DNA of 64,000 bases from Streptomyces sp. JHA26. Its GTDB lineage: Bacteria; Actinomycetota; Actinomycetes; Streptomycetales; Streptomycetaceae. The stretch is from NCBI RefSeq assembly GCF_002005565.1, contig NZ_BDJC01000039.1:1-64000 (forward strand), given 5' to 3'. Of this stretch, positions 1 through 64,000 are shown one piece after another. The notes under the pieces were generated by a model. The model worked only from the letters and a program-made list of their open reading frames with translations, made no database searches and was not told the origin of the DNA. The position numbers and the translations under genes were made by a program. Position 1 is the stretch's first letter. Every line of letters begins with the position of its first letter.

Positions 1-377
1 CCGCGGCGCTGGTGGCGGCGGGCCCGCATCCGGGCGGCGGGGCGCAGGACGGCGGCCGGGCGCGCGGCCATCCGGTGACCGACCGGGCGCGCGAGCGGCC
101 GACGACGCGGCCGGTGGCGGCGCCCGTGCGGATCGCCGACGCCGCGACGGTGCGGCTGCTGGCGCCGGGCGACCGGGTCGACGTCGTCGCGTCCGAGGAG
201 GACGGGGGCGGCGGTGCCTCCGTGATCGCGCGGGGAGCACGGGTGCTGAAGGTGCCCGAGCCGGTCACCGGGGCGCCGGGGGCCGGAGCGCTGGTCGTGC
301 TGTCGGTGCCGCCCGCCACCGCGCACCGGCTGGTCGGCGCGGGGGCCCGGGCGCGACTGGCGGTGACAGTGTGCTGA
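1..377 (+). CDS. CpaB/RcpC-like SAF-domain protein, C-terminal part (5' end outside the window)
   Basis: The frame is open from the first bases and stops at 375-377, so this is only the C-terminal ~124 residues of a gene that starts upstream. The visible part has the features of a CpaB/RcpC-type SAF domain: a 'RPVAAPVRIADAATVRLLAP' segment followed by 'GDRVDVVA', a beta-rich stretch, and a hydrophobic tail ending 'RLAVTVC'. Proteins of this family are exported and are linked to Flp/Tad pili; streptomycete members often sit next to mscL, as here (111 bp downstream). The family call rests on fold-like sequence features without the N-terminus, so the function is inference. Confidence 0.6.
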   Translation, partial: AALVAAGPHPGGGAQDGGRARGHPVTDRARERPTTRPVAAPVRIADAATVRLLAPGDRVDVVASEEDGGGGASVIARGARVLKVPEPVTGAPGAGALVVLSVPPATAHRLVGAGARARLAVTVC

Positions 378-488
378 GCCTGTCAAGTCCCTCGGTCGAG
401 GGGGCGGGGTGGACAGCACCGCCGGACGACGGCGTAGGTTGCGGAGCGTTTTGTTCTACAACCTGGTCGTGTGAGGAGTGCCCCCGAG

Positions 489-959
489 GTGAGCGCGAAG
501 AAGGATCCGGGCGTCTGGCAGGGCTTCAAGGCCTTCCTGATGCGCGGGAACGTCGTCGATCTGGCGGTCGCGGTGGTCATCGGCGCCGCCTTCACCAACA
601 TCGTCAACTCGGTGGTGAAGGGAATCATCAATCCGCTGGTCGGCGCGTTCGGCACGAAGAACCTGGACAGTTACAGCTCCTGTCTCAAGGGCCCGTGCAC
701 CGGTACGGGCGACAGCGCGACCGGCGTCCGGATCCTGTGGGGTTCGGTGCTCGGCGCCACCCTCACGTTCCTGATCACGGCGGCCGTCGTCTACTTCCTG
801 ATGGTCCTGCCGATGTCCAGGTACCTGGCCCGCCAGGAGGCCCGCCGCAAGGCCCGGGAGGGCACGCAGGAGGTCGTCGAGGTGTCCGAGCTGGAGGTGC
901 TCAAGGAGATCCGCGACGCCCTGGTCGCGCAGCGCGGACCGGGCCACGACCGCACGTAG
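489..959 (+). CDS. mscL: Large-conductance mechanosensitive channel MscL
   Basis: A 156-residue inner-membrane channel that opens under membrane tension and releases solutes on hypo-osmotic shock. The N-terminal helix and TM1 are clear ('[20 protein letters not shown]', residues 12-31, then the conserved 'NPLVG'), an extracellular loop follows at about 55-85, TM2 lies at about 87-108 ('[15 protein letters not shown]'), and a charged C-terminal helical bundle ends 'EIRDALVAQ'. The loop holds two cysteines (65 and 70), which is not typical of MscL and might form a disulfide. GTG at 489 is chosen because GAGGAG (473-478) lies 10 bases upstream; an in-frame GTG at 471 would include that site in the coding region. 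Confidence in identity is very high. Confidence 0.97.
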
Positions 960-999
960 CGGGGACGGGCCGCCGGCGGCGGGCGTCCGCCCGCACGGC

Positions 1000-1176
1000 T
1001 CACAGGTGGTGGGGCGGCTTCTCGTCGAGGAAGCGCTTCAGGTCGGCCGCGCTGTCGGCCTCGGGCCGCTCGCCCCATCCCCGGTCGGTGTCGTCGGAGG
1101 ACTGCTGGTCGAGCGGGTCGTCGAAGACCAGCGCGGGCTTCGGCGCGCGCGGCTCGGGTTCGGGGGCGGTACTCAT
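1000..1176 (-). CDS. Small conserved actinomycete hypothetical protein (58 aa)
   Basis: A 58-residue acidic and proline-rich protein, starting MSTAPEPEPRAPKPALVFDD and ending 'ADLKRFLDEKPPHHL'. It has no signal peptide or membrane segment. The 'DLKRFLDEKPPHHL' tail looks like a short amphipathic helix and is the most protein-like part. It lies between mscL and the divergent P1 peptidase, and its codons show the strong G/C third-position bias of a real Streptomyces gene. I do not recognise a function. Confidence 0.7.
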   Translation of the reverse strand: MSTAPEPEPRAPKPALVFDDPLDQQSSDDTDRGWGERPEADSAADLKRFLDEKPPHHL

Positions 1177-1327
1177 GGCTCCAGGGTACGGCCCGCCCCG
1201 TTCCCGGCGGTCGGGAGCGCATCCGCCGCGTCCCTGCCGTGCCGGGCCCCGTGATGTCCGCCTCCGCTCCCCCGCCCGGGCCCGCCTGTCGCGGCCGGGG
1301 TGCCGGGGCCCGGCCGACACTGGGGGC

Positions 1328-2371
1328 ATGACAGTGGACGCATTGACGGACGTCGCCGGAGTGCGGGTGGGGCACGCGACACGCATCGGCGACGGATGGC
1401 TCACGGGTACGACGGTGGTGCTCGTGCCGGAGGGCGGGGCGGTCGCCGCCGTGGACGTGCGCGGCGGTGGTCCCGGCACCAAGGAGACCGACGCGCTCGA
1501 CCCGCGCAACCTGGTGCAGCGGATCGAGGCGGTGGTGCTGACCGGTGGCAGCGCCTACGGACTGGACGCGGCGTCGGGGGTGATGGCCTGGCTGGAGGAG
1601 CGTGGGCGCGGGGTGCGCGTCGGCCCCGACCCGGCGCACGTGGTGCCGGTGGTGCCCGCCGCCTGCGTCTTCGACCTGGGGCGCGGCGGCGACTTCCGGG
1701 CCAGGCCGGACGCGGCCACCGGGCGGGCGGCCGTCGAGGCGGCGGACGCGAGCGCACCGGGCGCGCGCGTGGCCGAGGGAGGCGTCGGGGCCGGCACGGG
1801 AGCCGTGGTGGGGCTCCTGAAGGGCGGGGTCGGCACCGCGAGCACCGTGCTGGACTCGGGCGTCACGGTGGCCGCGCTGGTGGTGGCCAACGCCGCGGGG
1901 TCGGTCACGGACCCGGAGACGGGGGTGCTGTACGGGGAGCTGTTCCGGGGACGGCGCGTGGAGTACCCGGCGGCGGACGTGCACGAGGCGGCGCGGCGGC
2001 GCCTCGCCGAGTCCGCGGCGCGGAACACGGCGCCTCCGCTCAACACCACGCTCGCCGTGGTCGCCACCGACGCCGAACTGTCCAAGGCGCAGGCGCAGAA
2101 GTTGGCCGGCACGGCGCACGACGGCATCGCGCGCGCCGTGCGGCCGGTGCACCTGCTCAACGACGGGGACACGGTCTTCGCCCTGGCGACCGGCGGGCGC
2201 CCGCTCGACGCGACGCGGCCGCTCGCGCTGAACGAGGTGCTGGCGGCGGGCGCGGACGTGGTGACGCGGGCGATCGTGCGCGCGGTGCGCGCCGCCGGCC
2301 CGGTGGACGGGCCGGGCGGACTGTGGCCCTCGTACGGCGAGTTGTACGGGGACCCGCGCGAGGTGCCGTAG
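1328..2371 (+). CDS. P1-family (S58, DmpA-like) aminopeptidase
   Basis: A 347-residue cytoplasmic protein of the P1/DmpA N-terminal-nucleophile family (MEROPS S58), whose precursors self-cleave before the catalytic Ser/Thr to give two subunits. The N-terminus 'ALTDVAGVRVGHAT' and the 'LTGGSAYGLDAASGVM' segment (about residues 71-86) are family signatures. The predicted cleavage/nucleophile region is 'LNTTLAVVATDA' (Asn239-Thr240-Thr241), followed by 'KLAGTAHDGIARAV'. Family members cleave small N-terminal amino acids or amides; the substrate here is unknown. The ATG follows a GGGGG stretch. It is monocistronic; the bases downstream hold an 18-bp repeat. Confidence 0.88.
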   Translation: MTVDALTDVAGVRVGHATRIGDGWLTGTTVVLVPEGGAVAAVDVRGGGPGTKETDALDPRNLVQRIEAVVLTGGSAYGLDAASGVMAWLEERGRGVRVGPDPAHVVPVVPAACVFDLGRGGDFRARPDAATGRAAVEAADASAPGARVAEGGVGAGTGAVVGLLKGGVGTASTVLDSGVTVAALVVANAAGSVTDPETGVLYGELFRGRRVEYPAADVHEAARRRLAESAARNTAPPLNTTLAVVATDAELSKAQAQKLAGTAHDGIARAVRPVHLLNDGDTVFALATGGRPLDATRPLALNEVLAAGADVVTRAIVRAVRAAGPVDGPGGLWPSYGELYGDPREVP

Positions 2372-2373
2372 CG

Positions 2374-2461
2374 GGACGGGCGTCCGGGCGAGGGCGAGTC
2401 TCCGGGCGGGAGCGGGCGTCCGGGCAGGGACGGGCGTCCGGGCGGGGGCAAGTCTCCTGTG
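2374..2461. repeat. Degenerate 18-bp tandem repeat downstream of the P1 peptidase gene
   Basis: About four and a half units of an 18-bp GC-rich sequence begin just after the peptidase stop codon. The core CGGGCGTCCGGGC recurs exactly at 2377, 2413 and 2431, with a variant unit (AGTCTCCGGGCG) between. No credible reading frame covers it. Such short arrays in Streptomyces intergenic DNA probably arise by slippage; GGGCGTCC/GGGCGTCC pairings could also form weak hairpins in the message end. Confidence 0.7.
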
Positions 2462-2589
2462 TGCGGGGGCGATTGTCGCGGTTCTGTCACTGATCGGCTT
2501 TTCCGACGGTCGGCTGGAACCCCGTCGGCCGCCGGTCCGCTCTTCAGGGCTGAAGCGGACAGGCATACGACCCGAACCTGGAGCAGCCC

Positions 2590-3819
2590 GTGACAACGCA
2601 GGACATATCAGCGCGCCGTGCACTGGTGGCCTGTGCCGCCCTCGTGGTCGGCGCCCTGACCCTCACCGCCTGTGGTGGCAGCGCCAGCGCCGACGGCAAG
2701 GACGGCGGCGACGGCAAGGACGGCACCAGCTCGGTCAAGACCTCCGAGGCGAAGGTCGTGATCTCCGCGAAGGACGGGTCGACCAGCGCGTCGATCAACG
2801 CGACCGGCGTGAAGGTCAGCGGCGGCAAGCTGACCGACGTGAGGATGACGGTGGCGGAGACGGGGACGGCCGTAGCGGGCTCGATGTCCGCCGACGGTAC
2901 GAGCTGGAAGCCGAAGGAGCAGCTGGAGCGCGGCACGAAGTACCGGATCAGCGCGACCGCGAAGGACGCGAACGGCCTGCCGGCCGCGGCCGACTCGACC
3001 TTCACCACCGTCTCCCCGAGCAACAGCTTCATCGGCACCTACACCCCGGACGGGGGCACCACGGTGGGGGTGGGCATGCCGGTGTCGTTCACGTTCGACA
3101 AGGAGATCGGCGACAAGAAGGCCGTGCAGTCGCACATCTCGGTCACCTCCAGCAGCGGGCAGAAGGTGGTCGGGCACTGGTTCGGCTCGCAGCGGCTCGA
3201 CTTCCGGCCCGAGGACTACTGGAAGGCCGGCTCCAAGGTCACGATGAAGATCGACCTGGACGGGGTGGAGGGCGCGAACGGCGTCTTCGGCGTGCAGAAG
3301 AAGACCGTCACCTTCACCGTGGGCCGCTCGCAGGTCTCCACGGTCGACGTGAACACGCAGACCATGACGGTCGTGCGCGACGGCAAGACGGTCAAGTCGA
3401 TCCCGATCTCCGCGGGCAGCGCCGAGAACCCGACGTACAACGGGCAGATGGTGATCTCCGAGAAGTCCCTCCAGACGCACATGGACGGCTCCACGGTCGG
3501 CTTCGGCGGCGAGTACGACATCCCGGACGTGCCGCACGCGATGCGGCTGAGCACCAGCGGCACGTTCATCCACGGCAACTACTGGTACCTGCAGAGCAAC
3601 CCGCCCTTCGGCCGCCAGGGCACCAGCCACGGCTGCGTGGGGCTGCAGGACGTGCGGGGCGGCCAGGGCGACACCCAGAGCAAGTGGTTCTACGACCACT
3701 CGCTCATCGGGGACCTCGTCATCGTCAAGAACTCCCCGGACGACACGATCGCGCCCGACAACGGCCTCAACGGCTGGAACATGGGCTGGAGCGAGTGGGT
3801 CGCGGGCAGCGCCGTCTGA
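2590..3819 (+). CDS. Lipoprotein L,D-transpeptidase with Ig-like domains and a YkuD domain
   Basis: A 409-residue cell-wall enzyme predicted to form or exchange 3-3 peptide cross-links in peptidoglycan. The N-terminus is a lipoprotein signal with lipobox LTAC, the lipidated cysteine being Cys28. A linker rich in Gly, Lys and Asp follows, then Ig-like (LdtMt2/BigB-type) beta domains at about residues 45-245. The C-terminal YkuD domain has His328 in 'FIHGNYWYL' and the catalytic 'GTSHGCVGLQ' with Cys349. A C-terminal 'GLNGWNMGWSEW' cap is typical of actinobacterial Ldts. Such enzymes are the carbapenem-sensitive, beta-lactam-tolerant cross-linkers. The gene is followed by a good terminator, so it is probably transcribed alone. 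Confidence 0.95.
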   Translation: MTTQDISARRALVACAALVVGALTLTACGGSASADGKDGGDGKDGTSSVKTSEAKVVISAKDGSTSASINATGVKVSGGKLTDVRMTVAETGTAVAGSMSADGTSWKPKEQLERGTKYRISATAKDANGLPAAADSTFTTVSPSNSFIGTYTPDGGTTVGVGMPVSFTFDKEIGDKKAVQSHISVTSSSGQKVVGHWFGSQRLDFRPEDYWKAGSKVTMKIDLDGVEGANGVFGVQKKTVTFTVGRSQVSTVDVNTQTMTVVRDGKTVKSIPISAGSAENPTYNGQMVISEKSLQTHMDGSTVGFGGEYDIPDVPHAMRLSTSGTFIHGNYWYLQSNPPFGRQGTSHGCVGLQDVRGGQGDTQSKWFYDHSLIGDLVIVKNSPDDTIAPDNGLNGWNMGWSEWVAGSAV

Positions 3820-3873
3820 CCCCGGCCGTATCAGCAGACCGGGTCGCCGAGCAGCGTTTTTTGACGATTCGCC

Positions 3874-3912
3874 GGGTCGCGCGGGAACTTCTCGCGCGAC
3901 CCGCGCGTTTTT
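3874..3912 (+). terminator. Rho-independent terminator after the L,D-transpeptidase gene
   Basis: A perfect 10-bp inverted repeat GGGTCGCGCG / CGCGCGACCC (3874-3883 and 3893-3902) with a 9-base loop, followed by GCGCG and five T residues at 3908-3912. It lies 55 bp after the Ldt stop codon. Confidence 0.85.
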
Positions 3913-4007
3913 CGTGCGGACGTTTTCCCGGTTCCCGAACATGATGTCCGACCGAGGGGCTACGGTATGCACCCACCAGGTGACATGCAGCGACGCCGGG
4001 AGAAACC

Positions 4008-4754
4008 TTGAGCGTTCCGTACGACACGGCAGCGTACGAACCAGCCGAGTCGCCCGAGTCTCCGGAGGAGCACCTCATGCGACTGCTCGGCCGCGCCCTG
4101 AACTCGTTCGAGCTGCCCGACGAGACGATACGGCGACTGGACTGCGCGCTGGCGCACGACGGTTCGCTGCACTCCGCGCACCACAGCGCGGGGCTGCATC
4201 GCGAGACGTACCGGCACACGTGGCTGCTCGCCGACGGTTCGGCGCTCACCCTCTGGGAGCTCGTCCACAACACCGCTCCGGGCGGCGAGGCGCAGCACGA
4301 GGTGTACGTCGACGAGGAGGAACTGCGCGCCGCCACCGCCCGACTGGCGCTGCCGCCGGACACGCCGGACTTCGAACTGCCGGTGCCGGTGCAGCTGTCG
4401 CCGATCCCCACCCCGCGGCACGTCTACGTCCAAGGCGGCACCGCGGACCACGCGCGCAGGCTGCTGCGGCGCGCGGAGAACGCGGACCGGCCCGGCGCGG
4501 ACACCGCCGCCCTGCTGGCCACGGCGTCCGCGCACCAGATCACGCAGGCCTTCGGCGTTCCCGGCCGCACGGGCCGCGCCGCGGTCGGCTTCTCGCTCTA
4601 CGAGCACGCCTTCCTGCTCCAGGACGGCACCGAGGTCTCCCTGTGGGAGGTCGAGCACACGGCCACGCCCGACGGGCGGCACATGTGCGAGGTGTACGCC
4701 AGCGAGGACGCGGCCCGCAGGGCCATGGAGCGGCGGGCGGCGCAGGTGTCCTGA
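4008..4754 (+). CDS. DUF6227-like streptomycete protein (248 aa)
   Basis: A 248-residue soluble acidic protein with no signal or membrane segment. It contains an internal duplication: 'TWLLADGSALTLWELVHNTAPGG..HEVYVDEEEL' (about residues 70-105) recurs as 'AFLLQDGTEVSLWEVEHTATPDG..CEVYASEDAA' (about 203-240). Both copies have the pattern [L/F]LL-D/QDG-[T/S]-xx-[T/S]LWE-[L/V]-H. I believe this is the family named DUF6227, common in Streptomyces, but the name is from memory. The start is TTG at 4008 after GGGAGA. It is convergent with fruA and separated from it by a strong hairpin. Function is unknown. Confidence 0.8.
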   Translation: MSVPYDTAAYEPAESPESPEEHLMRLLGRALNSFELPDETIRRLDCALAHDGSLHSAHHSAGLHRETYRHTWLLADGSALTLWELVHNTAPGGEAQHEVYVDEEELRAATARLALPPDTPDFELPVPVQLSPIPTPRHVYVQGGTADHARRLLRRAENADRPGADTAALLATASAHQITQAFGVPGRTGRAAVGFSLYEHAFLLQDGTEVSLWEVEHTATPDGRHMCEVYASEDAARRAMERRAAQVS

Positions 4755-4784
4755 ACCGCCGTCACCGGCCGGGCGGGCCAAGAC

Positions 4785-4831
4785 GCGGGCGGCCGGGCCG
4801 GGTCCTCGTCGGATCCGGCCCGGCCGCCCGC
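4785..4831. terminator. Bidirectional terminator hairpin between the DUF6227-like gene and fruA
   Basis: The arms at 4785-4805 and 4811-4831 (21 bases each) pair at every position, with a single G-T wobble, around the 5-base loop TCGTC. There is no T-tract, as is usual in Streptomyces. It lies between two convergent stop codons (4754 and 4838) and can serve both. Confidence 0.85.
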
Positions 4832-4837
4832 GGCGTC

Positions 4838-6946
4838 TCAGGCCGCCACCGGCTGCTTCGTCCCCGTCGTCGAGGCCGAGGAGTCGGCGTCGCCGGTTCC
4901 CGGTGCCGCCGCTGCGGGCGTCTGCTTGCGCAGGCCCTTGAGGACGATCACCAGGGCCGTGGTGACGCACACGCCGGCCGCGACGGCGACCAGGTAGAGC
5001 AGCGGGTTGCCGATCAGCGGGACCACGAAGACGCCGCCGTGCGGGGCGCGCAGCGTCGCGCCGAAGGCCATCGACAGGGCGCCGGTGAGCGCGCCGCCCA
5101 CCATCGAGGACGGGATGACGCGCAGCGGGTCGGCCGCGGCGAACGGGATCGCGCCCTCGGAGATGAAGGAGGCGCCCAGCACCCAGGCCGCCTTGCCGTT
5201 CTCGCGCTCGGTGGCGTTGAACAGCCGGCCGCGCACGGTCGTGGCCAGGGCCATCGACAACGGCGGGACCATGCCGGCCGCCATCACCGCCGCCATGATC
5301 TTCATCGCCGAGTCGCTGGGGTCGCTGACCGCGATGCCGGCGGTGGCGAAGGCGTAGGCGACCTTGTTGACCGGGCCGCCGAGGTCGAAGCACATCATCA
5401 GGCCGAGCAGCGCGCCGAGCAGGACGGCGTTGGCACCGGACAGTCCGCTCAGCCAGTCGGTCATCGCCTGCTGCGCGGACGCGATGGGCTTGCCGATCAC
5501 CACGAACATCAGGAAGCCGACGACCGCTGAGGAGATCAGCGGGATCACCACCACCGGCATGATGCCGCGCAGTGCCGCCGGGATCCGCACCCGCTGGATC
5601 GCCATCACCACGGCACCGGAGATCAGACCGGCCGCCAGGCCGCCGAGGAAGCCCGCGTCGATGGTCAGCGCGATCGAGCCGCCGACGAAGCCGGGGACGA
5701 GGCCGGGCCGGTCGGCCATGCCGTAGGCGATGTAACCGGCCAGGACCGGGACGAGGAAGCCGAACGCCACGCCGCCGACCTGGAACAGCAGCGCCGCCCA
5801 GCTGTCGGCCTGCGTCCACACGAAGTGGTCCATCACCGACGGCGCCTTGTTGATCTCGTAGCCGCCGATCGCGAAGCCGAGGGCGATCAGCAGGCCGCCC
5901 GCCGCGACGAACGGGACCATGTAGCTGACGCCGGACATCAGCCACGTGCGCAGCTTGGTGCCGTAGCCCTCGCCGGGTTCGCCGCCGCGCTCGACGGGCG
6001 TCGCGCCCGGGGACGCGGAGGTGACCTCGCCGCGGGCCGCCTTGCCGCGGACCTCGCCGATCAGCTCGCCGGGCCGGTTGATGGCCGCCTTGACGCCGGT
6101 GTCGACGGTGGCCTTCCCGGCGAAGCGGTCCTTGTCGCGCACCGGCACGTCGTGGGCGAGGATCACGCCGTCCGCCGCCTCGATCACCGCCGGGTCGAGC
6201 CGGGTGAAGCCGGCCGAGCCCTGGGTCTCGACGACGAGGTCGACGCCCGCCTCGCGGGCCGCGTTCTCCAGCGACTCGGCCGCCATGTAGGTGTGCGCGA
6301 TGCCGGTGGGACAGGAGGTGACGGCGACGATGCGGAAGGGCCGCTCGGACGCCGACTCCGTCTCCGCCTCCGCCCCGCCGCCGTTCGCGGTGCCGTTCGC
6401 CGTGGTGCCCGGGGCGGTCCCGTTCGCCGTGCTGCCCGTGGCGGTCCCGGCGGAGGCCGCCGCCGGGGCCGCCACGGAGTCCTCGGCGCCGTCGGGGGCG
6501 GCCGGTTCCTCCCCGCGGATCAGCGCCGCGGCGGCCGCGGCGTCGCCCACCGAGCGGAGCGCGGCGGTGAACTCGTCGTTCATCAGCTGCCGCGCCAGGG
6601 AGGAGAGGATCGTCAGGTGGGCGTCGTCGGCCCCCGCCGGAGCGGCGATCAGGAAGATCAGGTCGGCCGGGCCGTCCGCCGCGCCGAAGTCGACGCCGGG
6701 CGTGCTGCGGCCGAAGGCGAGGGTCGGCTCGGTGACGTGCTCGCTGCGGCAGTGCGGGATGCCGATGCCGCCGTCCAGGCCGGTCGGCATCTGCGCCTCG
6801 CGGGCGGCCACGTCGGCGAGGAAGCCCTCCAGGTCGGTCACCCGGCCCTGGGCCGCCATGCGTTCGGCGAGGGCGCGCGCCGCCGCTTCCTTGGTGTCGG
6901 CGGACAGGTCGAGGTCGACCAGGTCCGCGGTGATCATGTCGCTCAT
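4838..6946 (-). CDS. fruA: PTS fructose transporter, EIIABC fusion
   Basis: A 702-residue membrane permease that imports fructose and phosphorylates it to fructose-1-phosphate. The domain order is EIIA (residues about 1-145, phosphorylated His65 in 'GIGIPHCRSEH'), an Ala/Thr/Gly linker with TANGTA repeats (about 145-200), EIIB (about 203-300, phosphorylated Cys212 in 'VTSCPTGIAHTYMAAESL') and EIIC (about 325-670) with nine or so membrane spans ('SYMVPFVAAGGLLIALGFAI' onward). It is the last gene of the fruR-fruK-fruA operon; the 154-bp gap after fruK has no obvious terminator. Downstream product use is by FruK. All key residues are present. Confidence 0.97.
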   Translation of the reverse strand: MSDMITADLVDLDLSADTKEAAARALAERMAAQGRVTDLEGFLADVAAREAQMPTGLDGGIGIPHCRSEHVTEPTLAFGRSTPGVDFGAADGPADLIFLIAAPAGADDAHLTILSSLARQLMNDEFTAALRSVGDAAAAAALIRGEEPAAPDGAEDSVAAPAAASAGTATGSTANGTAPGTTANGTANGGGAEAETESASERPFRIVAVTSCPTGIAHTYMAAESLENAAREAGVDLVVETQGSAGFTRLDPAVIEAADGVILAHDVPVRDKDRFAGKATVDTGVKAAINRPGELIGEVRGKAARGEVTSASPGATPVERGGEPGEGYGTKLRTWLMSGVSYMVPFVAAGGLLIALGFAIGGYEINKAPSVMDHFVWTQADSWAALLFQVGGVAFGFLVPVLAGYIAYGMADRPGLVPGFVGGSIALTIDAGFLGGLAAGLISGAVVMAIQRVRIPAALRGIMPVVVIPLISSAVVGFLMFVVIGKPIASAQQAMTDWLSGLSGANAVLLGALLGLMMCFDLGGPVNKVAYAFATAGIAVSDPSDSAMKIMAAVMAAGMVPPLSMALATTVRGRLFNATERENGKAAWVLGASFISEGAIPFAAADPLRVIPSSMVGGALTGALSMAFGATLRAPHGGVFVVPLIGNPLLYLVAVAAGVCVTTALVIVLKGLRKQTPAAAAPGTGDADSSASTTGTKQPVAA

Positions 6947-7100
6947 CGCGGGCTCCTTAGCTCGCGTATCGCCCGGGACACGGGGTGGTGGGCGAGGGTG
7001 GGGACGGAGGTGCTGCGGGGAGTGGTGGTGCGGTGGGGACTTCGGGGGACGGGGGCACGGGGGTGCGGGCCGGGGAGGGCGCCGAGGGCGCGCGGGCCGG

Positions 7101-8045
7101 TCACGACACCGGTTCCCTCAGCGCCAGGTCCACCGGCACCTCGGCCGTGACCGTCACCGCGGCCGGATCCAGGTCGGCCGGGGTGGGCATGACGCTGCCG
7201 GGGAGCCGGACGGCCGCGGCACCGTGCGCGACGGCGGAGGCGAGGGCCTGCGGTCCGCCGCCGGCGACGAGGAAGCCGGCGAGCGAGGCGTCACCGGCGC
7301 CGACGTTGCTGCGCACGGCGTCCACGCGGGCGGTGCCGAACCAGGTGCCCGCATCGTCCACGAGCAGCTGCCCGTCGGCCCCCAGGCTGGCGAGCACGGC
7401 CCGCGCGCCCAGCTCCCGCAGCTCCTCGGCGGCCTTCAGGGCGTCGCCGACGGTGGCCAGGGGGCGTCCGACGACCCCGGCGAGCTCCTCGGCGTTGGGC
7501 TTGACCACGTCGGGCCGCTCGCGCAGCGCCTCGCGCAGGGCGGGGCCGGAGGTGTCCAGGGCGATGCGGACCCCGGCGGCGTGCGCCCGGGCGACCAGGG
7601 CGGCGTACCAGGAGGGGGCGAGTCCGCGGGGCAGGCTGCCGCAGCAGGCGATCCAGTCGGCGCCGCGCGACTGCCGCCGCACGGTCTCCAGGAGCAGTTC
7701 CTGTTCGGCCGCCGACAGTTCGGGACCGGGGGCGTTGATCTTCGTCAGGATCCCGTCGGCCTCGGCGAGCGCGATGTTGGAGCGGGTGGCCCCGGCGACC
7801 GGCACCGGCGCGACCTCGATGCCCTGGGCGTCGAGCAGGTCGGCGACGAGCGCGCCGGGTGCGCCGCCGAGGGGCAGCACCGCGACGGTGCGCCGCCCGG
7901 CCGCGGTGACCGCGCGCGAGACGTTCACGCCCTTGCCGCCCGGGTCGACCCGCTCGCCGGTGGCGCGGACGACCTCGCCGCGGTCCAGGGAGGGGACCTC
8001 GTAGGTGCGGTCCAGCGACGGGTTGGGGGTGACGGTGAGGATCAT
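7101..8045 (-). CDS. fruK: 1-phosphofructokinase
   Basis: A 314-residue cytosolic PfkB-family sugar kinase that converts the fructose-1-phosphate made by FruA to fructose-1,6-bisphosphate. It starts 'MILTVTPNPSLDRTYEV', the hallmark N-terminus of the FruK/LacC group. The first PfkB signature is 'GGKGVNVSRA' and the second is 'NVGAGDASLAGF' near the C-terminus, with the catalytic Asp in GAGD. 'KPNAEELAGVVG' is also conserved. The start codon overlaps the fruR stop as ATGA, so the two are translationally coupled. Confidence 0.97.
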   Translation of the reverse strand: MILTVTPNPSLDRTYEVPSLDRGEVVRATGERVDPGGKGVNVSRAVTAAGRRTVAVLPLGGAPGALVADLLDAQGIEVAPVPVAGATRSNIALAEADGILTKINAPGPELSAAEQELLLETVRRQSRGADWIACCGSLPRGLAPSWYAALVARAHAAGVRIALDTSGPALREALRERPDVVKPNAEELAGVVGRPLATVGDALKAAEELRELGARAVLASLGADGQLLVDDAGTWFGTARVDAVRSNVGAGDASLAGFLVAGGGPQALASAVAHGAAAVRLPGSVMPTPADLDPAAVTVTAEVPVDLALREPVS

Positions 8046-8803
8046 GCGCGTACTACTTCCGTGCCGTCGCGCTCGATGGCGGCGGCGTCGTCGGGGCTCA
8101 GCCCGCTGTCGGTGATCAGCAGGTCCACGTCGCTCAGGGCCCCGAAGCGGGCGAAGTGCTCCTGACCGTGCTTGGAGGAGTCGGCGAGCAGCACCACGCG
8201 CCGGGCCGCGGCGACGGCGGCCCGCTTGACGGCGGCCTCGGCGAGGTCGGGGGTGGTCAGGCCGTGCTCGACGGAGAAGCCGTTGGCCGCCACCAGGGCC
8301 ACGTCGGCGCGGATCTCGCCGTACGCGCGCAGCGCCCAGGCATCCACGGCGGCCCGCGTACGGTGCCGCACGCGCCCTCCGACCAGGTGGAGCTGGAGGC
8401 CGGGGTGGTCGGCGAGGCGGGCCGCGATGGGCAGGCTGTGGGTGACGACGGTGAGCCGGGTCTCCGGCGGGAGGGCGGCGGCCAGGCCGGCCACCGTCGA
8501 ACCGGCGTCGAGGATGAGGGTGCCCTCGGCGGGCAGCTCCGCGAGGGCCGCCTTGGCGATGCGCTCCTTCTCGTCGGCCGCCGTGGACTCCCGCTCGGCG
8601 AGGTCCGGCTCGAAGTCGAGGCGCCCGGCGGGGATCGCGCCCCCGTGCACCCGGCGGAGCAGGCCGGCGCGGTCGAGGGCCTTGAGGTCGCGGCGGATGG
8701 TCTCCGCCGTCACCTGGAACTCCTCGGCCAGCGACACCACGTCCACCCGGCCGCCGTCCCGGGCGAGCCGGAGGATCTCCTGCTGCCGCTCCGGTGCGTA
8801 CAT
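8042..8803 (-). CDS. fruR: DeoR-family fructose operon repressor
   Basis: A 253-residue DeoR-type regulator and the first gene of the fructose operon. The winged HTH occupies residues 1-57 ('MYAPERQQEILRLARD..TIRRDLKALDRAGLLRRVHGGA', the classic DeoR signature), and the C-terminal DeoRC sensor domain (about 75-235) has 'ILDAGSTVAGLA', 'VTHSLPIA' and 'LLADSSKHG', which bind a phosphorylated sugar. The effector is probably fructose-1-phosphate by analogy. It overlaps fruK by 4 bp. Repeated TGAACRGGCA-type sites upstream suggest autoregulation. Confidence 0.94.
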   Translation of the reverse strand: MYAPERQQEILRLARDGGRVDVVSLAEEFQVTAETIRRDLKALDRAGLLRRVHGGAIPAGRLDFEPDLAERESTAADEKERIAKAALAELPAEGTLILDAGSTVAGLAAALPPETRLTVVTHSLPIAARLADHPGLQLHLVGGRVRHRTRAAVDAWALRAYGEIRADVALVAANGFSVEHGLTTPDLAEAAVKRAAVAAARRVVLLADSSKHGQEHFARFGALSDVDLLITDSGLSPDDAAAIERDGTEVVRA

Positions 8804-8919
8804 GCCTGTTCGCCTCCGCCTGTGCCCGAACGTGTGGTTTCACCGGAGGCTACGCCCGGTTTTCCGGAATGTAAACAGCCAAGCGGAAGTGAACAGGCAC
8901 AACCGGGCATGAACGGGCA
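8803..8919 (-). promoter_or_regulatory. Candidate FruR operators upstream of the fru operon
   Basis: The motif TGAACAGGCA recurs: exact at 8890-8899, TGAACGGGCA at 8910-8919 (20 bp apart), a weaker TAAACAGCCA at 8872-8881, and an inverted copy TGCCTGTTCG at 8803-8812 abutting the fruR start codon. DeoR-family repressors usually bind such multiple short repeats and loop DNA, so these are probable FruR sites. Binding itself is inferred. Confidence 0.7.
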
Positions 8920-8960
8920 TGCACTGGGGGCGACTGCCCGCAGAGAGGGGCCGGAGCCGG

Positions 8961-9006
8961 GACGCGGGTGGGGCCCGGCACCGCAGTGCCGGGCCCCACC
9001 CGCGTC
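8961..9006 (-). terminator. Strong terminator hairpin after the DHA2 exporter gene
   Basis: A perfect 21-bp inverted repeat (8961-8981 and 8986-9006) around the 4-base loop CGCA, one of the most stable hairpins in the window. It lies 44 bp beyond the exporter stop codon and insulates that gene from the fru promoter region on the same strand. Confidence 0.9.
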
Positions 9007-9050
9007 CCCCTGCCCGCCGTGCACCGGCCCCGCCGTGCACGGGCCCGTCG

Positions 9051-10595
9051 TCAGACCAGTGCGGGCTTCTCCCCCTCCTGCGCGGCCTCCTCCTGCGCGG
9101 CCTCCTCCTGCCCGGCCTCCTCCTGCTCCGCCGTCCCTTCCGCGTGCCGGTCCGTCCGCCCGGGCAGGGCGAACATCAGCAGGAAGATGACGCCCAGCAC
9201 CGCGGCCACCCAGCCCAGCGCGTTCTGGAAGGCGTCGGCGTAGGCCGCCCCGATGCCGGACGGGGCCACGTGGTCGTCCATCGTGCCGAAGAAGACCACC
9301 GACACCAGGCCGAGTCCGAGCGCGTTGCCCATCTGCTGCACGGTGTTGATCAGCCCGGACGCCGCACCGGCGTGCTCGCGCGGCACCTGGGACAGCACCG
9401 CGTCCGTCAGCGGGGCGACGATCAGGCCCATGCCGACGCCCATGACGACCAGGGGCGGCGCCATCTGCCAGGACGTGATGCCGAGGCCGTACCGCCCGGC
9501 CTCCCAGAGGTAGAGCAGCACTCCGGCCGCCATCACCAGCGCGCCCGCCTGGAGCACCTTGCGCCCGAAGCGCGGGACCAGCTTCTGCACCGACAGGCCC
9601 GCCGCCACGGACACCGCGATCGAGAACGGCACGCCCGTCAGCCCGGCCCGCAGCGGGCTCCAGCCCAGCCCCTCCTGCATGTAGAGCGTCCACACCAGGA
9701 AGAAGATGCCGAGCCCGACCCCGAAGACGGTCTGGACGGCGATGCCCGCCGCGAAGCTCTTCACCTTGAACAGCGACAGCTCGACCAGCGGGGAGCCGTC
9801 CCGCGCGCTCTTGCGCCGCTCGTACGCCACCAGCACCGCGAGGACGACGAACGCGCCGCCCATCGACACGTACCCCCACAGCGGCCAGCCCAGCTCGCGG
9901 CCCCGGGTCAGCGGGTAGACCAGCATCAGCAGACCGAGGGTGACCAGGGCGACGCCGACCAGGTCCAGCTTGAGGGCGCGCGGGGCCTTGGACTCGGTGA
10001 TGAAGCGGCTGCCGAGGACCAGGGCGGCGATGCCGACCGGCAGGTTGATGAGGAAGATGGGCCGCCATTCCAGCCCGAAGAGGTTCCACTCGGTCAGCAG
10101 GGCGCCGAGCAGCGGACCGGAGACGGCGCCGAGGCCGACGATCGCGCCGAACAGCCCGAACACCTTGCCGCGTTCGTGCGCCGGGAAGGTCGCGTGCACG
10201 ATCGACAGCACCTGCGGCACCATCAGCGCGGCCATGGCGCCCTGGAGGATGCGCGAGGCGACCAGCATCTCCGGGTTCACCGCGAAGCCGCACAGCGCGG
10301 ACGCGAGCGTGAAGCCGCCGATGCCCACGAGGAACAGCCGCTTGCGGCCGTGGATGTCGCCGAGCCGGCCGCCGGTGATCAGGCCGGCGGCGAAGGCGAG
10401 GGCGTAGCCGGCGGTGATCCACTGGATCTGGCTGAAGGAGGCGCCCTCGTCCCGCCGGATCGACGGGACCGCGATGTTGACGATCGTGACGTCGACGAGG
10501 TCCATGAACGCCGCCGTCATCACGATCGCGAGGGCGAACCAGCGCCGGCGGTCGGGCCGGACCGTGGAGGTGTCCGGGGTGTGCGTGAAGGTCAT
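9051..10595 (-). CDS. DHA2-family (EmrB/QacA) drug:H+ exporter
   Basis: A 514-residue 14-span major facilitator permease. Motif A is 'GGRLGDIHGRKRLF' after TM2, motif D1-like 'LVDVTIVNIAVPSI' lies in TM1, and the antiporter motif C 'GAIVGLGAVSGPLLGALL' is in TM5. The tail has Glu-rich repeats ('QEEAGQEEAAQEEAAQEG') encoded by a CCTCCTCCTGC repeat. It probably exports a hydrophobic or cationic toxic compound. It is divergent from a WYL regulator 62 bp away, which is the likely controller. Substrate cannot be read from sequence. Confidence 0.93.
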   Translation of the reverse strand: MTFTHTPDTSTVRPDRRRWFALAIVMTAAFMDLVDVTIVNIAVPSIRRDEGASFSQIQWITAGYALAFAAGLITGGRLGDIHGRKRLFLVGIGGFTLASALCGFAVNPEMLVASRILQGAMAALMVPQVLSIVHATFPAHERGKVFGLFGAIVGLGAVSGPLLGALLTEWNLFGLEWRPIFLINLPVGIAALVLGSRFITESKAPRALKLDLVGVALVTLGLLMLVYPLTRGRELGWPLWGYVSMGGAFVVLAVLVAYERRKSARDGSPLVELSLFKVKSFAAGIAVQTVFGVGLGIFFLVWTLYMQEGLGWSPLRAGLTGVPFSIAVSVAAGLSVQKLVPRFGRKVLQAGALVMAAGVLLYLWEAGRYGLGITSWQMAPPLVVMGVGMGLIVAPLTDAVLSQVPREHAGAASGLINTVQQMGNALGLGLVSVVFFGTMDDHVAPSGIGAAYADAFQNALGWVAAVLGVIFLLMFALPGRTDRHAEGTAEQEEAGQEEAAQEEAAQEGEKPALV

Positions 10596-10607
10596 GGGAA
10601 CAAGCTA

Positions 10608-10623
10608 TGACCCAGATAGGTCA
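10608..10623. promoter_or_regulatory. Candidate operator between the DHA2 exporter and WYL regulator genes
   Basis: The dyad TGACC-N6-GGTCA (10608-10623) lies 12 bp upstream of the exporter start and 34 bp upstream of the preferred regulator start. Its position in the shared promoter region suits a site for the WYL protein. An alternative regulator start at 10607 would place the dyad inside the coding sequence, which argues for the later start. Confidence 0.55.
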
Positions 10624-10657
10624 GATCGTGTCCTACTTCTGGGGCATGCTCGGACGC

Positions 10658-11629
10658 ATGACGACGGACACTCCGGCCCGGCTCCTGACCCTGCTCTCCC
10701 TCCTCCAGACACCCCGTGAATGGCCCGGCGGCGAGCTCGCCGACCGGCTCGGGGTCTCCCGCCGCACGGTCCGGCGGGACATCGACCGGCTGCGCGAGCT
10801 GGGCTATCCCGTGCAGGCGACCATGGGTGCCGACGGCGGGTACCGGCTGGTCGCGGGCAAGGCGATGCCGCCGCTCGTGCTGGACGACGAGGAGGCGGTG
10901 GCGATCGCGGTCGGGCTGCGTGCCGGGGCGGGGCACGCGGTGGAGGGCGTGGACGAGGCGTCGGTGCGGGCGCTGGCCAAACTGGAGCAGGTGCTGCCGA
11001 CGCGGCTGCGGCACCGCGTCGCCACGCTCCAGGCCGCGACGACGCCGCTGACCAGCGGGGACGGACCGAGCATCGCGCCCGAGACGCTGACCGTGATGGC
11101 CTCCACGGTGGCCGGACGGGAGCGGCTGCGGTTCGCCTACCGCGCCAAGGACGGCACCGAGTCGCGGCGCGTGACGGAGCCGTACCGGCTGGTCTCGACG
11201 GGCCGGCGCTGGTACCTGGTCGCCTACGACCTCGACCGGGACGACTGGCGGACCTTCCGGGTGGACCGGGTGAGCGAGCCGTTCGCGACGGGCGCGCGGT
11301 TCGCTCCCCGGGAGCTGCCGACAGGGGACGCGGCGGAGTACCTGCGCCGGTCCATGCAGTGGCGCGGCGACTCGTACGAGATCGTCGTCGCCTTCGCCGC
11401 GCCGGTGCGGGAGGTCGCCGCACGGCTGCCGGGGTGGATCGGGCCCCCGGAACCGGTGGGCGACGGGACGTCGTGCGTCCTGCGGGCCACGGTCTCGGAC
11501 GCGGTGGAGTGGATGGCGGTGCGGCTCGCGATGCTCGGGGTGGACTTCCGGGTCCAGGAGCCGCCGGAGCTGGTCGCCTGCGTACGCGCCCTGGGCGCCC
11601 GCCTGACCCGAGCGGCCACGGAGGCCTGA
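10658..11629 (+). CDS. HTH/WYL-domain transcriptional regulator
   Basis: A 323-residue regulator with an N-terminal HTH_11 winged helix (about residues 5-60: 'RLLTLLSLLQTPREWPGGELADRLGVS', then 'TVRRDIDRLRELGY') and a WYL ligand-sensing domain (about 145-235) with 'GRRWYLVAYDLDRDDWRTFRVDRVSE', followed by a WCX C-terminal domain. WYL domains bind nucleic acid or small ligands. Its partner is likely the divergent exporter. ATG at 10658 is preferred over in-frame starts at 10607 and 10646 because the dyad and presumed promoter lie between the genes; the ribosome site is weak in every case. Confidence 0.92.
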   Translation: MTTDTPARLLTLLSLLQTPREWPGGELADRLGVSRRTVRRDIDRLRELGYPVQATMGADGGYRLVAGKAMPPLVLDDEEAVAIAVGLRAGAGHAVEGVDEASVRALAKLEQVLPTRLRHRVATLQAATTPLTSGDGPSIAPETLTVMASTVAGRERLRFAYRAKDGTESRRVTEPYRLVSTGRRWYLVAYDLDRDDWRTFRVDRVSEPFATGARFAPRELPTGDAAEYLRRSMQWRGDSYEIVVAFAAPVREVAARLPGWIGPPEPVGDGTSCVLRATVSDAVEWMAVRLAMLGVDFRVQEPPELVACVRALGARLTRAATEA

Positions 11630-11664
11630 CGGCCGCCCGGCCCCCGCCCGCGCACACGCACCCG

Positions 11665-11884
11665 GCGTCACCAGGCGCGGCCGTGCCACCCCGGCCGCGC
11701 ACGCGTCCCGCGCCACCACGCGCGCCTGTGCCACCTCCGCCGCACGCGCCCCGCGCCACCACGGAAGCCCGTGCCACCCCCGCCGCACACTCACCCCCAC
11801 GTCACCACGGACGCTCGTGCCACCTCGCCGCACGCGCCTCGCGCCACCACGGACGCCCGTGCCACCCCCGCCGCGCACGCGCCC
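11665..11884. repeat. Five-copy degenerate minisatellite, 42-46 bp period
   Basis: Five direct units begin at about 11665, 11710, 11753, 11799 and 11841. Each has the core GCGCCACCACGGACGCCCGT or a close variant, then GCCACC, CCGCCGC and an ACGC-rich end. Most units can form a small hairpin CACGG-ACGC-CCGTG. The array fills the gap between convergent WYL and TetR genes (stops at 11629 and 11912). It is not a CRISPR: units are contiguous, with no unique spacers. Confidence 0.8.
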
Positions 11885-11911
11885 CGACCGCCGAGGGCGG
11901 CCGCACCGCGC

Positions 11912-12598
11912 CTACGCCCCCGGTGTCTCCTCCCAGGTGAACCCCCTCAGCACCTCCAGGTTCCCCAGCGCCAGTTCCAGGGCCCTCGTCGGGTCCTCCG
12001 CGGACGCGGCCCAGTACTCCACCGCCACCCGTACCGCCGCCCCCGCCGTGGCGGCGGCGAAGCGGAGTCGGGGGCCGGGCTCCGGCACCTCGGCAACGTT
12101 GTCGTCGCCGTCCCGCGCGGCCGCGATCCGCTCGGCCAGCGCCTCCCCGAGCGCCCGCTCGGTCATGTGGCACACGTCGGTCCACACCTTCCGCAGCGCC
12201 GGGCTCGTCCCGGTCAGGCGGATCAGCGTCCGGGCCCCCTCCCACGACGCGGCGGACACCCCGGCCCCCGGCGTCAGCGTATGCCGCGCCGCGTGTTCCA
12301 GGGCCTGCGGCGGGGACAGCTCGGGCGGGGCGTTCCGTACCGCCTCGACCCAGCGCTCGGCGCCCAGGGCGTAGAGGGGCGCGACGGCCTCCTCCTTGGT
12401 GGCGAAGTAGCGGTAGAAGGTGCGCGGGGCGATGCCGGCGGCGTGCGCGATGTCCTCGGCCCGGGTGGCCCGCAGGCCCTGGTGCGTGAAGAGGCGGGCC
12501 GCCGCGCGGGCGATGTCCATGCGGGTCCGGGCCTTGCGCCGCTCGGTCAGCGAGGCCGGTGGCCGGCCGAGAGCGGGAGTACGGGTGGTGCTGCTCAC
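11912..12598 (-). CDS. TetR-family transcriptional regulator
   Basis: A 228-residue TetR regulator. The HTH lies at about residues 20-70 ('RKARTRMDIARAAARLFTHQ' ... 'EDIAHAAGIAPRTFYRYFATKEEAV'), and the C-terminal half is the variable ligand-binding domain with a MftR/acyl-like 'CHMTERALGEALAERIA' helix. The start is GTG. A perfect 15-bp palindrome lies 21 bp upstream, consistent with autorepression. No divergent target gene is close (the next is hrdD, on the same strand, ending its coding region at 13023), so its regulon is not evident here. Confidence 0.93.
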   Translation of the reverse strand: MSSTTRTPALGRPPASLTERRKARTRMDIARAAARLFTHQGLRATRAEDIAHAAGIAPRTFYRYFATKEEAVAPLYALGAERWVEAVRNAPPELSPPQALEHAARHTLTPGAGVSAASWEGARTLIRLTGTSPALRKVWTDVCHMTERALGEALAERIAAARDGDDNVAEVPEPGPRLRFAAATAGAAVRVAVEYWAASAEDPTRALELALGNLEVLRGFTWEETPGA

Positions 12599-12618
12599 TT
12601 CGGCAGGTTATGCCGCTG

Positions 12619-12633
12619 TGGCAGAATCTGCCA
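12619..12633. promoter_or_regulatory. Perfect TetR-type operator palindrome
   Basis: TGGCAGAATCTGCCA is a perfect 7-1-7 dyad, 21 bp upstream of the TetR start codon. TetR-family repressors bind exactly such 13-17 bp palindromes over their own promoters. Confidence 0.8.
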
Positions 12634-13022
12634 TCCGGCGGGTCACCCCGGGGTTCAGGTTCGGGGTGGCCCGCCTCTTCGGGCTCTGCGCAGCCGTGCC
12701 CGTCCACGGACGGAGCCGGTCGTGCCCCCGCCCGTGGACGGAGGGAGCCGGGCTGCGGCACCCGGGGGGAAGGGGCGCCGAGCCCGGCTCGGGAAGTCCC
12801 GGCGCCGGGGGGAGTGCGTCGGGACGTGGTCCAAGTGTGCGTCGGATCCGGTGCTGAAGGGGGCCCGAACCGCCGGGCCCGGAATTCTTGTTCCCGGGCC
12901 CCCGCCGGTTGAAGCAGCGTTGTACGGCCATGTTTGCGCGGGCTTCGGCCACCGGCGTACGCCCCAGGCGCCCCACCACGCCCCCGTCTTACGGGGCCGC
13001 CCGGGGACGGCCCCGACGGGTC
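12634..13022. other. 389-bp non-coding gap between the TetR gene and hrdD
   Basis: No convincing gene is seen on either strand. It holds two hairpins. One is GGGCCCGG / CCGGGCCC (12875-12882 and 12894-12901) with an AT-rich loop. The other, CGGGGCCG / CGGCCCCG (12992-12999 and 13008-13015), lies just after the hrdD stop and is its probable terminator. The region between 12640 and 12850 shows nothing I can name. Confidence 0.6.
12992..13015 (-). terminator. Probable hrdD terminator
   Basis: An 8-bp perfect stem, CGGGGCCG / CGGCCCCG, with an 8-base loop, starting 8 bp past the hrdD stop codon. On the hrdD strand a purine-rich then G-rich stretch follows and there is no T-tract, so efficiency is uncertain. 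Confidence 0.6.
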
Positions 13023-14021
13023 CTACGCCGCCGCCTCGAAGCCGGTGTCACGCGCCAGCTTCTTCAGCTCCAGCAGCGCGTGCTTCTCGATCTGCCGGAT
13101 CCGCTCGCGGGTGAGGCCGTGCTCCTTGCCGACCTCGGTCAGCGTGCGCTCGCGGCCGTCGTCGATGCCGTAGCGCATCTTGATGATGGAGGCCGTGCGC
13201 GGGTCCAGGCGGCCGATGAGGTCGTCCAGTTCCTCGCTGCGCAGCAGCGTCATCACGGACTGCTCGGGCGACACGGCGGAGGTGTCCTCCAGCAGGTCGC
13301 CGAACTGGGTCTCGCCCTCGTCGTCCACCGACATGTTCAGCGAGACCGGGTCGCGGGCCCAGTCGAGCACGTCGGTGACGCGCTCCGGCGTCGAACCGAG
13401 CTCGGCGGCGATCTCCGCGGGCTCCGGCTCACGGCCGTGCTCGCGGTTGAACTCGCGCTGCACGCGCCGGATCCGGCCGAGCTCCTCCACGAGGTGGACG
13501 GGCAGGCGGATGGTGCGCGACTGGTCGGCGATCGACCGGGTGATGGCCTGACGGATCCACCAGGTCGCGTACGTCGAGAACTTGAAGCCCTTGCGGTAGT
13601 CGAACTTCTCGACCGCGCGGACCAGGCCGGCGTTGCCCTCCTGGATGAGGTCGAGGAGCGGCAGGCCGCTGCGCGGGTACCGGCGGGCGACCGCGACGAC
13701 CAGACGGAGGTTGGAACGGATGAAGACGTCCTTCGCCCGCTCGCCCGCGTCGATCAGGGCCTGGAGCTCCTCCCGGGTGGCGTCCGCCCCGGTCTCCTCG
13801 TAGCCTTCGAGGACCTGCCGCGCGAACACACCCGCCTCGATGGTCTGGGACAGCTCGACCTCCTTGGCGGCGTCGAGCAGGGGCGTCCGGGCGATCTCGT
13901 CGAGGTACATGCCGACCAGATCGCGGTCGGCGAGCTCGCCGCCGTTGGCGCGGACGCTGGTTGCCCTGTCGGTCGTCTCGCCGGTGGCGGACTTACGACG
14001 GGCGACGGCACGGGTTGCCAT
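13023..14021 (-). CDS. hrdD: Group 2 RNA polymerase sigma factor HrdD
   Basis: A 332-residue primary-like sigma factor. After a short N-terminus come region 1.2 ('DLVGMYLDEIARTPLLDAA'), region 2.1-2.2 ('RLVVAVARRYPRSGLPLLDL'), region 2.3-2.4 ('FKFSTYATWWIRQAITRSIA', 'QSRTIRLPVHLVEEL'), region 3 ('VQREFNREHGREPEPAEIAA') and region 4.2 ('LTEVGKEHGLTRERIRQIEK'). It lacks the long N-terminal extension of HrdB, and length and N-terminus (MATRAVARRK) match HrdD as I recall it. It is non-essential in known streptomycetes. A SigR-type promoter upstream links it to thiol-oxidative stress. Confidence 0.93.
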   Translation of the reverse strand: MATRAVARRKSATGETTDRATSVRANGGELADRDLVGMYLDEIARTPLLDAAKEVELSQTIEAGVFARQVLEGYEETGADATREELQALIDAGERAKDVFIRSNLRLVVAVARRYPRSGLPLLDLIQEGNAGLVRAVEKFDYRKGFKFSTYATWWIRQAITRSIADQSRTIRLPVHLVEELGRIRRVQREFNREHGREPEPAEIAAELGSTPERVTDVLDWARDPVSLNMSVDDEGETQFGDLLEDTSAVSPEQSVMTLLRSEELDDLIGRLDPRTASIIKMRYGIDDGRERTLTEVGKEHGLTRERIRQIEKHALLELKKLARDTGFEAAA

Positions 14022-14170
14022 GCGTGCTCCCTTGCGATGAGTGGTTCAGCGGGTGGTCCAGCGGACGTTCGGCACCGTGTGGGTCGTCTCCGATCTCTGT
14101 CGTGCTGTGGCGGAATCCGTCTCCGGACTCCCTCGGGACTCTCCTCGGGTGCCCTGCATCCGAGGGAAAC

Positions 14171-14197
14171 AACGACTGGAATCCGGACAGAATTCCC
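14171..14197 (-). promoter_or_regulatory. SigR-type promoter of hrdD
   Basis: On the minus strand, GGGAAT (14197-14192) is followed by exactly 18 bases and then GTT (14173-14171). This is the SigR consensus GGGAAT-N18-GTT. A transcript would start near 14163, giving a leader of about 140 bases. hrdD is a known SigR target in S. coelicolor, which supports the call. Confidence 0.85.
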
Positions 14198-14257
14198 AAC
14201 CCGCCCCTCGATTTTCCTGATCATGCAGTACCCTGTGCCGCCGCAGGAGGAGGTGCG

Positions 14258-14788
14258 ATGCCGTCGGAGCGCACGGATGTGCAGGTCAGGCCGGGGGCCG
14301 ACGGTGACCTCGAGGCCCTCACGGAGCTCTACAACCACTACGTACGTGAGACGCCCGTCACGTTCGACACCGCACCCTTCACTCCGGAGGAGCGCCGTCC
14401 GTGGCTGCTCTCCCACCCTGAAGACGGCCCGTACCGGCTGAGGGTTGCCACGGACGCGGACACGCGGGAGATTCTGGGCTACGCCACGTCCAGCCCCCAT
14501 CGCGCCAAGCCCGCGTACGCGACGTCGGTGGAGACCACCGTCTACGTCGCCCCGCACGCCGGCGGCCGGGGCATCGGCACGCTGCTCTACGCGTCGCTCT
14601 TCGAAGCCCTGGCGGGCGAGGACCTGCACCGCGCCTACGCGGGCGTCGCGCAGCCCAACGAGGCCTCCGTCCGGCTGCACGAGCGCTTCGGCTTCCGGCA
14701 CGTGGGCACGTTCCGCGAGGTGGGCCGCAAGTTCGGCCGCTACTGGGACGTGGCCTGGTACGAGAAGCCGCTCCGGGACCGTCCCTGA
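14258..14788 (+). CDS. GNAT N-acetyltransferase (phosphinothricin acetyltransferase-like)
   Basis: A 176-residue cytosolic acetyl-CoA-dependent N-acetyltransferase of the PAT/bar branch. It has 'YNHYVRETPVTFDTAPFTPE' near residue 27, typical of PAT and YncA-like enzymes, the acetyl-CoA loop 'GGRGIGTLLYASLFEAL' (motif A) and 'QPNEASVRLHERFGFRHVGT' (motif B), ending with 'GRYWDVAWYEKPL'. The RBS AGGAGGAGG is strong and 4 bases from the ATG. It may detoxify phosphinothricin-like or methionine-sulfoximine-like amines, but substrate specificity in this subfamily varies. It is divergent from hrdD. Confidence 0.88.
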   Translation: MPSERTDVQVRPGADGDLEALTELYNHYVRETPVTFDTAPFTPEERRPWLLSHPEDGPYRLRVATDADTREILGYATSSPHRAKPAYATSVETTVYVAPHAGGRGIGTLLYASLFEALAGEDLHRAYAGVAQPNEASVRLHERFGFRHVGTFREVGRKFGRYWDVAWYEKPLRDRP

Positions 14789-14793
14789 GCCCC

Positions 14794-15579
14794 TCAGCCG
14801 AACTGCACCGACCGCTTCGCCAGCCCCATCCAGAACCCGTCGATCACCGACCGGCCCAGGTCCAGCTCGCCGGCCGCGTCGGCCGCCCCCATCGTGACGA
14901 ACAGCGGGGCGAAGTGCTCGGTGCGCGGGTGGGCGAGCCGCCCCGCCGGGGACGTGCGGGTGAAGTCGAGCAGCGCGTCCACGTCGCCGCTCTCGAGCGC
15001 GCGCCGCCCCCAGTCGTCGAACTCGGCCGACCAGGCGGGGACGCCGGGCCGGCGCAGGGCGGCCAGGTTGTGGGTGAAGAAGCCGGAGCCGACGATCAGC
15101 ACGCCCTCGTCGCGCAGGGGCGCCAGCCTGCGGCCGATCTCCATGAGCCGCGCCGGGTCGAGGGTCGGCATGGAGACCTGGAGGACCGGGACGTCGGCGT
15201 CCGGGTACATCTCCACCAGCGGGACGTACGCGCCGTGGTCGAGGCCGCGGTCGGGGACGTCCTGCACGGGCGTGCCGGGGGCGCGCAGCAGCTTGCGGAC
15301 GGAGTCGGCGAGCCCGGGGGCGCCGGGGGCGTCGTAGCGCACCCGGTAGTAGTGCTCGGGGAAGCCCCAGAAGTCGTACACGAGCGGCACGGTGCGGGTG
15401 GCGCCGAGGGCGAGCGGGGCCTCCTCCCAGTGGGCGGAGACGACGAGGATCGCCGTCGGGCGCGGCAGGCCGGCGGCCCAGGCGGCGAGCTGCCCGGGCC
15501 AGACGGGGTCGTCGGCGAGGGGCGGGGCACCGTGGCTGAAGTAGAGGGCGGGCATCCGCTCCCGGACGTCGGTCGACAT
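14794..15579 (-). CDS. LigB/DODA-family extradiol ring-cleavage dioxygenase
   Basis: A 261-residue class III extradiol dioxygenase of the YgiD/DODA branch, which opens catechol-type rings using Fe(II) or Zn(II). Conserved features are 'PALYFSHGAPPLADD' (first metal His), 'ILVVSAHWEE' (second His), 'DRGLDHGAYVPL' (catalytic His) and 'LIVGSGFFTHNL' (third His). It is convergent with the acetyltransferase (6-bp gap) and divergent from a MarR regulator. This dioxygenase/MarR pair is common in actinomycetes; MarR proteins of this type respond to phenolics or quinones, so the enzyme probably clears such a compound. Confidence 0.9.
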   Translation of the reverse strand: MSTDVRERMPALYFSHGAPPLADDPVWPGQLAAWAAGLPRPTAILVVSAHWEEAPLALGATRTVPLVYDFWGFPEHYYRVRYDAPGAPGLADSVRKLLRAPGTPVQDVPDRGLDHGAYVPLVEMYPDADVPVLQVSMPTLDPARLMEIGRRLAPLRDEGVLIVGSGFFTHNLAALRRPGVPAWSAEFDDWGRRALESGDVDALLDFTRTSPAGRLAHPRTEHFAPLFVTMGAADAAGELDLGRSVIDGFWMGLAKRSVQFG

Positions 15580-15609
15580 GGCGGCGGCTCCCCATCACAC
15601 GACTGTTGC

Positions 15610-15665
15610 TTGAAGTCTCAATCTCTTCCGTGTTCGAACCTACGTCACTTTTGTTTAATATTCAA
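15610..15665. promoter_or_regulatory. Two candidate MarR operators in the dioxygenase/MarR divergent promoter
   Basis: TTGAAGTCTCAA (15610-15621) and TTGTTTAATATTCAA (15651-15665) are imperfect dyads sharing TTG-A..CAA ends, the usual form of MarR/DUF24-type sites. They lie in a locally AT-rich stretch of an otherwise GC-rich gap between start codons at 15579 and 15691. One site probably overlaps each promoter. Confidence 0.65.
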
Positions 15666-15690
15666 GGAGTAGTCTCGTAGAGTGGGATAC

Positions 15691-16206
15691 ATGAATACGG
15701 CACCCATCCCGGCCCCCGCCGACGAGCCCCGCTGGCTCACCGACGAGGAGCAGCTCGTGTGGCGCTCCTACATCGAGGCCGCCACCCTCCTGGAGGACCA
15801 CCTCGACCGCCAGCTGCAGCGCGACGCGGGCATGCCCCACGTCTACTACGGCCTGCTGGTCAAGCTCGCCGAGTCGCCGAGGCGGCGCCTGCGTATGACG
15901 GAGCTGGCCAAGTACGCGAAGATCACCCGCTCCCGTCTCTCGCACGCGGTCGCCCGCCTGGAGAAGAACGGCTGGGTGCACCGCGAGGACTGCCCGTCCG
16001 ACAAGCGCGGTCAGTTCGCGGTGCTCACGGACGAGGGGTACGCGGTCCTGCGGCGGACCGCACCGGGCCACGTGGACGCCGTGCGCCAGGCCGTGTTCGA
16101 CCGGCTCACCCCGGAACAGCAGAAGTCCCTCGGCGAGATCATGCGGATCGTCGCCGAGGGACTCCAGCCCGCCGAGGCGGGCGCGGACCTGCCCTGGCTG
16201 CGCTGA
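15691..16206 (+). CDS. MarR-family transcriptional regulator
   Basis: A 171-residue winged-helix regulator. The wHTH is at about residues 57-115: 'RMTELAKYAKITRSRLSHAV' then 'ARLEKNGWVHREDCPSDKRG', where the final segment is the wing with the MarR-typical 'D-x-R' motif, and C-terminal helices form the dimer interface. ATG at 15691 is used; an in-frame GTG at 15682 is nearly as good, having AAGGAG 12 bases upstream. It probably represses the divergent dioxygenase and itself through the TTGA..TCAA sites. Confidence 0.92.
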   Translation: MNTAPIPAPADEPRWLTDEEQLVWRSYIEAATLLEDHLDRQLQRDAGMPHVYYGLLVKLAESPRRRLRMTELAKYAKITRSRLSHAVARLEKNGWVHREDCPSDKRGQFAVLTDEGYAVLRRTAPGHVDAVRQAVFDRLTPEQQKSLGEIMRIVAEGLQPAEAGADLPWLR

Positions 16207-16244
16207 GCGGATCGCTCGGGCGGCCGGACGGGTCCGCGGGGGAA

Positions 16245-16281
16245 CCGTGCGCGCGGGGGCGTCCCCTCCCCCTGCGCACGG
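16245..16281. terminator. Terminator hairpin between convergent MarR and DHA2 genes
   Basis: CCGTGCGC (16245-16252) pairs with GCGCACGG (16274-16281), and after a small bulge GGGGG pairs with CCCCC (16268-16272). It lies between stop codons at 16206 and 16333. Confidence 0.7.
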
Positions 16282-16332
16282 GTGGCACGGGTGGTGCTCA
16301 GGGCCCGGGGGGTATCACCGGCCGGTGTCGTG

Positions 16333-17868
16333 TCAGTGGGCGACGACCGGCACCGGCAGCTCGTCCTCGACGCCGTCACCGGAACCGGCCCCCGTGACGG
16401 ACGTGCCGCCCGGACGGCCGGCGGTGACGAAGGTCAGGGCGATCACACCGGCGGCGACCAGGATGCCGACGGCGAACCAGATCGCGCTGGTGTAGCCGTG
16501 CACCATGCCCTCCAGCTGGACCAGCTGCTGCTGGGACCGGCCGGCCGCGCCGCCGATGTGGTCGGCGATGTAGGACGTGGTGGCCGAGGCGGCGATCGTG
16601 TTCAGCAGCGCCGTACCGATGGCGCCGCCCACCTGTTGGGAGGTGTTGACCATCGCGGAGGCGACACCGGCGTCCCGCGGCTGCACGCCCTGGGTGGCCA
16701 GGGACATGGCCGGCATGAACGCCGTACCCATGCCGAGACCGAGCAGCAGCATGCCGGGCAGCAGCACGGCGGCGTAGGAGGTGTCGACCTCCAGCTGGGT
16801 CAGCAGCAGCATGCCGACGGCGGCGACCAGGAAGCCGGGACCCATCAGGAGACGGGCCGGGACGCGGGTCATCAGACGGGCGCCGATCTGGGTGGATCCC
16901 GTGATCATGCCCGCGACCATGGGCAGGAAGGCGAAGCCGGTCTTCACCGGCGAGTAGCCCTTCACGACCTGCAGGTAGTAGGTCAGGAAGAGGAACAGGC
17001 CGAACATGCCGATGATGGCCAGGCCCAGCGAGAGGTAGATGCCGCCGCGGCTGCGGTCGGTGACCACGCGCAGCGGCAGCAGCGGCGCCTTGACCCGGCT
17101 CTCGACCAGCACGAAGGCGGCCAGCAGCACGGCGGAGCCGACGAACATGCCGATCGTCAGTCCGTCGCTCCAGCCGGCCGACTCGGCGCGGGTGAAGCCG
17201 TAGACGAGCGCGACCAGTCCGAGGGTGGACAGGATCACGCCGGGCACGTCGAGCGGGGAGCGGTTGCGGCCGCCCTCGGGCTCGCGGACGACCAGGTACG
17301 CACCGGCCGCGGCGACGACCGCGAACGGGACGTTGACGAAGAAGGTCCAGCGCCAGTCCAGGTACTCGGTGAGGAAGCCGCCGAGGATCAGGCCGACGGC
17401 GGCACCGCCACCGGCGATCGCGCCGTAGATGCCGAACGCCTTGGCGCGCTCCTTGGCGTCCGTGAACATCACGGCGAGCAGGGAGAGCGCGGCGGGCGCG
17501 AGCAGCGCGCCGAAGACACCCTGGAGGGCGCGGGAGCCGAACATCATCGCCTCGTTGGTGGCCGCACCGCCGAGCGCGGAGGCGACGGCGAAGCCGGCCA
17601 GGCCGAGGACGAAGGTCCGCTTGCGGCCCCACAGGTCGGCGATCCGGCCGCCGAACAGCAGCAGGCCGCCGAAGGCGAGGGCGTAGGCCGTGACGACCCA
17701 CTGCCGGTTGCCGTCGGAGATGCCGAGGTCCTGCTGGGCGGAGGGAAGCGCGATGTTCACGATGGTCGAGTCGAGGACGACCATCAGCTGGGCGAGCGCG
17801 ATGAAGACGAGCGCCTTCCAGCGGCCGGCGTCGGGGACGCCGGGAGCCTTGACGGCTGTTTCGGACAT
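16333..17868 (-). CDS. DHA2-family (EmrB/QacA) exporter
   Basis: A 511-residue, 14-span MFS drug:H+ antiporter. TM1 has 'LAQLMVVLDSTIVNIALPSA' (motif D1), the TM2-3 loop has 'GGRIADLWGRKRTF' (motif A), and TM5 carries 'GAIAGGGAAVGLILGGFL' (motif C). A variable C-terminal cytosolic tail ends 'PVPVVAH'. The ATG at 17868 (MSETAVK...) is chosen; the frame runs open further upstream but that extension is low-complexity. A TetR gene upstream on the same strand is the likely regulator. Substrate is unknown. Confidence 0.93.
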   Translation of the reverse strand: MSETAVKAPGVPDAGRWKALVFIALAQLMVVLDSTIVNIALPSAQQDLGISDGNRQWVVTAYALAFGGLLLFGGRIADLWGRKRTFVLGLAGFAVASALGGAATNEAMMFGSRALQGVFGALLAPAALSLLAVMFTDAKERAKAFGIYGAIAGGGAAVGLILGGFLTEYLDWRWTFFVNVPFAVVAAAGAYLVVREPEGGRNRSPLDVPGVILSTLGLVALVYGFTRAESAGWSDGLTIGMFVGSAVLLAAFVLVESRVKAPLLPLRVVTDRSRGGIYLSLGLAIIGMFGLFLFLTYYLQVVKGYSPVKTGFAFLPMVAGMITGSTQIGARLMTRVPARLLMGPGFLVAAVGMLLLTQLEVDTSYAAVLLPGMLLLGLGMGTAFMPAMSLATQGVQPRDAGVASAMVNTSQQVGGAIGTALLNTIAASATTSYIADHIGGAAGRSQQQLVQLEGMVHGYTSAIWFAVGILVAAGVIALTFVTAGRPGGTSVTGAGSGDGVEDELPVPVVAH

Positions 17869-17986
17869 GGGGATACCCACTTCGGGACGTTGTGACGGAA
17901 AAAGATGAGGTGAACGAGGTGGCAGGGACGGCGCGTCTACGGTGACGGCCGCCGGGAGGACCGTCCTGCGTGCGGACGGCCGGGCG

Positions 17987-18099
17987 TCGTGGAACTCTTC
18001 GTGGAACTCGTCGTGGAACACCGGCACCGGCACCGGCGCCGGTGCTGGTGCTGGTGCGGGTGTCGGTGTGGACGCCGGTGCCGATGCCGGTGCCGGTCG
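17987..18099. repeat. Low-complexity repeats between the TetR gene and its exporter
   Basis: Three 12-bp units TCGTGGAACTCK (17987-18022) run directly into about 75 bp of GGTGCC/GGTGCT hexamer-type repeats (18023-18099). The middle of the latter is a long near-palindrome centred on GGCGCC (12 of 13 arm bases pair), which could act as an attenuator or terminator between the two genes. Confidence 0.65.
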
Positions 18100-18127
18100 G
18101 AGGAGTGGTCGCGTACGGGTCGCGGTA

Positions 18128-18778
18128 CTAGTCGCAGGGGCGCCGCAGGTCCTCCATGGTCATGGCCCTCTCCGGCAGGGCGGAGCGGGCGGGGGCCCGC
18201 AACCCGTCCAGGAACAGCTGGAGATGACGGTGGACGAACCGGTCGGCGCGCAGGCACTCGGTGCCGGCCGGGGGCCGGCTGAGCTGGGCCACGGCGATCA
18301 TCAGGTCGCCCACGCCCACGTCGGGGCGGAGCTGACCGGCCGCCGCCGCCCGCTCCATGACCTCGGCGACGAGCCGCTCGACCCGGCCGCGCGCCGCTTC
18401 CAGGTCGGGGTGGTACTGGTCGAACGTGCTGGCCACCATCGGGCACAGCGCGCTGATCCGCTCGTCGGCGGCGGCGTGCACGAAGCGCTCCAGCGCCTCG
18501 AACGCGTCGCCGGTGTCCGCGAGGGCCAGCTCGGCCGCCCGTGCCGTGCGGTCCATGACCGAGCAGACGACCTCGCGGACGAGGGCGTCGCGGTCGGGGA
18601 AGTTGCGGTACACCGTGGCGTTGCCGACACCGGCCCGGCGGGCGACCTCGTCGAGCGGCACGTCGGGGCCGTGCTCGACGAACATCTCCCGGGCGGCGGT
18701 GACGATCCGCTCCCGGTTGCGCAGGGCGTCGGCACGCGGCCGGGTCGCCTTGCGCTGCGCGGGGGTTGCGGTCTGCAC
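18128..18778 (-). CDS. TetR-family transcriptional regulator
   Basis: A 216-residue TetR regulator with the HTH at about residues 20-67 ('RERIVTAAREMFVEHGPDVP', 'DEVARRAGVGNATVYRNFPD'). The C-terminal SACE_7040/TetR_C-type domain ends 'FLDGLRAP'. It lies 260 bp upstream of, and on the same strand as, the DHA2 exporter, the classic pairing for antibiotic-inducible efflux. A long inverted repeat and a second dyad lie upstream and are probable operators. Confidence 0.93.
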   Translation of the reverse strand: MQTATPAQRKATRPRADALRNRERIVTAAREMFVEHGPDVPLDEVARRAGVGNATVYRNFPDRDALVREVVCSVMDRTARAAELALADTGDAFEALERFVHAAADERISALCPMVASTFDQYHPDLEAARGRVERLVAEVMERAAAAGQLRPDVGVGDLMIAVAQLSRPPAGTECLRADRFVHRHLQLFLDGLRAPARSALPERAMTMEDLRRPCD

Positions 18779-18831
18779 GGCGTACTCCTCGGACGGGGAT
18801 GACGGTGGATCCTGGGTCGCGATCCGGGGAT

Positions 18832-18924
18832 CGTTTCCCCGTTTCGCTCGAACACAGGGCTAAACGGGGAAGCGGTCCCCGGTTATTTCCCTCACACGCA
18901 CCTCTTCACAGTGACGTGCGTCAC
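18832..18924. promoter_or_regulatory. Inverted repeats upstream of the TetR gene
   Basis: CGTTTCCCCGTTT (18832-18844) and AAACGGGGAAGCG (18862-18874) pair at 12 of 13 positions, 54 bp before the TetR start codon. Further out GTGACG-TG-CGTCAC (18911-18924) is a second dyad. The rest of the gap to the metalloprotease (18925-19214) shows only GAGCAGG-type short repeats and no gene I can support. Confidence 0.6.
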
Positions 18925-19214
18925 ACCTTCCACGGTGCCCCGCGACACCCCGCCGGGGCGGGAACGGGACCCCGGACAAGGGCTGCCGACGAGGCCGCGA
19001 ACACGCCCGTGAGCGGGGTCACGAGCAAGGCCCCGAGCAGGTCCCTGAGCAGGCCCGCGAGGGCGCGGGCACCCCGGCCCCGGACGGCACCGACGGCTAC
19101 CCGCGGGAAACCCACGATCGGTCCGCTCCAACGCGCGCCCGCACCCCTCTCGACACAGGGTGTTCACCAGGGTGCAGTCGGTGACCGGCGGCTGCCGTGG
19201 TCCGGGAGGTCTGC

Positions 19215-20513
19215 ATGCAGCCGCAGCCGCACGTGCGGCCGCCGAGCCGTCGGATACGCCTGCGCCGGCCGGCCGCGATAGCGACCGTCGCCGTCCTGAC
19301 GCTCGCCGTCAGCACCTCGGCGGGCACCGGCCGGCTCGCCCCGGGCACCTCCACGGCCGGACCGGGCCCGGCCACCCTCTCCCGCTCCTCCGCGCACGGC
19401 CCCTGCCTGATCAGCGGCGGCCCCGAGATCCAGATGTCGGAAGGCGTCCCGACCTCGTCCGGGTACGCCCGCTCCACCGGGACCGTCCGCGCGCTCAACC
19501 TGATGATCGACTTCTCCGACGCGCCCGGCGAGGGCACGGCCCTCGACCGGTACGCCGAGTTCTTCCCGCAGACCCGGGAGTGGTTCCGCACCAGCTCCTA
19601 CGGCCGCCTCGACTACCGCCCCGAGACCCCGGTCCGCGGCTGGCTGCGCATGCCCAAGCCGTTCGCCGAGTACGGCATACAGCGCGGCGCCCCCTTCGAA
19701 CCCGGCTACCGGGAGCTGGTGCAGGACCTGGTGTCGGTGGCCGACGCGAAGGTGGACTTCCGCGCGTACGACGTCCTGAACGTCCTGGTGACGCCGAACG
19801 CGGGCCCCTCCGCCCTGGACACGGTCCTGTCCGTCACCTTCGCCGGCAACGCCGAGGCCCCGGTCGCCGACGGCGTCCCGGTGGCGAACGCGTCCTTCGT
19901 CTACTCCCGGCAGGACGACGGCTCCGGCTCCTACGACGAGACCGGCTACCGCGTCCTGCCCCACGAGAACGGCCACGTCTTCGGCCTGCCCGACCTCTAC
20001 ACCCAGGAGGGCGGGGGCGCGGTCGGCCACTGGGACATCATGAGCGAGGACTGGGGCGCCGACAACGACCTGCTCGGCTGGCACAAGTGGAAGCTGGGCT
20101 GGCTGGAACCGTCCCAGGTGCACTGCGCGTCGCGGCCGGGCACGACGGAGTACACGCTGACGCCGCTGGCCCGCAAGGGCGGCGACAAGCTCGTGGTCGT
20201 ACCGCTGGACGGGAAGTCCGGGTACGCGGTCGAGCTGCGCACCCGCGAGGGCAACGACGAGGCCGTCTGCCGCGAGGGCGTCCTGATCTACAAGGTCGAC
20301 GCGGACGTGGACACGGGGATGGGCCCGGTGACGGTGTACGACTCCCGTGAGCACAGCGGCGGTTGCACGCGCAGCCCCAACGTCCACGCGGAGCTCTCGG
20401 ACGCCGCCTTCGTCCCGGGCGAGACCTTCAAGGACCCGCGCCGGGGCATCACGATCACGGTGTCGGGGGCGGACCTGAAGGGCGACCACCAGGTGCGGGT
20501 CACGCGGAGCTGA
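19215..20513 (+). CDS. Secreted M6-family metalloprotease
   Basis: A 432-residue exported zinc protease of the immune-inhibitor-A-like M6 class. The N-terminus has a twin-arginine-poor but basic Sec-type signal ('RRIRLRRPAAIATVAVLTLA', about residues 11-30). The active site is 'LPHENGHVFGLPDLY', an HExxH zinc motif with the downstream Asp typical of M6, followed by the Met-turn 'GHWDIMSEDWG'. A beta-rich C-terminal domain follows. ATG at 19215 has GGGAGG 5 bases upstream, preferable to an in-frame GTG at 19197. Substrates are extracellular proteins. Confidence 0.9.
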   Translation: MQPQPHVRPPSRRIRLRRPAAIATVAVLTLAVSTSAGTGRLAPGTSTAGPGPATLSRSSAHGPCLISGGPEIQMSEGVPTSSGYARSTGTVRALNLMIDFSDAPGEGTALDRYAEFFPQTREWFRTSSYGRLDYRPETPVRGWLRMPKPFAEYGIQRGAPFEPGYRELVQDLVSVADAKVDFRAYDVLNVLVTPNAGPSALDTVLSVTFAGNAEAPVADGVPVANASFVYSRQDDGSGSYDETGYRVLPHENGHVFGLPDLYTQEGGGAVGHWDIMSEDWGADNDLLGWHKWKLGWLEPSQVHCASRPGTTEYTLTPLARKGGDKLVVVPLDGKSGYAVELRTREGNDEAVCREGVLIYKVDADVDTGMGPVTVYDSREHSGGCTRSPNVHAELSDAAFVPGETFKDPRRGITITVSGADLKGDHQVRVTRS

Positions 20514-20594
20514 CGTCCGGGCCGCCGGGGAGGGGAAGGGACCACCGGCCCCGCATTACGGTAGGCCTGCCGCGACCGCCGTACCGGAGAGCAG

Positions 20595-22229
20595 ATGCCC
20601 GCCCACACCACGCACGACACCGCCGACGCCGCCACGCCGGCCGACGCCGTCACGCCGGCCGAGGCGGTCACGCCGGCCGAGGCGGTCGCGCCGCTGCTGC
20701 GCGGCATCGCCGTACTGCGGCGGCTGACCGAGGCGGACGGCGGCACCCTCAGCCTCAGCGAGCTGGAGAAGGCCACCGGCCTCGCCCGCTCCACGGTCGA
20801 CCGCGTCACCGCCACCCTGGCCCGCATGGGGTACGTCCGCCCGGACGGCCGCGACGTGACCCTCGCCCCCCGCCTGATGGAACTGGGCAACGCCTACCTC
20901 GCCGCCCTGCGCCTGCCCGCCCTGCTGTCCCACCGGGCCGACGCCCTCGCCGACGAACTGGACGAGTCGGTGTCCCTGGCGGTCGGCGACCGGGACGGCG
21001 TCCGCTTCATCCACCAGGCCACGCGCCGCCGGGCGATGTCCCTGAGCTTCCGCATCGGCGACCTGCTGCCCGCCGAACGCACCGCACCCGGCCCGCTGTT
21101 CGCCACGGAGTGGACGGAGGCCGACTGGGACCACTGGCACGCCCGCCGCTCCACCGACCCGGAGGACCGCACCTTCCCCTCCGTACCACCACGCACCCAC
21201 GCCACCACCTCCTCCGACGCGGACTTCGAGCACCGCACGGCGAGGGCGGCGGCCGACGGCTGGGCCCTGGACGACCAGCTGATCGAGCCGGGCCTGGTCG
21301 CGGTCTCGGTGCCGGTGCGGGATCCCGGCACCGGCCGGGTGACGTGCGTGGCGAGCGTGGTGAGCCACACCAGCCGCCACACGGCCCGGGACCTGCGGAC
21401 CACCCTGCTCCCCCGCCTGCGCTCGGCGGTGACGCGGATGGAGGACGACCTGCGCACCGCCCCGCCACCGGCCTCCGACGCACCGCCCGCGACGGGCCTG
21501 GCCATCTGGACGGGCGCGTCGAAACAGGAGCTGGGCCGGGACTTCGTGGAGTCCCTGGCCCGCGGCCTGACCGTCCTCACGGCCTTCGGCGAGGGCCGGG
21601 CGTCCCTGACCCTCACGGAGGTCGCGAAGGCGACGGGGCTGGCGCGGGCGACGGTCCGCCGTGCCCTGATCACCCACGAACACGCGGGCCTGGTGACGCA
21701 GTCCCCCGACCGCGCCTTCACCCTCACCCCCCGCGTCCTCTCCCTCGGCTTCCCGCCCCTCTCCCGCCTCACCCTCCCCCAGATCGCCCAGCCCCACCTG
21801 ACCGCGCTGGCGGCCCGCGTCAACGAGTCGGCCTCCCTGGCCGTCCTGTCCGACTCGGGCACGGAGGTCCAGTACACGGCCCAGGCCTCCCCGAGCCGCG
21901 TGATGAGCGCCCGCATCCCCGTGGGCACCCGCCTGCCGGCCTCCGCGACCTCCCTGGGCCGCGTGCTCCTCGCGCACCTCGAAGAGGTCCGAGCACAGGG
22001 CTACGCCCTGGTAGACGAGGAACTGGAAGCCGGCCTGCGCTCGATCGCGGTCCCGGTGCGCGACCGCACGGGCCGGGCGGTGGCGGCGGTGAACGTGGCG
22101 ATGCACGCGGCCCGCCGGACGACGGAGGCCTGCGTGACGGAGATCCTCCCGGAGCTCCGCCGGACGGCCACCGGCATCGAGACGGACCTCCACACGGCAG
22201 CCCGCTTCACCCCCGTCCCCCCGACCTGA
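20595..22229 (+). CDS. Tandem IclR-family regulator (two complete IclR modules)
   Basis: A 544-residue protein with two IclR copies in a row. Module 1 has its HTH at about residues 36-88 ('LLRGIAVLRRLTEADGGTLS', 'ATGLARSTVDRVTATLARMG') and an effector domain to about 285. Module 2 has its HTH at about 312-365 ('LARGLTVLTAFGEGRASLTL', 'ATGLARATVRRALITHEHAG') and a second effector domain to the end ('INRSIAVPVRD'-like 'LRSIAVPVRDRTGRAVAAVN'). Module 2 resembles PcaR/PobR regulators of aromatic catabolism. The first 30 residues contain DAVTPAEAVTPAEAV repeats. Single-chain double IclRs are known in actinomycetes, but no target gene is adjacent here. Confidence 0.9.
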   Translation: MPAHTTHDTADAATPADAVTPAEAVTPAEAVAPLLRGIAVLRRLTEADGGTLSLSELEKATGLARSTVDRVTATLARMGYVRPDGRDVTLAPRLMELGNAYLAALRLPALLSHRADALADELDESVSLAVGDRDGVRFIHQATRRRAMSLSFRIGDLLPAERTAPGPLFATEWTEADWDHWHARRSTDPEDRTFPSVPPRTHATTSSDADFEHRTARAAADGWALDDQLIEPGLVAVSVPVRDPGTGRVTCVASVVSHTSRHTARDLRTTLLPRLRSAVTRMEDDLRTAPPPASDAPPATGLAIWTGASKQELGRDFVESLARGLTVLTAFGEGRASLTLTEVAKATGLARATVRRALITHEHAGLVTQSPDRAFTLTPRVLSLGFPPLSRLTLPQIAQPHLTALAARVNESASLAVLSDSGTEVQYTAQASPSRVMSARIPVGTRLPASATSLGRVLLAHLEEVRAQGYALVDEELEAGLRSIAVPVRDRTGRAVAAVNVAMHAARRTTEACVTEILPELRRTATGIETDLHTAARFTPVPPT

Positions 22230-22283
22230 CCACCCGCTACACTGTCGGCGGTGGCACAGCCGTACCACCGCGCACCATCACCG

Positions 22284-22356
22284 GCCTTCGTAGCTCAGGG
22301 GATAGAGCACCGCTCTCCTAAAGCGGGTGTCGCAGGTTCGAATCCTGCCGGGGGCA
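22284..22356 (+). tRNA. tRNA-Arg (anticodon CCU)
   Basis: A 73-base cloverleaf. The acceptor GCCTTCG pairs with CGGGGGC (two G-T pairs), and the D-arm is GCTC..GAGC. The anticodon stem CCGCT/AGCGG encloses loop CTCCTAA with anticodon CCT at 22317-22319. The T-arm is CGCAG-GTTCGAAT-CCTGC, and the discriminator is A. CCA is not encoded. It decodes AGG. Arg(CCU) genes are frequent attachment sites for streptomycete integrative elements, consistent with mobile debris just downstream. Confidence 0.96.
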
Positions 22357-22373
22357 CAGAGCTTGACCAGGGC

Positions 22374-22416
22374 AGAGGCCCCGGAAACCGCAGGTCAGCG
22401 GACGTCCGGGGCCTCT
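22374..22416 (+). terminator. Terminator after tRNA-Arg
   Basis: AGAGGCCCCGG (22374-22384) pairs perfectly with CCGGGGCCTCT (22406-22416) over 11 bp with a 21-base loop, 17 bases after the tRNA 3' end, followed by CTCGTG. Confidence 0.85.
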
Positions 22417-22518
22417 CTCGTGCCCGTGATTCCCAGTCTGCCTACGGTCTCCCTGCGAGCTGAATACACCCTCCCTACGGAGCCCCGTCTCCTAAATGTC
22501 CCCTAAACGATCAAGTCG

Positions 22519-22773
22519 TTGTCGCAGGTCACCTCGGACGCAAGCAACCCCCGCACTCCCGTAGGAGTCGGGGAGCGGATCCGCCAGGTGCGCGAGGACC
22601 TGAACCTAAGCCAGCTGGACGTGTGTGACCGGTCGGGTATCGACGTGGCCTCGTACAGCCGCATCGAGAACGGGCACTCGGCCCCGATCCCCGACACGCT
22701 GATTCGGATCGCCGACGCCATGGGCGTGCAGCTAGAGGAGCTCGTCAGGCGGCCCGCCCCCGACGGGGAGTAG
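22519..22773 (+). CDS. Small XRE-family HTH protein, possible integrative-element regulator
   Basis: An 84-residue protein consisting almost entirely of a Cro/C1-type HTH: 'VGERIRQVREDLNLSQLDVC' and 'DVASYSRIENGHSAPIPDTL', then 'RIADAMGVQLEELVR'. The start is TTG at 22519; a stop lies five codons upstream and no good ribosome site is visible, so the true start is uncertain. It sits 160 bp past tRNA-Arg. The sequence before it has two TCCYCTAAA repeats (near 22490-22505), of a kind seen near actinomycete integrase ends. It may be a leftover repressor of an integrated element. Confidence 0.65.
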   Translation: MSQVTSDASNPRTPVGVGERIRQVREDLNLSQLDVCDRSGIDVASYSRIENGHSAPIPDTLIRIADAMGVQLEELVRRPAPDGE

Positions 22774-22799
22774 GGACGAGCCGCAGCCAGGAGAGAACC

Positions 22800-22932
22800 T
22801 CAGGCGCGCGCTCGGACGACAAGGGTCCCGATCGCCCGGTTGCCGGGCGGTGCCTCCAGGACCGTCGCGTCGACGTCGGTGAACCCGTGCTCCTTCAACA
22901 GCCGCTCCCAGGCGTCGGGCCCGTAGTCCTCC
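22800..22932 (-). pseudogene. Truncated methyltransferase (C-terminal 40 residues only)
   Basis: The minus-strand frame ending at 22800 encodes 'GPDAWERLLKEHGFTDVDAT' followed by a short tail 'EAPPGNRAIGTLVVRARA'. This matches the form of the C-terminal beta-strand and helix of class I SAM-dependent methyltransferases, but I recognise the family only by pattern. Homology stops abruptly at about 22930, where hairpin-rich DNA begins. The N-terminal three-quarters, including the SAM site, is missing, so the gene is broken. Confidence 0.5.
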
Positions 22933-23185
22933 TGTTGTGGACGTCGCCTCCGGACGGAGGCGTCTGACCCGCCCGCTGGTAGCGGGCGGGAGTCTGTGCG
23001 AGGCGCGACGGCCCGCAGCCCGACAGGGGCGGGCAGGCGTACACCTCGATGTTGAGGTCGTGGACGCCGGGGCGGCCTTGGGCGCGGCCGACGGACACGC
23101 CACCCGTCGTCGCGAGAGAGGCACCGCAGAAGCAGCACGCCCATCCGGCGTACTGCGCCCACGACGCAGGACTGCCCGTCCGCAT
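22895..23185 (-). CDS. Small Cys-rich hypothetical protein, probably from a mobile element
   Basis: A 96-residue frame starting at an ATG. The first 55 residues look protein-like: 'WAQYAGWACCFCGASLATTG' then 'VSVGRAQGRPGVHDLNIEVY' and 'ACPP', which could be a zinc ribbon made of CxxC plus a later Cys. Such short cysteine proteins are common on streptomycete integrative elements. After residue 60 the frame runs through the two hairpins and into the methyltransferase remnant, so the C-terminus is probably not native. It overlaps that pseudogene in another frame. Function unknown. Confidence 0.4.
   Translation of the reverse strand: MRTGSPASWAQYAGWACCFCGASLATTGGVSVGRAQGRPGVHDLNIEVYACPPLSGCGPSRLAQTPARYQRAGQTPPSGGDVHNRRTTGPTPGSGC
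22945..22990. repeat. Two adjacent perfect hairpins at the edge of the methyltransferase remnant
   Basis: CGCCTCCG-GA-CGGAGGCG (22945-22962) and CCCGCCCGCT-GGT-AGCGGGCGGG (22968-22990), 5 bases apart. Paired subterminal hairpins directly beside a truncated gene resemble an end of an IS200/IS605-type element or an omega-RNA end, but no transposase or TnpB is present. Confidence 0.6.
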
Positions 23186-23315
23186 GCCCCGACGGCCACC
23201 GGAAGCGATACTGGTAGCAGCCGCGGGACGACGTCTGCCGTGCGCTGGGACTGCGGGGTATCCCGTGGCCGGTCACCGCGGTGGCGCCTTCGCCACCGCC
23301 GGAAGGGGCGTCACC

Positions 23316-24176
23316 ATGTGCCGCTGGATCGCCTACTCGGGTGCACCCGTCCTCCTCAGCCAGGTTCTGTTCCAGCCGGAGCACTCCCTGATCGACCAGA
23401 GTCTGCACTCCCGTATGGGTGTGGAGACGACCAACGGAGACGGCTTCGGTATCGGCTGGTACCCGCAGGACACGGATACCGCCGATCCGGCGGTCCTGCG
23501 GGGTGTGGGCCCGGCCTGGAACGACCGCAATCTGCAGGAAGTCGCCCACCACACGCGCTCGGGGCTGTTCTTCGGGCACATCAGGGCATCGACGGGGACG
23601 GCGGTGCAGCAGAGCAACTGCCATCCCTTCCGGAGCGGTCGGTGGCTGTGGATGCACAACGGGATGATCAGTGAGTTCCGTCGGATTCGGCGTGATCTCG
23701 CCCTGGCCGTCGACCCGGCCCTGTACTCCGACATCGAGGGCTCCACCGACTCCGAGGTCATGTTCTTCCTCGCCCTGACCTTCGGTCTGCCCGACGACCC
23801 GCCCGGTGCGGTGGCGCGCATGGCGGGGCTTGTCGAGACGACCGCTCGGTCGCACGGTATCCCTCACCCACTGCAGATGACCGTCGCGGTGACCGACGGC
23901 GAGCACGTGTGGGCCTTCCGTTATTCCAGTGAAGGCCGTTCGCGATCGTTGTACGTCAGCACGAAGGTGGACGCCCTGCGCGCGCTTCACCCGGACGTGT
24001 CGTTCCTGCGTGAGCTGTCCGACGAGACCCGTCTCGTCGTGTCGGAGCCTCTGGGTGACCTGCCGGGGGCGTGGAACGAGGTGCCCGAGAGCAGTTACGG
24101 CGTCGTCCAGCCGGGCGGGGGCGTGCTCCACCGCTTCAGGCCCGAGTCCACCGAAGGGGCAGGGGCACGGGGGTGA
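23316..24176 (+). CDS. Class II glutamine amidotransferase (YafJ/EgtC-like)
   Basis: A 286-residue N-terminal-nucleophile amidotransferase. After Met removal, Cys2 ('MCRWIAYSG') is the catalytic nucleophile that releases ammonia from glutamine. Conserved pieces are 'NGDGFGIGWYP', 'SGLFFGHIRASTGTAVQQSN' with the oxyanion Asn, 'HPF', 'LWMHNGMISEF' and 'STDSEVMFFL'. This is a stand-alone GATase-II domain, like YafJ or EgtC, so a partner synthetase or a hydrolase role is possible. EgtC works in ergothioneine synthesis, but no other egt gene is nearby. It overlaps the following LuxR gene by 4 bp, which suggests tight co-expression. Confidence 0.9.
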   Translation: MCRWIAYSGAPVLLSQVLFQPEHSLIDQSLHSRMGVETTNGDGFGIGWYPQDTDTADPAVLRGVGPAWNDRNLQEVAHHTRSGLFFGHIRASTGTAVQQSNCHPFRSGRWLWMHNGMISEFRRIRRDLALAVDPALYSDIEGSTDSEVMFFLALTFGLPDDPPGAVARMAGLVETTARSHGIPHPLQMTVAVTDGEHVWAFRYSSEGRSRSLYVSTKVDALRALHPDVSFLRELSDETRLVVSEPLGDLPGAWNEVPESSYGVVQPGGGVLHRFRPESTEGAGARG

Positions 24177-26860
24177 GGAGTGTGAGCACGACCGACGGCA
24201 GGGCCCGGGCACCGGCCGATGCGGGCACCGACCCGTCAGGCGATCCGTACCTGCGCACACGGTTCGCGCTTCCCTGTCGGCCTGACACCTTCTTGCGGCG
24301 GCAGCGGCTCGTCTCGCATCTGGATCAGGCCCTGAACACACCGCTGACGCTGGTCAACGGATCGGCCGGCGCCGGCAAGACGCTCCTGACGGCCGACTGG
24401 GCCGCGGGGCTGCGGCTGCCGGTCGCCTGGTTGACCGTAGAGGCCGGAGATCACCGGCCCGGGATCTTCTGGGCCTACGTCTTCGAGTCCCTGCGCATGT
24501 GCGGGGCGCGGGCGGCCGGCGGTGCCGGGGCGCCGGCGGACTCGAGCGGCGTGGGACGCGGTCTGCTGGCATCGCTCGCCGCCGAACTGAACGCCCGCGA
24601 CGGCCCCGTGGTCCTCGTGCTGGACGAGTACGACCGGATGGCCGTCCCTGAGGTCGCGGAACAGCTGGAGTTCGTCCTGCGCCACTCCGGGCGGGGACTG
24701 CGCCTCGTGCTCGTCACCCGCACCGAGCCGCTGCTCCCGCTGCACCGCTACCGCGCCGCCGACGAGCTGACCGAGATCCGCGGCGCCGAACTGTCCTTCA
24801 CCCCGGAGGAGGCCGGTGCGCTGCTGCGGCTGCACGGGCTGTGCCTTCCCGAGTCCGCCGCTTCCGCCCTGGTGGACCGGACCCGAGGCTGGGCCGCCGG
24901 GCTGCGGCTGTCCGCCCTGGCGGCCCGGGAGAGCACCGATCCCGAGCGGTATCTGAAGGAGTTCGAGGCGGACCACAGCACGGTCGCGGACTTCCTGCTG
25001 GCGGAGGTCCTCAAGGGGAGGACGGAGGAGACGCAGGACCTGCTGTTGCGGGTGAGCGTCCTGGACCGGTTCTGCCCGGACCTGGCCGACGCCCTGACGC
25101 TACGGGCCGACGCCGAACGCCTCCTCGCCGGGCTGCACCGGGAGAACGCGTTCATCGAGCGGCTGGGACACTCCTGGTACCGACTGCACCCGCTGTTCCG
25201 GGAGATCCTCCGGGCTCACCTGCGCGAACGCATGCCCGGTGCGGAAGCGGAGCTGCACCTGCGAGCCGCGCGATGGCTGCGCCGTTCCGGCTTCCTCCCG
25301 GAGACGCTCGCCCACGGGGCCGCGGGCGGCGACTTCGACCTGGCCGCCGGCGCGCTCGTCGACGACCTCGCGATCGGGCAGCTCTTCACCGGCCTGCGCT
25401 CGGACGCTCTGGCCCAGCTCTTCGCCGGCATGGGGCCCGAAGCGGGGAGCCCGGCGAGCGACCTCGTGCGGGCGGCCGGCGCACTGGCCCGACGCGACCT
25501 CGACCACGGTCTGGACCGGCTGCGACGGGCCCGGGAACAGCTCTCCGAGACCGAGGACTCTCCCGGCCCGGTGGCAGCCCGGCTGAGCTGCACACTGCTG
25601 GAGGCACTCGCCGCCCGGCTCACCGGCTGCCCTCCGCGAGCCGAGCAGGCCGCCGCGACGGCCGAGGAACTGCGCCGGGACCTGCCTGACCACCTGCTGG
25701 ACGAGCATCCGGAACTGACCGCCCTGCTGATGACACACGTGGGTTCGGCCCGCCTGTGGGAAGGACGCTTCGACGACGCACGCGCCGCGCTGCGCCGTGC
25801 GGCCGGTGCCCCGGGCGGATCCGCCACCGTCCTGCCCCGAGTGGAGTCGATGGGGCACCTGGCCCTGCTCGACTATCTGAACGGCTGGCTCGGCCGGGCG
25901 GAACGCAGGGCACTGGCCGCGGTGGCCGAGGCGGAACGGGCGGGGTTGCCCCGGCCCCCCGGCGCGGGCCTGGGCCGGCTGGTCCTGGCCGCGGTGGCCG
26001 TGGCCCGACAGGAACTGGGCCGGGCCCGGGTCCTGCTCGACGAGACGGCACGGCTTCCGGCGCGGGAACACGATCCGGTACCGACGGCGGGTCGGGCCAT
26101 GACCGTCTCACGCCTTCTGCTCGACGACGGTGAAACGGACGCCGCCGCCGAGGCTGCGGAGCCGACCGTGTCCACGGCAGTGGCGTCCCCCTGGGCGGAG
26201 AGTCAAGCGGCAGTCGTCCGCTCCGCCGCCTGCCTCGCCGACGGACGGCCGGACGAAGCCGTGCGCCTTCTCCAAGGCGTCGGTGGCGACCAACCGGTGT
26301 GCGCCGTCGAAGCAGCGGGGATCCAGGTCGCCGCGGGGCATCCCCGCGCGGCGGCAGAACTGCTCGGCGCCGTTCGCGCCGAGGGACGCACCGGCCCCGC
26401 GGTGAGCGTGGGGGCGGCGCTGGTGCGGGCCCGGGTGGCGCAGGAGTCGGGAGACACGATCACCGCCCGCCGGCTCGTCGCACGTGCGCTTCTCGACGCC
26501 CGGCGCGAGCGACTGCGGCGTCCTTTCCTCCAGGCAGGGGACTGGATCGAGCCGCTGTTGGCCACAGCCCCGCTGCACGGGCTCGCCGAGGGCTGGCTCC
26601 CGTCCGGCCGGCGGCAAACGCACGGCGAGCCGGTGCAGCCCGTAGCTGACCCCGCGCTCCTGGTGCCGGTGGAACTGAGCGGACGCGAACGCGACGTGCT
26701 GCGGCGGCTGGCCCGCATGATGTCCGCGGAGGAGATCGCCGCCGACCTCTACGTGTCGGTCAACACGGTGAAGACCCATCTCAAGAGCGCCTACCGGAAG
26801 CTGGCGGTGAACCGGCGCGGCGACGCGGTACGCCGGGCGCGCGACCTCGGCCTCCTGTGA
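24173..26860 (+). CDS. Large LuxR-family regulator (MalT-like, LAL type)
   Basis: An 895-residue signal-dependent regulator. Near the N-terminus is a P-loop ATPase: Walker A 'NGSAGAGKTLL' (Lys69), Walker B 'GPVVLVLDEYDR', and a winged-helix/sensor stretch. A long helical TPR-like region follows (about residues 400-800). The C-terminal LuxR HTH (about 830-895) is 'LSGRERDVLRRLARMMSAEE', 'IAADLYVSVNTVKTHLKSAY'. This is the MalT architecture, in which inducer and ATP drive oligomerisation. GTG at 24173 overlaps the amidotransferase stop (GTGA) and has AGGGG 7 bases upstream; GTG at 24182 is an alternative. It may control the exporter and membrane genes downstream. Confidence 0.93.
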   Translation: MRSVSTTDGRARAPADAGTDPSGDPYLRTRFALPCRPDTFLRRQRLVSHLDQALNTPLTLVNGSAGAGKTLLTADWAAGLRLPVAWLTVEAGDHRPGIFWAYVFESLRMCGARAAGGAGAPADSSGVGRGLLASLAAELNARDGPVVLVLDEYDRMAVPEVAEQLEFVLRHSGRGLRLVLVTRTEPLLPLHRYRAADELTEIRGAELSFTPEEAGALLRLHGLCLPESAASALVDRTRGWAAGLRLSALAARESTDPERYLKEFEADHSTVADFLLAEVLKGRTEETQDLLLRVSVLDRFCPDLADALTLRADAERLLAGLHRENAFIERLGHSWYRLHPLFREILRAHLRERMPGAEAELHLRAARWLRRSGFLPETLAHGAAGGDFDLAAGALVDDLAIGQLFTGLRSDALAQLFAGMGPEAGSPASDLVRAAGALARRDLDHGLDRLRRAREQLSETEDSPGPVAARLSCTLLEALAARLTGCPPRAEQAAATAEELRRDLPDHLLDEHPELTALLMTHVGSARLWEGRFDDARAALRRAAGAPGGSATVLPRVESMGHLALLDYLNGWLGRAERRALAAVAEAERAGLPRPPGAGLGRLVLAAVAVARQELGRARVLLDETARLPAREHDPVPTAGRAMTVSRLLLDDGETDAAAEAAEPTVSTAVASPWAESQAAVVRSAACLADGRPDEAVRLLQGVGGDQPVCAVEAAGIQVAAGHPRAAAELLGAVRAEGRTGPAVSVGAALVRARVAQESGDTITARRLVARALLDARRERLRRPFLQAGDWIEPLLATAPLHGLAEGWLPSGRRQTHGEPVQPVADPALLVPVELSGRERDVLRRLARMMSAEEIAADLYVSVNTVKTHLKSAYRKLAVNRRGDAVRRARDLGLL

Positions 26861-26957
26861 CCTCCCCCGCGAGGGGTGAGGCACACGGCGCCGCCGCCGG
26901 GGTGCGATGGGAGGAACGTGCCGCAGCGCACCGGTCGACCCGGCGAGGTGAGACGAC

Positions 26958-28619
26958 GTGAAGCACTGGCGGGCCCTCGCAGTCCTCGGTACGGCCCAGT
27001 TCCTGATGGTCCTGGACACCTCCGTGATGAACGTGTCGATCAGCCAGTTGGTCGAGGACTTCGACACGGAGGTCACCGCCATCCAGGCCGTCATCACCCT
27101 GTACGCGCTGGTCATGGCGGCGTTCATGCTCATCGGCGGCCGGCTCGGGGACATCCTGGGCCGGCGCCGCATGTTCCTCACGGGACTGGCCGTGTACGGG
27201 GTCGGCTCGGCCGTGACGGCCGTGGCGCCCACACTGTGGGTGCTCACGCTGGGCTGGTCCGTCGTCGAAGGGCTCGGGGCCGCCATGGTGCTTCCGGCCA
27301 TGGCGGCGCTGGTCGCCCAGTCATACCGCGGACGGGACCGGGCCGTCGCCTACGCGGTCATCGGCGGGCTCGCCGGCTCCGGGATCGCGGTCGGCCCGCT
27401 GCTGGGCGGCTGGATGACGACCTACCTCACCTGGCGGCTGGTCTTCGCCGGTGAGGTACTCGTCGTCGTGGCCGTGCTGCTGTGCCGGCGGGTGATCGCG
27501 ACGCCCGCCCCGGCCGCGAAACGCCCCCGGCTGGACGGGCTCGGCGCGGTGCTCTCCGCCGCCGGGCTGGGGCTGGGCGTACTCGGGGTGCTGCAGAGCA
27601 GCACCTGGGGCTGGATCGAGCCCCGCAACCCTCCCTTCACCGTCCTGGGCTTCTCCCCCACGCTGTTCGTCGTCGGTGCCGGAATCGCCGTGCTGACCCT
27701 GTTCCGGGTCTGGGAACGGCGGCGGGAGGCCCGGGGCGCCGACCCTCTGGTACACCTGTCCCTGCTGGGCAGGCCCGTACTGCGGGCCGGCCTGACGACC
27801 CTGCTCAGCCAGAACCTCATCCTCCTCGGCCTGTTCTTCGCCATCCCGCTCTACCTCCAGGTGGTGCAGGGCTTCAACGCCTTCCAGACCGGGCTGCGCC
27901 TGCTGCCGGTGTCGGCCACCATGCTGGTGACCTCCCTGTGCGGGTCCGCGCTGGGGCACAGGATGGGACCGCGCCGGGTGGTGCGGCTGGCCCTGGCGAT
28001 TCTGGCGGCGGCCGTCGTGTGGCTGCTCGCCACGATCGACCCGGTCATCGACGACGCCCAGTTCGCCGGAGCGATGGCGGTGCTCGGGGTGGGCGTCGGT
28101 CTGCTCGCCTCGCAGCTCGGCAACGTCGTGCAGTCCGGTGTCGGTGAGGAGGAGCGCAGCGAGGCCGGAGGGCTGCAGTTCACGGCCCAGAATCTGGGCT
28201 CGTCGCTGGGCACCGCGCTCATCGGCTCGATCCTGGTCGGCGCGCTGGCAGGCGCCTTCACCACCCAGGTCGCGGACGACCCCCGGCTGTCCCCGGCCGC
28301 CCGGGACGAGGTGGGGGTCCGTCTGGAGGCCGGCATCACCTTCGTCCCGACCGAGCAGGTGCGTTCCGCGGCCGAGGAGGCCGGGCTGCCGCCGTCCGAG
28401 GTCGACGCCGTGGCGGACTCCTACGCCTCCGCCCAGTTGGACGGGCTGAAGGCGGCGATCCTGGCCACGGGCGGCGTCGCGCTCGCGAGCTTCCTGGTCA
28501 CCGCACGTCTTCCGACCACCCGGGCAGGCCGCCCGTCCGAACCCGAACCCGAACCCGGTGCCGGGGGCCGGACAGCCGGGCCGTCCGGGCCGACCGGGCC
28601 GTCCGGGCCGACCGGCTGA
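26958..28619 (+). CDS. DHA2-family (EmrB/QacA) exporter
   Basis: A 553-residue, 14-span MFS antiporter. TM1 has 'AQFLMVLDTSVMNVSISQLV', the TM2-3 loop has 'GGRLGDILGRRRMF', and TM5 has 'GGLAGSGIAVGPLLGGWM' (motif C). Between TM13 and TM14 there is a large extracytoplasmic loop (about residues 425-495, 'TTQVADDPRLSPAARDEVGV...'), seen in streptomycete drug pumps. The tail ends in collagen-like PSGPTGPSGPTG repeats. The start is GTG. It is 97 bp after the LuxR gene and 17 bp before the next membrane gene, so likely part of the same unit. Confidence 0.93.
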   Translation: MKHWRALAVLGTAQFLMVLDTSVMNVSISQLVEDFDTEVTAIQAVITLYALVMAAFMLIGGRLGDILGRRRMFLTGLAVYGVGSAVTAVAPTLWVLTLGWSVVEGLGAAMVLPAMAALVAQSYRGRDRAVAYAVIGGLAGSGIAVGPLLGGWMTTYLTWRLVFAGEVLVVVAVLLCRRVIATPAPAAKRPRLDGLGAVLSAAGLGLGVLGVLQSSTWGWIEPRNPPFTVLGFSPTLFVVGAGIAVLTLFRVWERRREARGADPLVHLSLLGRPVLRAGLTTLLSQNLILLGLFFAIPLYLQVVQGFNAFQTGLRLLPVSATMLVTSLCGSALGHRMGPRRVVRLALAILAAAVVWLLATIDPVIDDAQFAGAMAVLGVGVGLLASQLGNVVQSGVGEEERSEAGGLQFTAQNLGSSLGTALIGSILVGALAGAFTTQVADDPRLSPAARDEVGVRLEAGITFVPTEQVRSAAEEAGLPPSEVDAVADSYASAQLDGLKAAILATGGVALASFLVTARLPTTRAGRPSEPEPEPGAGGRTAGPSGPTGPSGPTG

Positions 28620-28636
28620 GCTCGAAGGAGACACAG

Positions 28637-29170
28637 GTGACCGCGGGCGAGACCGGGACAGGGCGATCCACGGACCGGCGGGAGCGGCGGGCCGCGCACC
28701 GGGCCCATGCGGACTACACCGGCGGTGTCTACGGCTCCATGCTCGCGGCCTCCGTCGTGATCGGCGCCGGCACCCTGGGCTCGTTCCCCCGCGCCGAACT
28801 GGTTCTGCTGCTGTTGCTCACCAGCCTGGTGTTCTGGATCGCCCACGTCCACGCCGAGCTGTTCGGAGCGCGTCTCGCGCGGCGCACTCCGGACCGGCGG
28901 GTGATCCTGCGGGTGTGCCGCGAGGAGTGGCCCATCGTGAAGGCCGCCGTGCCTCCGGCCGCGGCGATCGCCGTCAGCCCCGTGCTGGGGCTGGACGTCC
29001 AGGGCACCCTGTGGCTGGCGCTGTCCGTCGCCGTCACCGGACAGGTGGGCTGGTCCGTCGCCGCGGCACACCGCGCGGGCGCCCCGTTGCGGCTGATGGC
29101 CACCACCGCGACGGTCAACGTACTGCTCGGTCTGGCGATCGTCGTCGTCAAGATCGCAGTGACGCACTGA
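28637..29170 (+). CDS. Integral membrane protein (177 aa), unknown function
   Basis: A 177-residue protein with four predicted membrane spans: 'YGSMLAASVVIGAGTL' (about 33-48), 'AELVLLLLLTSLVFWIAHVH' (53-72), 'IVKAAVPPAAAIAVSPVLGL' (99-118) and 'TATVNVLLGLAIVVVKIAV' (157-175). Its basic N-terminus is cytosolic. GTG has AAGGAGA 9 bases upstream. I do not recognise the family; it follows the exporter closely and is probably cotranscribed. Confidence 0.85.
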   Translation: MTAGETGTGRSTDRRERRAAHRAHADYTGGVYGSMLAASVVIGAGTLGSFPRAELVLLLLLTSLVFWIAHVHAELFGARLARRTPDRRVILRVCREEWPIVKAAVPPAAAIAVSPVLGLDVQGTLWLALSVAVTGQVGWSVAAAHRAGAPLRLMATTATVNVLLGLAIVVVKIAVTH

Positions 29171-29312
29171 AAGGCACGGGCACTGCGGCCGGAGTCACCT
29201 GTACCGGGTGAGGGCGTCGGAGGGCGACGAGGCGCAGGATCGTCGCACAGGACACCGTCCGCCCCGGAGCCCCGGACGGTGTCCCGAGCCCCGTCCGGTG
29301 GAGGGACCGCTC

Positions 29313-29510
29313 GTGCGCTGCGAGATCCGCATCGAGGGACACCTGTCGGAGACGCTGGCCAACGCGTTCCCGGAGCTGGAGCACGTCGTCATGTCCGGCC
29401 AGACCGTCCTGTTCGGCACGGTGATCGACGAGGCCCACCTGTACGGGCTGCTCACCCGCTGTCAGTCACTGGGTCTGCGCGTCATGGAGATGCGGCAGCT
29501 CCCGGAATGA
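29313..29510 (+). CDS. Small soluble alpha/beta protein (65 aa), unknown function
   Basis: A 65-residue protein: 'RCEIRIEGHLSETLANAFPE' then 'LEHVVMSGQTVLFGTVIDEA' then 'HLYGLLTRCQSLGLRVMEMR'. It has a beta-alpha-beta-beta-alpha-beta ferredoxin-like pattern, ending with the helix-strand 'LYGLLTRCQSLGLRVMEM'. This form is shared by small BON/ACT-like modules and by C-terminal halves of some actinomycete regulators. GTG at 29313 has GGTGGAGGG upstream. Codon use is normal for the window. Its role is unknown. Confidence 0.75.
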   Translation: MRCEIRIEGHLSETLANAFPELEHVVMSGQTVLFGTVIDEAHLYGLLTRCQSLGLRVMEMRQLPE

Positions 29511-29922
29511 CGCCCACGGACGGTGTGCGTCGGCCCGCTCGCCGGACCGGCGCTCCAGCGGGTAGTAGGTGGTGACGAGCCCGACGGCGACGGACCCAGC
29601 GCGCGCGACCGTGACCGCCCCGGCGGCCCGGCGAGAACGGAGCCCGTCACGTGGGGCCGGTCCTGACGAGGTGCGGCTCTTGCCGCCTCCTGAGGTGTTA
29701 TCGCTCGTCTCACGTCTCTTCGTCTCGTCCGGGCCCGGTGGACAGGTGTTCTCGAATCCCACCTCGCTGCCCCGCCGTCCGGCCGGGATCACCCCTGACG
29801 GGTGATCCCGGCCCTCAGCGCCGGCCCCGACCCTGGAACGGACACCCACCAGTCCTGCGGTGCTCACCGGCCTTCCCCACCGGGCGGCCCGGTGGCGACC
29901 GGCCGGTCCACGAGGAGGCGCC
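29511..29922. other. Non-coding gap with a strong hairpin
   Basis: No gene is supported over these 412 bases; frames present have poor codon bias. The clear element is the perfect hairpin at 29781-29813. A relatively AT-rich stretch at about 29690-29730 could hold a promoter for the next operon, but no consensus is evident. Confidence 0.6.
29781..29813. terminator. Perfect 14-bp hairpin upstream of the membrane-gene operon
   Basis: GGCCGGGATCACCC (29781-29794) pairs completely with GGGTGATCCCGGCC (29800-29813) around the loop CTGAC. It may terminate the upstream transcript or act in the leader of the following operon, whose first start codon is 110 bp further on. Confidence 0.7.
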
Positions 29923-30582
29923 ATGACCGTGCCCCGAGACGCGGCGGAACCCCCCGGCCGGGGAGGCGGGGCCGGCAGGGCGGTTCCCGGAGCCGTGGAC
30001 GACCCTGCGCACGTCCTCACCCGGCTCGGCCGGTCCTGGACCTGGCTCATGGGATCGGCCGTCGCCACGCTGGTCCCCGGCGTCCTGGTCCTGGTCTGGC
30101 CGGAGGCGACCCTGCATGTCCTGGCCGTCCTCGTCGGCCTGTACCTGCTGCTGACCGGTGTGTTCCGGTTCGTAGCCGTCTTCGCGCGGGAGGGACACGA
30201 GCGGCTGCCCGGGCTCCTGCTGGCCGTGCTGTACCTGCTGGCCGGGGTGCTGTGTCTGCGCAACCCGCTGCAGACCATCGCCGCGCTGTCACTGATCGTC
30301 GGCATGGTCTGGCTGGTGTCCGGCATCCTCACCCTCTACGCCGCCCTGGTCACCGAGAACCTGCCGCACCGCGGCCTGGTCATGGGGATGGCGGTACTGG
30401 CGGTCGTCGCCGGGATCGTCGTCCTCGCACTGCCCGCGGAGTCGGCCCGTGCCCTGACCCGGCTTCTCGGCCTGTGGCTGGTCCTGCTGGGGCTGGCCGA
30501 GGCGGTGGCCGCCCTGGGGTGGCGGTCCGCGCTGCGCGGGGCACGCCCGCCGAAAGCGGGAACGCCCGCTGCCACGACCTGA
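29923..30582 (+). CDS. HdeD/DUF308-family membrane protein
   Basis: A 219-residue protein with six predicted spans arranged as three helix pairs, the HdeD pattern: 'WLMGSAVATLVPGVLVLVWP', 'ATLHVLAVLVGLYLLLTGVF', 'LPGLLLAVLYLLAGVLCL', 'IAALSLIVGMVWLVSGILTL', 'GLVMGMAVLAVVAGIVVLAL' and 'LLGLWLVLLGLAEAVAALGW'. HdeD-type proteins are linked to acid resistance in enterics, but the role in actinomycetes is not known. GAGGAGG lies just before the ATG. It is the first gene of a tightly spaced run of six. Confidence 0.88.
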   Translation: MTVPRDAAEPPGRGGGAGRAVPGAVDDPAHVLTRLGRSWTWLMGSAVATLVPGVLVLVWPEATLHVLAVLVGLYLLLTGVFRFVAVFAREGHERLPGLLLAVLYLLAGVLCLRNPLQTIAALSLIVGMVWLVSGILTLYAALVTENLPHRGLVMGMAVLAVVAGIVVLALPAESARALTRLLGLWLVLLGLAEAVAALGWRSALRGARPPKAGTPAATT

Positions 30583-30607
30583 CCACGGGCCGGTGGAAGG
30601 AACGTCG

Positions 30608-31972
30608 ATGGCCCCGACCACCCCGGCCGGATCGCCCGACTCCGGCGGGCCTGGCGACCGCTCCCCCGCCCTGTCGGCCGGTGAGCGGGCGGAGTACGAG
30701 CTTCTGCGCCGGCAGGCGTCGGTACGCCACCGGCGGGCCCGCGTGGCCGGCTCCTCGGTCCTTCTCCTGCTGACTCTGTTGCTCGCCCCCCTGGCCGTGG
30801 TCGCGGCCTGGGTGCAGGACACCGTCTCCGACACCGACCGGTACGTGGCGACCGTGGCGCCGCTGGCGTCCGCGCCGGCCGTGCAGGACGCCCTGACCGA
30901 CCGGCTCACCGACCGGGTGGTGGCACAGGTGGACGTGAAGGCGGTGACGGACTCGCTCGCCGACACTCTCCGGGAGGCCGGGGCGCCGCCCCGCATCGTG
31001 GACGGCGCCGAGTCCCTGGAAGCCCCACTGCGCGACGCCGTACGGTCCACCGCCGAGCGCACCGTCAGCGGCGTGGTCACCAGCGATGTCTTCCGGCGAG
31101 CGTGGGAGGGTGCCAACCGGCGGTCGCACGCCGCGGTGGTGCACATGCTCACCGGTGAGGGCCGGGGTGCTCTGAGCACCGGGGAGGGCGCCGTCCGGCT
31201 GGACGTGGGGGAGGTCGTCGATCAGGTACGGGCGCGGCTGGCCGACGCGGGCTTCGGCAAGGCCGCCGCAGCGATCCCGGACAGCGACCGGACGGTCACG
31301 CTGTTCGAGTCGGAGCAGCTGGACAAGGCGCAGGGCGTGATGCGGCTGCTGGACGTCGTCGGTGTCTGGCTGCCCGTACTGACCACCGTCCTCGCCGCGC
31401 TCGCCGTGTGGACCGCACCCGCCCACCGCGTGATGCTGTTGGCCACCGCGACCGGTGTCGGGGCGATGATGGCGCTGCTGCTCGTGGCCTTGGCGGTAGT
31501 GCGCCGGGCCTGTCTGGACTCGGTACCGCCCACGGCGCTGCCGCTCGACGCGGCGGCGGCCGTCTACGACACGTTCGTCCGCTTCCTGCACGACAGCACC
31601 CGCACGCTGATGGTCGTCGCGGTGGTCACCGCGCTGGCCGCGTACCTGTACGGGCCCGGGCACGCCGCCCGTGCCGTCCGAGGGACGGCCGCGCGTGCCA
31701 CGGCGGCCACCGGCCGGGCCCTGCGCCGAAGCGGTGTGGACACCGGGTCCACGGGACGTCTGCTGGCGAAGCACCGGACGTGGGCCACCGGCACCGTCGT
31801 CGCGGCGGGAGCGTTGGCCCTGTTGCTCTGGAACCACCCCACGGTCACCGCTGTGGCGCTCGTCCTCGGGATCGCCTCGGCCGCCCTGGTCGTCATGGCG
31901 GTCCTGGCGGCAGCCGCCGACCCGGCGGCCAACTCACCCGTGCCGGGTGATGCCGGGCGCCGAGCCCCATGA
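30608..31972 (+). CDS. Large integral membrane protein (454 aa), unknown function
   Basis: A 454-residue protein. After a cytosolic basic N-terminus there is one span ('VLLLLTLLLAPLAVVAAWV', about 50-68), then an extracytoplasmic helical domain of about 190 residues ('DTVSDTDRYVATVAPLASAP...'), then a group of four to five spans ('VVGVWLPVLTTVLAALAVWT', 'LLATATGVGAMMALLLVALA', 'LMVVAVVTALAAYLYG', 'TGTVVAAGALALLLW', 'VALVLGIASAALVVMAVLAA'). The 'DTDRYVATVAPLASAPAVQD' segment is characteristic of a widespread actinobacterial membrane family with no assigned role. It is 25 bp after the HdeD-like gene. Confidence 0.85.
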   Translation: MAPTTPAGSPDSGGPGDRSPALSAGERAEYELLRRQASVRHRRARVAGSSVLLLLTLLLAPLAVVAAWVQDTVSDTDRYVATVAPLASAPAVQDALTDRLTDRVVAQVDVKAVTDSLADTLREAGAPPRIVDGAESLEAPLRDAVRSTAERTVSGVVTSDVFRRAWEGANRRSHAAVVHMLTGEGRGALSTGEGAVRLDVGEVVDQVRARLADAGFGKAAAAIPDSDRTVTLFESEQLDKAQGVMRLLDVVGVWLPVLTTVLAALAVWTAPAHRVMLLATATGVGAMMALLLVALAVVRRACLDSVPPTALPLDAAAAVYDTFVRFLHDSTRTLMVVAVVTALAAYLYGPGHAARAVRGTAARATAATGRALRRSGVDTGSTGRLLAKHRTWATGTVVAAGALALLLWNHPTVTAVALVLGIASAALVVMAVLAAAADPAANSPVPGDAGRRAP

Positions 31973-32028
31973 CCACCCTGAGGTCGGTACGCAACGACGG
32001 CCGGGCCCGCCCGGGACGGAGGACGGAC

Positions 32029-32502
32029 ATGAACGCGCAGACCTACCTGGCGTACGACTACCCACTGCTCAACATGTTCTGGACCATGCTTCTGGTCTTC
32101 CTGTGGATCATGTGGTTCGTCCTGCTCTTCCGGATCATCGGTGACATCTTCCGCGACGACCGGCTGAGCGGCTGGGCGAAGGCCGGCTGGCTGGTGTTCT
32201 GCCTCCTCCTGCCCTTCCTCGGCGTATTCGTCTACGTCATCGCACGCGGGAAGAACATGGGCCGCCGGGAGACGGAACACGCCCGCGCCCGCCAGGAGGA
32301 GTTCAACGCCTACATCAGGAAGACCGCGAGCGATGGACAGCGCTCCAGCGTCGACGAACTGGCCCGGCTCTCCGAGATCCGCGATCAGGGTGCCATCACG
32401 GACGAGGAGTTCCGCAGGGCGAAGGAGCTGGTCCTGAGCGGCCACGGCCCGGCGGAACACGTGGGCCGGGCCCCCTCCGCATCCAGCCCTTCCGTCCGCT
32501 GA
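32029..32502 (+). CDS. SHOCT-domain membrane protein with PLDc_N-type N-terminus
   Basis: A 157-residue protein. Two spans with a PLDc_N/cardiolipin-synthase-N pattern ('LVFLWIMWFVLLFRIIGDIF', then 'GWLVFCLLLPFLGVFVYVIA' and 'RGKNMGRR') are followed by a cytosolic region and a C-terminal SHOCT domain ('VDELARLSEIRDQGAITDEE', then 'FRRAKELVL'). SHOCT is a short oligomerisation or interaction module. ATG at 32029 has GGAGGA 6 bases upstream; an ATG at 31969 that overlaps the previous stop (ATGA) is an alternative that could give coupling. Confidence 0.9.
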   Translation: MNAQTYLAYDYPLLNMFWTMLLVFLWIMWFVLLFRIIGDIFRDDRLSGWAKAGWLVFCLLLPFLGVFVYVIARGKNMGRRETEHARARQEEFNAYIRKTASDGQRSSVDELARLSEIRDQGAITDEEFRRAKELVLSGHGPAEHVGRAPSASSPSVR

Positions 32503-32532
32503 CCATCCGCACGCCACGAATCGAGGCGCACG

Positions 32533-32979
32533 ATGACCGCCACACACACCCGGCCGACGCACTCGTCGAGACAGGCGTGGGCGACCGGCCTGACCGTCTT
32601 CGCCGCCGTCATGCTCCTGCTCGTCGGCCTCCTCGACATCCTGCGGGGGATCATGGCCATCGCCGAGGACGACGTCTTCGTCACCACACCCGACTACGTC
32701 TTCCGGTTCGACCTCACCAGCTGGGGCTGGATCCACCTCGTCCTGGGCGTACTCGCTGTGATCATCAGCGCCGGGCTGCTCAAGGTCGCGACGTGGGCGC
32801 GTGTGTCCGGCGTGGTCATCGCCGCACTCGTGATCCTCGCCAACTTCCTCTCCCTGCCGTACTACCCGCTGTGGTCCGTCGTGATGATCACCATGTCGGG
32901 CTTCATCATCTGGGCCCTGAGCGTGATCAAGCCCGGCGGCAACCTCTACGACCTGTCCGGGGAACGCACCCCTGACTAG
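32533..32979 (+). CDS. DUF7144-like four-span membrane protein
   Basis: A 148-residue protein with four spans: 'LTVFAAVMLLLVGLLDILRG', 'FDLTSWGWIHLVLGVLAVII', 'VSGVVIAALVILANFLSLPY' and 'YPLWSVVMITMSGFIIWALS'. The 'TSWGWIHLVLG' and 'NFLSLPYYPLWS' motifs are characteristic of a common actinobacterial family which I believe is DUF7144. Function is unknown. It lies 30 bp after the SHOCT gene in the same operon. Confidence 0.88.
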   Translation: MTATHTRPTHSSRQAWATGLTVFAAVMLLLVGLLDILRGIMAIAEDDVFVTTPDYVFRFDLTSWGWIHLVLGVLAVIISAGLLKVATWARVSGVVIAALVILANFLSLPYYPLWSVVMITMSGFIIWALSVIKPGGNLYDLSGERTPD

Positions 32980-33006
32980 ACGTGTGACCGAGCGAAGGAG
33001 CGACAC

Positions 33007-34368
33007 GTGGATGCGCGAGGGACGGACACGAGGAGGCGGCGCGTAAGGGGCCCCGGGGGCGAGGGCGGCACCGCTCTCGCCCGCATCGCCCTGCTGGCTC
33101 TGTCGGCCTGCGTCCTGGTGCCGCTCGTTGCCGCCGGGCTCCGCAGCGTGCTGTGGGCTTTGACCGGCATCGCGGGACTCGCGCTCGCGGCCGTCGGCGT
33201 GTGGTGGGCCCTGGCCCATACCGGTGTCGTCCGCATCGTCGGAACAGCTCTGTCGGTGGCCGCGCCGGTCACCGTCCTCGCGCTTTACGCCACGGCCGGC
33301 CTGCTGGGTCCCGCCCTGCTGTCGTCGGGCCTTTTGGTACTGGCCGTCGTAGCGGCACGCTGGGCCCTGGCCCCTGCTCCCACCCCCTACGAAGAGGCCG
33401 CCGGAACACCCTGCCACCCCTGGGTGCTCATGAACCGCCGATCCGGCGGCGGCAAGGTGGACCGGTTCCGCCTGGTGGACAAGGCACGGGCCGCGGGTTG
33501 CCGTGTGCACGTGCTCGGCCCCGGCCAGGACGTCACCGCGCTGGCCCGGCAGGCCGTCGCCGACGGAGCGGACCTGCTGGGGGTGGCGGGCGGCGACGGC
33601 ACCCAGGCGCTGGTCGCCGACGTCGCCGCCCGCCACGAGGTGCCGTTCGCGGTGATCCCGGCCGGAACCCGCAACCACTTCGCCCTCGACCTCGGCCTCG
33701 ACCGCGACGATCCGGTGGCGGCGTTGGAAGCCCTGACGGGAGGTGTGGAAATCCGCGTCGACCTGGGGTACGCCGCGGACCGCGTCTTCGTCAACAACGC
33801 CTCGTTCGGCACGTACGCGGCCGTCGTCAACGACCCCGCCTACCGGGAAGCGAAAGCCCGTACGGTCCTGCAGACCCTTCCCGGACTGCTCACGGGCGAC
33901 AGCGCCTCCGCTTTGCGCATGACGGCCAACGGGCGGCACATAGCCGGCCTGCAGGCCCTGCTCGTCAGCAACAACCCCTACGGCCGGGCCGTTGACGTGT
34001 CGCACCCGGGGCGCCGGGGGCGGCTGGACACGGGACTCCTCGGTGTGGCGTGCGTCCGGGTCGCCGGCACCGCCGAAGCGGCACGCCTGGCGAGCCGACC
34101 GCACTCCGGGGGCCTCGTCCGGCTCACCGCCGACGAAGTCCTCGTCGAGACCGATACCGCCACCATGCCGGTCGGCATCGACGGGGAGTACGTCGTTCTG
34201 CCCTGCCCTGTGGTGTGCCGCAGTGCACCCGGAGCCCTACGGGTCCGCGTGCCGCGCCACCGGCCCGGTGGATCGAGGTCCCCCGGACCGACGGCCGACT
34301 GGCCGCGCGTCGCCCGCCTGGCACTGCGCCGGCCAGTCGGGGGCAACGAGATGGAGAGACACCCATGA
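33007..34368 (+). CDS. Membrane-anchored diacylglycerol kinase-like protein
   Basis: A 453-residue protein. The N-terminal ~130 residues hold four to five spans, and the rest is a DAGK catalytic domain: 'HPWVLMNRRSGGGKVDRFRL', the nucleotide-binding 'GVAGGDGTQALVADVAARHE', and 'PFAVIPAGTRNHFALDLGLD'. 'VNNASFGTYAAVV' and 'LLVSNNPYGRAVDV' follow the usual DagK/YegS order. It probably phosphorylates diacylglycerol or a related lipid in the inner leaflet. The C-terminal tail is basic. The start is GTG. Its stop overlaps the next start as ATGA. Confidence 0.92.
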   Translation: MDARGTDTRRRRVRGPGGEGGTALARIALLALSACVLVPLVAAGLRSVLWALTGIAGLALAAVGVWWALAHTGVVRIVGTALSVAAPVTVLALYATAGLLGPALLSSGLLVLAVVAARWALAPAPTPYEEAAGTPCHPWVLMNRRSGGGKVDRFRLVDKARAAGCRVHVLGPGQDVTALARQAVADGADLLGVAGGDGTQALVADVAARHEVPFAVIPAGTRNHFALDLGLDRDDPVAALEALTGGVEIRVDLGYAADRVFVNNASFGTYAAVVNDPAYREAKARTVLQTLPGLLTGDSASALRMTANGRHIAGLQALLVSNNPYGRAVDVSHPGRRGRLDTGLLGVACVRVAGTAEAARLASRPHSGGLVRLTADEVLVETDTATMPVGIDGEYVVLPCPVVCRSAPGALRVRVPRHRPGGSRSPGPTADWPRVARLALRRPVGGNEMERHP

Positions 34369-34628
34369 CTCAGGCAACCACAGGCAAGGCGCACAAGTCG
34401 TTTCTTTCCCGCCCCGCGGTCCGACGCCTCATGCCCTTCACCCTGATCACCGCGATCGCTCTCATCTTCATCTTCGAGAACCGTTCGAGTGTCGAGATCC
34501 GCCTCCTCATCCCCATGGTGACCATGCCGCTGTGGGGCGCCCTCCTGATCGCCTGGGCCCTCGGCGTCCTCGCCTGCGTCTTCACCGTGCGCCGACGGTC
34601 GAACCGGCATGCACGACGGCAGGGGTGA
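34365..34628 (+). CDS. LapA-like small membrane protein
   Basis: An 87-residue protein with two spans, 'LMPFTLITAIALIFIFENRS' (about 22-41) and 'LWGALLIAWALGVLACVFTV' (56-75), separated by 'SVEIRLLIPMVTMP'. The 'FIFENRSSVEIRLLIPMVTM' core and the basic C-terminus ('RRRSNRHARRQG') follow the LapA/YciS pattern, in enterics a partner in LPS assembly control. Actinomycetes lack LPS, so the role here is unknown. It is the last gene of the operon and overlaps the DAGK stop by 4 bp. The minus-strand antitoxin frame runs antisense through it. Confidence 0.85.
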   Translation: MTQATTGKAHKSFLSRPAVRRLMPFTLITAIALIFIFENRSSVEIRLLIPMVTMPLWGALLIAWALGVLACVFTVRRRSNRHARRQG

Positions 34629-35107
34629 CGCCACACCCCAGCCGATGCCCCAGGCAGCACAGAGCCGGCACACATCGGCACGGGAAGCCCGCGAATCTGA
34701 CGCCGCCCTTCCCTGCGGCGCTCACACCGCTGCTGGAACGCCGGCACGTCGGCACGGCGCACCCCACGGTGACTGCTTCCGGGCAGATTCACCGACGGGA
34801 TGTCACCGGCGTCAAGGAGACGGGTGACAAACGGTCGGGACAAGCCCAGAAGCTCAGCGGCCTCAGCGGGCGACAGCTGAACCTCGGAGGCCAGGACCGT
34901 AACCGCATGCCCACGGGCCAGCTCGTCGGCGGAGGCGAAGAGGGTCCGGACCAGTTCCCGTGGCAGTGCCGGCTCGCCACCGTCCGAGGTGCGCACCACA
35001 ACCTGGACCTGCTCTGGCACCATGCGGGCAGTCGCGGCGAGGGCATCCTGATGCGAGGGGTTCGGTTCGACCTTCTCCGCGCGGGCGAGGACGCTCGTAC
35101 GGGCCAC
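34370..35107 (-). pseudogene. Decayed excisionase/Phd-like antitoxin gene with antisense run-on
   Basis: Residues 1-137 (to about 34697) are a familiar Streptomyces antitoxin type: 'RAEKVEPNPSHQDALAATAR', 'VRTSDGGEPALPRELVRTLF', and the HTH_17/excisionase-like 'VQLSPAEAAELLGLSRPFVT', 'RLLDAGDIPSVNLPGSSHRG', then 'VPAFQQRCERRREGRRQI'. In intact relatives as I recall them the protein ends about 10 residues later and a PIN-domain toxin gene follows. Here the frame runs on for about 107 unrelated residues, antisense across the end of the lapA-like gene, and no toxin is present. It is best read as a truncated or orphaned antitoxin; the DNA-binding part may still work. Confidence 0.7.
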
Positions 35108-35144
35108 GGCCTCCTCCGATCACCGCCCTGGACGAAAAATCATC

Positions 35145-35158
35145 TGCAATAACTGCAA
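35145..35158 (-). promoter_or_regulatory. Direct repeat in the antitoxin promoter region
   Basis: TGCAATAACTGCAA places two TGCAA copies 9 bp apart, in a locally AT-rich stretch (about 35133-35158) 38 bp upstream of the antitoxin start. This is where an autoregulatory site is expected. Binding is inferred. Confidence 0.45.
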
Positions 35159-35319
35159 CCGGGGGGCTTGCGCGGACAATCGTGCGGCCACCAGGGGCGG
35201 TCACGACGGCCAGGACAGCCGCCACGGCAGGAGTTCGTCCGCCGCCGGCGCGGACTCGACCGGTCCGGGTCCGGTCGGCGGTCCGTACGCCTCCGGCCCG
35301 GCAGGTGATTCCGGCGTGC

Positions 35320-36738
35320 TCAGGAGGACCATGCCGCGAGGAGGTCCGCCGGGCCGTAGGCGGCGTCGAGCCCCGCGCAGTCGGTCCCGTTGCGCGAGAC
35401 GGCGATCACCGGCACGGGAGCAGGCGTGAGCACGGCGCGGTGCCGGTGCAGGGCCGCGAGATCGTGCCGGTCGAACGGGGAGTTCTCCAGCCACTTCACC
35501 GAGCCGACGAACAACAGCTCCTTGGCGATCGGCGCGCGGTCCGCTCCCACGATGTCGATCTCCACGTCGTTGGTACGCGTCCAGTAACCGCCGATGGCGG
35601 GGGCGGCGGGGAGGTTCGCGTCGGGCAGGAGGCGTGCCAGCGCCTCGCGCACCAGCGGTTCGACGGCCCTGCCACGCCAGCTGGTCCAGTTCTCGCGGAT
35701 GCGTCGCAGCGTCAGGTCCCCCCGGCCCCGCTCGATCTCCTCCATCGCCGGGCCCAGGAACTTCAGCCAGAAGCGGAGGTAGGGGTCCGCGACCCGATAG
35801 CGCCGGTCCTTCGAGGGCCGCGTGGACACGGGAAGCTCCGCCGCGATCACCCGCTTGTCCGCGAGGACCCCCAGCGACCGCTGCAGCGGGGTCGCCCCGA
35901 TCCCGCCGGCGGCGCGGGCGATGTTGGAGAACGTCCGCTCACCGCTGCCGATCGCCGAGAGGACGGTGCGGGCCTGGACCTGCTGGGGGAACTCCGCGGC
36001 GAGCGAGCGCTCCGCCGACACCAGCAGGGCCGAGACCGGATCGTCGAGCGCCGCCTGCAGGAACTCCCACATCCCGGCGCCGTGCCTCCACTCCGCGCAG
36101 ATCAGAGGCAGTCCACCGGTGATCAAGGCCGCGTCGAAGGCCGGGGCGGGATCGAGGCCGAGCATCTCGCCCACCTCCGCCGGGTTGAGCGGGCCCAGCA
36201 CCATCTCCCGTCCGCGCTGGTGGAACGGGCGCCCATAGCTGTTCAGCGCCTCCATCATCGACAGGTCGGAGCCGATGAGCACCAGCAGAACCGGCTTCTT
36301 CTCCAGCACCCGGTCCCAGGCCCGCTGAAGCATGCCCTCGAAGGCGCCCTCCGCATCCATCAGATAGGGCACCTCGTCCATGACCACCACGCTCGCCCGG
36401 TCGTGCGGAAGCGCTGCCGCCAGGACGTCGAAGGCCGCGTCCCAGCTCGCCGGGCGGGCCGCGGACAGCAGATCCGCCAGCGGAAGGCTGGACGACCGCG
36501 CGTCCTGGCCGAGCCGTTCCAGGTCCGCCTCCGGTGACGCCCCTGTGGCGGCGTAGAAGAGGAACGGCGCGCCGGACCTCTCGGCGAACCGCTCCACCAA
36601 CCGCGACTTGCCCACCCGGCGGCGCCCCCGGAGCATCACGCACCGCCCGGGCCGCTCCCCGCCGACCCCGGCCGTCACCTTGCCGAGCTCGCGATCCAGC
36701 GTCTCGAGCTCGTGCCGCCTGCCCACGAAATCCGCCAT
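35320..36738 (-). CDS. AAA-type ATPase with DUF234 nuclease-like C-terminus
   Basis: A 472-residue protein of the archaeal-type ATPase group. The N-terminal 'DFVGRRHELETLDRELGKV' is the usual opening, then Walker A 'LRGRRRVGKSRLVERF', Walker B 'ASVVVMDEVPYLM' and sensor 'LLVLIGSDLSMMEALNSYGR'. A wHTH at about 260-310 and a DUF234 domain ('DPYLRFWLKFLGP', then 'GYWTRTNDVEIDIVGADR' and 'LLFVGSVKWLENSPF') end the protein; DUF234 is thought to be a PD-(D/E)xK-like fold, and 'EIDIVGA...VGSVKW' fits D-xn-xK. The family occurs sporadically and may belong to defence or mobile DNA. An AT-rich operator lies just upstream. Confidence 0.88.
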   Translation of the reverse strand: MADFVGRRHELETLDRELGKVTAGVGGERPGRCVMLRGRRRVGKSRLVERFAERSGAPFLFYAATGASPEADLERLGQDARSSSLPLADLLSAARPASWDAAFDVLAAALPHDRASVVVMDEVPYLMDAEGAFEGMLQRAWDRVLEKKPVLLVLIGSDLSMMEALNSYGRPFHQRGREMVLGPLNPAEVGEMLGLDPAPAFDAALITGGLPLICAEWRHGAGMWEFLQAALDDPVSALLVSAERSLAAEFPQQVQARTVLSAIGSGERTFSNIARAAGGIGATPLQRSLGVLADKRVIAAELPVSTRPSKDRRYRVADPYLRFWLKFLGPAMEEIERGRGDLTLRRIRENWTSWRGRAVEPLVREALARLLPDANLPAAPAIGGYWTRTNDVEIDIVGADRAPIAKELLFVGSVKWLENSPFDRHDLAALHRHRAVLTPAPVPVIAVSRNGTDCAGLDAAYGPADLLAAWSS

Positions 36739-36777
36739 GTCGCCGCCTTACCCGAGCACCATCCGGAAACCACAGAG

Positions 36778-36816
36778 ACTAACATTGAAGTTAGTAACAT
36801 TAATGTTGGCAACATG
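36778..36816. promoter_or_regulatory. AT-rich repeat upstream of the AAA/DUF234 ATPase gene
   Basis: Two 15-bp direct repeats TAACATTGAAGTTAG and TAACATTAATGTTGG (36780-36809), then a partial third CAACATG. They contain the perfect palindrome AACATTAATGTT (36796-36807) and the dyad ACTAAC/GTTAGT (36778-36795). This stretch is about two-thirds AT in a DNA of over 70% GC. It lies 40 bp before the ATPase start codon and is a good candidate promoter-operator. Confidence 0.65.
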
Positions 36817-36857
36817 TGACAGGCGCTCCCGCGCCGTGACGGCCGACGGGGACGCGC

Positions 36858-37553
36858 TCAGTCGGTGGCCGGGGTGTCGGGGCCCCGGTGGACCACCGTG
36901 ATGTGGTGGTCGGGGCCCGGGGTCTCCAGTTCGTCGATCACCGCGACGGCCAGGTCCTCGGCGCTGATCCAGGAGCGGCCGTCGGCGTCCACGAGCAGGG
37001 TGTCGGTGCCGCGGCCGTAGCGGCCGGTGCGTTCGCCGGGATGCAGGAGGGCCGGCGGGCTCAGGTAGGTCCAGTCCTGGTGGGGGTGGGACCGGCAGGT
37101 GCGCAGCTGGGCGACTCCGGCGGCGGCCACGGCCCTGAACTCGGCGGGTACGTGCTCCGGATCGTCGGCGACCAGGAGACCGGGGTCACCGGGGCTGCGC
37201 AGTGCCCCGGCGCCGCCGATCACGAGGACGCGGATGCCGAGCCGTGCGGCGGTGTCCAGCACCGTGCGGGTGGCGCCGACCAGGAAGTCCTCGTCGACCG
37301 GCACGGTCCGCAACGTCACGACGACCGCGTCCGCCGCGCCGTGGGAGCCGGAGGCCGCGAGTGCCTCGTGCAGGGCGGACGCGTCGTCGGCGTCGACCGC
37401 GATCGGCGTGACGTTCGGGTTCCCCGGGTCTCCGCCACCGGGCTTCCGGGACAGGGCGAGCATCCGGTGGCCGCGTGCGCCGCCCTCGGCGGTCACCCGG
37501 CTGCCGGCCATCCCGGTGGCGCCCAGTACGGCGATCGTCAGCTGTTTCCTCAT
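36858..37553 (-). CDS. NAD(P)-binding (NmrA/SDR-like) oxidoreductase
   Basis: A 231-residue atypical short-chain dehydrogenase. The Rossmann motif near the N-terminus is 'IAVLGATGMAGSRVTAEG', and 'DADDASALHEALA', 'ADAVVVTLRT' and 'RVLVIGGAGALRSPGD' follow the NAD(P)-binding, YwnB/NmrA-like pattern. 'DWTYLSPPALLHPGERTGRY' and 'SWISAEDLAVAVIDELETP' are characteristic of this branch. It has no catalytic YxxxK, as usual for this group. It overlaps the EamA gene by 4 bp (ATGA), so it is the second gene of a two-gene operon. Confidence 0.9.
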   Translation of the reverse strand: MRKQLTIAVLGATGMAGSRVTAEGGARGHRMLALSRKPGGGDPGNPNVTPIAVDADDASALHEALAASGSHGAADAVVVTLRTVPVDEDFLVGATRTVLDTAARLGIRVLVIGGAGALRSPGDPGLLVADDPEHVPAEFRAVAAAGVAQLRTCRSHPHQDWTYLSPPALLHPGERTGRYGRGTDTLLVDADGRSWISAEDLAVAVIDELETPGPDHHITVVHRGPDTPATD

Positions 37554-38572
37554 CGGATCCGTCCTTCTCGTACGTCGTGGTCGTGCGGCCGGTGTTCGGG
37601 GGCGGCGGTTCGTGCCCGGCCGGTTCGTGCCCGGCCGGTGCGCACCCGGCCGGTGCGCACCCGGCCGGTGCGCACCGCCCCGGTGGGCAGCTGCGCGGCG
37701 AGCAGCGCCGCCAGGGCCAGGGCGAAGCCGAGGGTCTGCAGCGCACTCAGCGACTCGCCCATCGCGACGCCGATGACGGCCGCGACCAGCGGGGACAGCA
37801 GTACCAGCGGTGCGGACGCGCCGACCGGCAGCCTTCCGAGACCGCGGAACCACAGCGTGGACGCGATCAGTCCGCCCACGCTGCCGAGCCACAGGTACCC
37901 GGCGGCCGCTCCGGCGCCGATGCTCGGCGGCGCCCCCTCGAACGCGGCGGTGAGGGGGAGCAGGAGCAGGCCGCCCGCCGTCAGCTGCCAGCCGGTCAGG
38001 GCCAGGGGGCCGACGCCCGCGGGAAGCCCCCAGCGTTTGGTGAGGACGATGCCGGCGGCCATGCCGGCCGTACCGGCCAGGCCCGCGACGACTCCGACGG
38101 CGTCCAGCCGGGCCTGCGGCCCCAGGACGACGAGGCCGACGCCGACCACGCCGAGCACGCTCCAGATCGACCGCCAGGCCGTCGGCTGGTCGTGGAGCAG
38201 TACGAGGGCCAGCCCGGCGACCATCAGCGGCTGGGCGGCACCGAGGGTGGCGGCGACGCCTCCGGGGAGCCGTTCGGCCGCCACGAACAACAGGGGGTAC
38301 AGGGCGCCGATGTTGAGCGCGCCGAGGACCGCCGCCTTCCACCACCACTCCCCGCGCGGGAGCACACGCGTGATCGCCAGCGCGACCAGGCCTCCCGGCA
38401 GGGCGCGCAGCATCCCGGCGAACAGCGGGTGCCCGGGTGGAAGCAGTTCCGTGGTGACGACGTAGGTGGTGCCCCAGGTGGCGGGGGCGACGGCGGTCAG
38501 CGCGACGGTGGCCGCCCGGTGCGCGTACGGGATGCCCGGCGCCCCCGGCGCTCGTGCGGTGGGTGTTCGCAT
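37550..38572 (-). CDS. EamA/DMT-family transporter
   Basis: A 340-residue ten-span permease of the drug/metabolite transporter superfamily (RhaT/EamA), with two EamA repeats: 'APATWGTTYVVTTELLPPGH..LFAGMLRALPGG' (first) and 'AAGIVLTKRWG..LTGWQLTAGGLLLLPL' (second). 'ERLPGGVAATLGAAQPLMVA' and 'GASAPLVLLSPLVAAVIGVA' are the pore-lining pairs. The C-terminal tail is a five-unit TGRVR/TGRAR repeat. It is divergent from a LysR gene that probably controls it. It likely exports a small metabolite or amino acid. ATG at 38572 is chosen. Confidence 0.92.
   Translation of the reverse strand: MRTPTARAPGAPGIPYAHRAATVALTAVAPATWGTTYVVTTELLPPGHPLFAGMLRALPGGLVALAITRVLPRGEWWWKAAVLGALNIGALYPLLFVAAERLPGGVAATLGAAQPLMVAGLALVLLHDQPTAWRSIWSVLGVVGVGLVVLGPQARLDAVGVVAGLAGTAGMAAGIVLTKRWGLPAGVGPLALTGWQLTAGGLLLLPLTAAFEGAPPSIGAGAAAGYLWLGSVGGLIASTLWFRGLGRLPVGASAPLVLLSPLVAAVIGVAMGESLSALQTLGFALALAALLAAQLPTGAVRTGRVRTGRVRTGRARTGRARTAAPEHRPHDHDVREGRIR
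37606..37680. repeat. 15-bp tandem repeat in the EamA C-terminus
   Basis: Five in-frame 15-bp units (CGGTTCGTGCCCGGC twice, CGGTGCGCACCCGGC twice, then a diverged CGGTGCGCACCGCCC) encode TGRAR/TGRVR pentapeptides on the minus strand. Because 15 is a multiple of three, copy-number change would lengthen or shorten the cytosolic tail without a frameshift. Confidence 0.85.
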
Positions 38573-38619
38573 GGGAAGGAGTCTCGGCCGACGGCTGTCA
38601 TGAGTCCAACACATGCTTG

Positions 38620-38634
38620 TCATCGCAACGATGA
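38620..38634. promoter_or_regulatory. LysR-type operator between lysR and the EamA operon
   Basis: TCATCGCAACGATGA is a perfect 6-3-6 dyad with the T-N11-A form of LysR sites. It lies in the 79-bp divergent gap, 47 bp from the EamA start and 18 bp before the lysR start chosen here. Confidence 0.75.
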
Positions 38635-38651
38635 AGCAGAACGATGGTGGG

Positions 38652-39551
38652 GTGGACCTGCAGCAGATGCGCTACGTCGTCGCCGTGGCCGAGACCCGCA
38701 ACTTCACCCGCGCCGCCGAACGCTGCTTCGTCGTGCAGTCGTCGCTCAGCCACCGGATCGCCGGCCTGGAGCGGGAACTCGGGGTCAGACTGTTCGCCCG
38801 GTCCAGTCGCCGCGTCGAACTGACGCCCGCGGGAGCGGCGTTCGTCGCCGGCGCGCGCGAGTGCCTGGCCGCCGCCGATCGCGCCGCCGCCGACGCCGCC
38901 GCCGCGACCGGCGTGGTGCGCGGCCGGCTCGCCGTCGGCGTGATCGTGACGACGGCCGCCGTCGACGTGGCCGAGCTGCTGCAGCGGTACCGCGCCCAGC
39001 ACCCGGACGTCCAGGTCGCCCTCCGTTCCGGGCGCAGCGACGAACTGGCCGCGGCGGTACGGAACGGCGACCTGGACATCGCCTTCCTCGGCATGCCGGA
39101 GAGCGAGGGTCCCGCCGGTGTGGAGTGCGTCGTCCTCGCGCACGACGAGCACGTGCTGGTGGTGCCGGCGGGGCACCGGCTGGCGGGCGCTTCCCGGGTC
39201 ACGCTGCGGGAGATCGCCGAGGAGACGTTCGTGGACTTCGTGAGCGGGACGCCCGCCCGGGCCCAGTCCGACCAGGCGTTCACCGCCGCGGGCCTGGTCC
39301 GCGACGTCGCGTACGAGACCGGCGTCGTGGAGCTGATCACCCGGCTGATCGGCCGCGGGCTCGGCGTCGCGCTGCTGCCGTCGGCGTTCGTCCGGCCGCG
39401 GGCCGCCGCCGACCCCCACCTGGCACTGGTCCCGGTGGCCGACGGGCCGCGTCGCATCGAGTACCTGGTGTGGAACCGCTTCAACCCCAGCCCGGCCACC
39501 CGTGCGATGCTCGACGTCCTCGGGATCGAACGGCCGTCGGCAACGCCCTGA
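38652..39551 (+). CDS. LysR-family transcriptional regulator
   Basis: A 299-residue LTTR. The wHTH is 'DLQQMRYVVAVAETRNFTRA', 'AERCFVVQSSLSHRIAGLER' and 'ELGVRLFARSSRRVELTPAG' (residues 2-60), and the rest is the periplasmic-binding-like effector domain ('RGRLAVGVIVTTAAVDVAEL', 'GRGLGVALLPSAFVRPRAAA'). GTG at 38652 is preferred because it puts Leu-Gln at the usual LysR N-terminus and leaves the T-N11-A dyad upstream; ATGs at 38613 and 38631 would put the dyad inside the gene. It is divergent from EamA-NmrA, its likely targets. Confidence 0.92.
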   Translation: MDLQQMRYVVAVAETRNFTRAAERCFVVQSSLSHRIAGLERELGVRLFARSSRRVELTPAGAAFVAGARECLAAADRAAADAAAATGVVRGRLAVGVIVTTAAVDVAELLQRYRAQHPDVQVALRSGRSDELAAAVRNGDLDIAFLGMPESEGPAGVECVVLAHDEHVLVVPAGHRLAGASRVTLREIAEETFVDFVSGTPARAQSDQAFTAAGLVRDVAYETGVVELITRLIGRGLGVALLPSAFVRPRAAADPHLALVPVADGPRRIEYLVWNRFNPSPATRAMLDVLGIERPSATP

Positions 39552-40054
39552 CCGGCCGGTACGGCCGTACCGTGCGGTGCGCCCGCCGGGTGCTGCCACG
39601 GCCGCTCGGCGTCGCCGGTGGCCGCGGCCCGCGCGTGGTTCCGGGCGAAGACGACGACGCGCAGCACGGCGAACCGCGCGATCCCGGCGAGTGCGGAGGC
39701 GGACAGGTAGACGACCTGTTCCAGTACCGCGCCGGGTGCCGCCACCAGCTGCTGCAGGGCGAGCATCGCCCCGCCGGTCACCGCGTACGCGGCCGCGGCC
39801 GACCCGGCCGACTGCGCGTGCTGGCGCCAGGTCGCGCGTCCGCCCGCGCCGAAGGTGAACCGGGCGTGCAGTTCGGTGGCGAGCAGCGTGGAGGCCACGG
39901 TGATCACGGCGTTGGCCAGGGCCCAGGGCAGCCGGGAGGCGAGTGCCGCCACGGCGAAGCTGGACGCCAGTCCGACCCCGCCGCCGCACACCACGAAGCG
40001 GGCGAAGGACGCGAGAGCGCCCGGTGCCGCCTGCCGCCGGATGTGTTCTGTCAT
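38672..40054 (-). CDS. GtrA-family membrane protein with a long open run-on antisense to lysR
   Basis: The first ~150 residues are a normal GtrA-family four-span protein: 'ASFARFVVCGGGVGLASSFA', 'ALANAVITVASTLLATELHA', 'RFTFGAGGRATWRQHAQSAG', 'YAVTGGAMLALQQL' and 'LSASALAGIARFAVLRVVVF', ending 'ARNHARAAATGDAE'. GtrA proteins flip polyprenyl-phosphate sugars for wall glycosylation. Family members stop near there. Here the frame stays open to 38672, adding ~300 residues that are entirely antisense to lysR from 39551 down. The functional gene is probably about 39600-40054, and the run-on is the usual open antisense frame of GC-rich DNA. The nominal stop is that of the frame. Confidence 0.7.
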   Translation of the reverse strand: MTEHIRRQAAPGALASFARFVVCGGGVGLASSFAVAALASRLPWALANAVITVASTLLATELHARFTFGAGGRATWRQHAQSAGSAAAAYAVTGGAMLALQQLVAAPGAVLEQVVYLSASALAGIARFAVLRVVVFARNHARAAATGDAERPWQHPAGAPHGTAVPAGQGVADGRSIPRTSSIARVAGLGLKRFHTRYSMRRGPSATGTSARWGSAAARGRTNADGSSATPSPRPISRVISSTTPVSYATSRTRPAAVNAWSDWARAGVPLTKSTNVSSAISRSVTREAPASRCPAGTTSTCSSCARTTHSTPAGPSLSGMPRKAMSRSPFRTAAASSSLRPERRATWTSGCWARYRCSSSATSTAAVVTITPTASRPRTTPVAAAASAAARSAAARHSRAPATNAAPAGVSSTRRLDRANSLTPSSRSRPAIRWLSDDCTTKQRSAARVKLRVSATATT

Positions 40055-40091
40055 GGCCTGCCCCTCCCTCCGCACCGTCTCGTCCGTGCCG

Positions 40092-40121
40092 TGGCGCCAT
40101 GGTGGCACAACGATGGCACCA
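40092..40121 (-). promoter_or_regulatory. Operator-like element upstream of gtrA, matching the RHH-gene operator
   Basis: The 30-bp element begins TGGCGCCATGGTGGCACA and ends GATGGCACCA. It matches the element at 42022-42051 at about 25 of 30 positions, including the shared ATGGTGGCAC and GATGGCA blocks. It lies 38 bp upstream of the gtrA start codon. Confidence 0.65.
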
Positions 40122-40204
40122 CTCGCAGCCTTTTTTGGCGCGGGCTGTCCGACTCGCGGCATCATCCCTGGTGAGAGGCGTCGTGAGGGTCCGGCCGACG
40201 GATT

Positions 40205-40262
40205 CGACGACCGCACACACGACCACGAACACGAGCACGAACGCGAGCACGAACGCGAACGG
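40205..40262. repeat. Short 12-bp-type microsatellite
   Basis: About five imperfect copies of CACGAACRCGAG run from about 40205 to 40262 in the gap between gtrA and the small membrane gene. No gene covers it. Confidence 0.7.
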
Positions 40263-40277
40263 GGCAGTTGGTCCCGG

Positions 40278-40442
40278 TCACTTCGGGTCGCGGTCGAAGG
40301 CCGACTTCGACCAGAAGTGACCGAGCACGGTCAGGGCCAGGCACCAGGCGGGCGCGAGCCATCCGTGGTGGCCAATCTCCGTGCCGAGGAGCAGGCCCGG
40401 CATGAGGTAGGCGAGGTAAGCGGAGCGGTCGGCCGTCCGCAT
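40278..40442 (-). CDS. Small membrane protein (54 aa), unknown function
   Basis: A 54-residue protein below usual gene-calling length: 'MRTADRSAYLAYLMPGLLLG', 'TEIGHHGWLAPAWCLALTVL', then 'GHFWSKSAFDRDPK'. It has two short hydrophobic stretches (about 9-20 and 28-42) and a charged end. Codon third positions are strongly G/C and the start is ATG. It is on the same strand as DUF4097 (ends at 40551) and gtrA (start 40054), so all three could be on one transcript. Function unknown; the pattern is of a real protein, not a shadow. Confidence 0.6.
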   Translation of the reverse strand: MRTADRSAYLAYLMPGLLLGTEIGHHGWLAPAWCLALTVLGHFWSKSAFDRDPK

Positions 40443-40550
40443 TTCTAGACATGGGCATGACAGACAAAGGCATGGAGCCCTCCCGTTCGAGGGGTGGAGT
40501 GACGAGGCGGGGTGACGGGGTGGGGCGGCGTGTTCGCGGGACGCGGTCGG

Positions 40551-41393
40551 TCAGGCCGTGGCGCGGCGGACGTCGATGTTGCCGTACCGGGTGCGAGCGC
40601 GGATCTTGACGGTGTCCTCGGCCTCCCCGGGGGCGCCGGACGCGGTGAGCGCGTTGCGCACCCGCCCGGCGTCCGCGTGCGCGTCGAGCCAGGCGGCCGT
40701 GCCCTCGCGGATGCCGATCTCGATGGCGCCGTAGGAGGTCTCCAGCTGCACCTCGCCGCGGGCCACCTCGCCCACCCGCAGCGCACCGTGGGCGGTGGTG
40801 GCGGCGAGCGAGCCCTCGGCACGGGTGATGGTGATGTCGCCGTTGGCGTGGCTCACCCGCAGGTCGCCGACGGCGGTGCCGACGGTCGTGGAACCGTGCG
40901 ACTTCTTCAGGACGGCGGGGCCTTCGAGGAGGCCGACGCGCACGCTGCCGGAGCTGGTGGTGATCTCGGCCGCACCCTCCACCCGGTCCACGGTGACCGA
41001 GCCGTGGGAGGCGGTCAGGTGGAGCGGGCCGGTCGTGTCCAGGCGGACGTCACCGCCCGAGGTCTTCACCCGGACCTCGCCGAGCCGGCCCTCGCCGAGC
41101 ACCTGGGTCCAGGAGCCGGTCACGTCGACGCTCGAGCCCGCGGGCAGCTCCACCGTCACGTCGACGGCGCCGGTGGGCCCGATGAAGCGGCGCTCCCTCG
41201 TGCTGACCGTCAGGACGCCGCCCGTGAAGGAGACCTCGGTCTGCTCGGCGGCCCGCACGTCCTTGTCCCGCTTCGGGTCGCCGGGCCGCACCGAGACGAC
41301 CGTGTCGGTGCGGTCGCCCGCGGTGAGCTGGAGGGAACCCGCGCCCACGTGGGCGGTCACCGCGATGGGTCCGGGAGTGTCGAAAGAAGGCAT
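40551..41393 (-). CDS. DUF4097-family beta-helix protein
   Basis: A 280-residue protein with many short beta-strand repeats, each with a 'SGxVxV'-like core: 'TSGGDVRLDTTGPLHLTASH', 'GSVTVDRVEGAAEITTSSGS', 'VRVGLLEGPAVLKKSHGSTT', 'GDLRVSHANGDITITRAEGS', 'AHGALRVGEVARGEVQLETS' and 'YGAIEIGIREG'. This is the DUF4097 right-handed beta-helix. It has no signal peptide, so it is cytosolic; its function is unknown, but the family usually sits beside small RHH, HTH or anti-sigma-like genes. Here it follows an RHH protein by 101 bp and is probably under its control. Confidence 0.88.
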   Translation of the reverse strand: MPSFDTPGPIAVTAHVGAGSLQLTAGDRTDTVVSVRPGDPKRDKDVRAAEQTEVSFTGGVLTVSTRERRFIGPTGAVDVTVELPAGSSVDVTGSWTQVLGEGRLGEVRVKTSGGDVRLDTTGPLHLTASHGSVTVDRVEGAAEITTSSGSVRVGLLEGPAVLKKSHGSTTVGTAVGDLRVSHANGDITITRAEGSLAATTAHGALRVGEVARGEVQLETSYGAIEIGIREGTAAWLDAHADAGRVRNALTASGAPGEAEDTVKIRARTRYGNIDVRRATA

Positions 41394-41494
41394 GGCTGTA
41401 CCGTCCTCATGAGTCCGTGGGGCGTCCCCGCTGGTGGGACGTGGTGTGAGTGCTGCGCTTCCGTGCGGGCGGTGCGGTGCGGGCGTGGGCGCGG

Positions 41495-42022
41495 CTAGCG
41501 CACCCAGCCGGTGAAGCTCTCTCCGACGTTGCGGGCCCGTTCCGTCGTGCGCGGCGTGCCGCCGCCCTCGACCGCGGCCGAGACGGCCCGCACCAGCCAG
41601 GCGTTGACCGAGAGGCCCTCACGGCTCGCGGCCTCCTCGGCGCGCGCCTTGAGGTGGGCCGGCAGCCGCAGGTTGACGCGGGCGACGCCTCCCTCGTCGC
41701 CGTCGGCCGGGGTCGGGGCCGGGGTGGGGAGCGGTCCGGCGGGTACGGCCGCCGGCTCCGGGAAGGTGCCGCCGTCGGTGGGCGGCGGTGTCACCACGAA
41801 GTCGGGGTCCAGTCCGCGCAGCCGTACGTCGACCGAGCCGGGGGCGAGTTCCCGGGTGATCTCGTCCATCGCGGCGGAGAGCACGTTGAGCATGGTCAGC
41901 CGGGTCACCGACTCCAGGGGAGCCGTGAGTCGCTCGGCCAGCTCGCGGGCTTCGCCACCGCCGGCCTCGGCGGCCACCACGAGTTCGCGGCGGAGGGAGT
42001 CGACATACGGGGTGAGGTCCAT
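41495..42022 (-). CDS. Ribbon-helix-helix (HicB-like) DNA-binding protein
   Basis: A 175-residue regulator. The N-terminal helical half has 'MDLTPYVDSLRRELVVAAEA' and 'RELAERLTAPLESVTRLTML'; a Pro/Ala-rich linker follows (about 95-115). The C-terminal RHH/HicB antitoxin-like domain is 'ARVNLRLPAHLKARAEEAAS' and 'REGLSVNAWLVRAVSAAVEG'. No HicA toxin is nearby, so this is probably a stand-alone repressor rather than a toxin-antitoxin part. Two overlapping palindromes at its start codon suggest autoregulation. The same element upstream of gtrA hints that it also controls that gene. Confidence 0.88.
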   Translation of the reverse strand: MDLTPYVDSLRRELVVAAEAGGGEARELAERLTAPLESVTRLTMLNVLSAAMDEITRELAPGSVDVRLRGLDPDFVVTPPPTDGGTFPEPAAVPAGPLPTPAPTPADGDEGGVARVNLRLPAHLKARAEEAASREGLSVNAWLVRAVSAAVEGGGTPRTTERARNVGESFTGWVR

Positions 42023-42051
42023 GACACCATGGTGGCACCATGATGGCATCA
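42022..42051 (-). promoter_or_regulatory. Overlapping operator palindromes at the RHH gene start
   Basis: Two perfect 13-bp palindromes, ATGGTGGCACCAT (42029-42041) and ATGATGGCATCAT (42040-42052), overlap by 2 bp and share the half-site ATGRTG/CAYCAT. RHH repressors bind such closely spaced repeats cooperatively. They begin just before the ATG of the RHH gene on its strand. Confidence 0.8.
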
Positions 42052-42191
42052 TATGCAAGCACTCGGGGCGCCGCTCGCGCGAGAGAGTGACAGAAACCGC
42101 CCTGACCTGCGGAAATGTCACCGCACCTAATTCGTTCGACCACGGCGGCAGCGCGTCGAGGCACCTTCGGTGGCGTGAAGTGGCGCCGCAT

Positions 42192-42207
42192 GGTGCCACA
42201 TGGCACC
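42192..42207 (+). promoter_or_regulatory. Third ATGGTG-type dyad upstream of the 112-aa membrane gene
   Basis: GGTGCC-ACAT-GGCACC is a perfect inverted repeat, preceded by GCGCC and followed by GGTTGGCGTCA, with the same GGTGSC/GSCACC half-sites as the RHH operators. It lies 152 bp upstream of the ATG at 42359. The rest of the gap 42053-42358 shows no gene. Confidence 0.5.
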
Positions 42208-42358
42208 GGTTGGCGTCATCGTTGCCGGGCCGCACGCCCGAAGGAGCGCACCGCCGGGCCCACCCGCCTCCCATACCCACGTCGACCCAGGCGTTTTGTC
42301 TTCCTTGTCCGCTGGTAACCCGTTCGGAGCACACCCACCACACGACGAGGTGAGGACC

Positions 42359-42697
42359 ATGGTGTTGCTGGGGCTTCTGCTCATGGCCGGTGCCGCCGCC
42401 TTCGCGGGCCTGCTGATCGCGTACAACCTGTCCGGCGGTCCGGACTACACGGTGACCCTGTTGGGGAGCCAGCCGTTCACGATCAACACCCTCGGGGCGT
42501 TCCTCGGCGGTATCGCCCTGACGCTGGTCTTCGGCCTGGGCATGTGGCTGCTGCTGGCCGGCACGATGCTGGCGCGGCGCCGCGGCAGGAGGCGCCGGCT
42601 GGAGGGAGGGGGCCGCACCGGCGTCGGGGACGGGACGGCGGAACGCCACCGCCCGGCCGCCCACCGGCCCCGCTGGCTCCGGCCGCACAGCCACTGA
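42359..42697 (+). CDS. Small membrane protein (112 aa)
   Basis: A 112-residue protein with two spans, 'VLLGLLLMAGAAAFAGLLIA' (2-21) and 'TLGAFLGGIALTLVFGLGMW' (44-63), then 'LLLAGTMLARRRGRRRRL' and a long basic His-rich cytosolic tail. The 'LLLAGTMLARRRGRR' motif follows the general form of LapA-type and DUF6458-like actinobacterial proteins, but I cannot assign one. ATG has GAGGTGAGG 6 bases upstream. It is monocistronic, with glutathione peroxidase 52 bp further. Confidence 0.8.
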   Translation: MVLLGLLLMAGAAAFAGLLIAYNLSGGPDYTVTLLGSQPFTINTLGAFLGGIALTLVFGLGMWLLLAGTMLARRRGRRRRLEGGGRTGVGDGTAERHRPAAHRPRWLRPHSH

Positions 42698-42749
42698 ACT
42701 GGAGGGCGGCGCCCCGTCGCCGCCCGCCCCGCACCGCTAGCATCCGTCC

Positions 42750-43271
42750 ATGACGACCTCAGAGAACGCCCGCAGCAACGACGGCCTCCCCCTCGACGTC
42801 GAGATCGGCGCCCTCCAGGGCGGGTCCGCCGACCTCTCCCGGTACGCCGGCCAGGTGGTGCTGGTGGTCAACGTGGCCTCCAAGTGCGGGCTGACCCCGC
42901 AGTACTCCGGTCTGGAGCGGCTGCACGAGCGGTACGCGGAGCGGGGCTTCACCGTGCTCGGCGTGCCGTGCAACCAGTTCATGGGACAGGAGCCCGGCAG
43001 CGCCGACGAGATCGCCGAGTTCTGCTCGGCGACGTACGGGGTCACCTTCCCGATGACCGAGAAGGTGGACGTCAACGGGGAGGGCCGGCACCCGCTGTAC
43101 GACCGCCTGACCGGCTTCGCCGACGCCGAGGGCCACAGCGGGGACGTCCGCTGGAACTTCGAGAAGTTCCTGATCGGCCGGGACGGCAAGGTCGCCGCCC
43201 GCTTCTCGCCGCAGACCGAGCCCGAGTCGACGGAGGTCGTCGCGGCCGTCGAGGAACTCCTCGTCGGCTGA
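42750..43271 (+). CDS. Glutathione peroxidase-like thiol peroxidase
   Basis: A 173-residue cytosolic peroxidase. The peroxidatic Cys46 lies in 'VNVASKCGLTPQYSGLERLH', the catalytic Gln80 in 'PCNQFMGQEPG', and the Trp135-Asn136 pair in 'VRWNFEKFLIGRDG', completing the usual tetrad. Cys92 in 'IAEFCSATYGVTFP' is placed as the resolving cysteine, so it probably uses thioredoxin rather than glutathione (actinomycetes lack glutathione and use mycothiol). The 'GLxPQYxGLExL' pattern is complete. It reduces H2O2 or organic hydroperoxides. Confidence 0.95.
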   Translation: MTTSENARSNDGLPLDVEIGALQGGSADLSRYAGQVVLVVNVASKCGLTPQYSGLERLHERYAERGFTVLGVPCNQFMGQEPGSADEIAEFCSATYGVTFPMTEKVDVNGEGRHPLYDRLTGFADAEGHSGDVRWNFEKFLIGRDGKVAARFSPQTEPESTEVVAAVEELLVG

Positions 43272-43366
43272 CCGGACGGACGGGCCGGTTGACCTTGCCC
43301 CTGGGACAGGGCCGAGCCTCGTCCTCACCGGGCGGAACAGGCCGCCCGGTGACGGAGGACGACGGC

Positions 43367-44227
43367 GTGGACGACGCGCGCGACGACGAGTTGCTGACCA
43401 TCGGGGTGTTCGCCGCGCGGGCCCGGTTGTCGGCCAAGGCCCTGCGGTTGTACGACCGCCTGGGCCTGCTGACGCCGGCCCACGTGGACGAGACCACCGG
43501 CTACCGCTACTACCGGACCGGCCAGGTCGAACGCGCCCGGCTCGTGGCACTGCTGCGGCAGCTGGACATGCCGTTGGCCCGGGTCGCCGAGGTGGTCCGG
43601 GCGGACGGGCCCGGGGCGGCCGGGTTGCTCGGCGCGTACTGGGCGGACGTGGAGGCGCGTTTCGCCGGGCAGCGCACGCTCGCCGTCTATCTCCGTGCAC
43701 GGCTGTCGGGAAAGGACTCCGAGGTGTACGAGACGTTCGCGGTAGAGACGGTGGACGTGCCCGGGCAGGTACTGATCACCGAGACCCGGCACACGCGGGC
43801 GCACGAGCTGCCGGCGTGGATCGGTGCTTCGCTGGGACGGCTGGAGGAGGCGGCCCGCGACTGCGGGGGCGTGGTTGCGGCGCCGTTCGTCCTCTACCAC
43901 TCCGAGGTGTCGTTGGACAGCGACGGCCCGGCCGAGTCGTGCGTGCCGGTCGCCGACGAGGCGGCGGCGCGGGCATGGGTGGAACGGCACGGGCGCACCT
44001 GGGAGACGCGGGTGCGGGTGGAGCCGGCCCGGCGGCTGGCCTTCACCCGGATCACCAAGGCCCAGGTGGCCCATCCGCAGATCCTGGCGGCCTTCGAGGC
44101 GGTGGAGGCGTGGATCGCCGACCGGGGTCTGACGGTGGACGGGCCGTGCCGTGAGGTGTACTTCGCCGACTGGGACGCGGCCGGGCCGGAGGATCCGGTG
44201 TGCGACGTGGCGTTCCCGGTGAGGTGA
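43367..44227 (+). CDS. MerR-family regulator with GyrI-like effector domain
   Basis: A 286-residue regulator. The MerR wHTH is 'ELLTIGVFAARARLSAKALR', 'LYDRLGLLTPAHVDETTGYR', 'YYRTGQVERARLVALLRQLD' (about residues 8-70), then a helix 'RVAEVVRADGPGAAGLLGAY'. The C-terminal half is a GyrI/AraC_E_bind-like ligand-binding domain ('RTWETRVRVEPARRLAFTRI', 'VDGPCREVYFADWDAAGPED'), the BmrR/multidrug-sensing architecture. GTG at 43367 has GGAGG 8 bases upstream; GTG at 43349 is the alternative. It is 95 bp after glutathione peroxidase and could be cotranscribed with it. Confidence 0.9.
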   Translation: MDDARDDELLTIGVFAARARLSAKALRLYDRLGLLTPAHVDETTGYRYYRTGQVERARLVALLRQLDMPLARVAEVVRADGPGAAGLLGAYWADVEARFAGQRTLAVYLRARLSGKDSEVYETFAVETVDVPGQVLITETRHTRAHELPAWIGASLGRLEEAARDCGGVVAAPFVLYHSEVSLDSDGPAESCVPVADEAAARAWVERHGRTWETRVRVEPARRLAFTRITKAQVAHPQILAAFEAVEAWIADRGLTVDGPCREVYFADWDAAGPEDPVCDVAFPVR

Positions 44228-44245
44228 CCGTGCCGCCGGAGTGAA

Positions 44246-44290
44246 CAGGGCCCTCTCGGCAAGGTCGGCGAACTGGCCGAGAGGGCCCTG
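44246..44290. terminator. Bidirectional terminator between the MerR and DUF397 genes
   Basis: CAGGGCCCTCTCGGC (44246-44260) pairs perfectly over 15 bp with GCCGAGAGGGCCCTG (44276-44290). It lies between convergent stops at 44227 and 44322. Confidence 0.9.
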
Positions 44291-44321
44291 CCGGCGGCGC
44301 CGGGGGTCGTGCGCGGAGTCG

Positions 44322-44513
44322 TCAGCCCTTGACCGAGGTCACGAAGGCGTTCCACGCGTCGGCGGGGAACGCCAGGACCGGACCCTCGGGGACCTTGGAG
44401 TCACGGACGGCGAGAGCCGCCACGACGGGGGACTTGACCTCGACGCACGCGCCGTTCCCTCCGGAGTAGGAGGACTTGGTCCAAGATTCCGTGGCGCCCT
44501 GAAGAATTGCCAT
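44322..44513 (-). CDS. DUF397-domain small protein
   Basis: A 63-residue protein, 'WTKSSYSGGNGACVEVKSPV' then 'AVRDSKVPEGPVLAFPADAW', 'NAFVTSVKG': the complete DUF397 signature (W-K-S-S-Y-S-x-x-x-x-x-C-V-E, R-D-S-K, W-x-x-F). These small proteins act with a paired XRE/DUF5753 protein, which here lies upstream on the same strand. In S. coelicolor such pairs (WhiJ-like, AbaA-like) modulate development and antibiotic production. The ATG follows 'GCCATGTCTGC' on the plus strand. Confidence 0.92.
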   Translation of the reverse strand: MAILQGATESWTKSSYSGGNGACVEVKSPVVAALAVRDSKVPEGPVLAFPADAWNAFVTSVKG

Positions 44514-44685
44514 GTCTGCTCCGATGGCGAGTGAGTGTGGTTTACGCCAATGACACGTGATCTTTGGCGTGATCGACGCTACTCGCTGACCTCGCCGATC
44601 GGAGCGGCCATTCACCCGACCGGATGGCATATTCCAGGCGACTCTTCCAGAACGGCATGGCAGGGGTGTAACATCCCGCCGCCTC

Positions 44686-45543
44686 TCAGCGCGCGTACTC
44701 CTTCGCCACGTCCTCGATGAGCTGGCGGGACTGCTCCACGTTCAGTGCCTGGGCCCGCAGGTGCTCGTACATCACCGTGTACTTCTGCACGTCCTGGGCC
44801 TTTTCCAGGTACAGGTCGCTGGTGACGCCCTCGATGTAGACGACGCTGGAGTCGGCCGCGTCGGCGAACTCCAGGATGGAGTACTGGCCGTTGATACCGG
44901 GGTGCGCCCCGACGTCGTACGGCAGCACCTGCACGGTGATGTGCGGCAGCTGCGACATCTCGGCGACGTGCTCCAGCTGTTCGCGCATCACCTGCTTGCC
45001 GCCCACCACCCGGCGCAGCGACGCCTCGTCGAGGACCACCCACAGCCGCAGGGGGTTGCTCTCGGCGGAGATGCGCTCCTGACGCCTTATGCGGACCTGG
45101 ACCCGCTTCTCGATGTCGGCGACCGACGTCTCGGGCAACGCGCCCTGGATCAGGGCCTCGGCGTACGGCCGGGTCTGCAACAGGCCGGTGATGATCTGGG
45201 GTTCGTACGTCCGGAGCGACTCGGCGTCGGTCTCCAGGCCGATGTAGACGCTGTACGGGATGTCCCCGAAGGCGTGCCACCAGCCCTGCTGGCGCGAGTC
45301 CTTCGCCATCTGCATCAGCGAGTCGACGATCCGCTGGTCCTCGACCTCGTAGACCCCGCACAGGTCGCGGACGTCGCGCTGGCTGATGCTGCGCCGGCCG
45401 TTCTCCAGGCGGCTGATCTTCGACTGCGAGACCAGCAGCCGCTCCGCCACCTCCTCCGCCGTCATGCCCTTGAGCTCGCGGAGCCGACGCAGCTCCTGGC
45501 CCAGCCGGCGCCGCCTGACGGTGGGATTGACATTGGACGCCAC
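44686..45543 (-). CDS. XRE-family regulator with DUF5753 domain
   Basis: A 285-residue protein. The HTH_31 is 'RRRLGQELRRLRELKGMTAE', 'EVAERLLVSQSKISRLENGR' (about residues 10-60), and the DUF5753 C-terminus has 'YEPQIITGLLQTRPYAEALI', 'RIRRQERISAESNPLRLWVV', 'VMREQLEHVAEMSQLPHITV' and 'VGAHPGINGQYSILEFADAA'. GTG at 45543 (MASNVNPTVRRRR...) has GGAGG 10 bases upstream and gives the usual streptomycete N-terminus; an ATG at 45573 is possible. DUF397 lies 172 bp downstream, forming the usual pair. These act as signal-responsive regulators of differentiation. Confidence 0.93.
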   Translation of the reverse strand: MASNVNPTVRRRRLGQELRRLRELKGMTAEEVAERLLVSQSKISRLENGRRSISQRDVRDLCGVYEVEDQRIVDSLMQMAKDSRQQGWWHAFGDIPYSVYIGLETDAESLRTYEPQIITGLLQTRPYAEALIQGALPETSVADIEKRVQVRIRRQERISAESNPLRLWVVLDEASLRRVVGGKQVMREQLEHVAEMSQLPHITVQVLPYDVGAHPGINGQYSILEFADAADSSVVYIEGVTSDLYLEKAQDVQKYTVMYEHLRAQALNVEQSRQLIEDVAKEYAR

Positions 45544-45814
45544 GGGACGTGCACCTCCGGCTGCGTGACTCATACCTGCCACTTTGCGTATCTGCTGTTG
45601 AGCAGACTGCCACCAAGACGCTTTCCGCCGCTGGCAAACAATCAATATGCGCTGCGTGCACGCCGGTTCGGGGACGCGCCGCGCATACGGCCGCGCGGGG
45701 CGGCGGGTCCGGCCGCGCCCGGGCGTGCCGGACGTACGGTCGGCCCCGCCACCCCGCGCGGACCTGCGGCTCCCGTGACCGGGCCTCAGGGACTGTCGGT
45801 GCGGCGGTACGACG

Positions 45815-45872
45815 GTGCGTGGTGGTCGTGCGTGGTGCGTGGTCGTGCGGGCCGTGCGTGGTCGTGCGTGGG
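45815..45872. repeat. GTGCGTGGTCGTGCGTGG-type repeats
   Basis: Five or six copies of GTGCGTGG separated by GTC, GT or GGTC fill about 58 bp of the 345-bp gap between the XRE start (45543) and the GPP34 stop (45889). No gene is seen in this gap, and the remainder (45544-45814) shows only the XRE promoter region. Confidence 0.7.
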
Positions 45873-45888
45873 GTGCCGGTGACGCGGC

Positions 45889-46647
45889 TCAGTGGACCAC
45901 GGCACGTGCCATGGATCCGTGGCGCGGCTGCGCCGGAACACCACGGGCGGGTTCCGGGACGGACCTCGCCCCCGGTCCCGCGGCCGGCCTGCCGACCGGT
46001 GCCGGGCTGCGGCGCGACTGGGCCGCCGCACCGTTCTGGACGTCCATCACCGCGTGCGCCACCAGACCCCCCATGGGGTCGTGCCTGATGAGGTCCCGCA
46101 GTCGGGACCGCGACGAGCGTCCTTCGTTGCCCGGGTACAGGTGCTTGCCGAGACCGACCGCGTGGGCCAGCGCGGCGAGCGCCGCGGTCCGCGGGTCCGG
46201 CGGTACGCCGGTGCGGATCGCCGAGTCCAGCCGGGCCTTGATCTCCCGGCTGATCGCCGTGTCCGTCGCCTGGTAGCGAGTCGTCGGCAGCACTCCGCAC
46301 ATCTGGCCCTCCACGGCATGCACCATGCCGCAGCGTTCCAGATGCGAGAGGTAGGTCTGGCGCAGCCCCAGGCGGGGCCCGCCGATCCAGTTGACCGCCC
46401 GTACGGGAGCGCCACGCCTTCGCAGCAGCTCCAACGCGCAGTCGAGTGTCGGATCTCCAGTCGGCCGTGGGGCCACCACGGCGATACGATCCCCGTCTGG
46501 GGCTATCCGTCCGGCCAGCGCCAGCTCCACCAGCTGTGCTCCGGCCAGACCGAGGTCGAGCGACTGCGGCTGTGCGGTGGTACCCGTGGTCGGGTCCAGC
46601 GCCAGCAGCAGAAGCTCCTCCGGAAGTGTTCTGCGGCTCCTGCCCAT
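45889..46647 (-). CDS. GPP34-family (GOLPH3/Vps74-like) phosphoprotein
   Basis: A 252-residue protein. 'TLPEELLLLALDPTTGTTA' near the N-terminus, 'LDLGLAGAQLVELALAGRIA', 'DGDRIAVVAPRPTGDPTLDC' and 'ALELLRRR' follow the GPP34 helical-bundle pattern; 'GLGKHLYPGNEGRSSRSRLR' near residue 165 is the conserved C-terminal segment. In eukaryotes the fold binds PI4P. Bacterial members are common in Streptomyces and their role is unknown. A low-complexity Pro/Arg tail ends the protein. It shares the strand of the XRE/DUF397 pair downstream. Confidence 0.88.
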   Translation of the reverse strand: MGRSRRTLPEELLLLALDPTTGTTAQPQSLDLGLAGAQLVELALAGRIAPDGDRIAVVAPRPTGDPTLDCALELLRRRGAPVRAVNWIGGPRLGLRQTYLSHLERCGMVHAVEGQMCGVLPTTRYQATDTAISREIKARLDSAIRTGVPPDPRTAALAALAHAVGLGKHLYPGNEGRSSRSRLRDLIRHDPMGGLVAHAVMDVQNGAAAQSRRSPAPVGRPAAGPGARSVPEPARGVPAQPRHGSMARAVVH

Positions 46648-46839
46648 CCATGCCTCCCCGCGTGGATGACAGACAGGGTGACCCCTCTCACATTGGTCTG
46701 TCGAGGGTGCGTGACCGGTTCGTAGTGGAACCAGTAGGTATGTCGTTCTCGTCTACCGCGTGGGTTCCAGCCGTACACAGGACACTGGTACATGGTTCGG
46801 TAGCGCACACAGAACGTGCGGCGCATGGAGGAGGCATCG

Positions 46840-49407
46840 GTGGCGGGCGAGTCCCCCGACAGGTCGAAACAGCGCGAGTCGTCGGAAGAACCGACGTCGG
46901 GGAGCGCGGGTCCGGTTCCCGAAGCCAGGACCGGGGCGAGCGAGACGCGTGATCCGCGGCTGGCGGTGGCGCGGGAGACCGCGAAGGCGCCGGCGTCCGC
47001 GGAATCCGCCGGGTCCGCGGCGTCCCGTGGGGGCGTGGACACGGCCACGCGGGTGCTGTCGGTCCGCGAGACGGAGGCCGGGGCGAAGACGCCGGAGGCC
47101 GGGGACGGCGGCGAGGCCGACGCGGAGACCGCACCCGAGGACAGGGCGGAGGCGGACGGCGAGGCGAAGGCCGCGCCCGAGGCCGAGGGCACGCCGGAGG
47201 CCGACGCGGACGACGAGCCCGGGGCCGACGCCCCGGACGACGCGGACGACGGCAAGACTGCGCCCCAGGCCGAGGACGCGCCGGAGGCCGGTGAGGCCGA
47301 CACGGACGACGCGGACGACGCGGACGGCACGGACGACGGCGAGAGCGCGTCCGAGGCCGGGAGCGCGCCACAGGCCGACGGGAAGGGTTCGTCGGGCACG
47401 TCCGGCGACGGTCGGCTGCGGGACGCCGTGGCGGCGTGGGTCGCGACCGCGGACGAGCGCGCCGCCGCGAACGCCCGCCACGAGGCCGGGGACGGGCCGG
47501 AGGACACCGACGCGCCCGAAAAGGCGGCCGAGGGCGCCGACGCACCCGAGGACGCCTCCGAGGGCCGCACGGACGACCGCGCCGACGCCGAGCAGGAGCC
47601 CGGCACCGACGAGAAGGCCGAGGGCGGCAAGGGCGCCGTCGATCAGCCCACCGCCGTCTTCAAGGCCGTACGGCCGCCCGCCGGGCCCCCCGTGGACCAG
47701 CCGACGACCATGCTGAAGCTGGGCGACGCGGCGAAGAAGGCCGAGCGGGCCGACAAGGCCGACAAGGCCGGTAAGGCCGGTAAGGCCGGTAAGGCCGGTA
47801 AGACCGACGGAACCGGCAAGAGCGACGGAACCGACAAGGCAGGCGGGACCGGTAAGGCTGACGGAACCGACAAGGCGGGCAAGGCGGGCAAGGCCGAGTC
47901 CGACGCCGAGCGCACCAGCAAGTTCGTCGCGTTGCGGCACCCGGACGACCCGGCCACCCGCAAGCCCCCGCGGCCCGCGACGTCGGCCCCGGCCCCGGCC
48001 CCGGCTCCGAAGGCCGGTTCCGAGGAGCCCCGGGCGGCGTTCTCCGGGGTCACCGCGGCCGTGCCGCAGGTCGGTCCCGAGCGGACCACGCAGCAGCCGC
48101 TGCCGCCGAAGCCGCCGCTGGACCTGCTGGCGGAGCTGACGAACACGCCGCCGCCCCCGGAGACCCCGCTGCGCACGACCGTGCGCCGGGTCAAGATCTG
48201 GACCCCGCTGGTCCTGCTGCTGGTGATCGTGTTCGCGATCGTCCAGGCCGTGCGCCCGCTGCCCACGCCCACGCTGCACCTCACCGCGCAGGAGACCGTC
48301 TCCTTCGAGGGCGACAAGCCCTCCATGCCCTGGCCCACCCAGGGACAGGCGGCCATGGACGTCAACGGCATCGGCACCTTCGGCACGTCCGGCGACCAGA
48401 AGCCCGTACCGATCGCCAGCATCGCCAAGGTCATGACGGTGTACCTGATCCTGCGCGACCACCCGCTGAAGACGGGCGAGAAGGGTCCGGCGATCAGCGT
48501 CGACGCGGCCGCGCAGAAGCACTACGAGACCGGCAAGGCCGAGAACGAGTCGGTGGTGAGGGTCTCCGAGGGCCAGAAGATCACCGAGTACGAGGCACTG
48601 CAGGCGGTCATGCTGCCGTCCGCCAACAACATCGCCAAGCTGCTGGCCCGTTGGGACACCGGCAGCGGCTCCGAGGACGCGTTCGTCGCGAAGATGAACA
48701 AGACCGCCCAGGAGCTGGGGATGAAGAACACCACCTACACGGACCCCAGCGGCCTCGACAAGACGACCGTCTCCACCGCCGAGGACCTGGTGAAGCTGGG
48801 CCGCGCCGCGATGGAGAACCCGGTCTTCAGGGAGATCTCCCGGCAGCCCAGCTACGTCGACCTCAACGGCGACAAGCAGAACAACTTCTTCGGGCTCGTC
48901 CCGACCGTGGCCATCGGCATCAAGACCGGCACGACCACCGCGGCCGGCGGCAACATCCTCTTCGCCGCGGAGAAGACCATCGACGGCAAGACCCGGACGA
49001 TCATCGGCGCGGCCCTCGGCCAGTTCGGGCAGAACGGCGTCGCCAACATCGACGAGGTCACCGGCGTCGTGCGCAAGCTGATCGAGGCGGGGCAGGACGC
49101 GCTCACCTCGAAGACCATCGTGAAGAAGGGCGACGTCGTCGGGCAGATCGACGACGGTCTGGGCGGCACCACGCCGGTGGTCGCCACCAAGGACGTCTCC
49201 GCCGTCGGCTGGTCCGGCCTGACCGTGAAGCTGAAGCTGGACGGCCTCGGCGACACGTCGGTGCCGCACACGGCGAAGGCCGGCACCCGGGTCGGCACGC
49301 TCGTCGTCGGCGACGGCAGCAGCGGTGACGCCGTCAAGGTCCCGGTCGCCCTCCAGGAGGACCTCGCGGAGCCCGGCTTCACGGCCAGGCTGACCCGGCT
49401 CGGCTGA
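46840..49407 (+). CDS. D-alanyl-D-alanine carboxypeptidase with a long acidic cytoplasmic N-terminus
   Basis: An 855-residue S11-family penicillin-binding protein that trims peptidoglycan stem peptides. The first ~450 residues are a disordered acidic region rich in Glu, Asp, Ala and Gly (with 'VDQPTAVFKAV'/'VDQPTTMLKL' motifs) and a DKAGKAGKAG repeat at about 305-350. A single span follows at 453-472 ('IWTPLVLLLVIVFAIVQAV'), then the exported catalytic domain: S527-I-A-K530, S594-A-N596 and K695-T-G. A C-terminal beta domain ends it. Typical S11 enzymes are 380-450 residues, so half of this one is extra. GTG at 46840 has GGAGGAGG 5 bases upstream. Confidence 0.94.
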   Translation: MAGESPDRSKQRESSEEPTSGSAGPVPEARTGASETRDPRLAVARETAKAPASAESAGSAASRGGVDTATRVLSVRETEAGAKTPEAGDGGEADAETAPEDRAEADGEAKAAPEAEGTPEADADDEPGADAPDDADDGKTAPQAEDAPEAGEADTDDADDADGTDDGESASEAGSAPQADGKGSSGTSGDGRLRDAVAAWVATADERAAANARHEAGDGPEDTDAPEKAAEGADAPEDASEGRTDDRADAEQEPGTDEKAEGGKGAVDQPTAVFKAVRPPAGPPVDQPTTMLKLGDAAKKAERADKADKAGKAGKAGKAGKTDGTGKSDGTDKAGGTGKADGTDKAGKAGKAESDAERTSKFVALRHPDDPATRKPPRPATSAPAPAPAPKAGSEEPRAAFSGVTAAVPQVGPERTTQQPLPPKPPLDLLAELTNTPPPPETPLRTTVRRVKIWTPLVLLLVIVFAIVQAVRPLPTPTLHLTAQETVSFEGDKPSMPWPTQGQAAMDVNGIGTFGTSGDQKPVPIASIAKVMTVYLILRDHPLKTGEKGPAISVDAAAQKHYETGKAENESVVRVSEGQKITEYEALQAVMLPSANNIAKLLARWDTGSGSEDAFVAKMNKTAQELGMKNTTYTDPSGLDKTTVSTAEDLVKLGRAAMENPVFREISRQPSYVDLNGDKQNNFFGLVPTVAIGIKTGTTTAAGGNILFAAEKTIDGKTRTIIGAALGQFGQNGVANIDEVTGVVRKLIEAGQDALTSKTIVKKGDVVGQIDDGLGGTTPVVATKDVSAVGWSGLTVKLKLDGLGDTSVPHTAKAGTRVGTLVVGDGSSGDAVKVPVALQEDLAEPGFTARLTRLG

Positions 49408-49432
49408 CACCGGGCAGAATGGGACGGTCCTG

Positions 49433-49472
49433 GCACGCACCCCGTCCGGCAGCCGCCGGACGGGGTGCGTGC
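49433..49472 (+). terminator. Strong terminator after the D,D-carboxypeptidase gene
   Basis: A perfect 18-bp inverted repeat (49433-49450 and 49455-49472, beginning GCACGCACCCCG) around the 4-base loop AGCC, 25 bp after the stop. Confidence 0.92.
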
Positions 49473-49589
49473 TAGCGTCACGAAACGGGGCAGGTCGCCG
49501 GGTCGCGGGAACGCGGCCGTGAAGAGTCGTGAAGAGTACGGGACGTACGCGGCCGAAAGCAGAAGACGGGACACGGGGAGTGCCTTCAG

Positions 49590-51590
49590 GTGGCCACTGC
49601 GGAGCCGACACGCGCCGACGACGCCGATCCGGGCCCGGGAACGGGCCCGCGCCCACACGTACCCGCTCCCCGCAAGGACGGCGGGGACGGCGGGAGCGGC
49701 GGGAGGTCCGGCACCGGTCCGGCGGACGACGTTCGTGAACCGGACCGCGCCCGGCCGGAGCCTGCCGAGCCGGAGCCTGCCGAGCCGGAGGCCCCGTCCG
49801 CGGTGAAGGCCGCTTTCCTGGCCGTGCGCGAGCGCATGCTGCGCCACCCCGTCCTGTCCGTCACGGCCCTCGCCGGGGTCCTCCACGTCGTGTGGTTCTT
49901 CACCTTCGCGAACAGCGGCGGCGACCTCGCCGCGCAGGACGCGTGGGCGGAGTTCGTCGGCCGGCACCCGGCCTCGGCGTACAACCTCGCCTGGTACGGC
50001 GGCATGCACCCGGTGTCGTACAGCGTGGTGTCGCCGTACCTGATGTCGGTGCTCGGCGTCCGGACCACGATGATGATCGCGGGGACGCTGTCGGCCGGGC
50101 TGCTGACGATGGTCCTGATCCGCAGCCGTGTGGTCCGCAACCCGTTGTGGGCGTCGCTCGCGGGTCTGTTCGGGCTGCTGGCCAACGCGATATCGGGCCG
50201 GGTGACGTTCGGGCTGGGCACCATGTTCGCGCTGGGCGCGGTGGCCACGGTGTTCTGCTGGCCGTACCGCTGGCGCCACAGGCGCTGGGCGAAGGCGCTG
50301 TGCGCGGCGCCGCTGGCCGCGCTGTCGACGATGGCCTCGCCGGTCTCGGGTCTGTTCGTGGGCCTGATCGCGGTGGCCCTGTTCCTGCAGAAGCGCCGTC
50401 CGGGCGCCTGGGCGCTGGGCCTGGCGCCCAGTGCGGTGGTCGCGCTGTCGGCCTGGCTGTTCCCGTTCTCCGGCACCCAGCCGATGTCCTTCGGCTCGGC
50501 GGTCCTGCCGCTGCTGTACTCGGGGCTCGTGTTCGCGCTGGTGCCGCGCACGTGGAAGACGGTGCGGATCACCTCGGCGGTCTACGGGCTGTCCGTGCTC
50601 CTCGTCTGGGTGATCAGCTCCCAGATCGGTTCCAACATCACGCGCCTGGCCATGCTCTTCGCCGGGGTGACGCTGGTGGCCGCGCTGCCGTTCACGGTGC
50701 CGCGCTCGCGCAAGTGGTACGCGCTCGTGGCCGGGCTCGCCGTCTTCGCCGGCTGGATCGGCTTCAAGACGGGCGACGACATCGTCCACACCACGCCGGC
50801 CGCCTCCTGGGCGCGCGAGCTGGCGCCGCTCGTGAACGAGCTCCAGGAGGCCGGCGCGGAGAAGGGCCGGGTGGAGGTCGTCCCCGCCCGTTCCCACCGC
50901 GAGGCCTCGGCGCTCGCCCCGTACGTGAACCTGGCCCGGGGCTGGAACCGCCAGGCCGACATGAAGCGCAACCCCCTCTTCTACGACGACACGCTCAACT
51001 CGGCGAACTACCACGAGTGGCTGCAGCGCTGGGCGGTGCACTTCGTGGTGCTGCCCAAGGACGAGCCGGACGGTGACGGCGGCGAGCGGGAGCGCGCGCT
51101 GCTGCAGCGCGGGCTGCCGTACCTGAAGCAGGTCTGGGGCGACGCCAACTGGCAGTTGTTCCAGGTGACCGACCCCGCCCCGCTGGCCGAGCCGGACGCG
51201 GTCGTCCAGCGCGCCGAGCAGGGCGAGTGGACGATCGACGTGCGCGAGGCGGGCCCCGTCCTGATCCGGATGCCGTACTCGCCGTGGCTGAGCCTCGTCG
51301 ACGCCGACGGCGAGAAGCTCAAGCCGCCGCAGGAGACGGAGGCGTCCGAGGACCGTCCCGAGGACTCGCCGAAGACGTTCGACAACGTCAGCGGCTGTCT
51401 GACGGAGACGGAGGAGACCGTCGACGGCGACACGTGGACGGTGTTGATCGCCCCGAAGGCGGGCACGTACCGTCTGGCGGCTCCCTACGGGTTCTCGCGC
51501 GGCACCCCCTGCCCGGACGAGATGAAGGACGAGCTCAAGGACCGGCTCGTGGACCAGTTCGGGGACGAGCTGAAGTTCGTCCCGGAGTAG
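49590..51590 (+). CDS. Large polytopic membrane protein with an extracytoplasmic C-terminal domain
   Basis: A 666-residue protein. A disordered 70-residue N-terminus ('PEPAEPEPAEPEAP') precedes about 10-11 spans: 'SVTALAGVLHVVWFFTFA', 'MMIAGTLSAGLLTMVLI', 'WASLAGLFGLLANAIS', 'FALGAVATVFCW', 'FVGLIAVALFL' and others to about residue 395. A soluble domain of about 260 residues follows, presumably outside ('WARELAPLVNELQEAGAEKG', 'FDNVSGCLTETEETVDGDTW', two cysteines). The layout resembles GT-C-type glycosyltransferases or polymer exporters, but no catalytic motif is visible. The gene next to D,D-carboxypeptidase suggests an envelope role. Start GTG. Confidence 0.8.
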   Translation: MATAEPTRADDADPGPGTGPRPHVPAPRKDGGDGGSGGRSGTGPADDVREPDRARPEPAEPEPAEPEAPSAVKAAFLAVRERMLRHPVLSVTALAGVLHVVWFFTFANSGGDLAAQDAWAEFVGRHPASAYNLAWYGGMHPVSYSVVSPYLMSVLGVRTTMMIAGTLSAGLLTMVLIRSRVVRNPLWASLAGLFGLLANAISGRVTFGLGTMFALGAVATVFCWPYRWRHRRWAKALCAAPLAALSTMASPVSGLFVGLIAVALFLQKRRPGAWALGLAPSAVVALSAWLFPFSGTQPMSFGSAVLPLLYSGLVFALVPRTWKTVRITSAVYGLSVLLVWVISSQIGSNITRLAMLFAGVTLVAALPFTVPRSRKWYALVAGLAVFAGWIGFKTGDDIVHTTPAASWARELAPLVNELQEAGAEKGRVEVVPARSHREASALAPYVNLARGWNRQADMKRNPLFYDDTLNSANYHEWLQRWAVHFVVLPKDEPDGDGGERERALLQRGLPYLKQVWGDANWQLFQVTDPAPLAEPDAVVQRAEQGEWTIDVREAGPVLIRMPYSPWLSLVDADGEKLKPPQETEASEDRPEDSPKTFDNVSGCLTETEETVDGDTWTVLIAPKAGTYRLAAPYGFSRGTPCPDEMKDELKDRLVDQFGDELKFVPE

Positions 51591-51651
51591 CCCGAGGGCG
51601 GCCCGAGAGCGGCTCCGGGGCTGCCGGGAGCGGCTCCGGAGCTGGGGAAAC

Positions 51652-51682
51652 GGCCGGGGACCCTGATCCAGGGACCTCGGCC
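51652..51682 (+). terminator. Hairpin downstream of the membrane protein gene
   Basis: GGCCGGGGACCCTG (51652-51665) pairs with CAGGGACCTCGGCC (51669-51682) at 12 of 14 positions around a 3-base loop, followed by GATCTGTCTTTCC. It lies 62 bp after the stop and is a probable terminator. Confidence 0.7.
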
Positions 51683-51698
51683 GATCTGTCTTTCCGAA

Positions 51699-51714
51699 GT
51701 TCACGTGTATGAAC
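51699..51714. promoter_or_regulatory. GTTCA/TGAAC dyad upstream of the sodium symporter
   Basis: GTTCA-CGTGTA-TGAAC (51699-51714) lies in the symporter leader, about 175 bp before its start. GAACATTTTTACT follows at 51730-51742, unusually AT-rich here. The 299-bp gap (51591-51889) otherwise has no gene. Regulator unknown. Confidence 0.4.
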
Positions 51715-51889
51715 GCAGGTCAGTGCGCAGAACATTTTTACTCGCTCTTGACCCTCCACTTTCTTGTCGTGCCCGCGCCGACGCAACACGATGAGCGGGC
51801 ACTTCGCCACACGCCTCGCCCTCACCCCGCTCTTGCGAAGTGCCAGCCTGCTGAGCGGAGTTCACAAGGCGGACCCCGGAAGGGGGCAC

Positions 51890-53464
51890 ATGAACGGTCT
51901 CGACTGGTCCGTGCTGATCGGCTACTTCGCCGTGATGGTGGCGATCGGCGTCTGGTCGCACAAACGCGTGGACAACGTCAGCGACTTCTTCACGGCCGGC
52001 GGCAGGATGCCCTGGTGGCTGTCCGGCATCTCGCACCACATGTCGGGCTACAGCGCGGTGATGTTCACCGGGTACGCGGGCATCGCCTACACCTACGGCG
52101 TCACGTCCTTCGTCACCTGGTCGTTCCCCATCGCCCTGGGCATCGCCGTCGGGTCGAAGCTGTTCGCGCCGCGCATCAACCGGCTGCGTTCACGGCTCCA
52201 CGTGGCCTCTCCGCTGGAGTACCTGAAGAACCGCTACAACCTGCCGACCCAGCAGGCCCTGGCCTGGTCCGGCATGCTGCTGAAGATCGTGGACGTCGCC
52301 GCGAAGTGGGCGGCCATCGCCACGCTGCTGTCGGTCTTCACCGGCATCTCCCTCAACCAGGGCATCCTGATCACCGGCGTCATCACGGGCATCTACTGCA
52401 CGATCGGCGGCCTGTGGGCCGACGCGCTGACCGAGCTGGGACAGTTCGTCATCCAACTGCTGGCCGGTGTCGCGATGTTCGTGGCCGTCGTCATGAAACT
52501 CGGCGACCACGGCGGCTTCTTCGGCGTCTGGGACGAGCCCGCCCTCCAGGGTCACGGCAAGCCGCTGGTCGGCCCCTACGGGACGGTGTTCCTGCTCGCC
52601 TTCCTCTTCATCAAGCTCTTCGAGTACAACGGCGGCATGCTCAACCAGGCCCAGCGCTACATGGCCACGAGCAACGCCCGCGAGGCCGCGCGGTCGGCGC
52701 GGCTGTCGGCGGTGCTGTGGCTGGTCTGGCCCGTGGTGCTGTTCTTCCCGATGTGGATGTCGCCGCTGCTGGTGGAGTCGCAGAAGCCGGACGGCTCCGA
52801 CTCCTACGGCCTGATGACCGAACAGCTCCTTCCGCACGGCCTGCTCGGCCTGGTCATCGTCGGCTTCTTCTCGCACACCATGGCCATGTGCTCCTCGGAC
52901 GCCAACGCCATCGCGGCCGTCTTCACCCGGGACGTGGCACCGGTCGTGTCGGCGCGGGCGAGGGCCTGGGGCGAGCGGTCCGGGCTGGTGGCGGCGCGGG
53001 TGACGACGGTCGTCTTCCTCGCCCTGTCCATGGCGGTGGCCACGCAGGTCAACTCGCCGGCGTTCAAGGACATCATCACCGTCGTCATCAAGTGGGTCGC
53101 CGGCCTGATGGGCCCGATCGCGATCCCGATGATGCTCGGCCTGCTGCGGCCCTTCCGCCGCTCGGGACCGACGGCCGCGCTCACCAGCTGGGCGGCCGGC
53201 CTGTTCGCCTTCTGGCTGGTCAACTACCCGATCAGCTGGAACGTCGAGGGCGGGGTGCCGCTGGAGTACCAGGTGTCCGTCCCGCTGGCGGTCTCGCTGG
53301 TCCTGTACGTCGTCGTCGGCTACCTGAAGCCGGAGGACACCCCGGAGCGGCTCGCGATCATCGAGCGCGTCAACACGGACGACGACGCCTCCGGAGCGGC
53401 GGCGGTCCCGACGCCCGCGCAGGACAGGGACGACACGGTGGGCCGGACGCGGGTGAAGGACTAG
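51890..53464 (+). CDS. Sodium:solute symporter (SSS family)
   Basis: A 524-residue permease with 13-14 spans. It starts 'MNGLDWSVLIGYFAVMVAIG', the first LeuT-fold helix, and has the SSS hallmarks 'DFFTAGGRMPWWLSGISHHM' (near 40), 'YSAVMFTGYAGIAYTYG' and 'YLKNRYNLPTQQALAWSGML', with 'GFFSHTMAMCSSDANAIAAV' near residue 325 contributing Na+ ligands. The gene may import a sugar, organic acid or urea-like solute with Na+; closest in form to the galactose/inositol-type SGLT group. ATG at 51890 has GGAAGGGGG 4-5 bases upstream; the frame is open further upstream without a good site. Confidence 0.93.
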   Translation: MNGLDWSVLIGYFAVMVAIGVWSHKRVDNVSDFFTAGGRMPWWLSGISHHMSGYSAVMFTGYAGIAYTYGVTSFVTWSFPIALGIAVGSKLFAPRINRLRSRLHVASPLEYLKNRYNLPTQQALAWSGMLLKIVDVAAKWAAIATLLSVFTGISLNQGILITGVITGIYCTIGGLWADALTELGQFVIQLLAGVAMFVAVVMKLGDHGGFFGVWDEPALQGHGKPLVGPYGTVFLLAFLFIKLFEYNGGMLNQAQRYMATSNAREAARSARLSAVLWLVWPVVLFFPMWMSPLLVESQKPDGSDSYGLMTEQLLPHGLLGLVIVGFFSHTMAMCSSDANAIAAVFTRDVAPVVSARARAWGERSGLVAARVTTVVFLALSMAVATQVNSPAFKDIITVVIKWVAGLMGPIAIPMMLGLLRPFRRSGPTAALTSWAAGLFAFWLVNYPISWNVEGGVPLEYQVSVPLAVSLVLYVVVGYLKPEDTPERLAIIERVNTDDDASGAAAVPTPAQDRDDTVGRTRVKD

Positions 53465-53479
53465 GGCCCGCCGCGCCGG

Positions 53480-54595
53480 TCACGCCCTGGGGTACCTCGC
53501 CAGCCAGCCCGGCGACGAGCCCGCCGGACCGTGCAGGGCGGGGCTCTGGGTCATCTCCATCGCGAAGTCGTCGGCCAGTTCCAGGATCGTCGGACGGCCC
53601 TCCAGCTCGGCCAGCCAGGCCGGCGGGAGGGCCGTCTCGCCGTGCAGGGCGCCGAGCAGTCCGCCCGTCAGCGCGCCGGTCGCGGCGGAGGACCCGCCGT
53701 GGTTCACGGCGAGCCGCAGGCCGTGCCGTACGTCCTCGGCGACGAGGGCGCAGTACACGGCGGCGGCCACCAGCCCCTCCGCCGTGCCCCCGCCGGCCAG
53801 CTCGGCGACCCGGGCCGCCGTCGGGAGCCCCTGCCGTACCGCGCCCAGCGCGTGCTGCAGGGCGGCCGACACCGGTTCGTGCCCGGGGCGCGCGGCGAGC
53901 AGCGCCAGCGCCCGCTGCACGGCCGGGTCCAGGCTCTCCCCGCGCGCCAGCCCGTGCACGACCACGGCGTACGCGCCCGCCGCCAGGTAGCCGGTGGGGT
54001 GGCCGTGGGTCTGCGCGGCGCACTCCACGGCGAGCTGGGCGACCAGGTGCGGCTCCCAGCCGACCAGCAGCCCGAACGGCGCCGACCGGGCGGCCGCCTC
54101 GGCCCCGCGCTCACCGGGGTTCTTGGGCGCCTCGGGGGTGCCCATGGTCTCGTCGCCGAGCCCGAGCAGCAGCGCGCGGGTGGGGTCGCGCCGGGCGTAC
54201 AGCCACTCCTCGCGGGCCAGCCAGCCGTCCTCCTCGCGCCGCAGGTCGGGCCCCCAGTCGCGCTGGGTGGCGGCCCAGCGCCGGTACGCCCGGTGCAGGT
54301 CGGTCGGCGGGTGCCAGGCCCCGGTGTCCCGCCGCACCTGGGCGCGGATCAGCCCGTCGACGGAGAACAGGGTGAGCTGCGTGAGGTGGGTGACGGCGCC
54401 GCGCCGCCCGTAGGCGGGGGCGAGGTCGGCCGGGCCCTCGGGTCCGTGCGCCTCCGCGATGGCGTCGAGGCCCATCCGGTCGACGGGCGCCCCGAAGGCG
54501 TCCCCGACGGCCACGCCGAGCAGCGTCCCGCGCACCCGGCTGCGGAAGTCCTGCTGCTCCGCACGCCCCCAGACGGCGCCGGCTGTCCCGCCCAC
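53480..54595 (-). CDS. ADP-ribosylglycohydrolase family protein, apparently catalytically degenerate
   Basis: A 371-residue all-helical protein of the DraG/ADPRH fold. 'VRGTLLGVAVGDAFGAPVDR' (residues 21-40) is the family opening and 'TQLTLFSVDGLIRAQVRR' (about 72-89) is well kept. The metal-binding residues are not: the N-terminal T-D-D-T appears as T69-H-L-T72, and the C-terminal G-G-D-[ST]-D-[ST] appears as G300-G-S-S-A-A305. Loss of both pairs suggests it does not hydrolyse ADP-ribose bonds and may bind instead. GTG at 54595 has GGAGGGGGG 5 bases upstream; an in-frame GTG at 54622 also exists. Convergent with the symporter, 15 bp between stops. Confidence 0.88.
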   Translation of the reverse strand: MGGTAGAVWGRAEQQDFRSRVRGTLLGVAVGDAFGAPVDRMGLDAIAEAHGPEGPADLAPAYGRRGAVTHLTQLTLFSVDGLIRAQVRRDTGAWHPPTDLHRAYRRWAATQRDWGPDLRREEDGWLAREEWLYARRDPTRALLLGLGDETMGTPEAPKNPGERGAEAAARSAPFGLLVGWEPHLVAQLAVECAAQTHGHPTGYLAAGAYAVVVHGLARGESLDPAVQRALALLAARPGHEPVSAALQHALGAVRQGLPTAARVAELAGGGTAEGLVAAAVYCALVAEDVRHGLRLAVNHGGSSAATGALTGGLLGALHGETALPPAWLAELEGRPTILELADDFAMEMTQSPALHGPAGSSPGWLARYPRA

Positions 54596-54786
54596 CTCGA
54601 CCCCCCTCCGCACCGCCCACACCGCCGTCCGTACGTACGACGTCCAGCACTGTATGCGAACAGAAGTGGTCGGTCAGGGCCGGAACCGTGTGGAAACGTT
54701 CACGCGCGGCCGCACACCTCGCGGCAGCAGTGGAGGTGCGGCCGCCGTCGGAGCCGCGCCGGGCTTGTTGCGGGAGACCGTCCGGG

Positions 54787-55221
54787 TCACGTCCGGCCAC
54801 GACCCGGTGGGAGTTCGGCCCAGACGATCTTGGCGGGGGCCGGCCCCTCGTCGACGCCCCATCGGTCCGCGTACGCCGCCACGATGCGCAGACCGCGCCC
54901 GCCCTCCCCGTCCTCGGCGGCCGGGGAGTGGAGACGCGGGACCCGGTCGCCCCGGGCGTCCGTGACCTCGACGCGGAGGGCGCCGTCGGGGAGCAGGCGC
55001 AGGGCCAGCCGGAAGTCCCGCCCCGGCACCCGGCCGTGCAGCACCGCGTTCGCCGCCAGCTCGGCGACGACCTGGACCGCCTCCCCCGACGGCACGCCCC
55101 AGTCGGCGAGTTGGCGTTCGGCGAGCAGGCGCGCGAGCCGGGCGCCCCTCCGCGTCGAGGACAACTGGACCGCGAAGTGCGGTGCGTTCGGGGTGGCGCA
55201 CAGGGCCGATTTCTCCATCAC
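54787..55221 (-). CDS. RsbW-like HATPase_c protein (anti-sigma/regulatory kinase-like)
   Basis: A 144-residue HATPase_c_2 domain. It has the N-box 'VVAELAANAVLHGRVPGRDF' (with the catalytic-Mg Asn), the G1 box 'RVEVTDARGDRVP' and G2 'GGRGLRIVAAYADRWGV'. The protein stands alone with no receiver or phosphatase domain, as in RsbW and SpoIIAB. It lies divergently next to an XRE/DUF397 pair, which is the arrangement seen at whiJ and abaA loci in S. coelicolor. ATG ATG at 55221 start. Its partner could be the XRE protein. Confidence 0.92.
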   Translation of the reverse strand: MMEKSALCATPNAPHFAVQLSSTRRGARLARLLAERQLADWGVPSGEAVQVVAELAANAVLHGRVPGRDFRLALRLLPDGALRVEVTDARGDRVPRLHSPAAEDGEGGRGLRIVAAYADRWGVDEGPAPAKIVWAELPPGRGRT

Positions 55222-55334
55222 GTCACCCAGCGTGGCCGCCCGTCCCTACCCTGAACAGCAACGACCTCGGTACCGAGAGTGACTGTCCGGGTGCCCGCCG
55301 TGGTCGTACGGGTCGTACGTCAGGAGGGGAAGAC

Positions 55335-56147
55335 GTGGAGGACGAGGAGGCCGCGGCCGTGCTCAAGGCGGTCGGGCGGCAGATCAAGCTGTGGCGGGAG
55401 GCGGCCGGGCTGCGCCAGGCCGAACTGGGAGCCGCCATCGGGTACGGCGAGGACATGGTCTCGTCGGTGGAACGCGGACGGCGGGTGCCCAAGCCCGACT
55501 TCCTGGACAAGGCCGACGAGGTGCTGGGCGCGGGCGGGAAGCTCTCGACCATGAAGGAGGACGTGGAGAAGGCCCGCTACCCGAAGAAGGTGCGGGACCT
55601 CGCCAAGCTGGAGGAGGAGGCGGTCGAGCTGGGCGCCTACGCGGGCCACCACATCCACGGGCTGCTGCAGACCCCCGAGTACGCGCGAGCGTTGTACGCG
55701 ATGCGACGCCCGGCGTACACGGAAGAGGAGGTCGACCGCTACGTGTCCGCCCGTATGGCGCGGAAGACCGTGTTCGAGCGCATCCCCCGGCCCCAGCTCA
55801 CCTTCGTCCAGGAAGAGGTCACGCTACGGCGTCCCCTCGGGGGCAGAATGGTGCTTCGCCAACAGCTCGAACACCTCCTGGAGGTGGGCAGGTTGAGGCA
55901 CGTCGAGATCCAGGTCATGCCGACGGACCGCGAGGATCACGCGGGGATGGCCGGGTCGCTGCGACTGCTCAAGCTCACGGACGGCAAGACGCTCGGGCAT
56001 CTGGAGGCCCAACTGCACAGTCGGCTCGTCAGTGATCCCCGGGACGTCCAGATCCTCGAAATGCGCTATGGAATGATCCGGGCGCAGGCCCTCGCACCCC
56101 GTGAGTCACTGACCTTCATCGAGAAAATCATGGGAGAAGAGACATGA
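55335..56147 (+). CDS. XRE-family regulator with DUF5753 domain (WhiJ-like)
   Basis: A 270-residue protein. The HTH is 'LKAVGRQIKLWREAAGLRQA', 'ELGAAIGYGEDMVSSVERGR' (about residues 10-55), and DUF5753 has 'YAGHHIHGLLQTPEYARALY', 'RPAYTEEEVDRYVSARMARK', 'VLRQQLEHLLEVGRLRHVEI' and 'REDHAGMAGSLRLLKL'. GTG at 55335 has AGGAGGGG 5 bases upstream. It overlaps DUF397 by 4 bp (ATGA) and is divergent from the HATPase, making a complete whiJ-like triad. Likely a developmental or antibiotic-control regulator. Confidence 0.93.
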   Translation: MEDEEAAAVLKAVGRQIKLWREAAGLRQAELGAAIGYGEDMVSSVERGRRVPKPDFLDKADEVLGAGGKLSTMKEDVEKARYPKKVRDLAKLEEEAVELGAYAGHHIHGLLQTPEYARALYAMRRPAYTEEEVDRYVSARMARKTVFERIPRPQLTFVQEEVTLRRPLGGRMVLRQQLEHLLEVGRLRHVEIQVMPTDREDHAGMAGSLRLLKLTDGKTLGHLEAQLHSRLVSDPRDVQILEMRYGMIRAQALAPRESLTFIEKIMGEET

Positions 56148-56353
56148 CCTCCGCCCTGGAGTGGTTCAAGAGCAGCCACAGCAGCAACGACGGCCCCGAC
56201 TGCGTCGAGGTCGCCATAGCCCCCGCCGACGCCACCGTCCACGTCCGCGACTCCAAGGACCCCGACGCCGCCCTGCTGACCTTCGCCGGTGTCTCGTGGA
56301 CCGCGTTCGTGCACACCGTCACGGCGGCCGGCCGCCAGGCCCCCCGCGCCTGA
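56144..56353 (+). CDS. DUF397-domain small protein
   Basis: A 69-residue DUF397 protein: 'EWFKSSHSSNDGPDCVEVAI', 'HVRDSKDPDAALLTFAGVSW' and 'TAFVHTV', keeping F/W-K-S-S, C-V-E, R-D-S-K and W-x-x-F. It overlaps the WhiJ-like gene (ATGA), so production is coupled. DUF397 partners are thought to bind or modify the XRE regulator. Confidence 0.93.
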   Translation: MTSALEWFKSSHSSNDGPDCVEVAIAPADATVHVRDSKDPDAALLTFAGVSWTAFVHTVTAAGRQAPRA

Positions 56354-56409
56354 TCCGTGGACGGGGCGCCCGTCGGATGAGTGCGGGGCCCGTGGGTAAT
56401 GAAGTGGGC

Positions 56410-56922
56410 ATGACCACAACTTCCGTCTCGCGGACCCTTCCCCTGGCCTCGGGCCTCCTCACCGGCACCGTCGCCCTCTACATGGCGCTGGTCGCCTTCG
56501 GGAACATCACCGACTTCGGGACGAACCAGGCGTTCGTCCAGCACGTGCTCGCCATGGACACCACGTTCAAGGACGACGACCTGATGTGGCGGGCCGTCAC
56601 GAACGAGGGACTGCAGAACGCGGCCTACGTGGTGATCATCGCCTGGGAGACGGTGGCCGCGCTCGTGCTGATCGCCGGTACCTGGTTCTGGTTCCGGCAG
56701 GACCGTGCGCGGGCCCGCAGGATCTCCACCCTCGGCCTGCTGATGGTGATGCTGCTCTTCGGCGTCGGCTTCATCGGCATCGGCGGGGAGTGGTTCGCGA
56801 TGTGGCAGTCGGACACCTGGAACGGGCTGGACGCGGCGACGCGGATATTCCTGCTCAGCGGTGTCGTGCTGATCGTCACGCACCTGCCGCTGGGCCGGGC
56901 GGAGGCTACGGGACGACCCTGA
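56410..56922 (+). CDS. DUF2165-family membrane protein
   Basis: A 170-residue protein with four spans, 'LASGLLTGTVALYMALVAFG', 'AAYVVIIAWETVAALVLIAG', 'TLGLLMVMLLFGVGFIGIGG' and 'IFLLSGVVLIVTHLP'. 'LVAFGNITDFGTNQAFVQHV', 'LAMDTTFKDDDLMWRAVTN' and 'GGEWFAMWQSDTWNG' are characteristic of DUF2165. The function is unknown. The 3' end overlaps the next, convergent gene by 17 bp. Confidence 0.92.
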   Translation: MTTTSVSRTLPLASGLLTGTVALYMALVAFGNITDFGTNQAFVQHVLAMDTTFKDDDLMWRAVTNEGLQNAAYVVIIAWETVAALVLIAGTWFWFRQDRARARRISTLGLLMVMLLFGVGFIGIGGEWFAMWQSDTWNGLDAATRIFLLSGVVLIVTHLPLGRAEATGRP

Positions 56923-57472
56923 CCTTCGTACCGGTCGTCGCGAACGTCCAGACGGCCTGGCCGTCCGGCGTGTGCAGCCGTATGCCGCCGGTCTTCGTCC
57001 CGGAGACGGGCGGCGGGGGCGAGGAGCCGTCGGCCGCGTGGGAGAAGGCGACCGAGACGCCGTCCGCCAGGGCGAAGTACACGATGTGCTCGATCGGGAC
57101 CCCGTCGGAACCGATCGTGGAGTTCCGGCGCTGACCGACCGTGTAGGTGCCGGGGTCGGGGCTGACCGTGCCGGGCCACACGGTGAAGGTCCGGCGGGCG
57201 GCGTCGCTCGCGTCGACCAGCCAGACCCGCTTCTGCCCGACGGAGTAGACGACGCGCCGCCCGGTGCCGGAGCCGGCCGGGACCGGGGCCGGCGCCGTCT
57301 CCTTCGGCGTGGGGGACACCCGGGCCGGGGCCGACGGGCTCGGGGCGGCCACGGCGGCCGTGGGGTGCGGGCCCCGGTCGGCCTGCACGGTCAGGAAACC
57401 GACCCCCGCTATCGCTCCCACGGTCAGACCGGAGACCCAGGCCCACGAGGGAAGTCGGGCAGGCACGGGCAC
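56906..57472 (-). CDS. Membrane-anchored YkuD-like protein lacking the catalytic cysteine
   Basis: A 188-residue exported protein. A single N-terminal span ('WAWVSGLTVGAIAGVGFL', about 9-26) and a Pro/Ala linker precede a domain with the YkuD strand order: 'RRVVYSVGQKRVWLVDASDA', 'FTVWPGTVSPDPGTYTVGQR', 'GVPIEHIVYFALADGVSVAF'. The SHGC[VI]R active-site loop is replaced by 'GTKTGGIRLHTPDGQAVWTF' with no Cys or His, then 'ATTGTKVRVV' matching the YkuD C-terminus. So it has an L,D-transpeptidase fold but cannot be an active transpeptidase. It is 86 bp downstream of fbiC on the same strand. Confidence 0.78.
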   Translation of the reverse strand: MPVPARLPSWAWVSGLTVGAIAGVGFLTVQADRGPHPTAAVAAPSPSAPARVSPTPKETAPAPVPAGSGTGRRVVYSVGQKRVWLVDASDAARRTFTVWPGTVSPDPGTYTVGQRRNSTIGSDGVPIEHIVYFALADGVSVAFSHAADGSSPPPPVSGTKTGGIRLHTPDGQAVWTFATTGTKVRVVP

Positions 57473-57558
57473 GCATCTCCTCAGCTACGAGAACCCCCCG
57501 ACACACCGGGGGCCCGATCATCGTACTGTGAGCGGCCCGCGCCTCCGTCCGGCGGCGG

Positions 57559-60171
57559 TCAGTCCAGTACCGGCAGCAGCTCCGGCAGGTGCCCGTCCGA
57601 GGCCGTCGCCGCCCGCCGCCGCTCCTCGGGGACCTCGCCGTACAGCGTCGTGCGGGGCCTGGCGGGGCGGCCCGCCGCGTCGGCGACGGCGATCAGGTCC
57701 TTGACGGACTTGTAGGAGCCGTAGGAGGAGCCCGCCATGCGGGAGATCGTCTCCTCCATGAGGGTCCCGCCGAGGTCGTTCGCGCCGGAGCGGAGCATCT
57801 CCGCCGCCCCCTCGGTGCCCAGTTTCACCCAGCTCGTCTGGATGTTGGGGATGTGGGGGTGGAGCAGGAGGCGGGCCATCGCGGTGACCGCGCGGTTGTC
57901 CCGCATGGTGGGTCCGGGCCGGGCGATGCCCGCCAGGTAGACGGGTGCGTTGGTGTGGATGAAGGGCAGCGTCACGAACTCCGTGAAGCCGCCCGTGCGC
58001 TGCTGGATGCCGGCGAGGGTGCGCAGGTGGCCCAGCCAGTGGCGGGGCTGGTCGACGTGGCCGTACATCATCGTGGAGCTCGACCGGATGCCCAGCTCGT
58101 GGGCCGTCTCGACGACCTCGATCCAGGTGGCCGTGGGCAGCTTGCCCTTGGTCAGGATCCAGCGGACCTCGTCGTCGAGGATCTCCGCCGCCGTGCCGGG
58201 GATGGAGTCGAGGCCCGCCTCCTTGGCCGCGGTCAGCCACTCGCGGATCGACATGCCGGTGCGGGTGGCGCCGTTGACGACCTCCATCGGCGAGAAGGCG
58301 TGCACGTGCATGCCGGGGACGCGGGCCTTGACCGCCTTGGCGATGTCGAAGTACGCGGTGCCCGGCAGGTCGGGGTGGATGCCGCCCTGCATGCACACCT
58401 CGACCGCGCCGACCTCCCACGCCTGCTGGGCGCGGTCGGCGACCTGGTCGAGGGAGAGCGTGTAGGCGTCGGCGTCCGTGCGGCGCTGGGCGAAGGCGCA
58501 GAAGCGGCAGCCGGTGTAGCAGACGTTCGTGAAGTTGATGTTCCGCGTGACGATGTACGTCACGTCGTCGCCGACCGTCGAGCGGCGCACGTCGTCGGCC
58601 ACCCGGCACAGGGCGTCCAGCGCCGGGCCGTCGGCGTGCAGCAGGGCGAGGGCCTCGTCGTCGGTGAGCCGCGTCGGGTCGTCGGCCGCCGTGGCCAGCG
58701 CGGCGCGTACGTCGGTGTCGATGCGTTCCGGGGCCATGCCGGGGGCGGCCGCCTCGCGCAGGGCGCCCCAGTCGCCGTACACCTCGTCGAAGTCCTCGCG
58801 GCGGTCCGACGTACGGCCCTCGGTGTCGATGGTGGCGTGCAGGTCGGTGCGGCCGGACGCCTCGAAGACCTCCTCCGGCTCCTGCCACGGACGGCCCCGC
58901 ACCGTCGCGTCCTCGCGCGCGAGGCCCGTGTCCGGGTCGGCGAGCGCGGCCACGTGCGGGCGCAGGCGCGGGTCCAGCCAGGGCTCGCCGCGCCTGACGA
59001 ACTCGGGGTAGACGCAGAGCCGTTCGCGCAGCTCGAAGCCGGCCGTGCGGGACCTCTGCGCCAGCTCCTCGATCTGCGGCCAGGGGCGTTCGGGATTGAC
59101 GTGGTCGATGGTGAGCGGGGAGACGCCGCCCCAGTCGTCGATGCCGGCGCCGATCAGGCGCTCGTACTCGGCGTCCACCAGGTTGGGCGGGGCCTGGAGG
59201 CAGGCGGCCGGGCCCATGATGTGCCGGGCGACGGCCACCGTGGCGACCAGCTCGTCCAGCTCCGCGTCCGGCATGCCGCGCATCGCGGTGTCCGGCTTGG
59301 CGCGGAAGTTCTGGATGATCAGCTCCTGGACGCCGTGGTAGGCGCGGGCGACCTTGCGCAGCGCGAACAGGGACTCGGCGCGTTCCTCGTACGTCTCGCC
59401 GATGCCGATGAGGATGCCGGAGGTGAAGGGGACCGAGGAGCGTCCGGCGTCCTCCAGGACGCGCAGGCGCACGGCCGGTTCCTTGTCCGGGGAGCCGTGG
59501 TGGGGGCCGCCGGGCTCGGACCACAGGCGGGTCGCGGTGGTCTCCAGCATCATGCCCATCGACGGTGCGACCGGCTTGAGCCGCTGGAAGTCCGTCCAGG
59601 TCATGACGCCCGGGTTGAGGTGGGGCAGCAGGCCCGTCTCCTCCAGGATGCGGATCGAGACGGCGCGGACGTAGGCGATCGTGTCGTCGTAGCCGTGCGC
59701 GTCGAGCCACTCGCGGGCCTCGGGCCAGCGGTCCTCGGGCTTGTCGCCGAGGGTGATCAGCGCTTCCTTGCAGCCGAGGGCGGCGCCCTTGCGGGCGATG
59801 TCCAGCACCTCGTCCGGCGACATGAACATCCCGTGCCCGGCCCGGCGCAGCTTGCCGGGGACGGTGACGAAGGTGCAGTAGTGGCACTTGTCCCGGCACA
59901 GGCGGGTGAGGGGGATGAAGACGCTCTTCGAGTAGGTGATGACGCCGGGACGGCCCGCCGCCTCCAGGCCGGCGTCCCGCACCCGCGCGGCGGACGCGGT
60001 GAGGGCGTCGAGGTGCTCGCCGCGGGCCTGGAGCAGCACCGCGGCCTCGGCGACGTCGAGGGCGACACCGTCCCGGGCGCGTTTGAGGGCGCGACGCAGG
60101 GAGTTCTCGGTCGGGCCGGCGGCACCGGCGGAGTCGTCGGGTCCGGTTCCGGGGGTCGCGGGAGTCGTCAT
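57559..60171 (-). CDS. fbiC: F420 biosynthesis FO synthase (CofG-CofH fusion)
   Basis: An 870-residue enzyme that makes the deazaflavin FO, the chromophore of coenzyme F420, from tyrosine and a ribityl-uracil. It has two radical-SAM domains. The first (CofG-like) has its cluster motif at C92-x3-C96-x2-C99 in '[12 protein letters not shown]'. The second (CofH-like) has C551-x3-C555-x2-C558 in '[11 protein letters not shown]'. Length and two-domain order match actinobacterial FbiC. ATG at 60171 is chosen. F420 supports redox enzymes in antibiotic and stress metabolism. No other F420 gene is close. Confidence 0.97.
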
Positions 60172-60688
60172 CCTTCGAGCATACGAGCGCCATGATCGGG
60201 GCGCGGCGCGCGTCACGCTCCCCCACCGGGCGGTTTCCGGCCCTCCATGCGCCGGACCCCTTTCCTCGCACGGGAGTCCACGGCTCCGTACGAGGGTTGC
60301 ACGCATCACCACCGCACCACCCGTGCCATGTCACGCCGGGACCCAGGGCAACGCCCTCGACATCGGCGTCTTCGACGAGCGCGGCACCGACCTGGGCGGC
60401 CGGGGCTTCCCCCATGAGGCTGTCCGGAGAACGCGGGGGCACACGGGACGGGACGGTGAACGGACGATGTCGTCCCCCGCCGGGACCGGGTACCGGGCCG
60501 TGACGGGCGTGACGGTTGTGACGGCCGTCCGGCGCCGGGCGACGGGGTCGAGGGCCGGGGCGGGACCGCCGGCGGTACGGGTGGCCCCGGAGAGGTGAGG
60601 GACCTGTGATCGGCGTCTCCCACGGCTGACGTGGTCGGCATGCACAAGGCAAACTGGCGTAGTTGCTCAGGATGTCTAGGGGGACGGC
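60172..60688. other. 517-bp gap between fbiC and afsR
   Basis: It holds the divergent fbiC and afsR promoter regions. Open frames with high GC occur here but none has a good start site or recognisable product. A segment at about 60340-60430 reads as 'ALDIGVFDERGTDLGGRGF' in one frame, which I could not place and do not call. No strong hairpin is seen. Confidence 0.5.
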
Positions 60689-63655
60689 ATGAACGGTGGA
60701 CCGCGCGCTCCGGGGCAGCGGCTTTCCGGGACACCGGCGGAACCGGAGCCGTCGGCCGCGCTGCGGTTCGGCGTGCTCGGACCGGTGCGCGCCTGGCGCG
60801 GCGACAAGCCGCTGCCCACCGGGTCCCCGCAGCAACGCGCGCTGCTGGCCGCCCTGTTGCTGCGCGAGGGCCGGACGGCCACCGCGGCCGAGCTGATCGA
60901 CGCCCTGTGGGGCGAGGAACCGCCGTCGCAGGCGCTGGCGGCGGTGCGCACGTACGCGTCACGGCTGCGGAAGGTGCTGGACCCCGGGGTGCTGGTCAGC
61001 GAGTCGGGCGGCTACGCCGTGCGCGGGCCGGGGAACGGGGCCCTGGACCTGTCGCTCGCCCAGGACCTGGCCGTCGAGGCGGAGAAGGCGCGGGCCGCCG
61101 GGGACCTGGGCCGGGCGCGCGAGGTGCTGCGGCGTGCGCTGGCCCTCTGGGACGGCGAGACGCTGGCCGCCGTCCCGGGCCCGTACGCGCAGGCCCAGCG
61201 GGTCCGGCTGGAGGAGTGGCGGCTCCAGCTCCTGGAGACGCGGCTCGACCTGGACCTGGAGCAGGGCTGCCACGCGGAGGCCGTCTCGGAGCTGACCGCG
61301 CTGACCGCCGCGCACCCGCTGCGCGAGCGGCTGCGGGAGCTGCTGATGCTCGCCCTGTACCGCAGCGGACGCCAGGCCGAGGCGCTGGCCGTGTACGCGG
61401 ACACGCGGCGGCTGCTCGCCGACGAGCTGGGCGTCGACCCGCGCCCCGGCCTGCGGGAGCTGCAGCAGCGCATCCTCCGGGCGGACCCGGCCCTGGCGGA
61501 ACCGCCCGCGCCGGCCCCGGAGTCGGCCGCGGCCCCGGTCCGCCCGGCACAACTGCCGGCCACCGTGCCGGACTTCACGGGACGCGCGTCCCTCGTGCAC
61601 GAGCTGAGCGAGGTGCTGGGCTCGGCGCCGGGCGCCGAGGGCCGGGTGATGGCCGTCTCCGCCGTCGCGGGCATCGGCGGCGTCGGCAAGACGACCCTCG
61701 CGGTGCACGTGGCCCACCGGGCGCGGGCCGCCTTCCCGGACGGGCAGCTCTACGTCGACCTCCAGGGCGCGGAAGGGCGGGCGGCGGAGCCGGAGACGGT
61801 GCTGGGCGCCTTCCTGCGCGCCCTGGGCACGGCCGACTCGGCCGTCCCCGACTCCCTGGAGGAGCGGGCCGCCCTCTACCGCTCCGTCCTGGACGGCCGC
61901 CGCGTCCTGGTGCTGCTGGACAACGCCCGCGACGCCGCGCAGGTACGCCCGCTGCTGCCCGGCACGGAGGGGTGCGCGGCGCTGGTGACGTCGCGGGCGC
62001 GGATGGTGGACCTCGCCGGGGCGCACCTGGTCGACCTGGACGTGATGTCCCCCGAGGAGGCGCTGGCGCTCTTCACGAAGATCGTGGGCGAGGAGCGGGT
62101 CGCCGCGGAGCGGGAGGCGGCCCTGGACGTGGTGGGGGCGTGCGGCTTCCTGCCCCTGGCCATCCGCATCGCCGCGTCGCGCCTCGCCGCCCGGCGCACG
62201 TGGACGGTGTCCGTCCTCGCGGCGAAACTGGCGGACGAGCGGCGCCGGCTGGACGAGCTGCAGGCCGGTGACCTGGCGGTCAAGGCCACGTTCGAGCTGG
62301 GCTACGGGCAGCTGGAGCCGGCCCAGGCCCGTGCCTTCCGCCTGCTGGGCCTGGCGGACGGCCCGGACATCTCCCTGGCGGCGGCAGCGGCGGTGCTGGA
62401 CCTCCCGGCGGAGGACACGGAGGACCTGCTGGAGTCCCTGGTGGACACGTCGCTGCTGGAGTCGGCGGCGCCGGGACGCTACCGCTTCCACGACCTCGTC
62501 CGGCTCTACGCGCGTGCGTGCGCGGAACGGGACGAGCACCCGCCGGGCGAGCGGGGGGCGGCGCTGTCGCGGCTGCTGGACTTCTACCTGGCCACGGCGG
62601 CGGGGGTGTACGCGATCGAACGGCCGGGGGACCGGACCGTGGACCACCTGGAGCGCACCGAGTTCGCGGGCCTGGAGTTCAGCGACGGCACCGCCGCCCT
62701 GGACTGGTTGCACTCCGAGGCGGCGTGCATCCTGGCATGCGTCCGGCAGTCCCTGGGGCCGAGCACACTGCGGCGGGCGGTCGACCTCCTGCTGGCGTCG
62801 AAGGACCTGGCGGAGTCAGGGGCGAGCTCCCTCGGTTACGAAGCGGTCGCGTTCGCCGTGCGGGACGCCACGGCCGCCGCGGACGACGCTCGAGCGGAAG
62901 GGCGCGCACGGACGACCTTGGCCCAGGTCCTCAGTCGCGCCGGGCGCTTCGACGAGGCCGGTGCGGAGGCCGAGCGTGCCATCGAACTCGGCAACCGGAC
63001 CGGAGACTCGTGGACCAAGGGCAACGCGCACAACGAGCAGGGCATCATCGCCAACTGCAGAAACCGACGCGACGTCAGCGAAGTGCACCTTCGTGAGGCC
63101 ATCAGTGCGTTCCGTGCCGACGGCAACCGCCCCGGTGAGGCCAGCGCCCTCTGCAATCTGTCACGTGTTCTCGTTTCCGTGGGGCGCACGGCCTCGGGGA
63201 TCGACCTGGTGCGCCGGGGAATCGCCCTCTACGACGAGCTCGGGCTGACCTTTCGCCTGGCCAATGCGCGGTACGCACTGGGTATCGCGCTCAGTCACGC
63301 ATCCCGCCAGTCCGAGGCGCTGAGCGAGCTGTCCACAGCGTTGCAGACCTTCGTGGAGAACCGGCAGCGTCTGTGGGAGGGGGCGACGCACTTCCGTATA
63401 GCCCAGGTCCACCTCTCGGCTCACCGGCCGGCCCAGGCGGCACAACACGCCGAGCAGGCGCTGACGACCGGAAGCATCGGCGGTGACTGGATGCGCGCCA
63501 ACATCCTCACCCTCCTGGGCCGCTCACTCAGCGGTCTCGGTCAGACCGATCGCGCGCGTGCGTGCTGGCGCGACGCACTGGCCATCTACGAAGAGTCCGG
63601 TGCGCCGGAATCGGCGGAGCTGCGGGCGCTCCTCCGGCCGATCGAAGCCGCGTGA
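60689..63655 (+). CDS. afsR: AfsR, SARP-type global regulator of secondary metabolism
   Basis: A 988-residue regulator. The N-terminal OmpR-type HTH (about 25-110: 'ALRFGVLGPVRAWRGDKPLP', 'SPQQRALLAALLLREGRTAT', 'AVRTYASRLRKVL') and a BTAD domain (about 118-270) form the SARP part. The NB-ARC ATPase follows with Walker A 'AGIGGVGKTTLAVHVAHR' (about 327-344) and Walker B 'RRVLVLLDNARDAAQVRPLL'; helical and TPR repeats fill about 610-988. AfsR is phosphorylated by AfsK and, with ATP binding, activates afsS. Length fits AfsR (about 990), and afsS follows directly. Confidence 0.96.
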   Translation: MNGGPRAPGQRLSGTPAEPEPSAALRFGVLGPVRAWRGDKPLPTGSPQQRALLAALLLREGRTATAAELIDALWGEEPPSQALAAVRTYASRLRKVLDPGVLVSESGGYAVRGPGNGALDLSLAQDLAVEAEKARAAGDLGRAREVLRRALALWDGETLAAVPGPYAQAQRVRLEEWRLQLLETRLDLDLEQGCHAEAVSELTALTAAHPLRERLRELLMLALYRSGRQAEALAVYADTRRLLADELGVDPRPGLRELQQRILRADPALAEPPAPAPESAAAPVRPAQLPATVPDFTGRASLVHELSEVLGSAPGAEGRVMAVSAVAGIGGVGKTTLAVHVAHRARAAFPDGQLYVDLQGAEGRAAEPETVLGAFLRALGTADSAVPDSLEERAALYRSVLDGRRVLVLLDNARDAAQVRPLLPGTEGCAALVTSRARMVDLAGAHLVDLDVMSPEEALALFTKIVGEERVAAEREAALDVVGACGFLPLAIRIAASRLAARRTWTVSVLAAKLADERRRLDELQAGDLAVKATFELGYGQLEPAQARAFRLLGLADGPDISLAAAAAVLDLPAEDTEDLLESLVDTSLLESAAPGRYRFHDLVRLYARACAERDEHPPGERGAALSRLLDFYLATAAGVYAIERPGDRTVDHLERTEFAGLEFSDGTAALDWLHSEAACILACVRQSLGPSTLRRAVDLLLASKDLAESGASSLGYEAVAFAVRDATAAADDARAEGRARTTLAQVLSRAGRFDEAGAEAERAIELGNRTGDSWTKGNAHNEQGIIANCRNRRDVSEVHLREAISAFRADGNRPGEASALCNLSRVLVSVGRTASGIDLVRRGIALYDELGLTFRLANARYALGIALSHASRQSEALSELSTALQTFVENRQRLWEGATHFRIAQVHLSAHRPAQAAQHAEQALTTGSIGGDWMRANILTLLGRSLSGLGQTDRARACWRDALAIYEESGAPESAELRALLRPIEAA

Positions 63656-63662
63656 ACGAACG

Positions 63663-63699
63663 GGTCGTTCATCGAACGTTTATGGGTGGCTGCCAGGAT
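63663..63699 (+). promoter_or_regulatory. AfsR/PhoP-type site and promoter of afsS
   Basis: CGTTCAT (63666-63672) and CGTTTAT (63677-63683) are direct repeats 11 bp apart, the spacing of PhoP and SARP sites. A CAGGAT -10 element follows at 63694-63699. In S. coelicolor AfsR binds exactly such repeats overlapping the -35 of afsS, and PhoP competes there. The spacing to -10 (10 bp from the second repeat) places the repeats over the -35 region. Confidence 0.8.
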
Positions 63700-63855
63700 C
63701 AGGACATCGATCCGTCGCGTCGGGGGGCAGGCGGGTCTGCGGGGCTTCATCTGTAGGGTGAACGGTCCCGCGCACCCGTCCGGCGGCCTTCGGGGGAGCC
63801 GCCGAACGGGTGTCGTCAGCCCGACGTTCCATCCACTCCCTGGGGGTTCGCACCG

Positions 63856-64000
63856 ATGAGCAGCACCACGAACGGCACCGAAGACGCGGAGAACGGCACC
63901 ATCACGACGCTCGACAGCCACATGCCGGCCCCGCCGAAGGACAGCACCGCCACCACTCAGGACAGCCACATGCCGGCCCCGCCGAGCGATGACTCCATCA
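63856..64000 (+). CDS. afsS: AfsS, small activator of secondary metabolism (3' end outside the window)
   Basis: The first 48 residues are present: 'MSSTTNGTEDAENGTITTLD', then 'SHMPAPP' followed by a second DSHMPAPP unit. The DSHMPAPP repeat is the signature of AfsS (AfsR2), a ~60-residue protein whose transcription AfsR turns on and which raises antibiotic production. Its direct position after afsR confirms the call. The window ends in the frame. Confidence 0.96.
   Translation, partial: MSSTTNGTEDAENGTITTLDSHMPAPPKDSTATTQDSHMPAPPSDDSI

Follow-up and report, generated by a model that had tools for sequence, protein, structure and literature searches.

An ADP-ribosylhydrolase-family gene of Streptomyces that has lost its active site and remains under purifying selection

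The window analysed here, a stretch of 64,000 nucleotides from Streptomyces sp. JHA26, carries at 53480..54595 on the minus strand a degenerate gene of the ADP-ribosylhydrolase (ARH) family, recognised by its open reading frame and translation, its Pfam match (PF03747), its orthologues and the evidence for its start. A GTG at 54595 gives a protein of 371 aa, and a GTG further upstream, at 54622, gives one of 380 aa (P0001, ORF 53480..54622, minus strand), whose residue numbering is used throughout. The GTG at 54595, which is residue 10 of P0001, is the likelier start, because GGAGG lies nine bases upstream as a ribosome site and because seven orthologous loci carry an in-frame stop at residue 9, just before this codon. 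P0001 matches the Pfam family ADP_ribosyl_GH (PF03747) over profile positions 1-286 of 287 with an E-value of 2.1e-59, and its score of 202 bits, against a curated cut-off of 26.2, places it in the superfamily by descent. It stays below the NCBIfam equivalog cut-offs for both DraG (TIGR02662, 61.1 vs 337.05 bits) and Tri1 (NF041672, 29.4 vs 490 bits), and a PADLOC search for defence systems returned no match for the window protein, one intact orthologue and one paralogue, where intact denotes, here and below, orthologues that keep all four metal-binding Asp.

Among the neighbours, the FO synthase gene (cofGH/fbiC; 57559..60312, minus strand; NCBIfam PRK09234, 1532 bits) is found beside both intact and lost orthologues, no more than 6.5 kb away in 31 of the 36 intact loci and in 84 of the 132 lost ones, and is thus a syntenic, chromosomal anchor rather than a partner. 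A sodium:solute symporter gene (51764..53464, plus strand; Pfam SSF) ends 15 bases from the stop codon of the ARH gene and accompanies 106 of 132 lost and 7 of 36 intact loci; being convergent, it was ruled out as an operon partner. The HATPase gene upstream on the same strand was likewise rejected in this role, since it occurs in 16 of 132 lost and none of 36 intact loci within flanks of 5 kb. Its product, a HATPase-domain protein, is encoded next to a divergent HTH_31/DUF5753 regulator (54787-55221 and 55335-56147), a pairing that is common in Streptomyces and that is not conserved next to the ARH gene.

In place of the motif Glu ... (T/S)DDT ... DxD(S/T) of active ARH/DraG enzymes, the window protein reads D ... 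THLT ... SSAA. The first pair of metal ligands is lost at residues 78-81 (54380..54391, minus strand), where the alignment with intact orthologues sets THLT opposite TDDT, and the second at residues 309-314 (53681..53698, minus strand), where GGSSAA replaces GGDSDS in the orthologue alignment and phmmer sets GGSSAATG opposite GGDADTTG of DraG. The sequence-only reading of this DNA had held that both Asp pairs are replaced, and this stands: all four metal-binding Asp are absent, for the second motif by the DraG alignment and for both motifs by that with the intact orthologues, and the family alignment it had called for places no Asp at THLT or GGSSAA. The losses extend beyond those it had listed, to the catalytic Glu (48), the SKGCG loop (171-175) and the GW..EE motif (278-283), and intact orthologues occur in the same genus. 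Residue 48 (54479..54481, minus strand), the ARH catalytic Glu and a Glu in 41/41 intact orthologues, is Asp; the adenine- and pyrophosphate-binding loop at residues 171-178 (54089..54112, minus strand) reads ERGAEAAA in place of SKGCGAVM; and in the segment 277-284 (53771..53794, minus strand) the GW..EE motif is gone, with W279 changed to G and E283 to G. Within the loop (SKGCG to ERGAE, residues 171-175), Glu175 occupies the place of the pyrophosphate-contacting Gly, a position matched to Cys129-Gly130 of ARH1 through alignment by motif, so that both this Gly and the adenine loop of active ARH/DraG enzymes are missing. The Gly and the His that hold the pyrophosphate in ARH1 and ARH3 are absolutely conserved, and mutation of one metal ligand is enough to abolish the activity of these enzymes (PMC6309922). 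By all residue tests made, the window protein is almost certainly dead as a hydrolase. The loss of the Asp residues is not a sequencing error, because 132 of the 137 aligned sequences (rows) that, with the window protein included, form its subclade have His at residue 79, and 136 of them have Glu at residue 175.

An AlphaFold model computed from 78 sequences (the window protein, 20 orthologues and 57 distant viral relatives) reached a pLDDT of 90.8 and a pTM of 0.92; a first model, from 58 close orthologues, was poor (pLDDT 56.4, pTM 0.63) and was left unused. The predicted structure shows the all-helical ARH fold, and its best VIA-align partners include mouse ARH3 (Z 36.5), MJ1187 (36.3), Tri1 (35.5) and DraG (34.2), the absence of a family from this list being no evidence against likeness. 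The fold is thus retained in the model, a check that the sequence-only reading had proposed (pLDDT 90.8, Z 36.5 to ARH3). DraG, ARH1 and ARH3 share this fold (Z 33.4 to 36.5) and differ from the window protein as active dinuclear-metal enzymes. Subunits of the Orf2971-FtsHi motor (8xks) and of a trypanosome mitoribosomal assembly intermediate (6sga), for which the list gives titles and Z, also matched, so that the ARH fold appears to be used inside complexes; a literature search on ARH subunits of the chloroplast motor and the trypanosome mitoribosome found nothing.

Of 199 Streptomyces genomes, 196 have a match to the gene; four of these best matches are weak (E 1e-70 to 1e-90) and may be the paralogue described below. 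At E 1e-20, 103 of the 119 genomes of the order gave a match, 102 of these belonging to the genus of the window; none of the 14 genomes of family f3 in this sample had one, and the single f2 genome has a relative of 39% identity. A sample of 246 genomes of the phylum gave four matches outside the genus, at 32-43% identity, all four with TDDT/SDDT and DSDS, and all 80 nearest records listed are from Streptomyces. The gene was read in 287 loci, giving 266 distinct sequences with paralogues included and duplicates counted once; seven orthologues whose reading was cut short by the in-frame stop at residue 9, ahead of the start, were left out of the rows. Among the 183 genomes with a classified orthologue, 41 have an intact gene, 139 belong to one lost clade (73 in the subclade of the window, hereafter the His79 subclade, and 66 outside it) and three have decayed separately. 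The nearest-relative records were classified in 77 of 80 cases, and 77/77 fall in the His79 subclade, as expected for records that came from a search for nearest relatives. The 196 matched Streptomyces genomes contribute 118 classified orthologues (51 in the His79 subclade, 42 elsewhere in the lost clade, 23 intact and two separate). As sampling was uneven, with best matches taken first and distant ones then chosen deliberately, these proportions of intact and lost genes are not frequencies.

All 41 intact rows also keep Glu48 and SKGCG, and 40 of them keep Trp279. The 202 rows of the lost clade besides the window retain none of the four Asp in 187 cases and one Asp in 15, while Glu48 is kept in four, SKGCG in none, Trp279 in one and Glu283 in 31. 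Intact Streptomyces orthologues (for instance L304 and L219) are orthologous to the window gene, often lie beside the FO synthase gene and share with the lost ones 160 alignment columns that have the same residue in at least 95%; they keep E, TDDT, SKGCG, GW..EE (40/41) and DSDS, a set close to that described for ARH1 (E, SDDT, DSDS; PMC6309922), and are presumably active. To call the window gene a paralogue, as had been proposed, is therefore imprecise, since other Streptomyces carry the very same gene with its site intact, in many cases still next to the FO synthase gene (cofGH/fbiC). Furthermore, 62 residues common to intact (90%) and lost (95%) orthologues differ from the residue that is usual in 10 paralogues or in the 57 viral relatives. 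As the latter were collected with patterns including DDTQM or KGCG.VMR, the intact motifs of the viral relatives are no free test.

Active-site columns were left out of both trees. In a fasttree phylogeny of 263 rows the 203 lost rows form one clade with a support of 99, which points to one main loss, and in an IQ-TREE phylogeny of 79 rows, 31 of them from the lost clade, this clade has a support of 100/98. The intact orthologues branch off as a paraphyletic base, and every outgroup is intact too apart from L165, a degenerate member of another subgroup, so that the ancestor was probably intact. Three rows, each from a single assembly, have decayed apart from the lost clade: L251 keeps one N-terminal and one C-terminal Asp and has no loop; L271 has lost one Asp, the Trp and a Glu; and L238 has lost the Glu and the loop and still retains its four Asp, which indicates that the order of loss differs between lineages. 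The genome of L238 is 81% complete with 5% contamination, and this row is the sister of the lost clade in fasttree and one step deeper in IQ-TREE. Mapped on a tree of the FO synthase, the state of the gene changes five times over 132 loci, or three times without L251 and L271; on its own gene tree it changes three times.

Constraint was gauged by pN/pS, from pairwise counts over disjoint pairs with bootstrap rather than from a codon model on a tree, in three groups of rows, namely intact (41), lost but outside the His79 subclade (66) and within that subclade (136). The subclade is defined by the tree, as splitting by the letter at residue 79 would be circular for that residue. Only the loop 171-178 and GW..EE are free tests of relaxed constraint. 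In these three groups, respectively, pN/pS is 0.07, 0.66 and 0.38 for the loop and 0.19, 0.78 and 0.48 for GW..EE; for the metal sites it is 0, 0.91 and 0.32, the intact value of 0 holding by construction for four of the six positions, as the four Asp define this group. Measured against synonymous change, the former substrate-binding segments thus evolve some 2.5 to 9 times faster in the lost clade than in intact orthologues, and a simpler pooling of the same rows gives a rise from 0.18 to 0.54 between intact and lost for active-site columns, against 0.24 to 0.26 for the rest. All non-active sites together have 0.25, 0.29 and 0.20, and each of the 243 rows of the three groups has an open frame from residue 30 or earlier to residue 355 or later. 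At residues 89-145 (54188..54358, minus strand), which hold the orthologue-specific conserved motifs DTGAWHPPTD, WGPD.R and GWL..EWLY, pN/pS falls from 0.22 in intact to 0.14 and 0.08 in lost rows outside and inside the His79 subclade, and for the C-terminal segment EGRPTILELADDFAMEMTQSPALH (residues 341-364; 53531..53602, minus strand), conserved in intact and lost orthologues, it is 0.14, 0.14 and 0.08, tightening in the subclade of the window. Constraint has therefore left the active site; elsewhere it has changed little, and it is tighter on residues 89-145. Loss of catalytic residues in a gene under purifying selection, the mark of an ARH-family pseudoenzyme, is what is found here.

Because the active site is lost, other parts of the protein are still constrained and the ARH fold is kept in the model, the explanation that we favour, and consider probable, is that of a maintained pseudoenzyme acting by protein contact through surfaces older than the loss; that contact is its mode of action seems to us, taken by itself, rather likely. 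The ancestral Streptomyces protein would have been an active ADP-ribosylhydrolase with a binuclear metal centre and an ADP-ribose pocket. Both would have disappeared in one event at the root of a large clade, with partial losses on three further occasions outside it. The loss would have been tolerated because selection maintained another, non-catalytic task of the protein, and this remaining task would be protein-protein contact, as scaffold, adaptor or regulator. The contact surfaces would be the orthologue-specific ones near residues 89-145, 187-204 and 341-364, which were already conserved before the loss. Against a scaffold speaks that no neighbour is conserved as an operon partner, and against maintenance that non-active sites outside the His79 subclade are slightly less constrained than in intact orthologues (0.29 vs 0.25); moreover, conserved residues elsewhere could serve fold stability alone.

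The fixing anew of His79 (132/137) and Glu175 (136/137) points to a reused pocket over a bare scaffold, and, with Gly173 and His208 also nearly or fully fixed in the subclade of the window, makes a rebuilt pocket the main rival of the pseudoenzyme reading. The subclade would then have assembled a polar site from Asp48, His79, Glu175 and His206/His208 for another ligand or a single metal, to which we give a real, if minor, chance. Asp48 (121/136), His208 (135/136) and Gly173 (136/136) fit it, as does the drop of metal-site pN/pS from 0.91 outside the subclade to 0.32 inside; in ADPRHL1 of vertebrates, too, the altered former active site is required (PMC7390403). As a class, however, these positions evolve under weaker constraint than the remainder of the protein (0.32 and 0.38 vs 0.20), and at four of the six metal positions the usual residues in the subclade are Leu, Pro, Ala and Ala. 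A fuller version, in which the pocket of the dead enzyme drifted almost freely before being rebuilt in the subclade (Asp48-His79-Glu175-His206/208) for a new ligand or a single metal, has a smaller chance still; if true, an enzyme, its near-neutral drift and a new function would all be alive within one genus. The near-neutral metal positions in lost rows outside the subclade (0.91) could also reflect slow decay of a useless gene, and in one genome (G236) the match lies in two overlapping frames, a possible frameshift. This reading is already disfavoured and, we think, very improbable, given that all 202 classified lost rows besides the window have an open frame, that the seven further rows are interrupted before the start only and that constraint on the remainder of the protein is about what it is in intact orthologues (0.29 and 0.20 vs 0.25).

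The sequence-only reading had thought of a binding-only protein, perhaps an ADP-ribose sensor that binds ADP-ribose or an ADP-ribosylated target without cutting. As to catalysis this agrees with the residues; as to ADP-ribose it does not, since the binding elements known from ARH1 and ARH3 (PMC6309922) are largely lost. The fold is kept in the model; His206 of THGHP, aligned by motif with the pyrophosphate-contacting His of ARH enzymes, persists in 135/136 lost rows inside and 66/66 outside the His79 subclade; Thr81 and Arg179 persist in 202/202 lost rows; and, by their titles, two structures of ARH3 single metal-site mutants (7l9h, 7l9i) have ADP-ribose bound. SKGCG, on the other hand, survives in none of the 202 lost rows, the second-loop Gly (148), GW..EE and the acidic ligands are lost and released from constraint, and Glu175 would be expected to repel the pyrophosphate; in the 66 lost rows outside the subclade, former ADP-ribose-binding positions change at 0.66-0.91 of the synonymous rate, with metal positions near neutral. 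As Gly has become Glu175 (136/137) and the loops are gone, though the His is kept, canonical ADP-ribose binding is unlikely, though not impossible, and a sensor is accordingly a reading that we regard as doubtful. Somewhat less doubtful, though still improbable, is a regulator of the ADP-ribosylation machinery, which would bind an active ARH paralogue or a transferase and tune it as non-enzymatic immunity proteins do. The window gene is one of eight PF03747 copies in its own genome, and the seven others comprise five with (T/S)DDT and DxD(S/T), one with DDDL and DTDS and one partly degenerate copy; protein-protein contact can also block bacterial ART toxins (PMC11699363, PMC10789625). No transferase was seen among the five window neighbours scanned, of which four have a Pfam match and the fifth none, and searches of the same genome for DarT and Arr-ms gave no match. 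Finally, the protein might still hydrolyse by another chemistry, since the macrodomain hydrolase SCO6735 is active without the catalytic Lys/Glu pair of its class (PMC7050489, PMC9411070). Here, the catalytic Glu and the substrate loop have gone along with the metal ligands, and one metal-ligand change is enough to kill ARH1 or ARH3 (PMC6309922), which leaves this with hardly any probability.

A maintained pseudoenzyme of this kind is reminiscent of vertebrate ADPRHL1 (ARH2), an ARH-family member that has lost metal-binding Asp and substrate-binding residues, yet is conserved and needed (PMC7390403), being a cardiac pseudoenzyme whose former active site, though altered, is needed for heart growth (PMC7390403). 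ADPRHL1 differs in being vertebrate and heart-specific, in keeping one Asp in mammals and in having a conserved di-arginine loop, whereas the window protein has none of the four Asp and its loss arose inside Streptomyces, with intact orthologues in the same genus. Shared loss by descent is unlikely, and a separate origin is favoured because the lineage that lost the site is nested among intact Streptomyces orthologues. Among the 25 of 1,986 papers listed in a literature search for such proteins there were papers on ADPRHL1 and, by title, none on a bacterial pseudo-ARH. The ARH-type immunity proteins Tri1 and Lmo0067 likewise have the ARH fold seen in the window model. Immunity proteins of the Tri1 type act by a mechanism of blocking. 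A title in a reference list calls such proteins bifunctional immunity proteins, and the immunity conferred by BAH depends on the BAH hydrolase site (PMC11699363). In contrast to the window gene, among whose scanned neighbours no toxin was found, immunity proteins counter an ADP-ribosylating toxin.

For S. coelicolor we take the FO synthase to be SCO4429, and, since its number lies near this one, SCO4435 is probably the orthologue of the window gene. SCO4435 is listed as an uncharacterised DraG/ARH homologue in PMC5087735 and PMC9411070, whose passages on it mention no loss of catalytic residues; SCO5809, from the same DraG-like list, is active on phosphate-linked ADP-ribose (PMC11833690). A near-universal Streptomyces gene would thus, judged by its sequence, be no ADP-ribose eraser in a large part of the genus, while published work includes its probable S. 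coelicolor copy among the erasers (PMC5087735, PMC9411070), which bears on the count of hydrolases behind the argument for a lively ADP-ribosylation metabolism in Streptomyces. Furthermore, one gene of one genus exists in intact, decaying, dead and possibly rebuilt versions, and this natural series makes a non-catalytic function of ARH proteins testable by orthologue swaps.

Other ARH genes vary as well. An intact chromosomal paralogue of about 44-52% identity (L154, L156-L164 and the fragments L180 and L181) occurs in 12 of the 102 matched genomes of the genus; in the eight of these whose main copy was classified, that copy is lost in 8/8, too few to claim compensation by the paralogue. The degenerate L165 (G294:C1:8441290-8442333) lies near a chromosome end and has ETLG, ASVSTQ and no DxD. 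In the genome of the window, a cluster of three PF03747 genes includes the partly degenerate L008 (G000:C11:151036-152013), which keeps SDDA but lacks the N-terminal Glu and whose C-terminal motif, SRVADS, has lost its first Asp.
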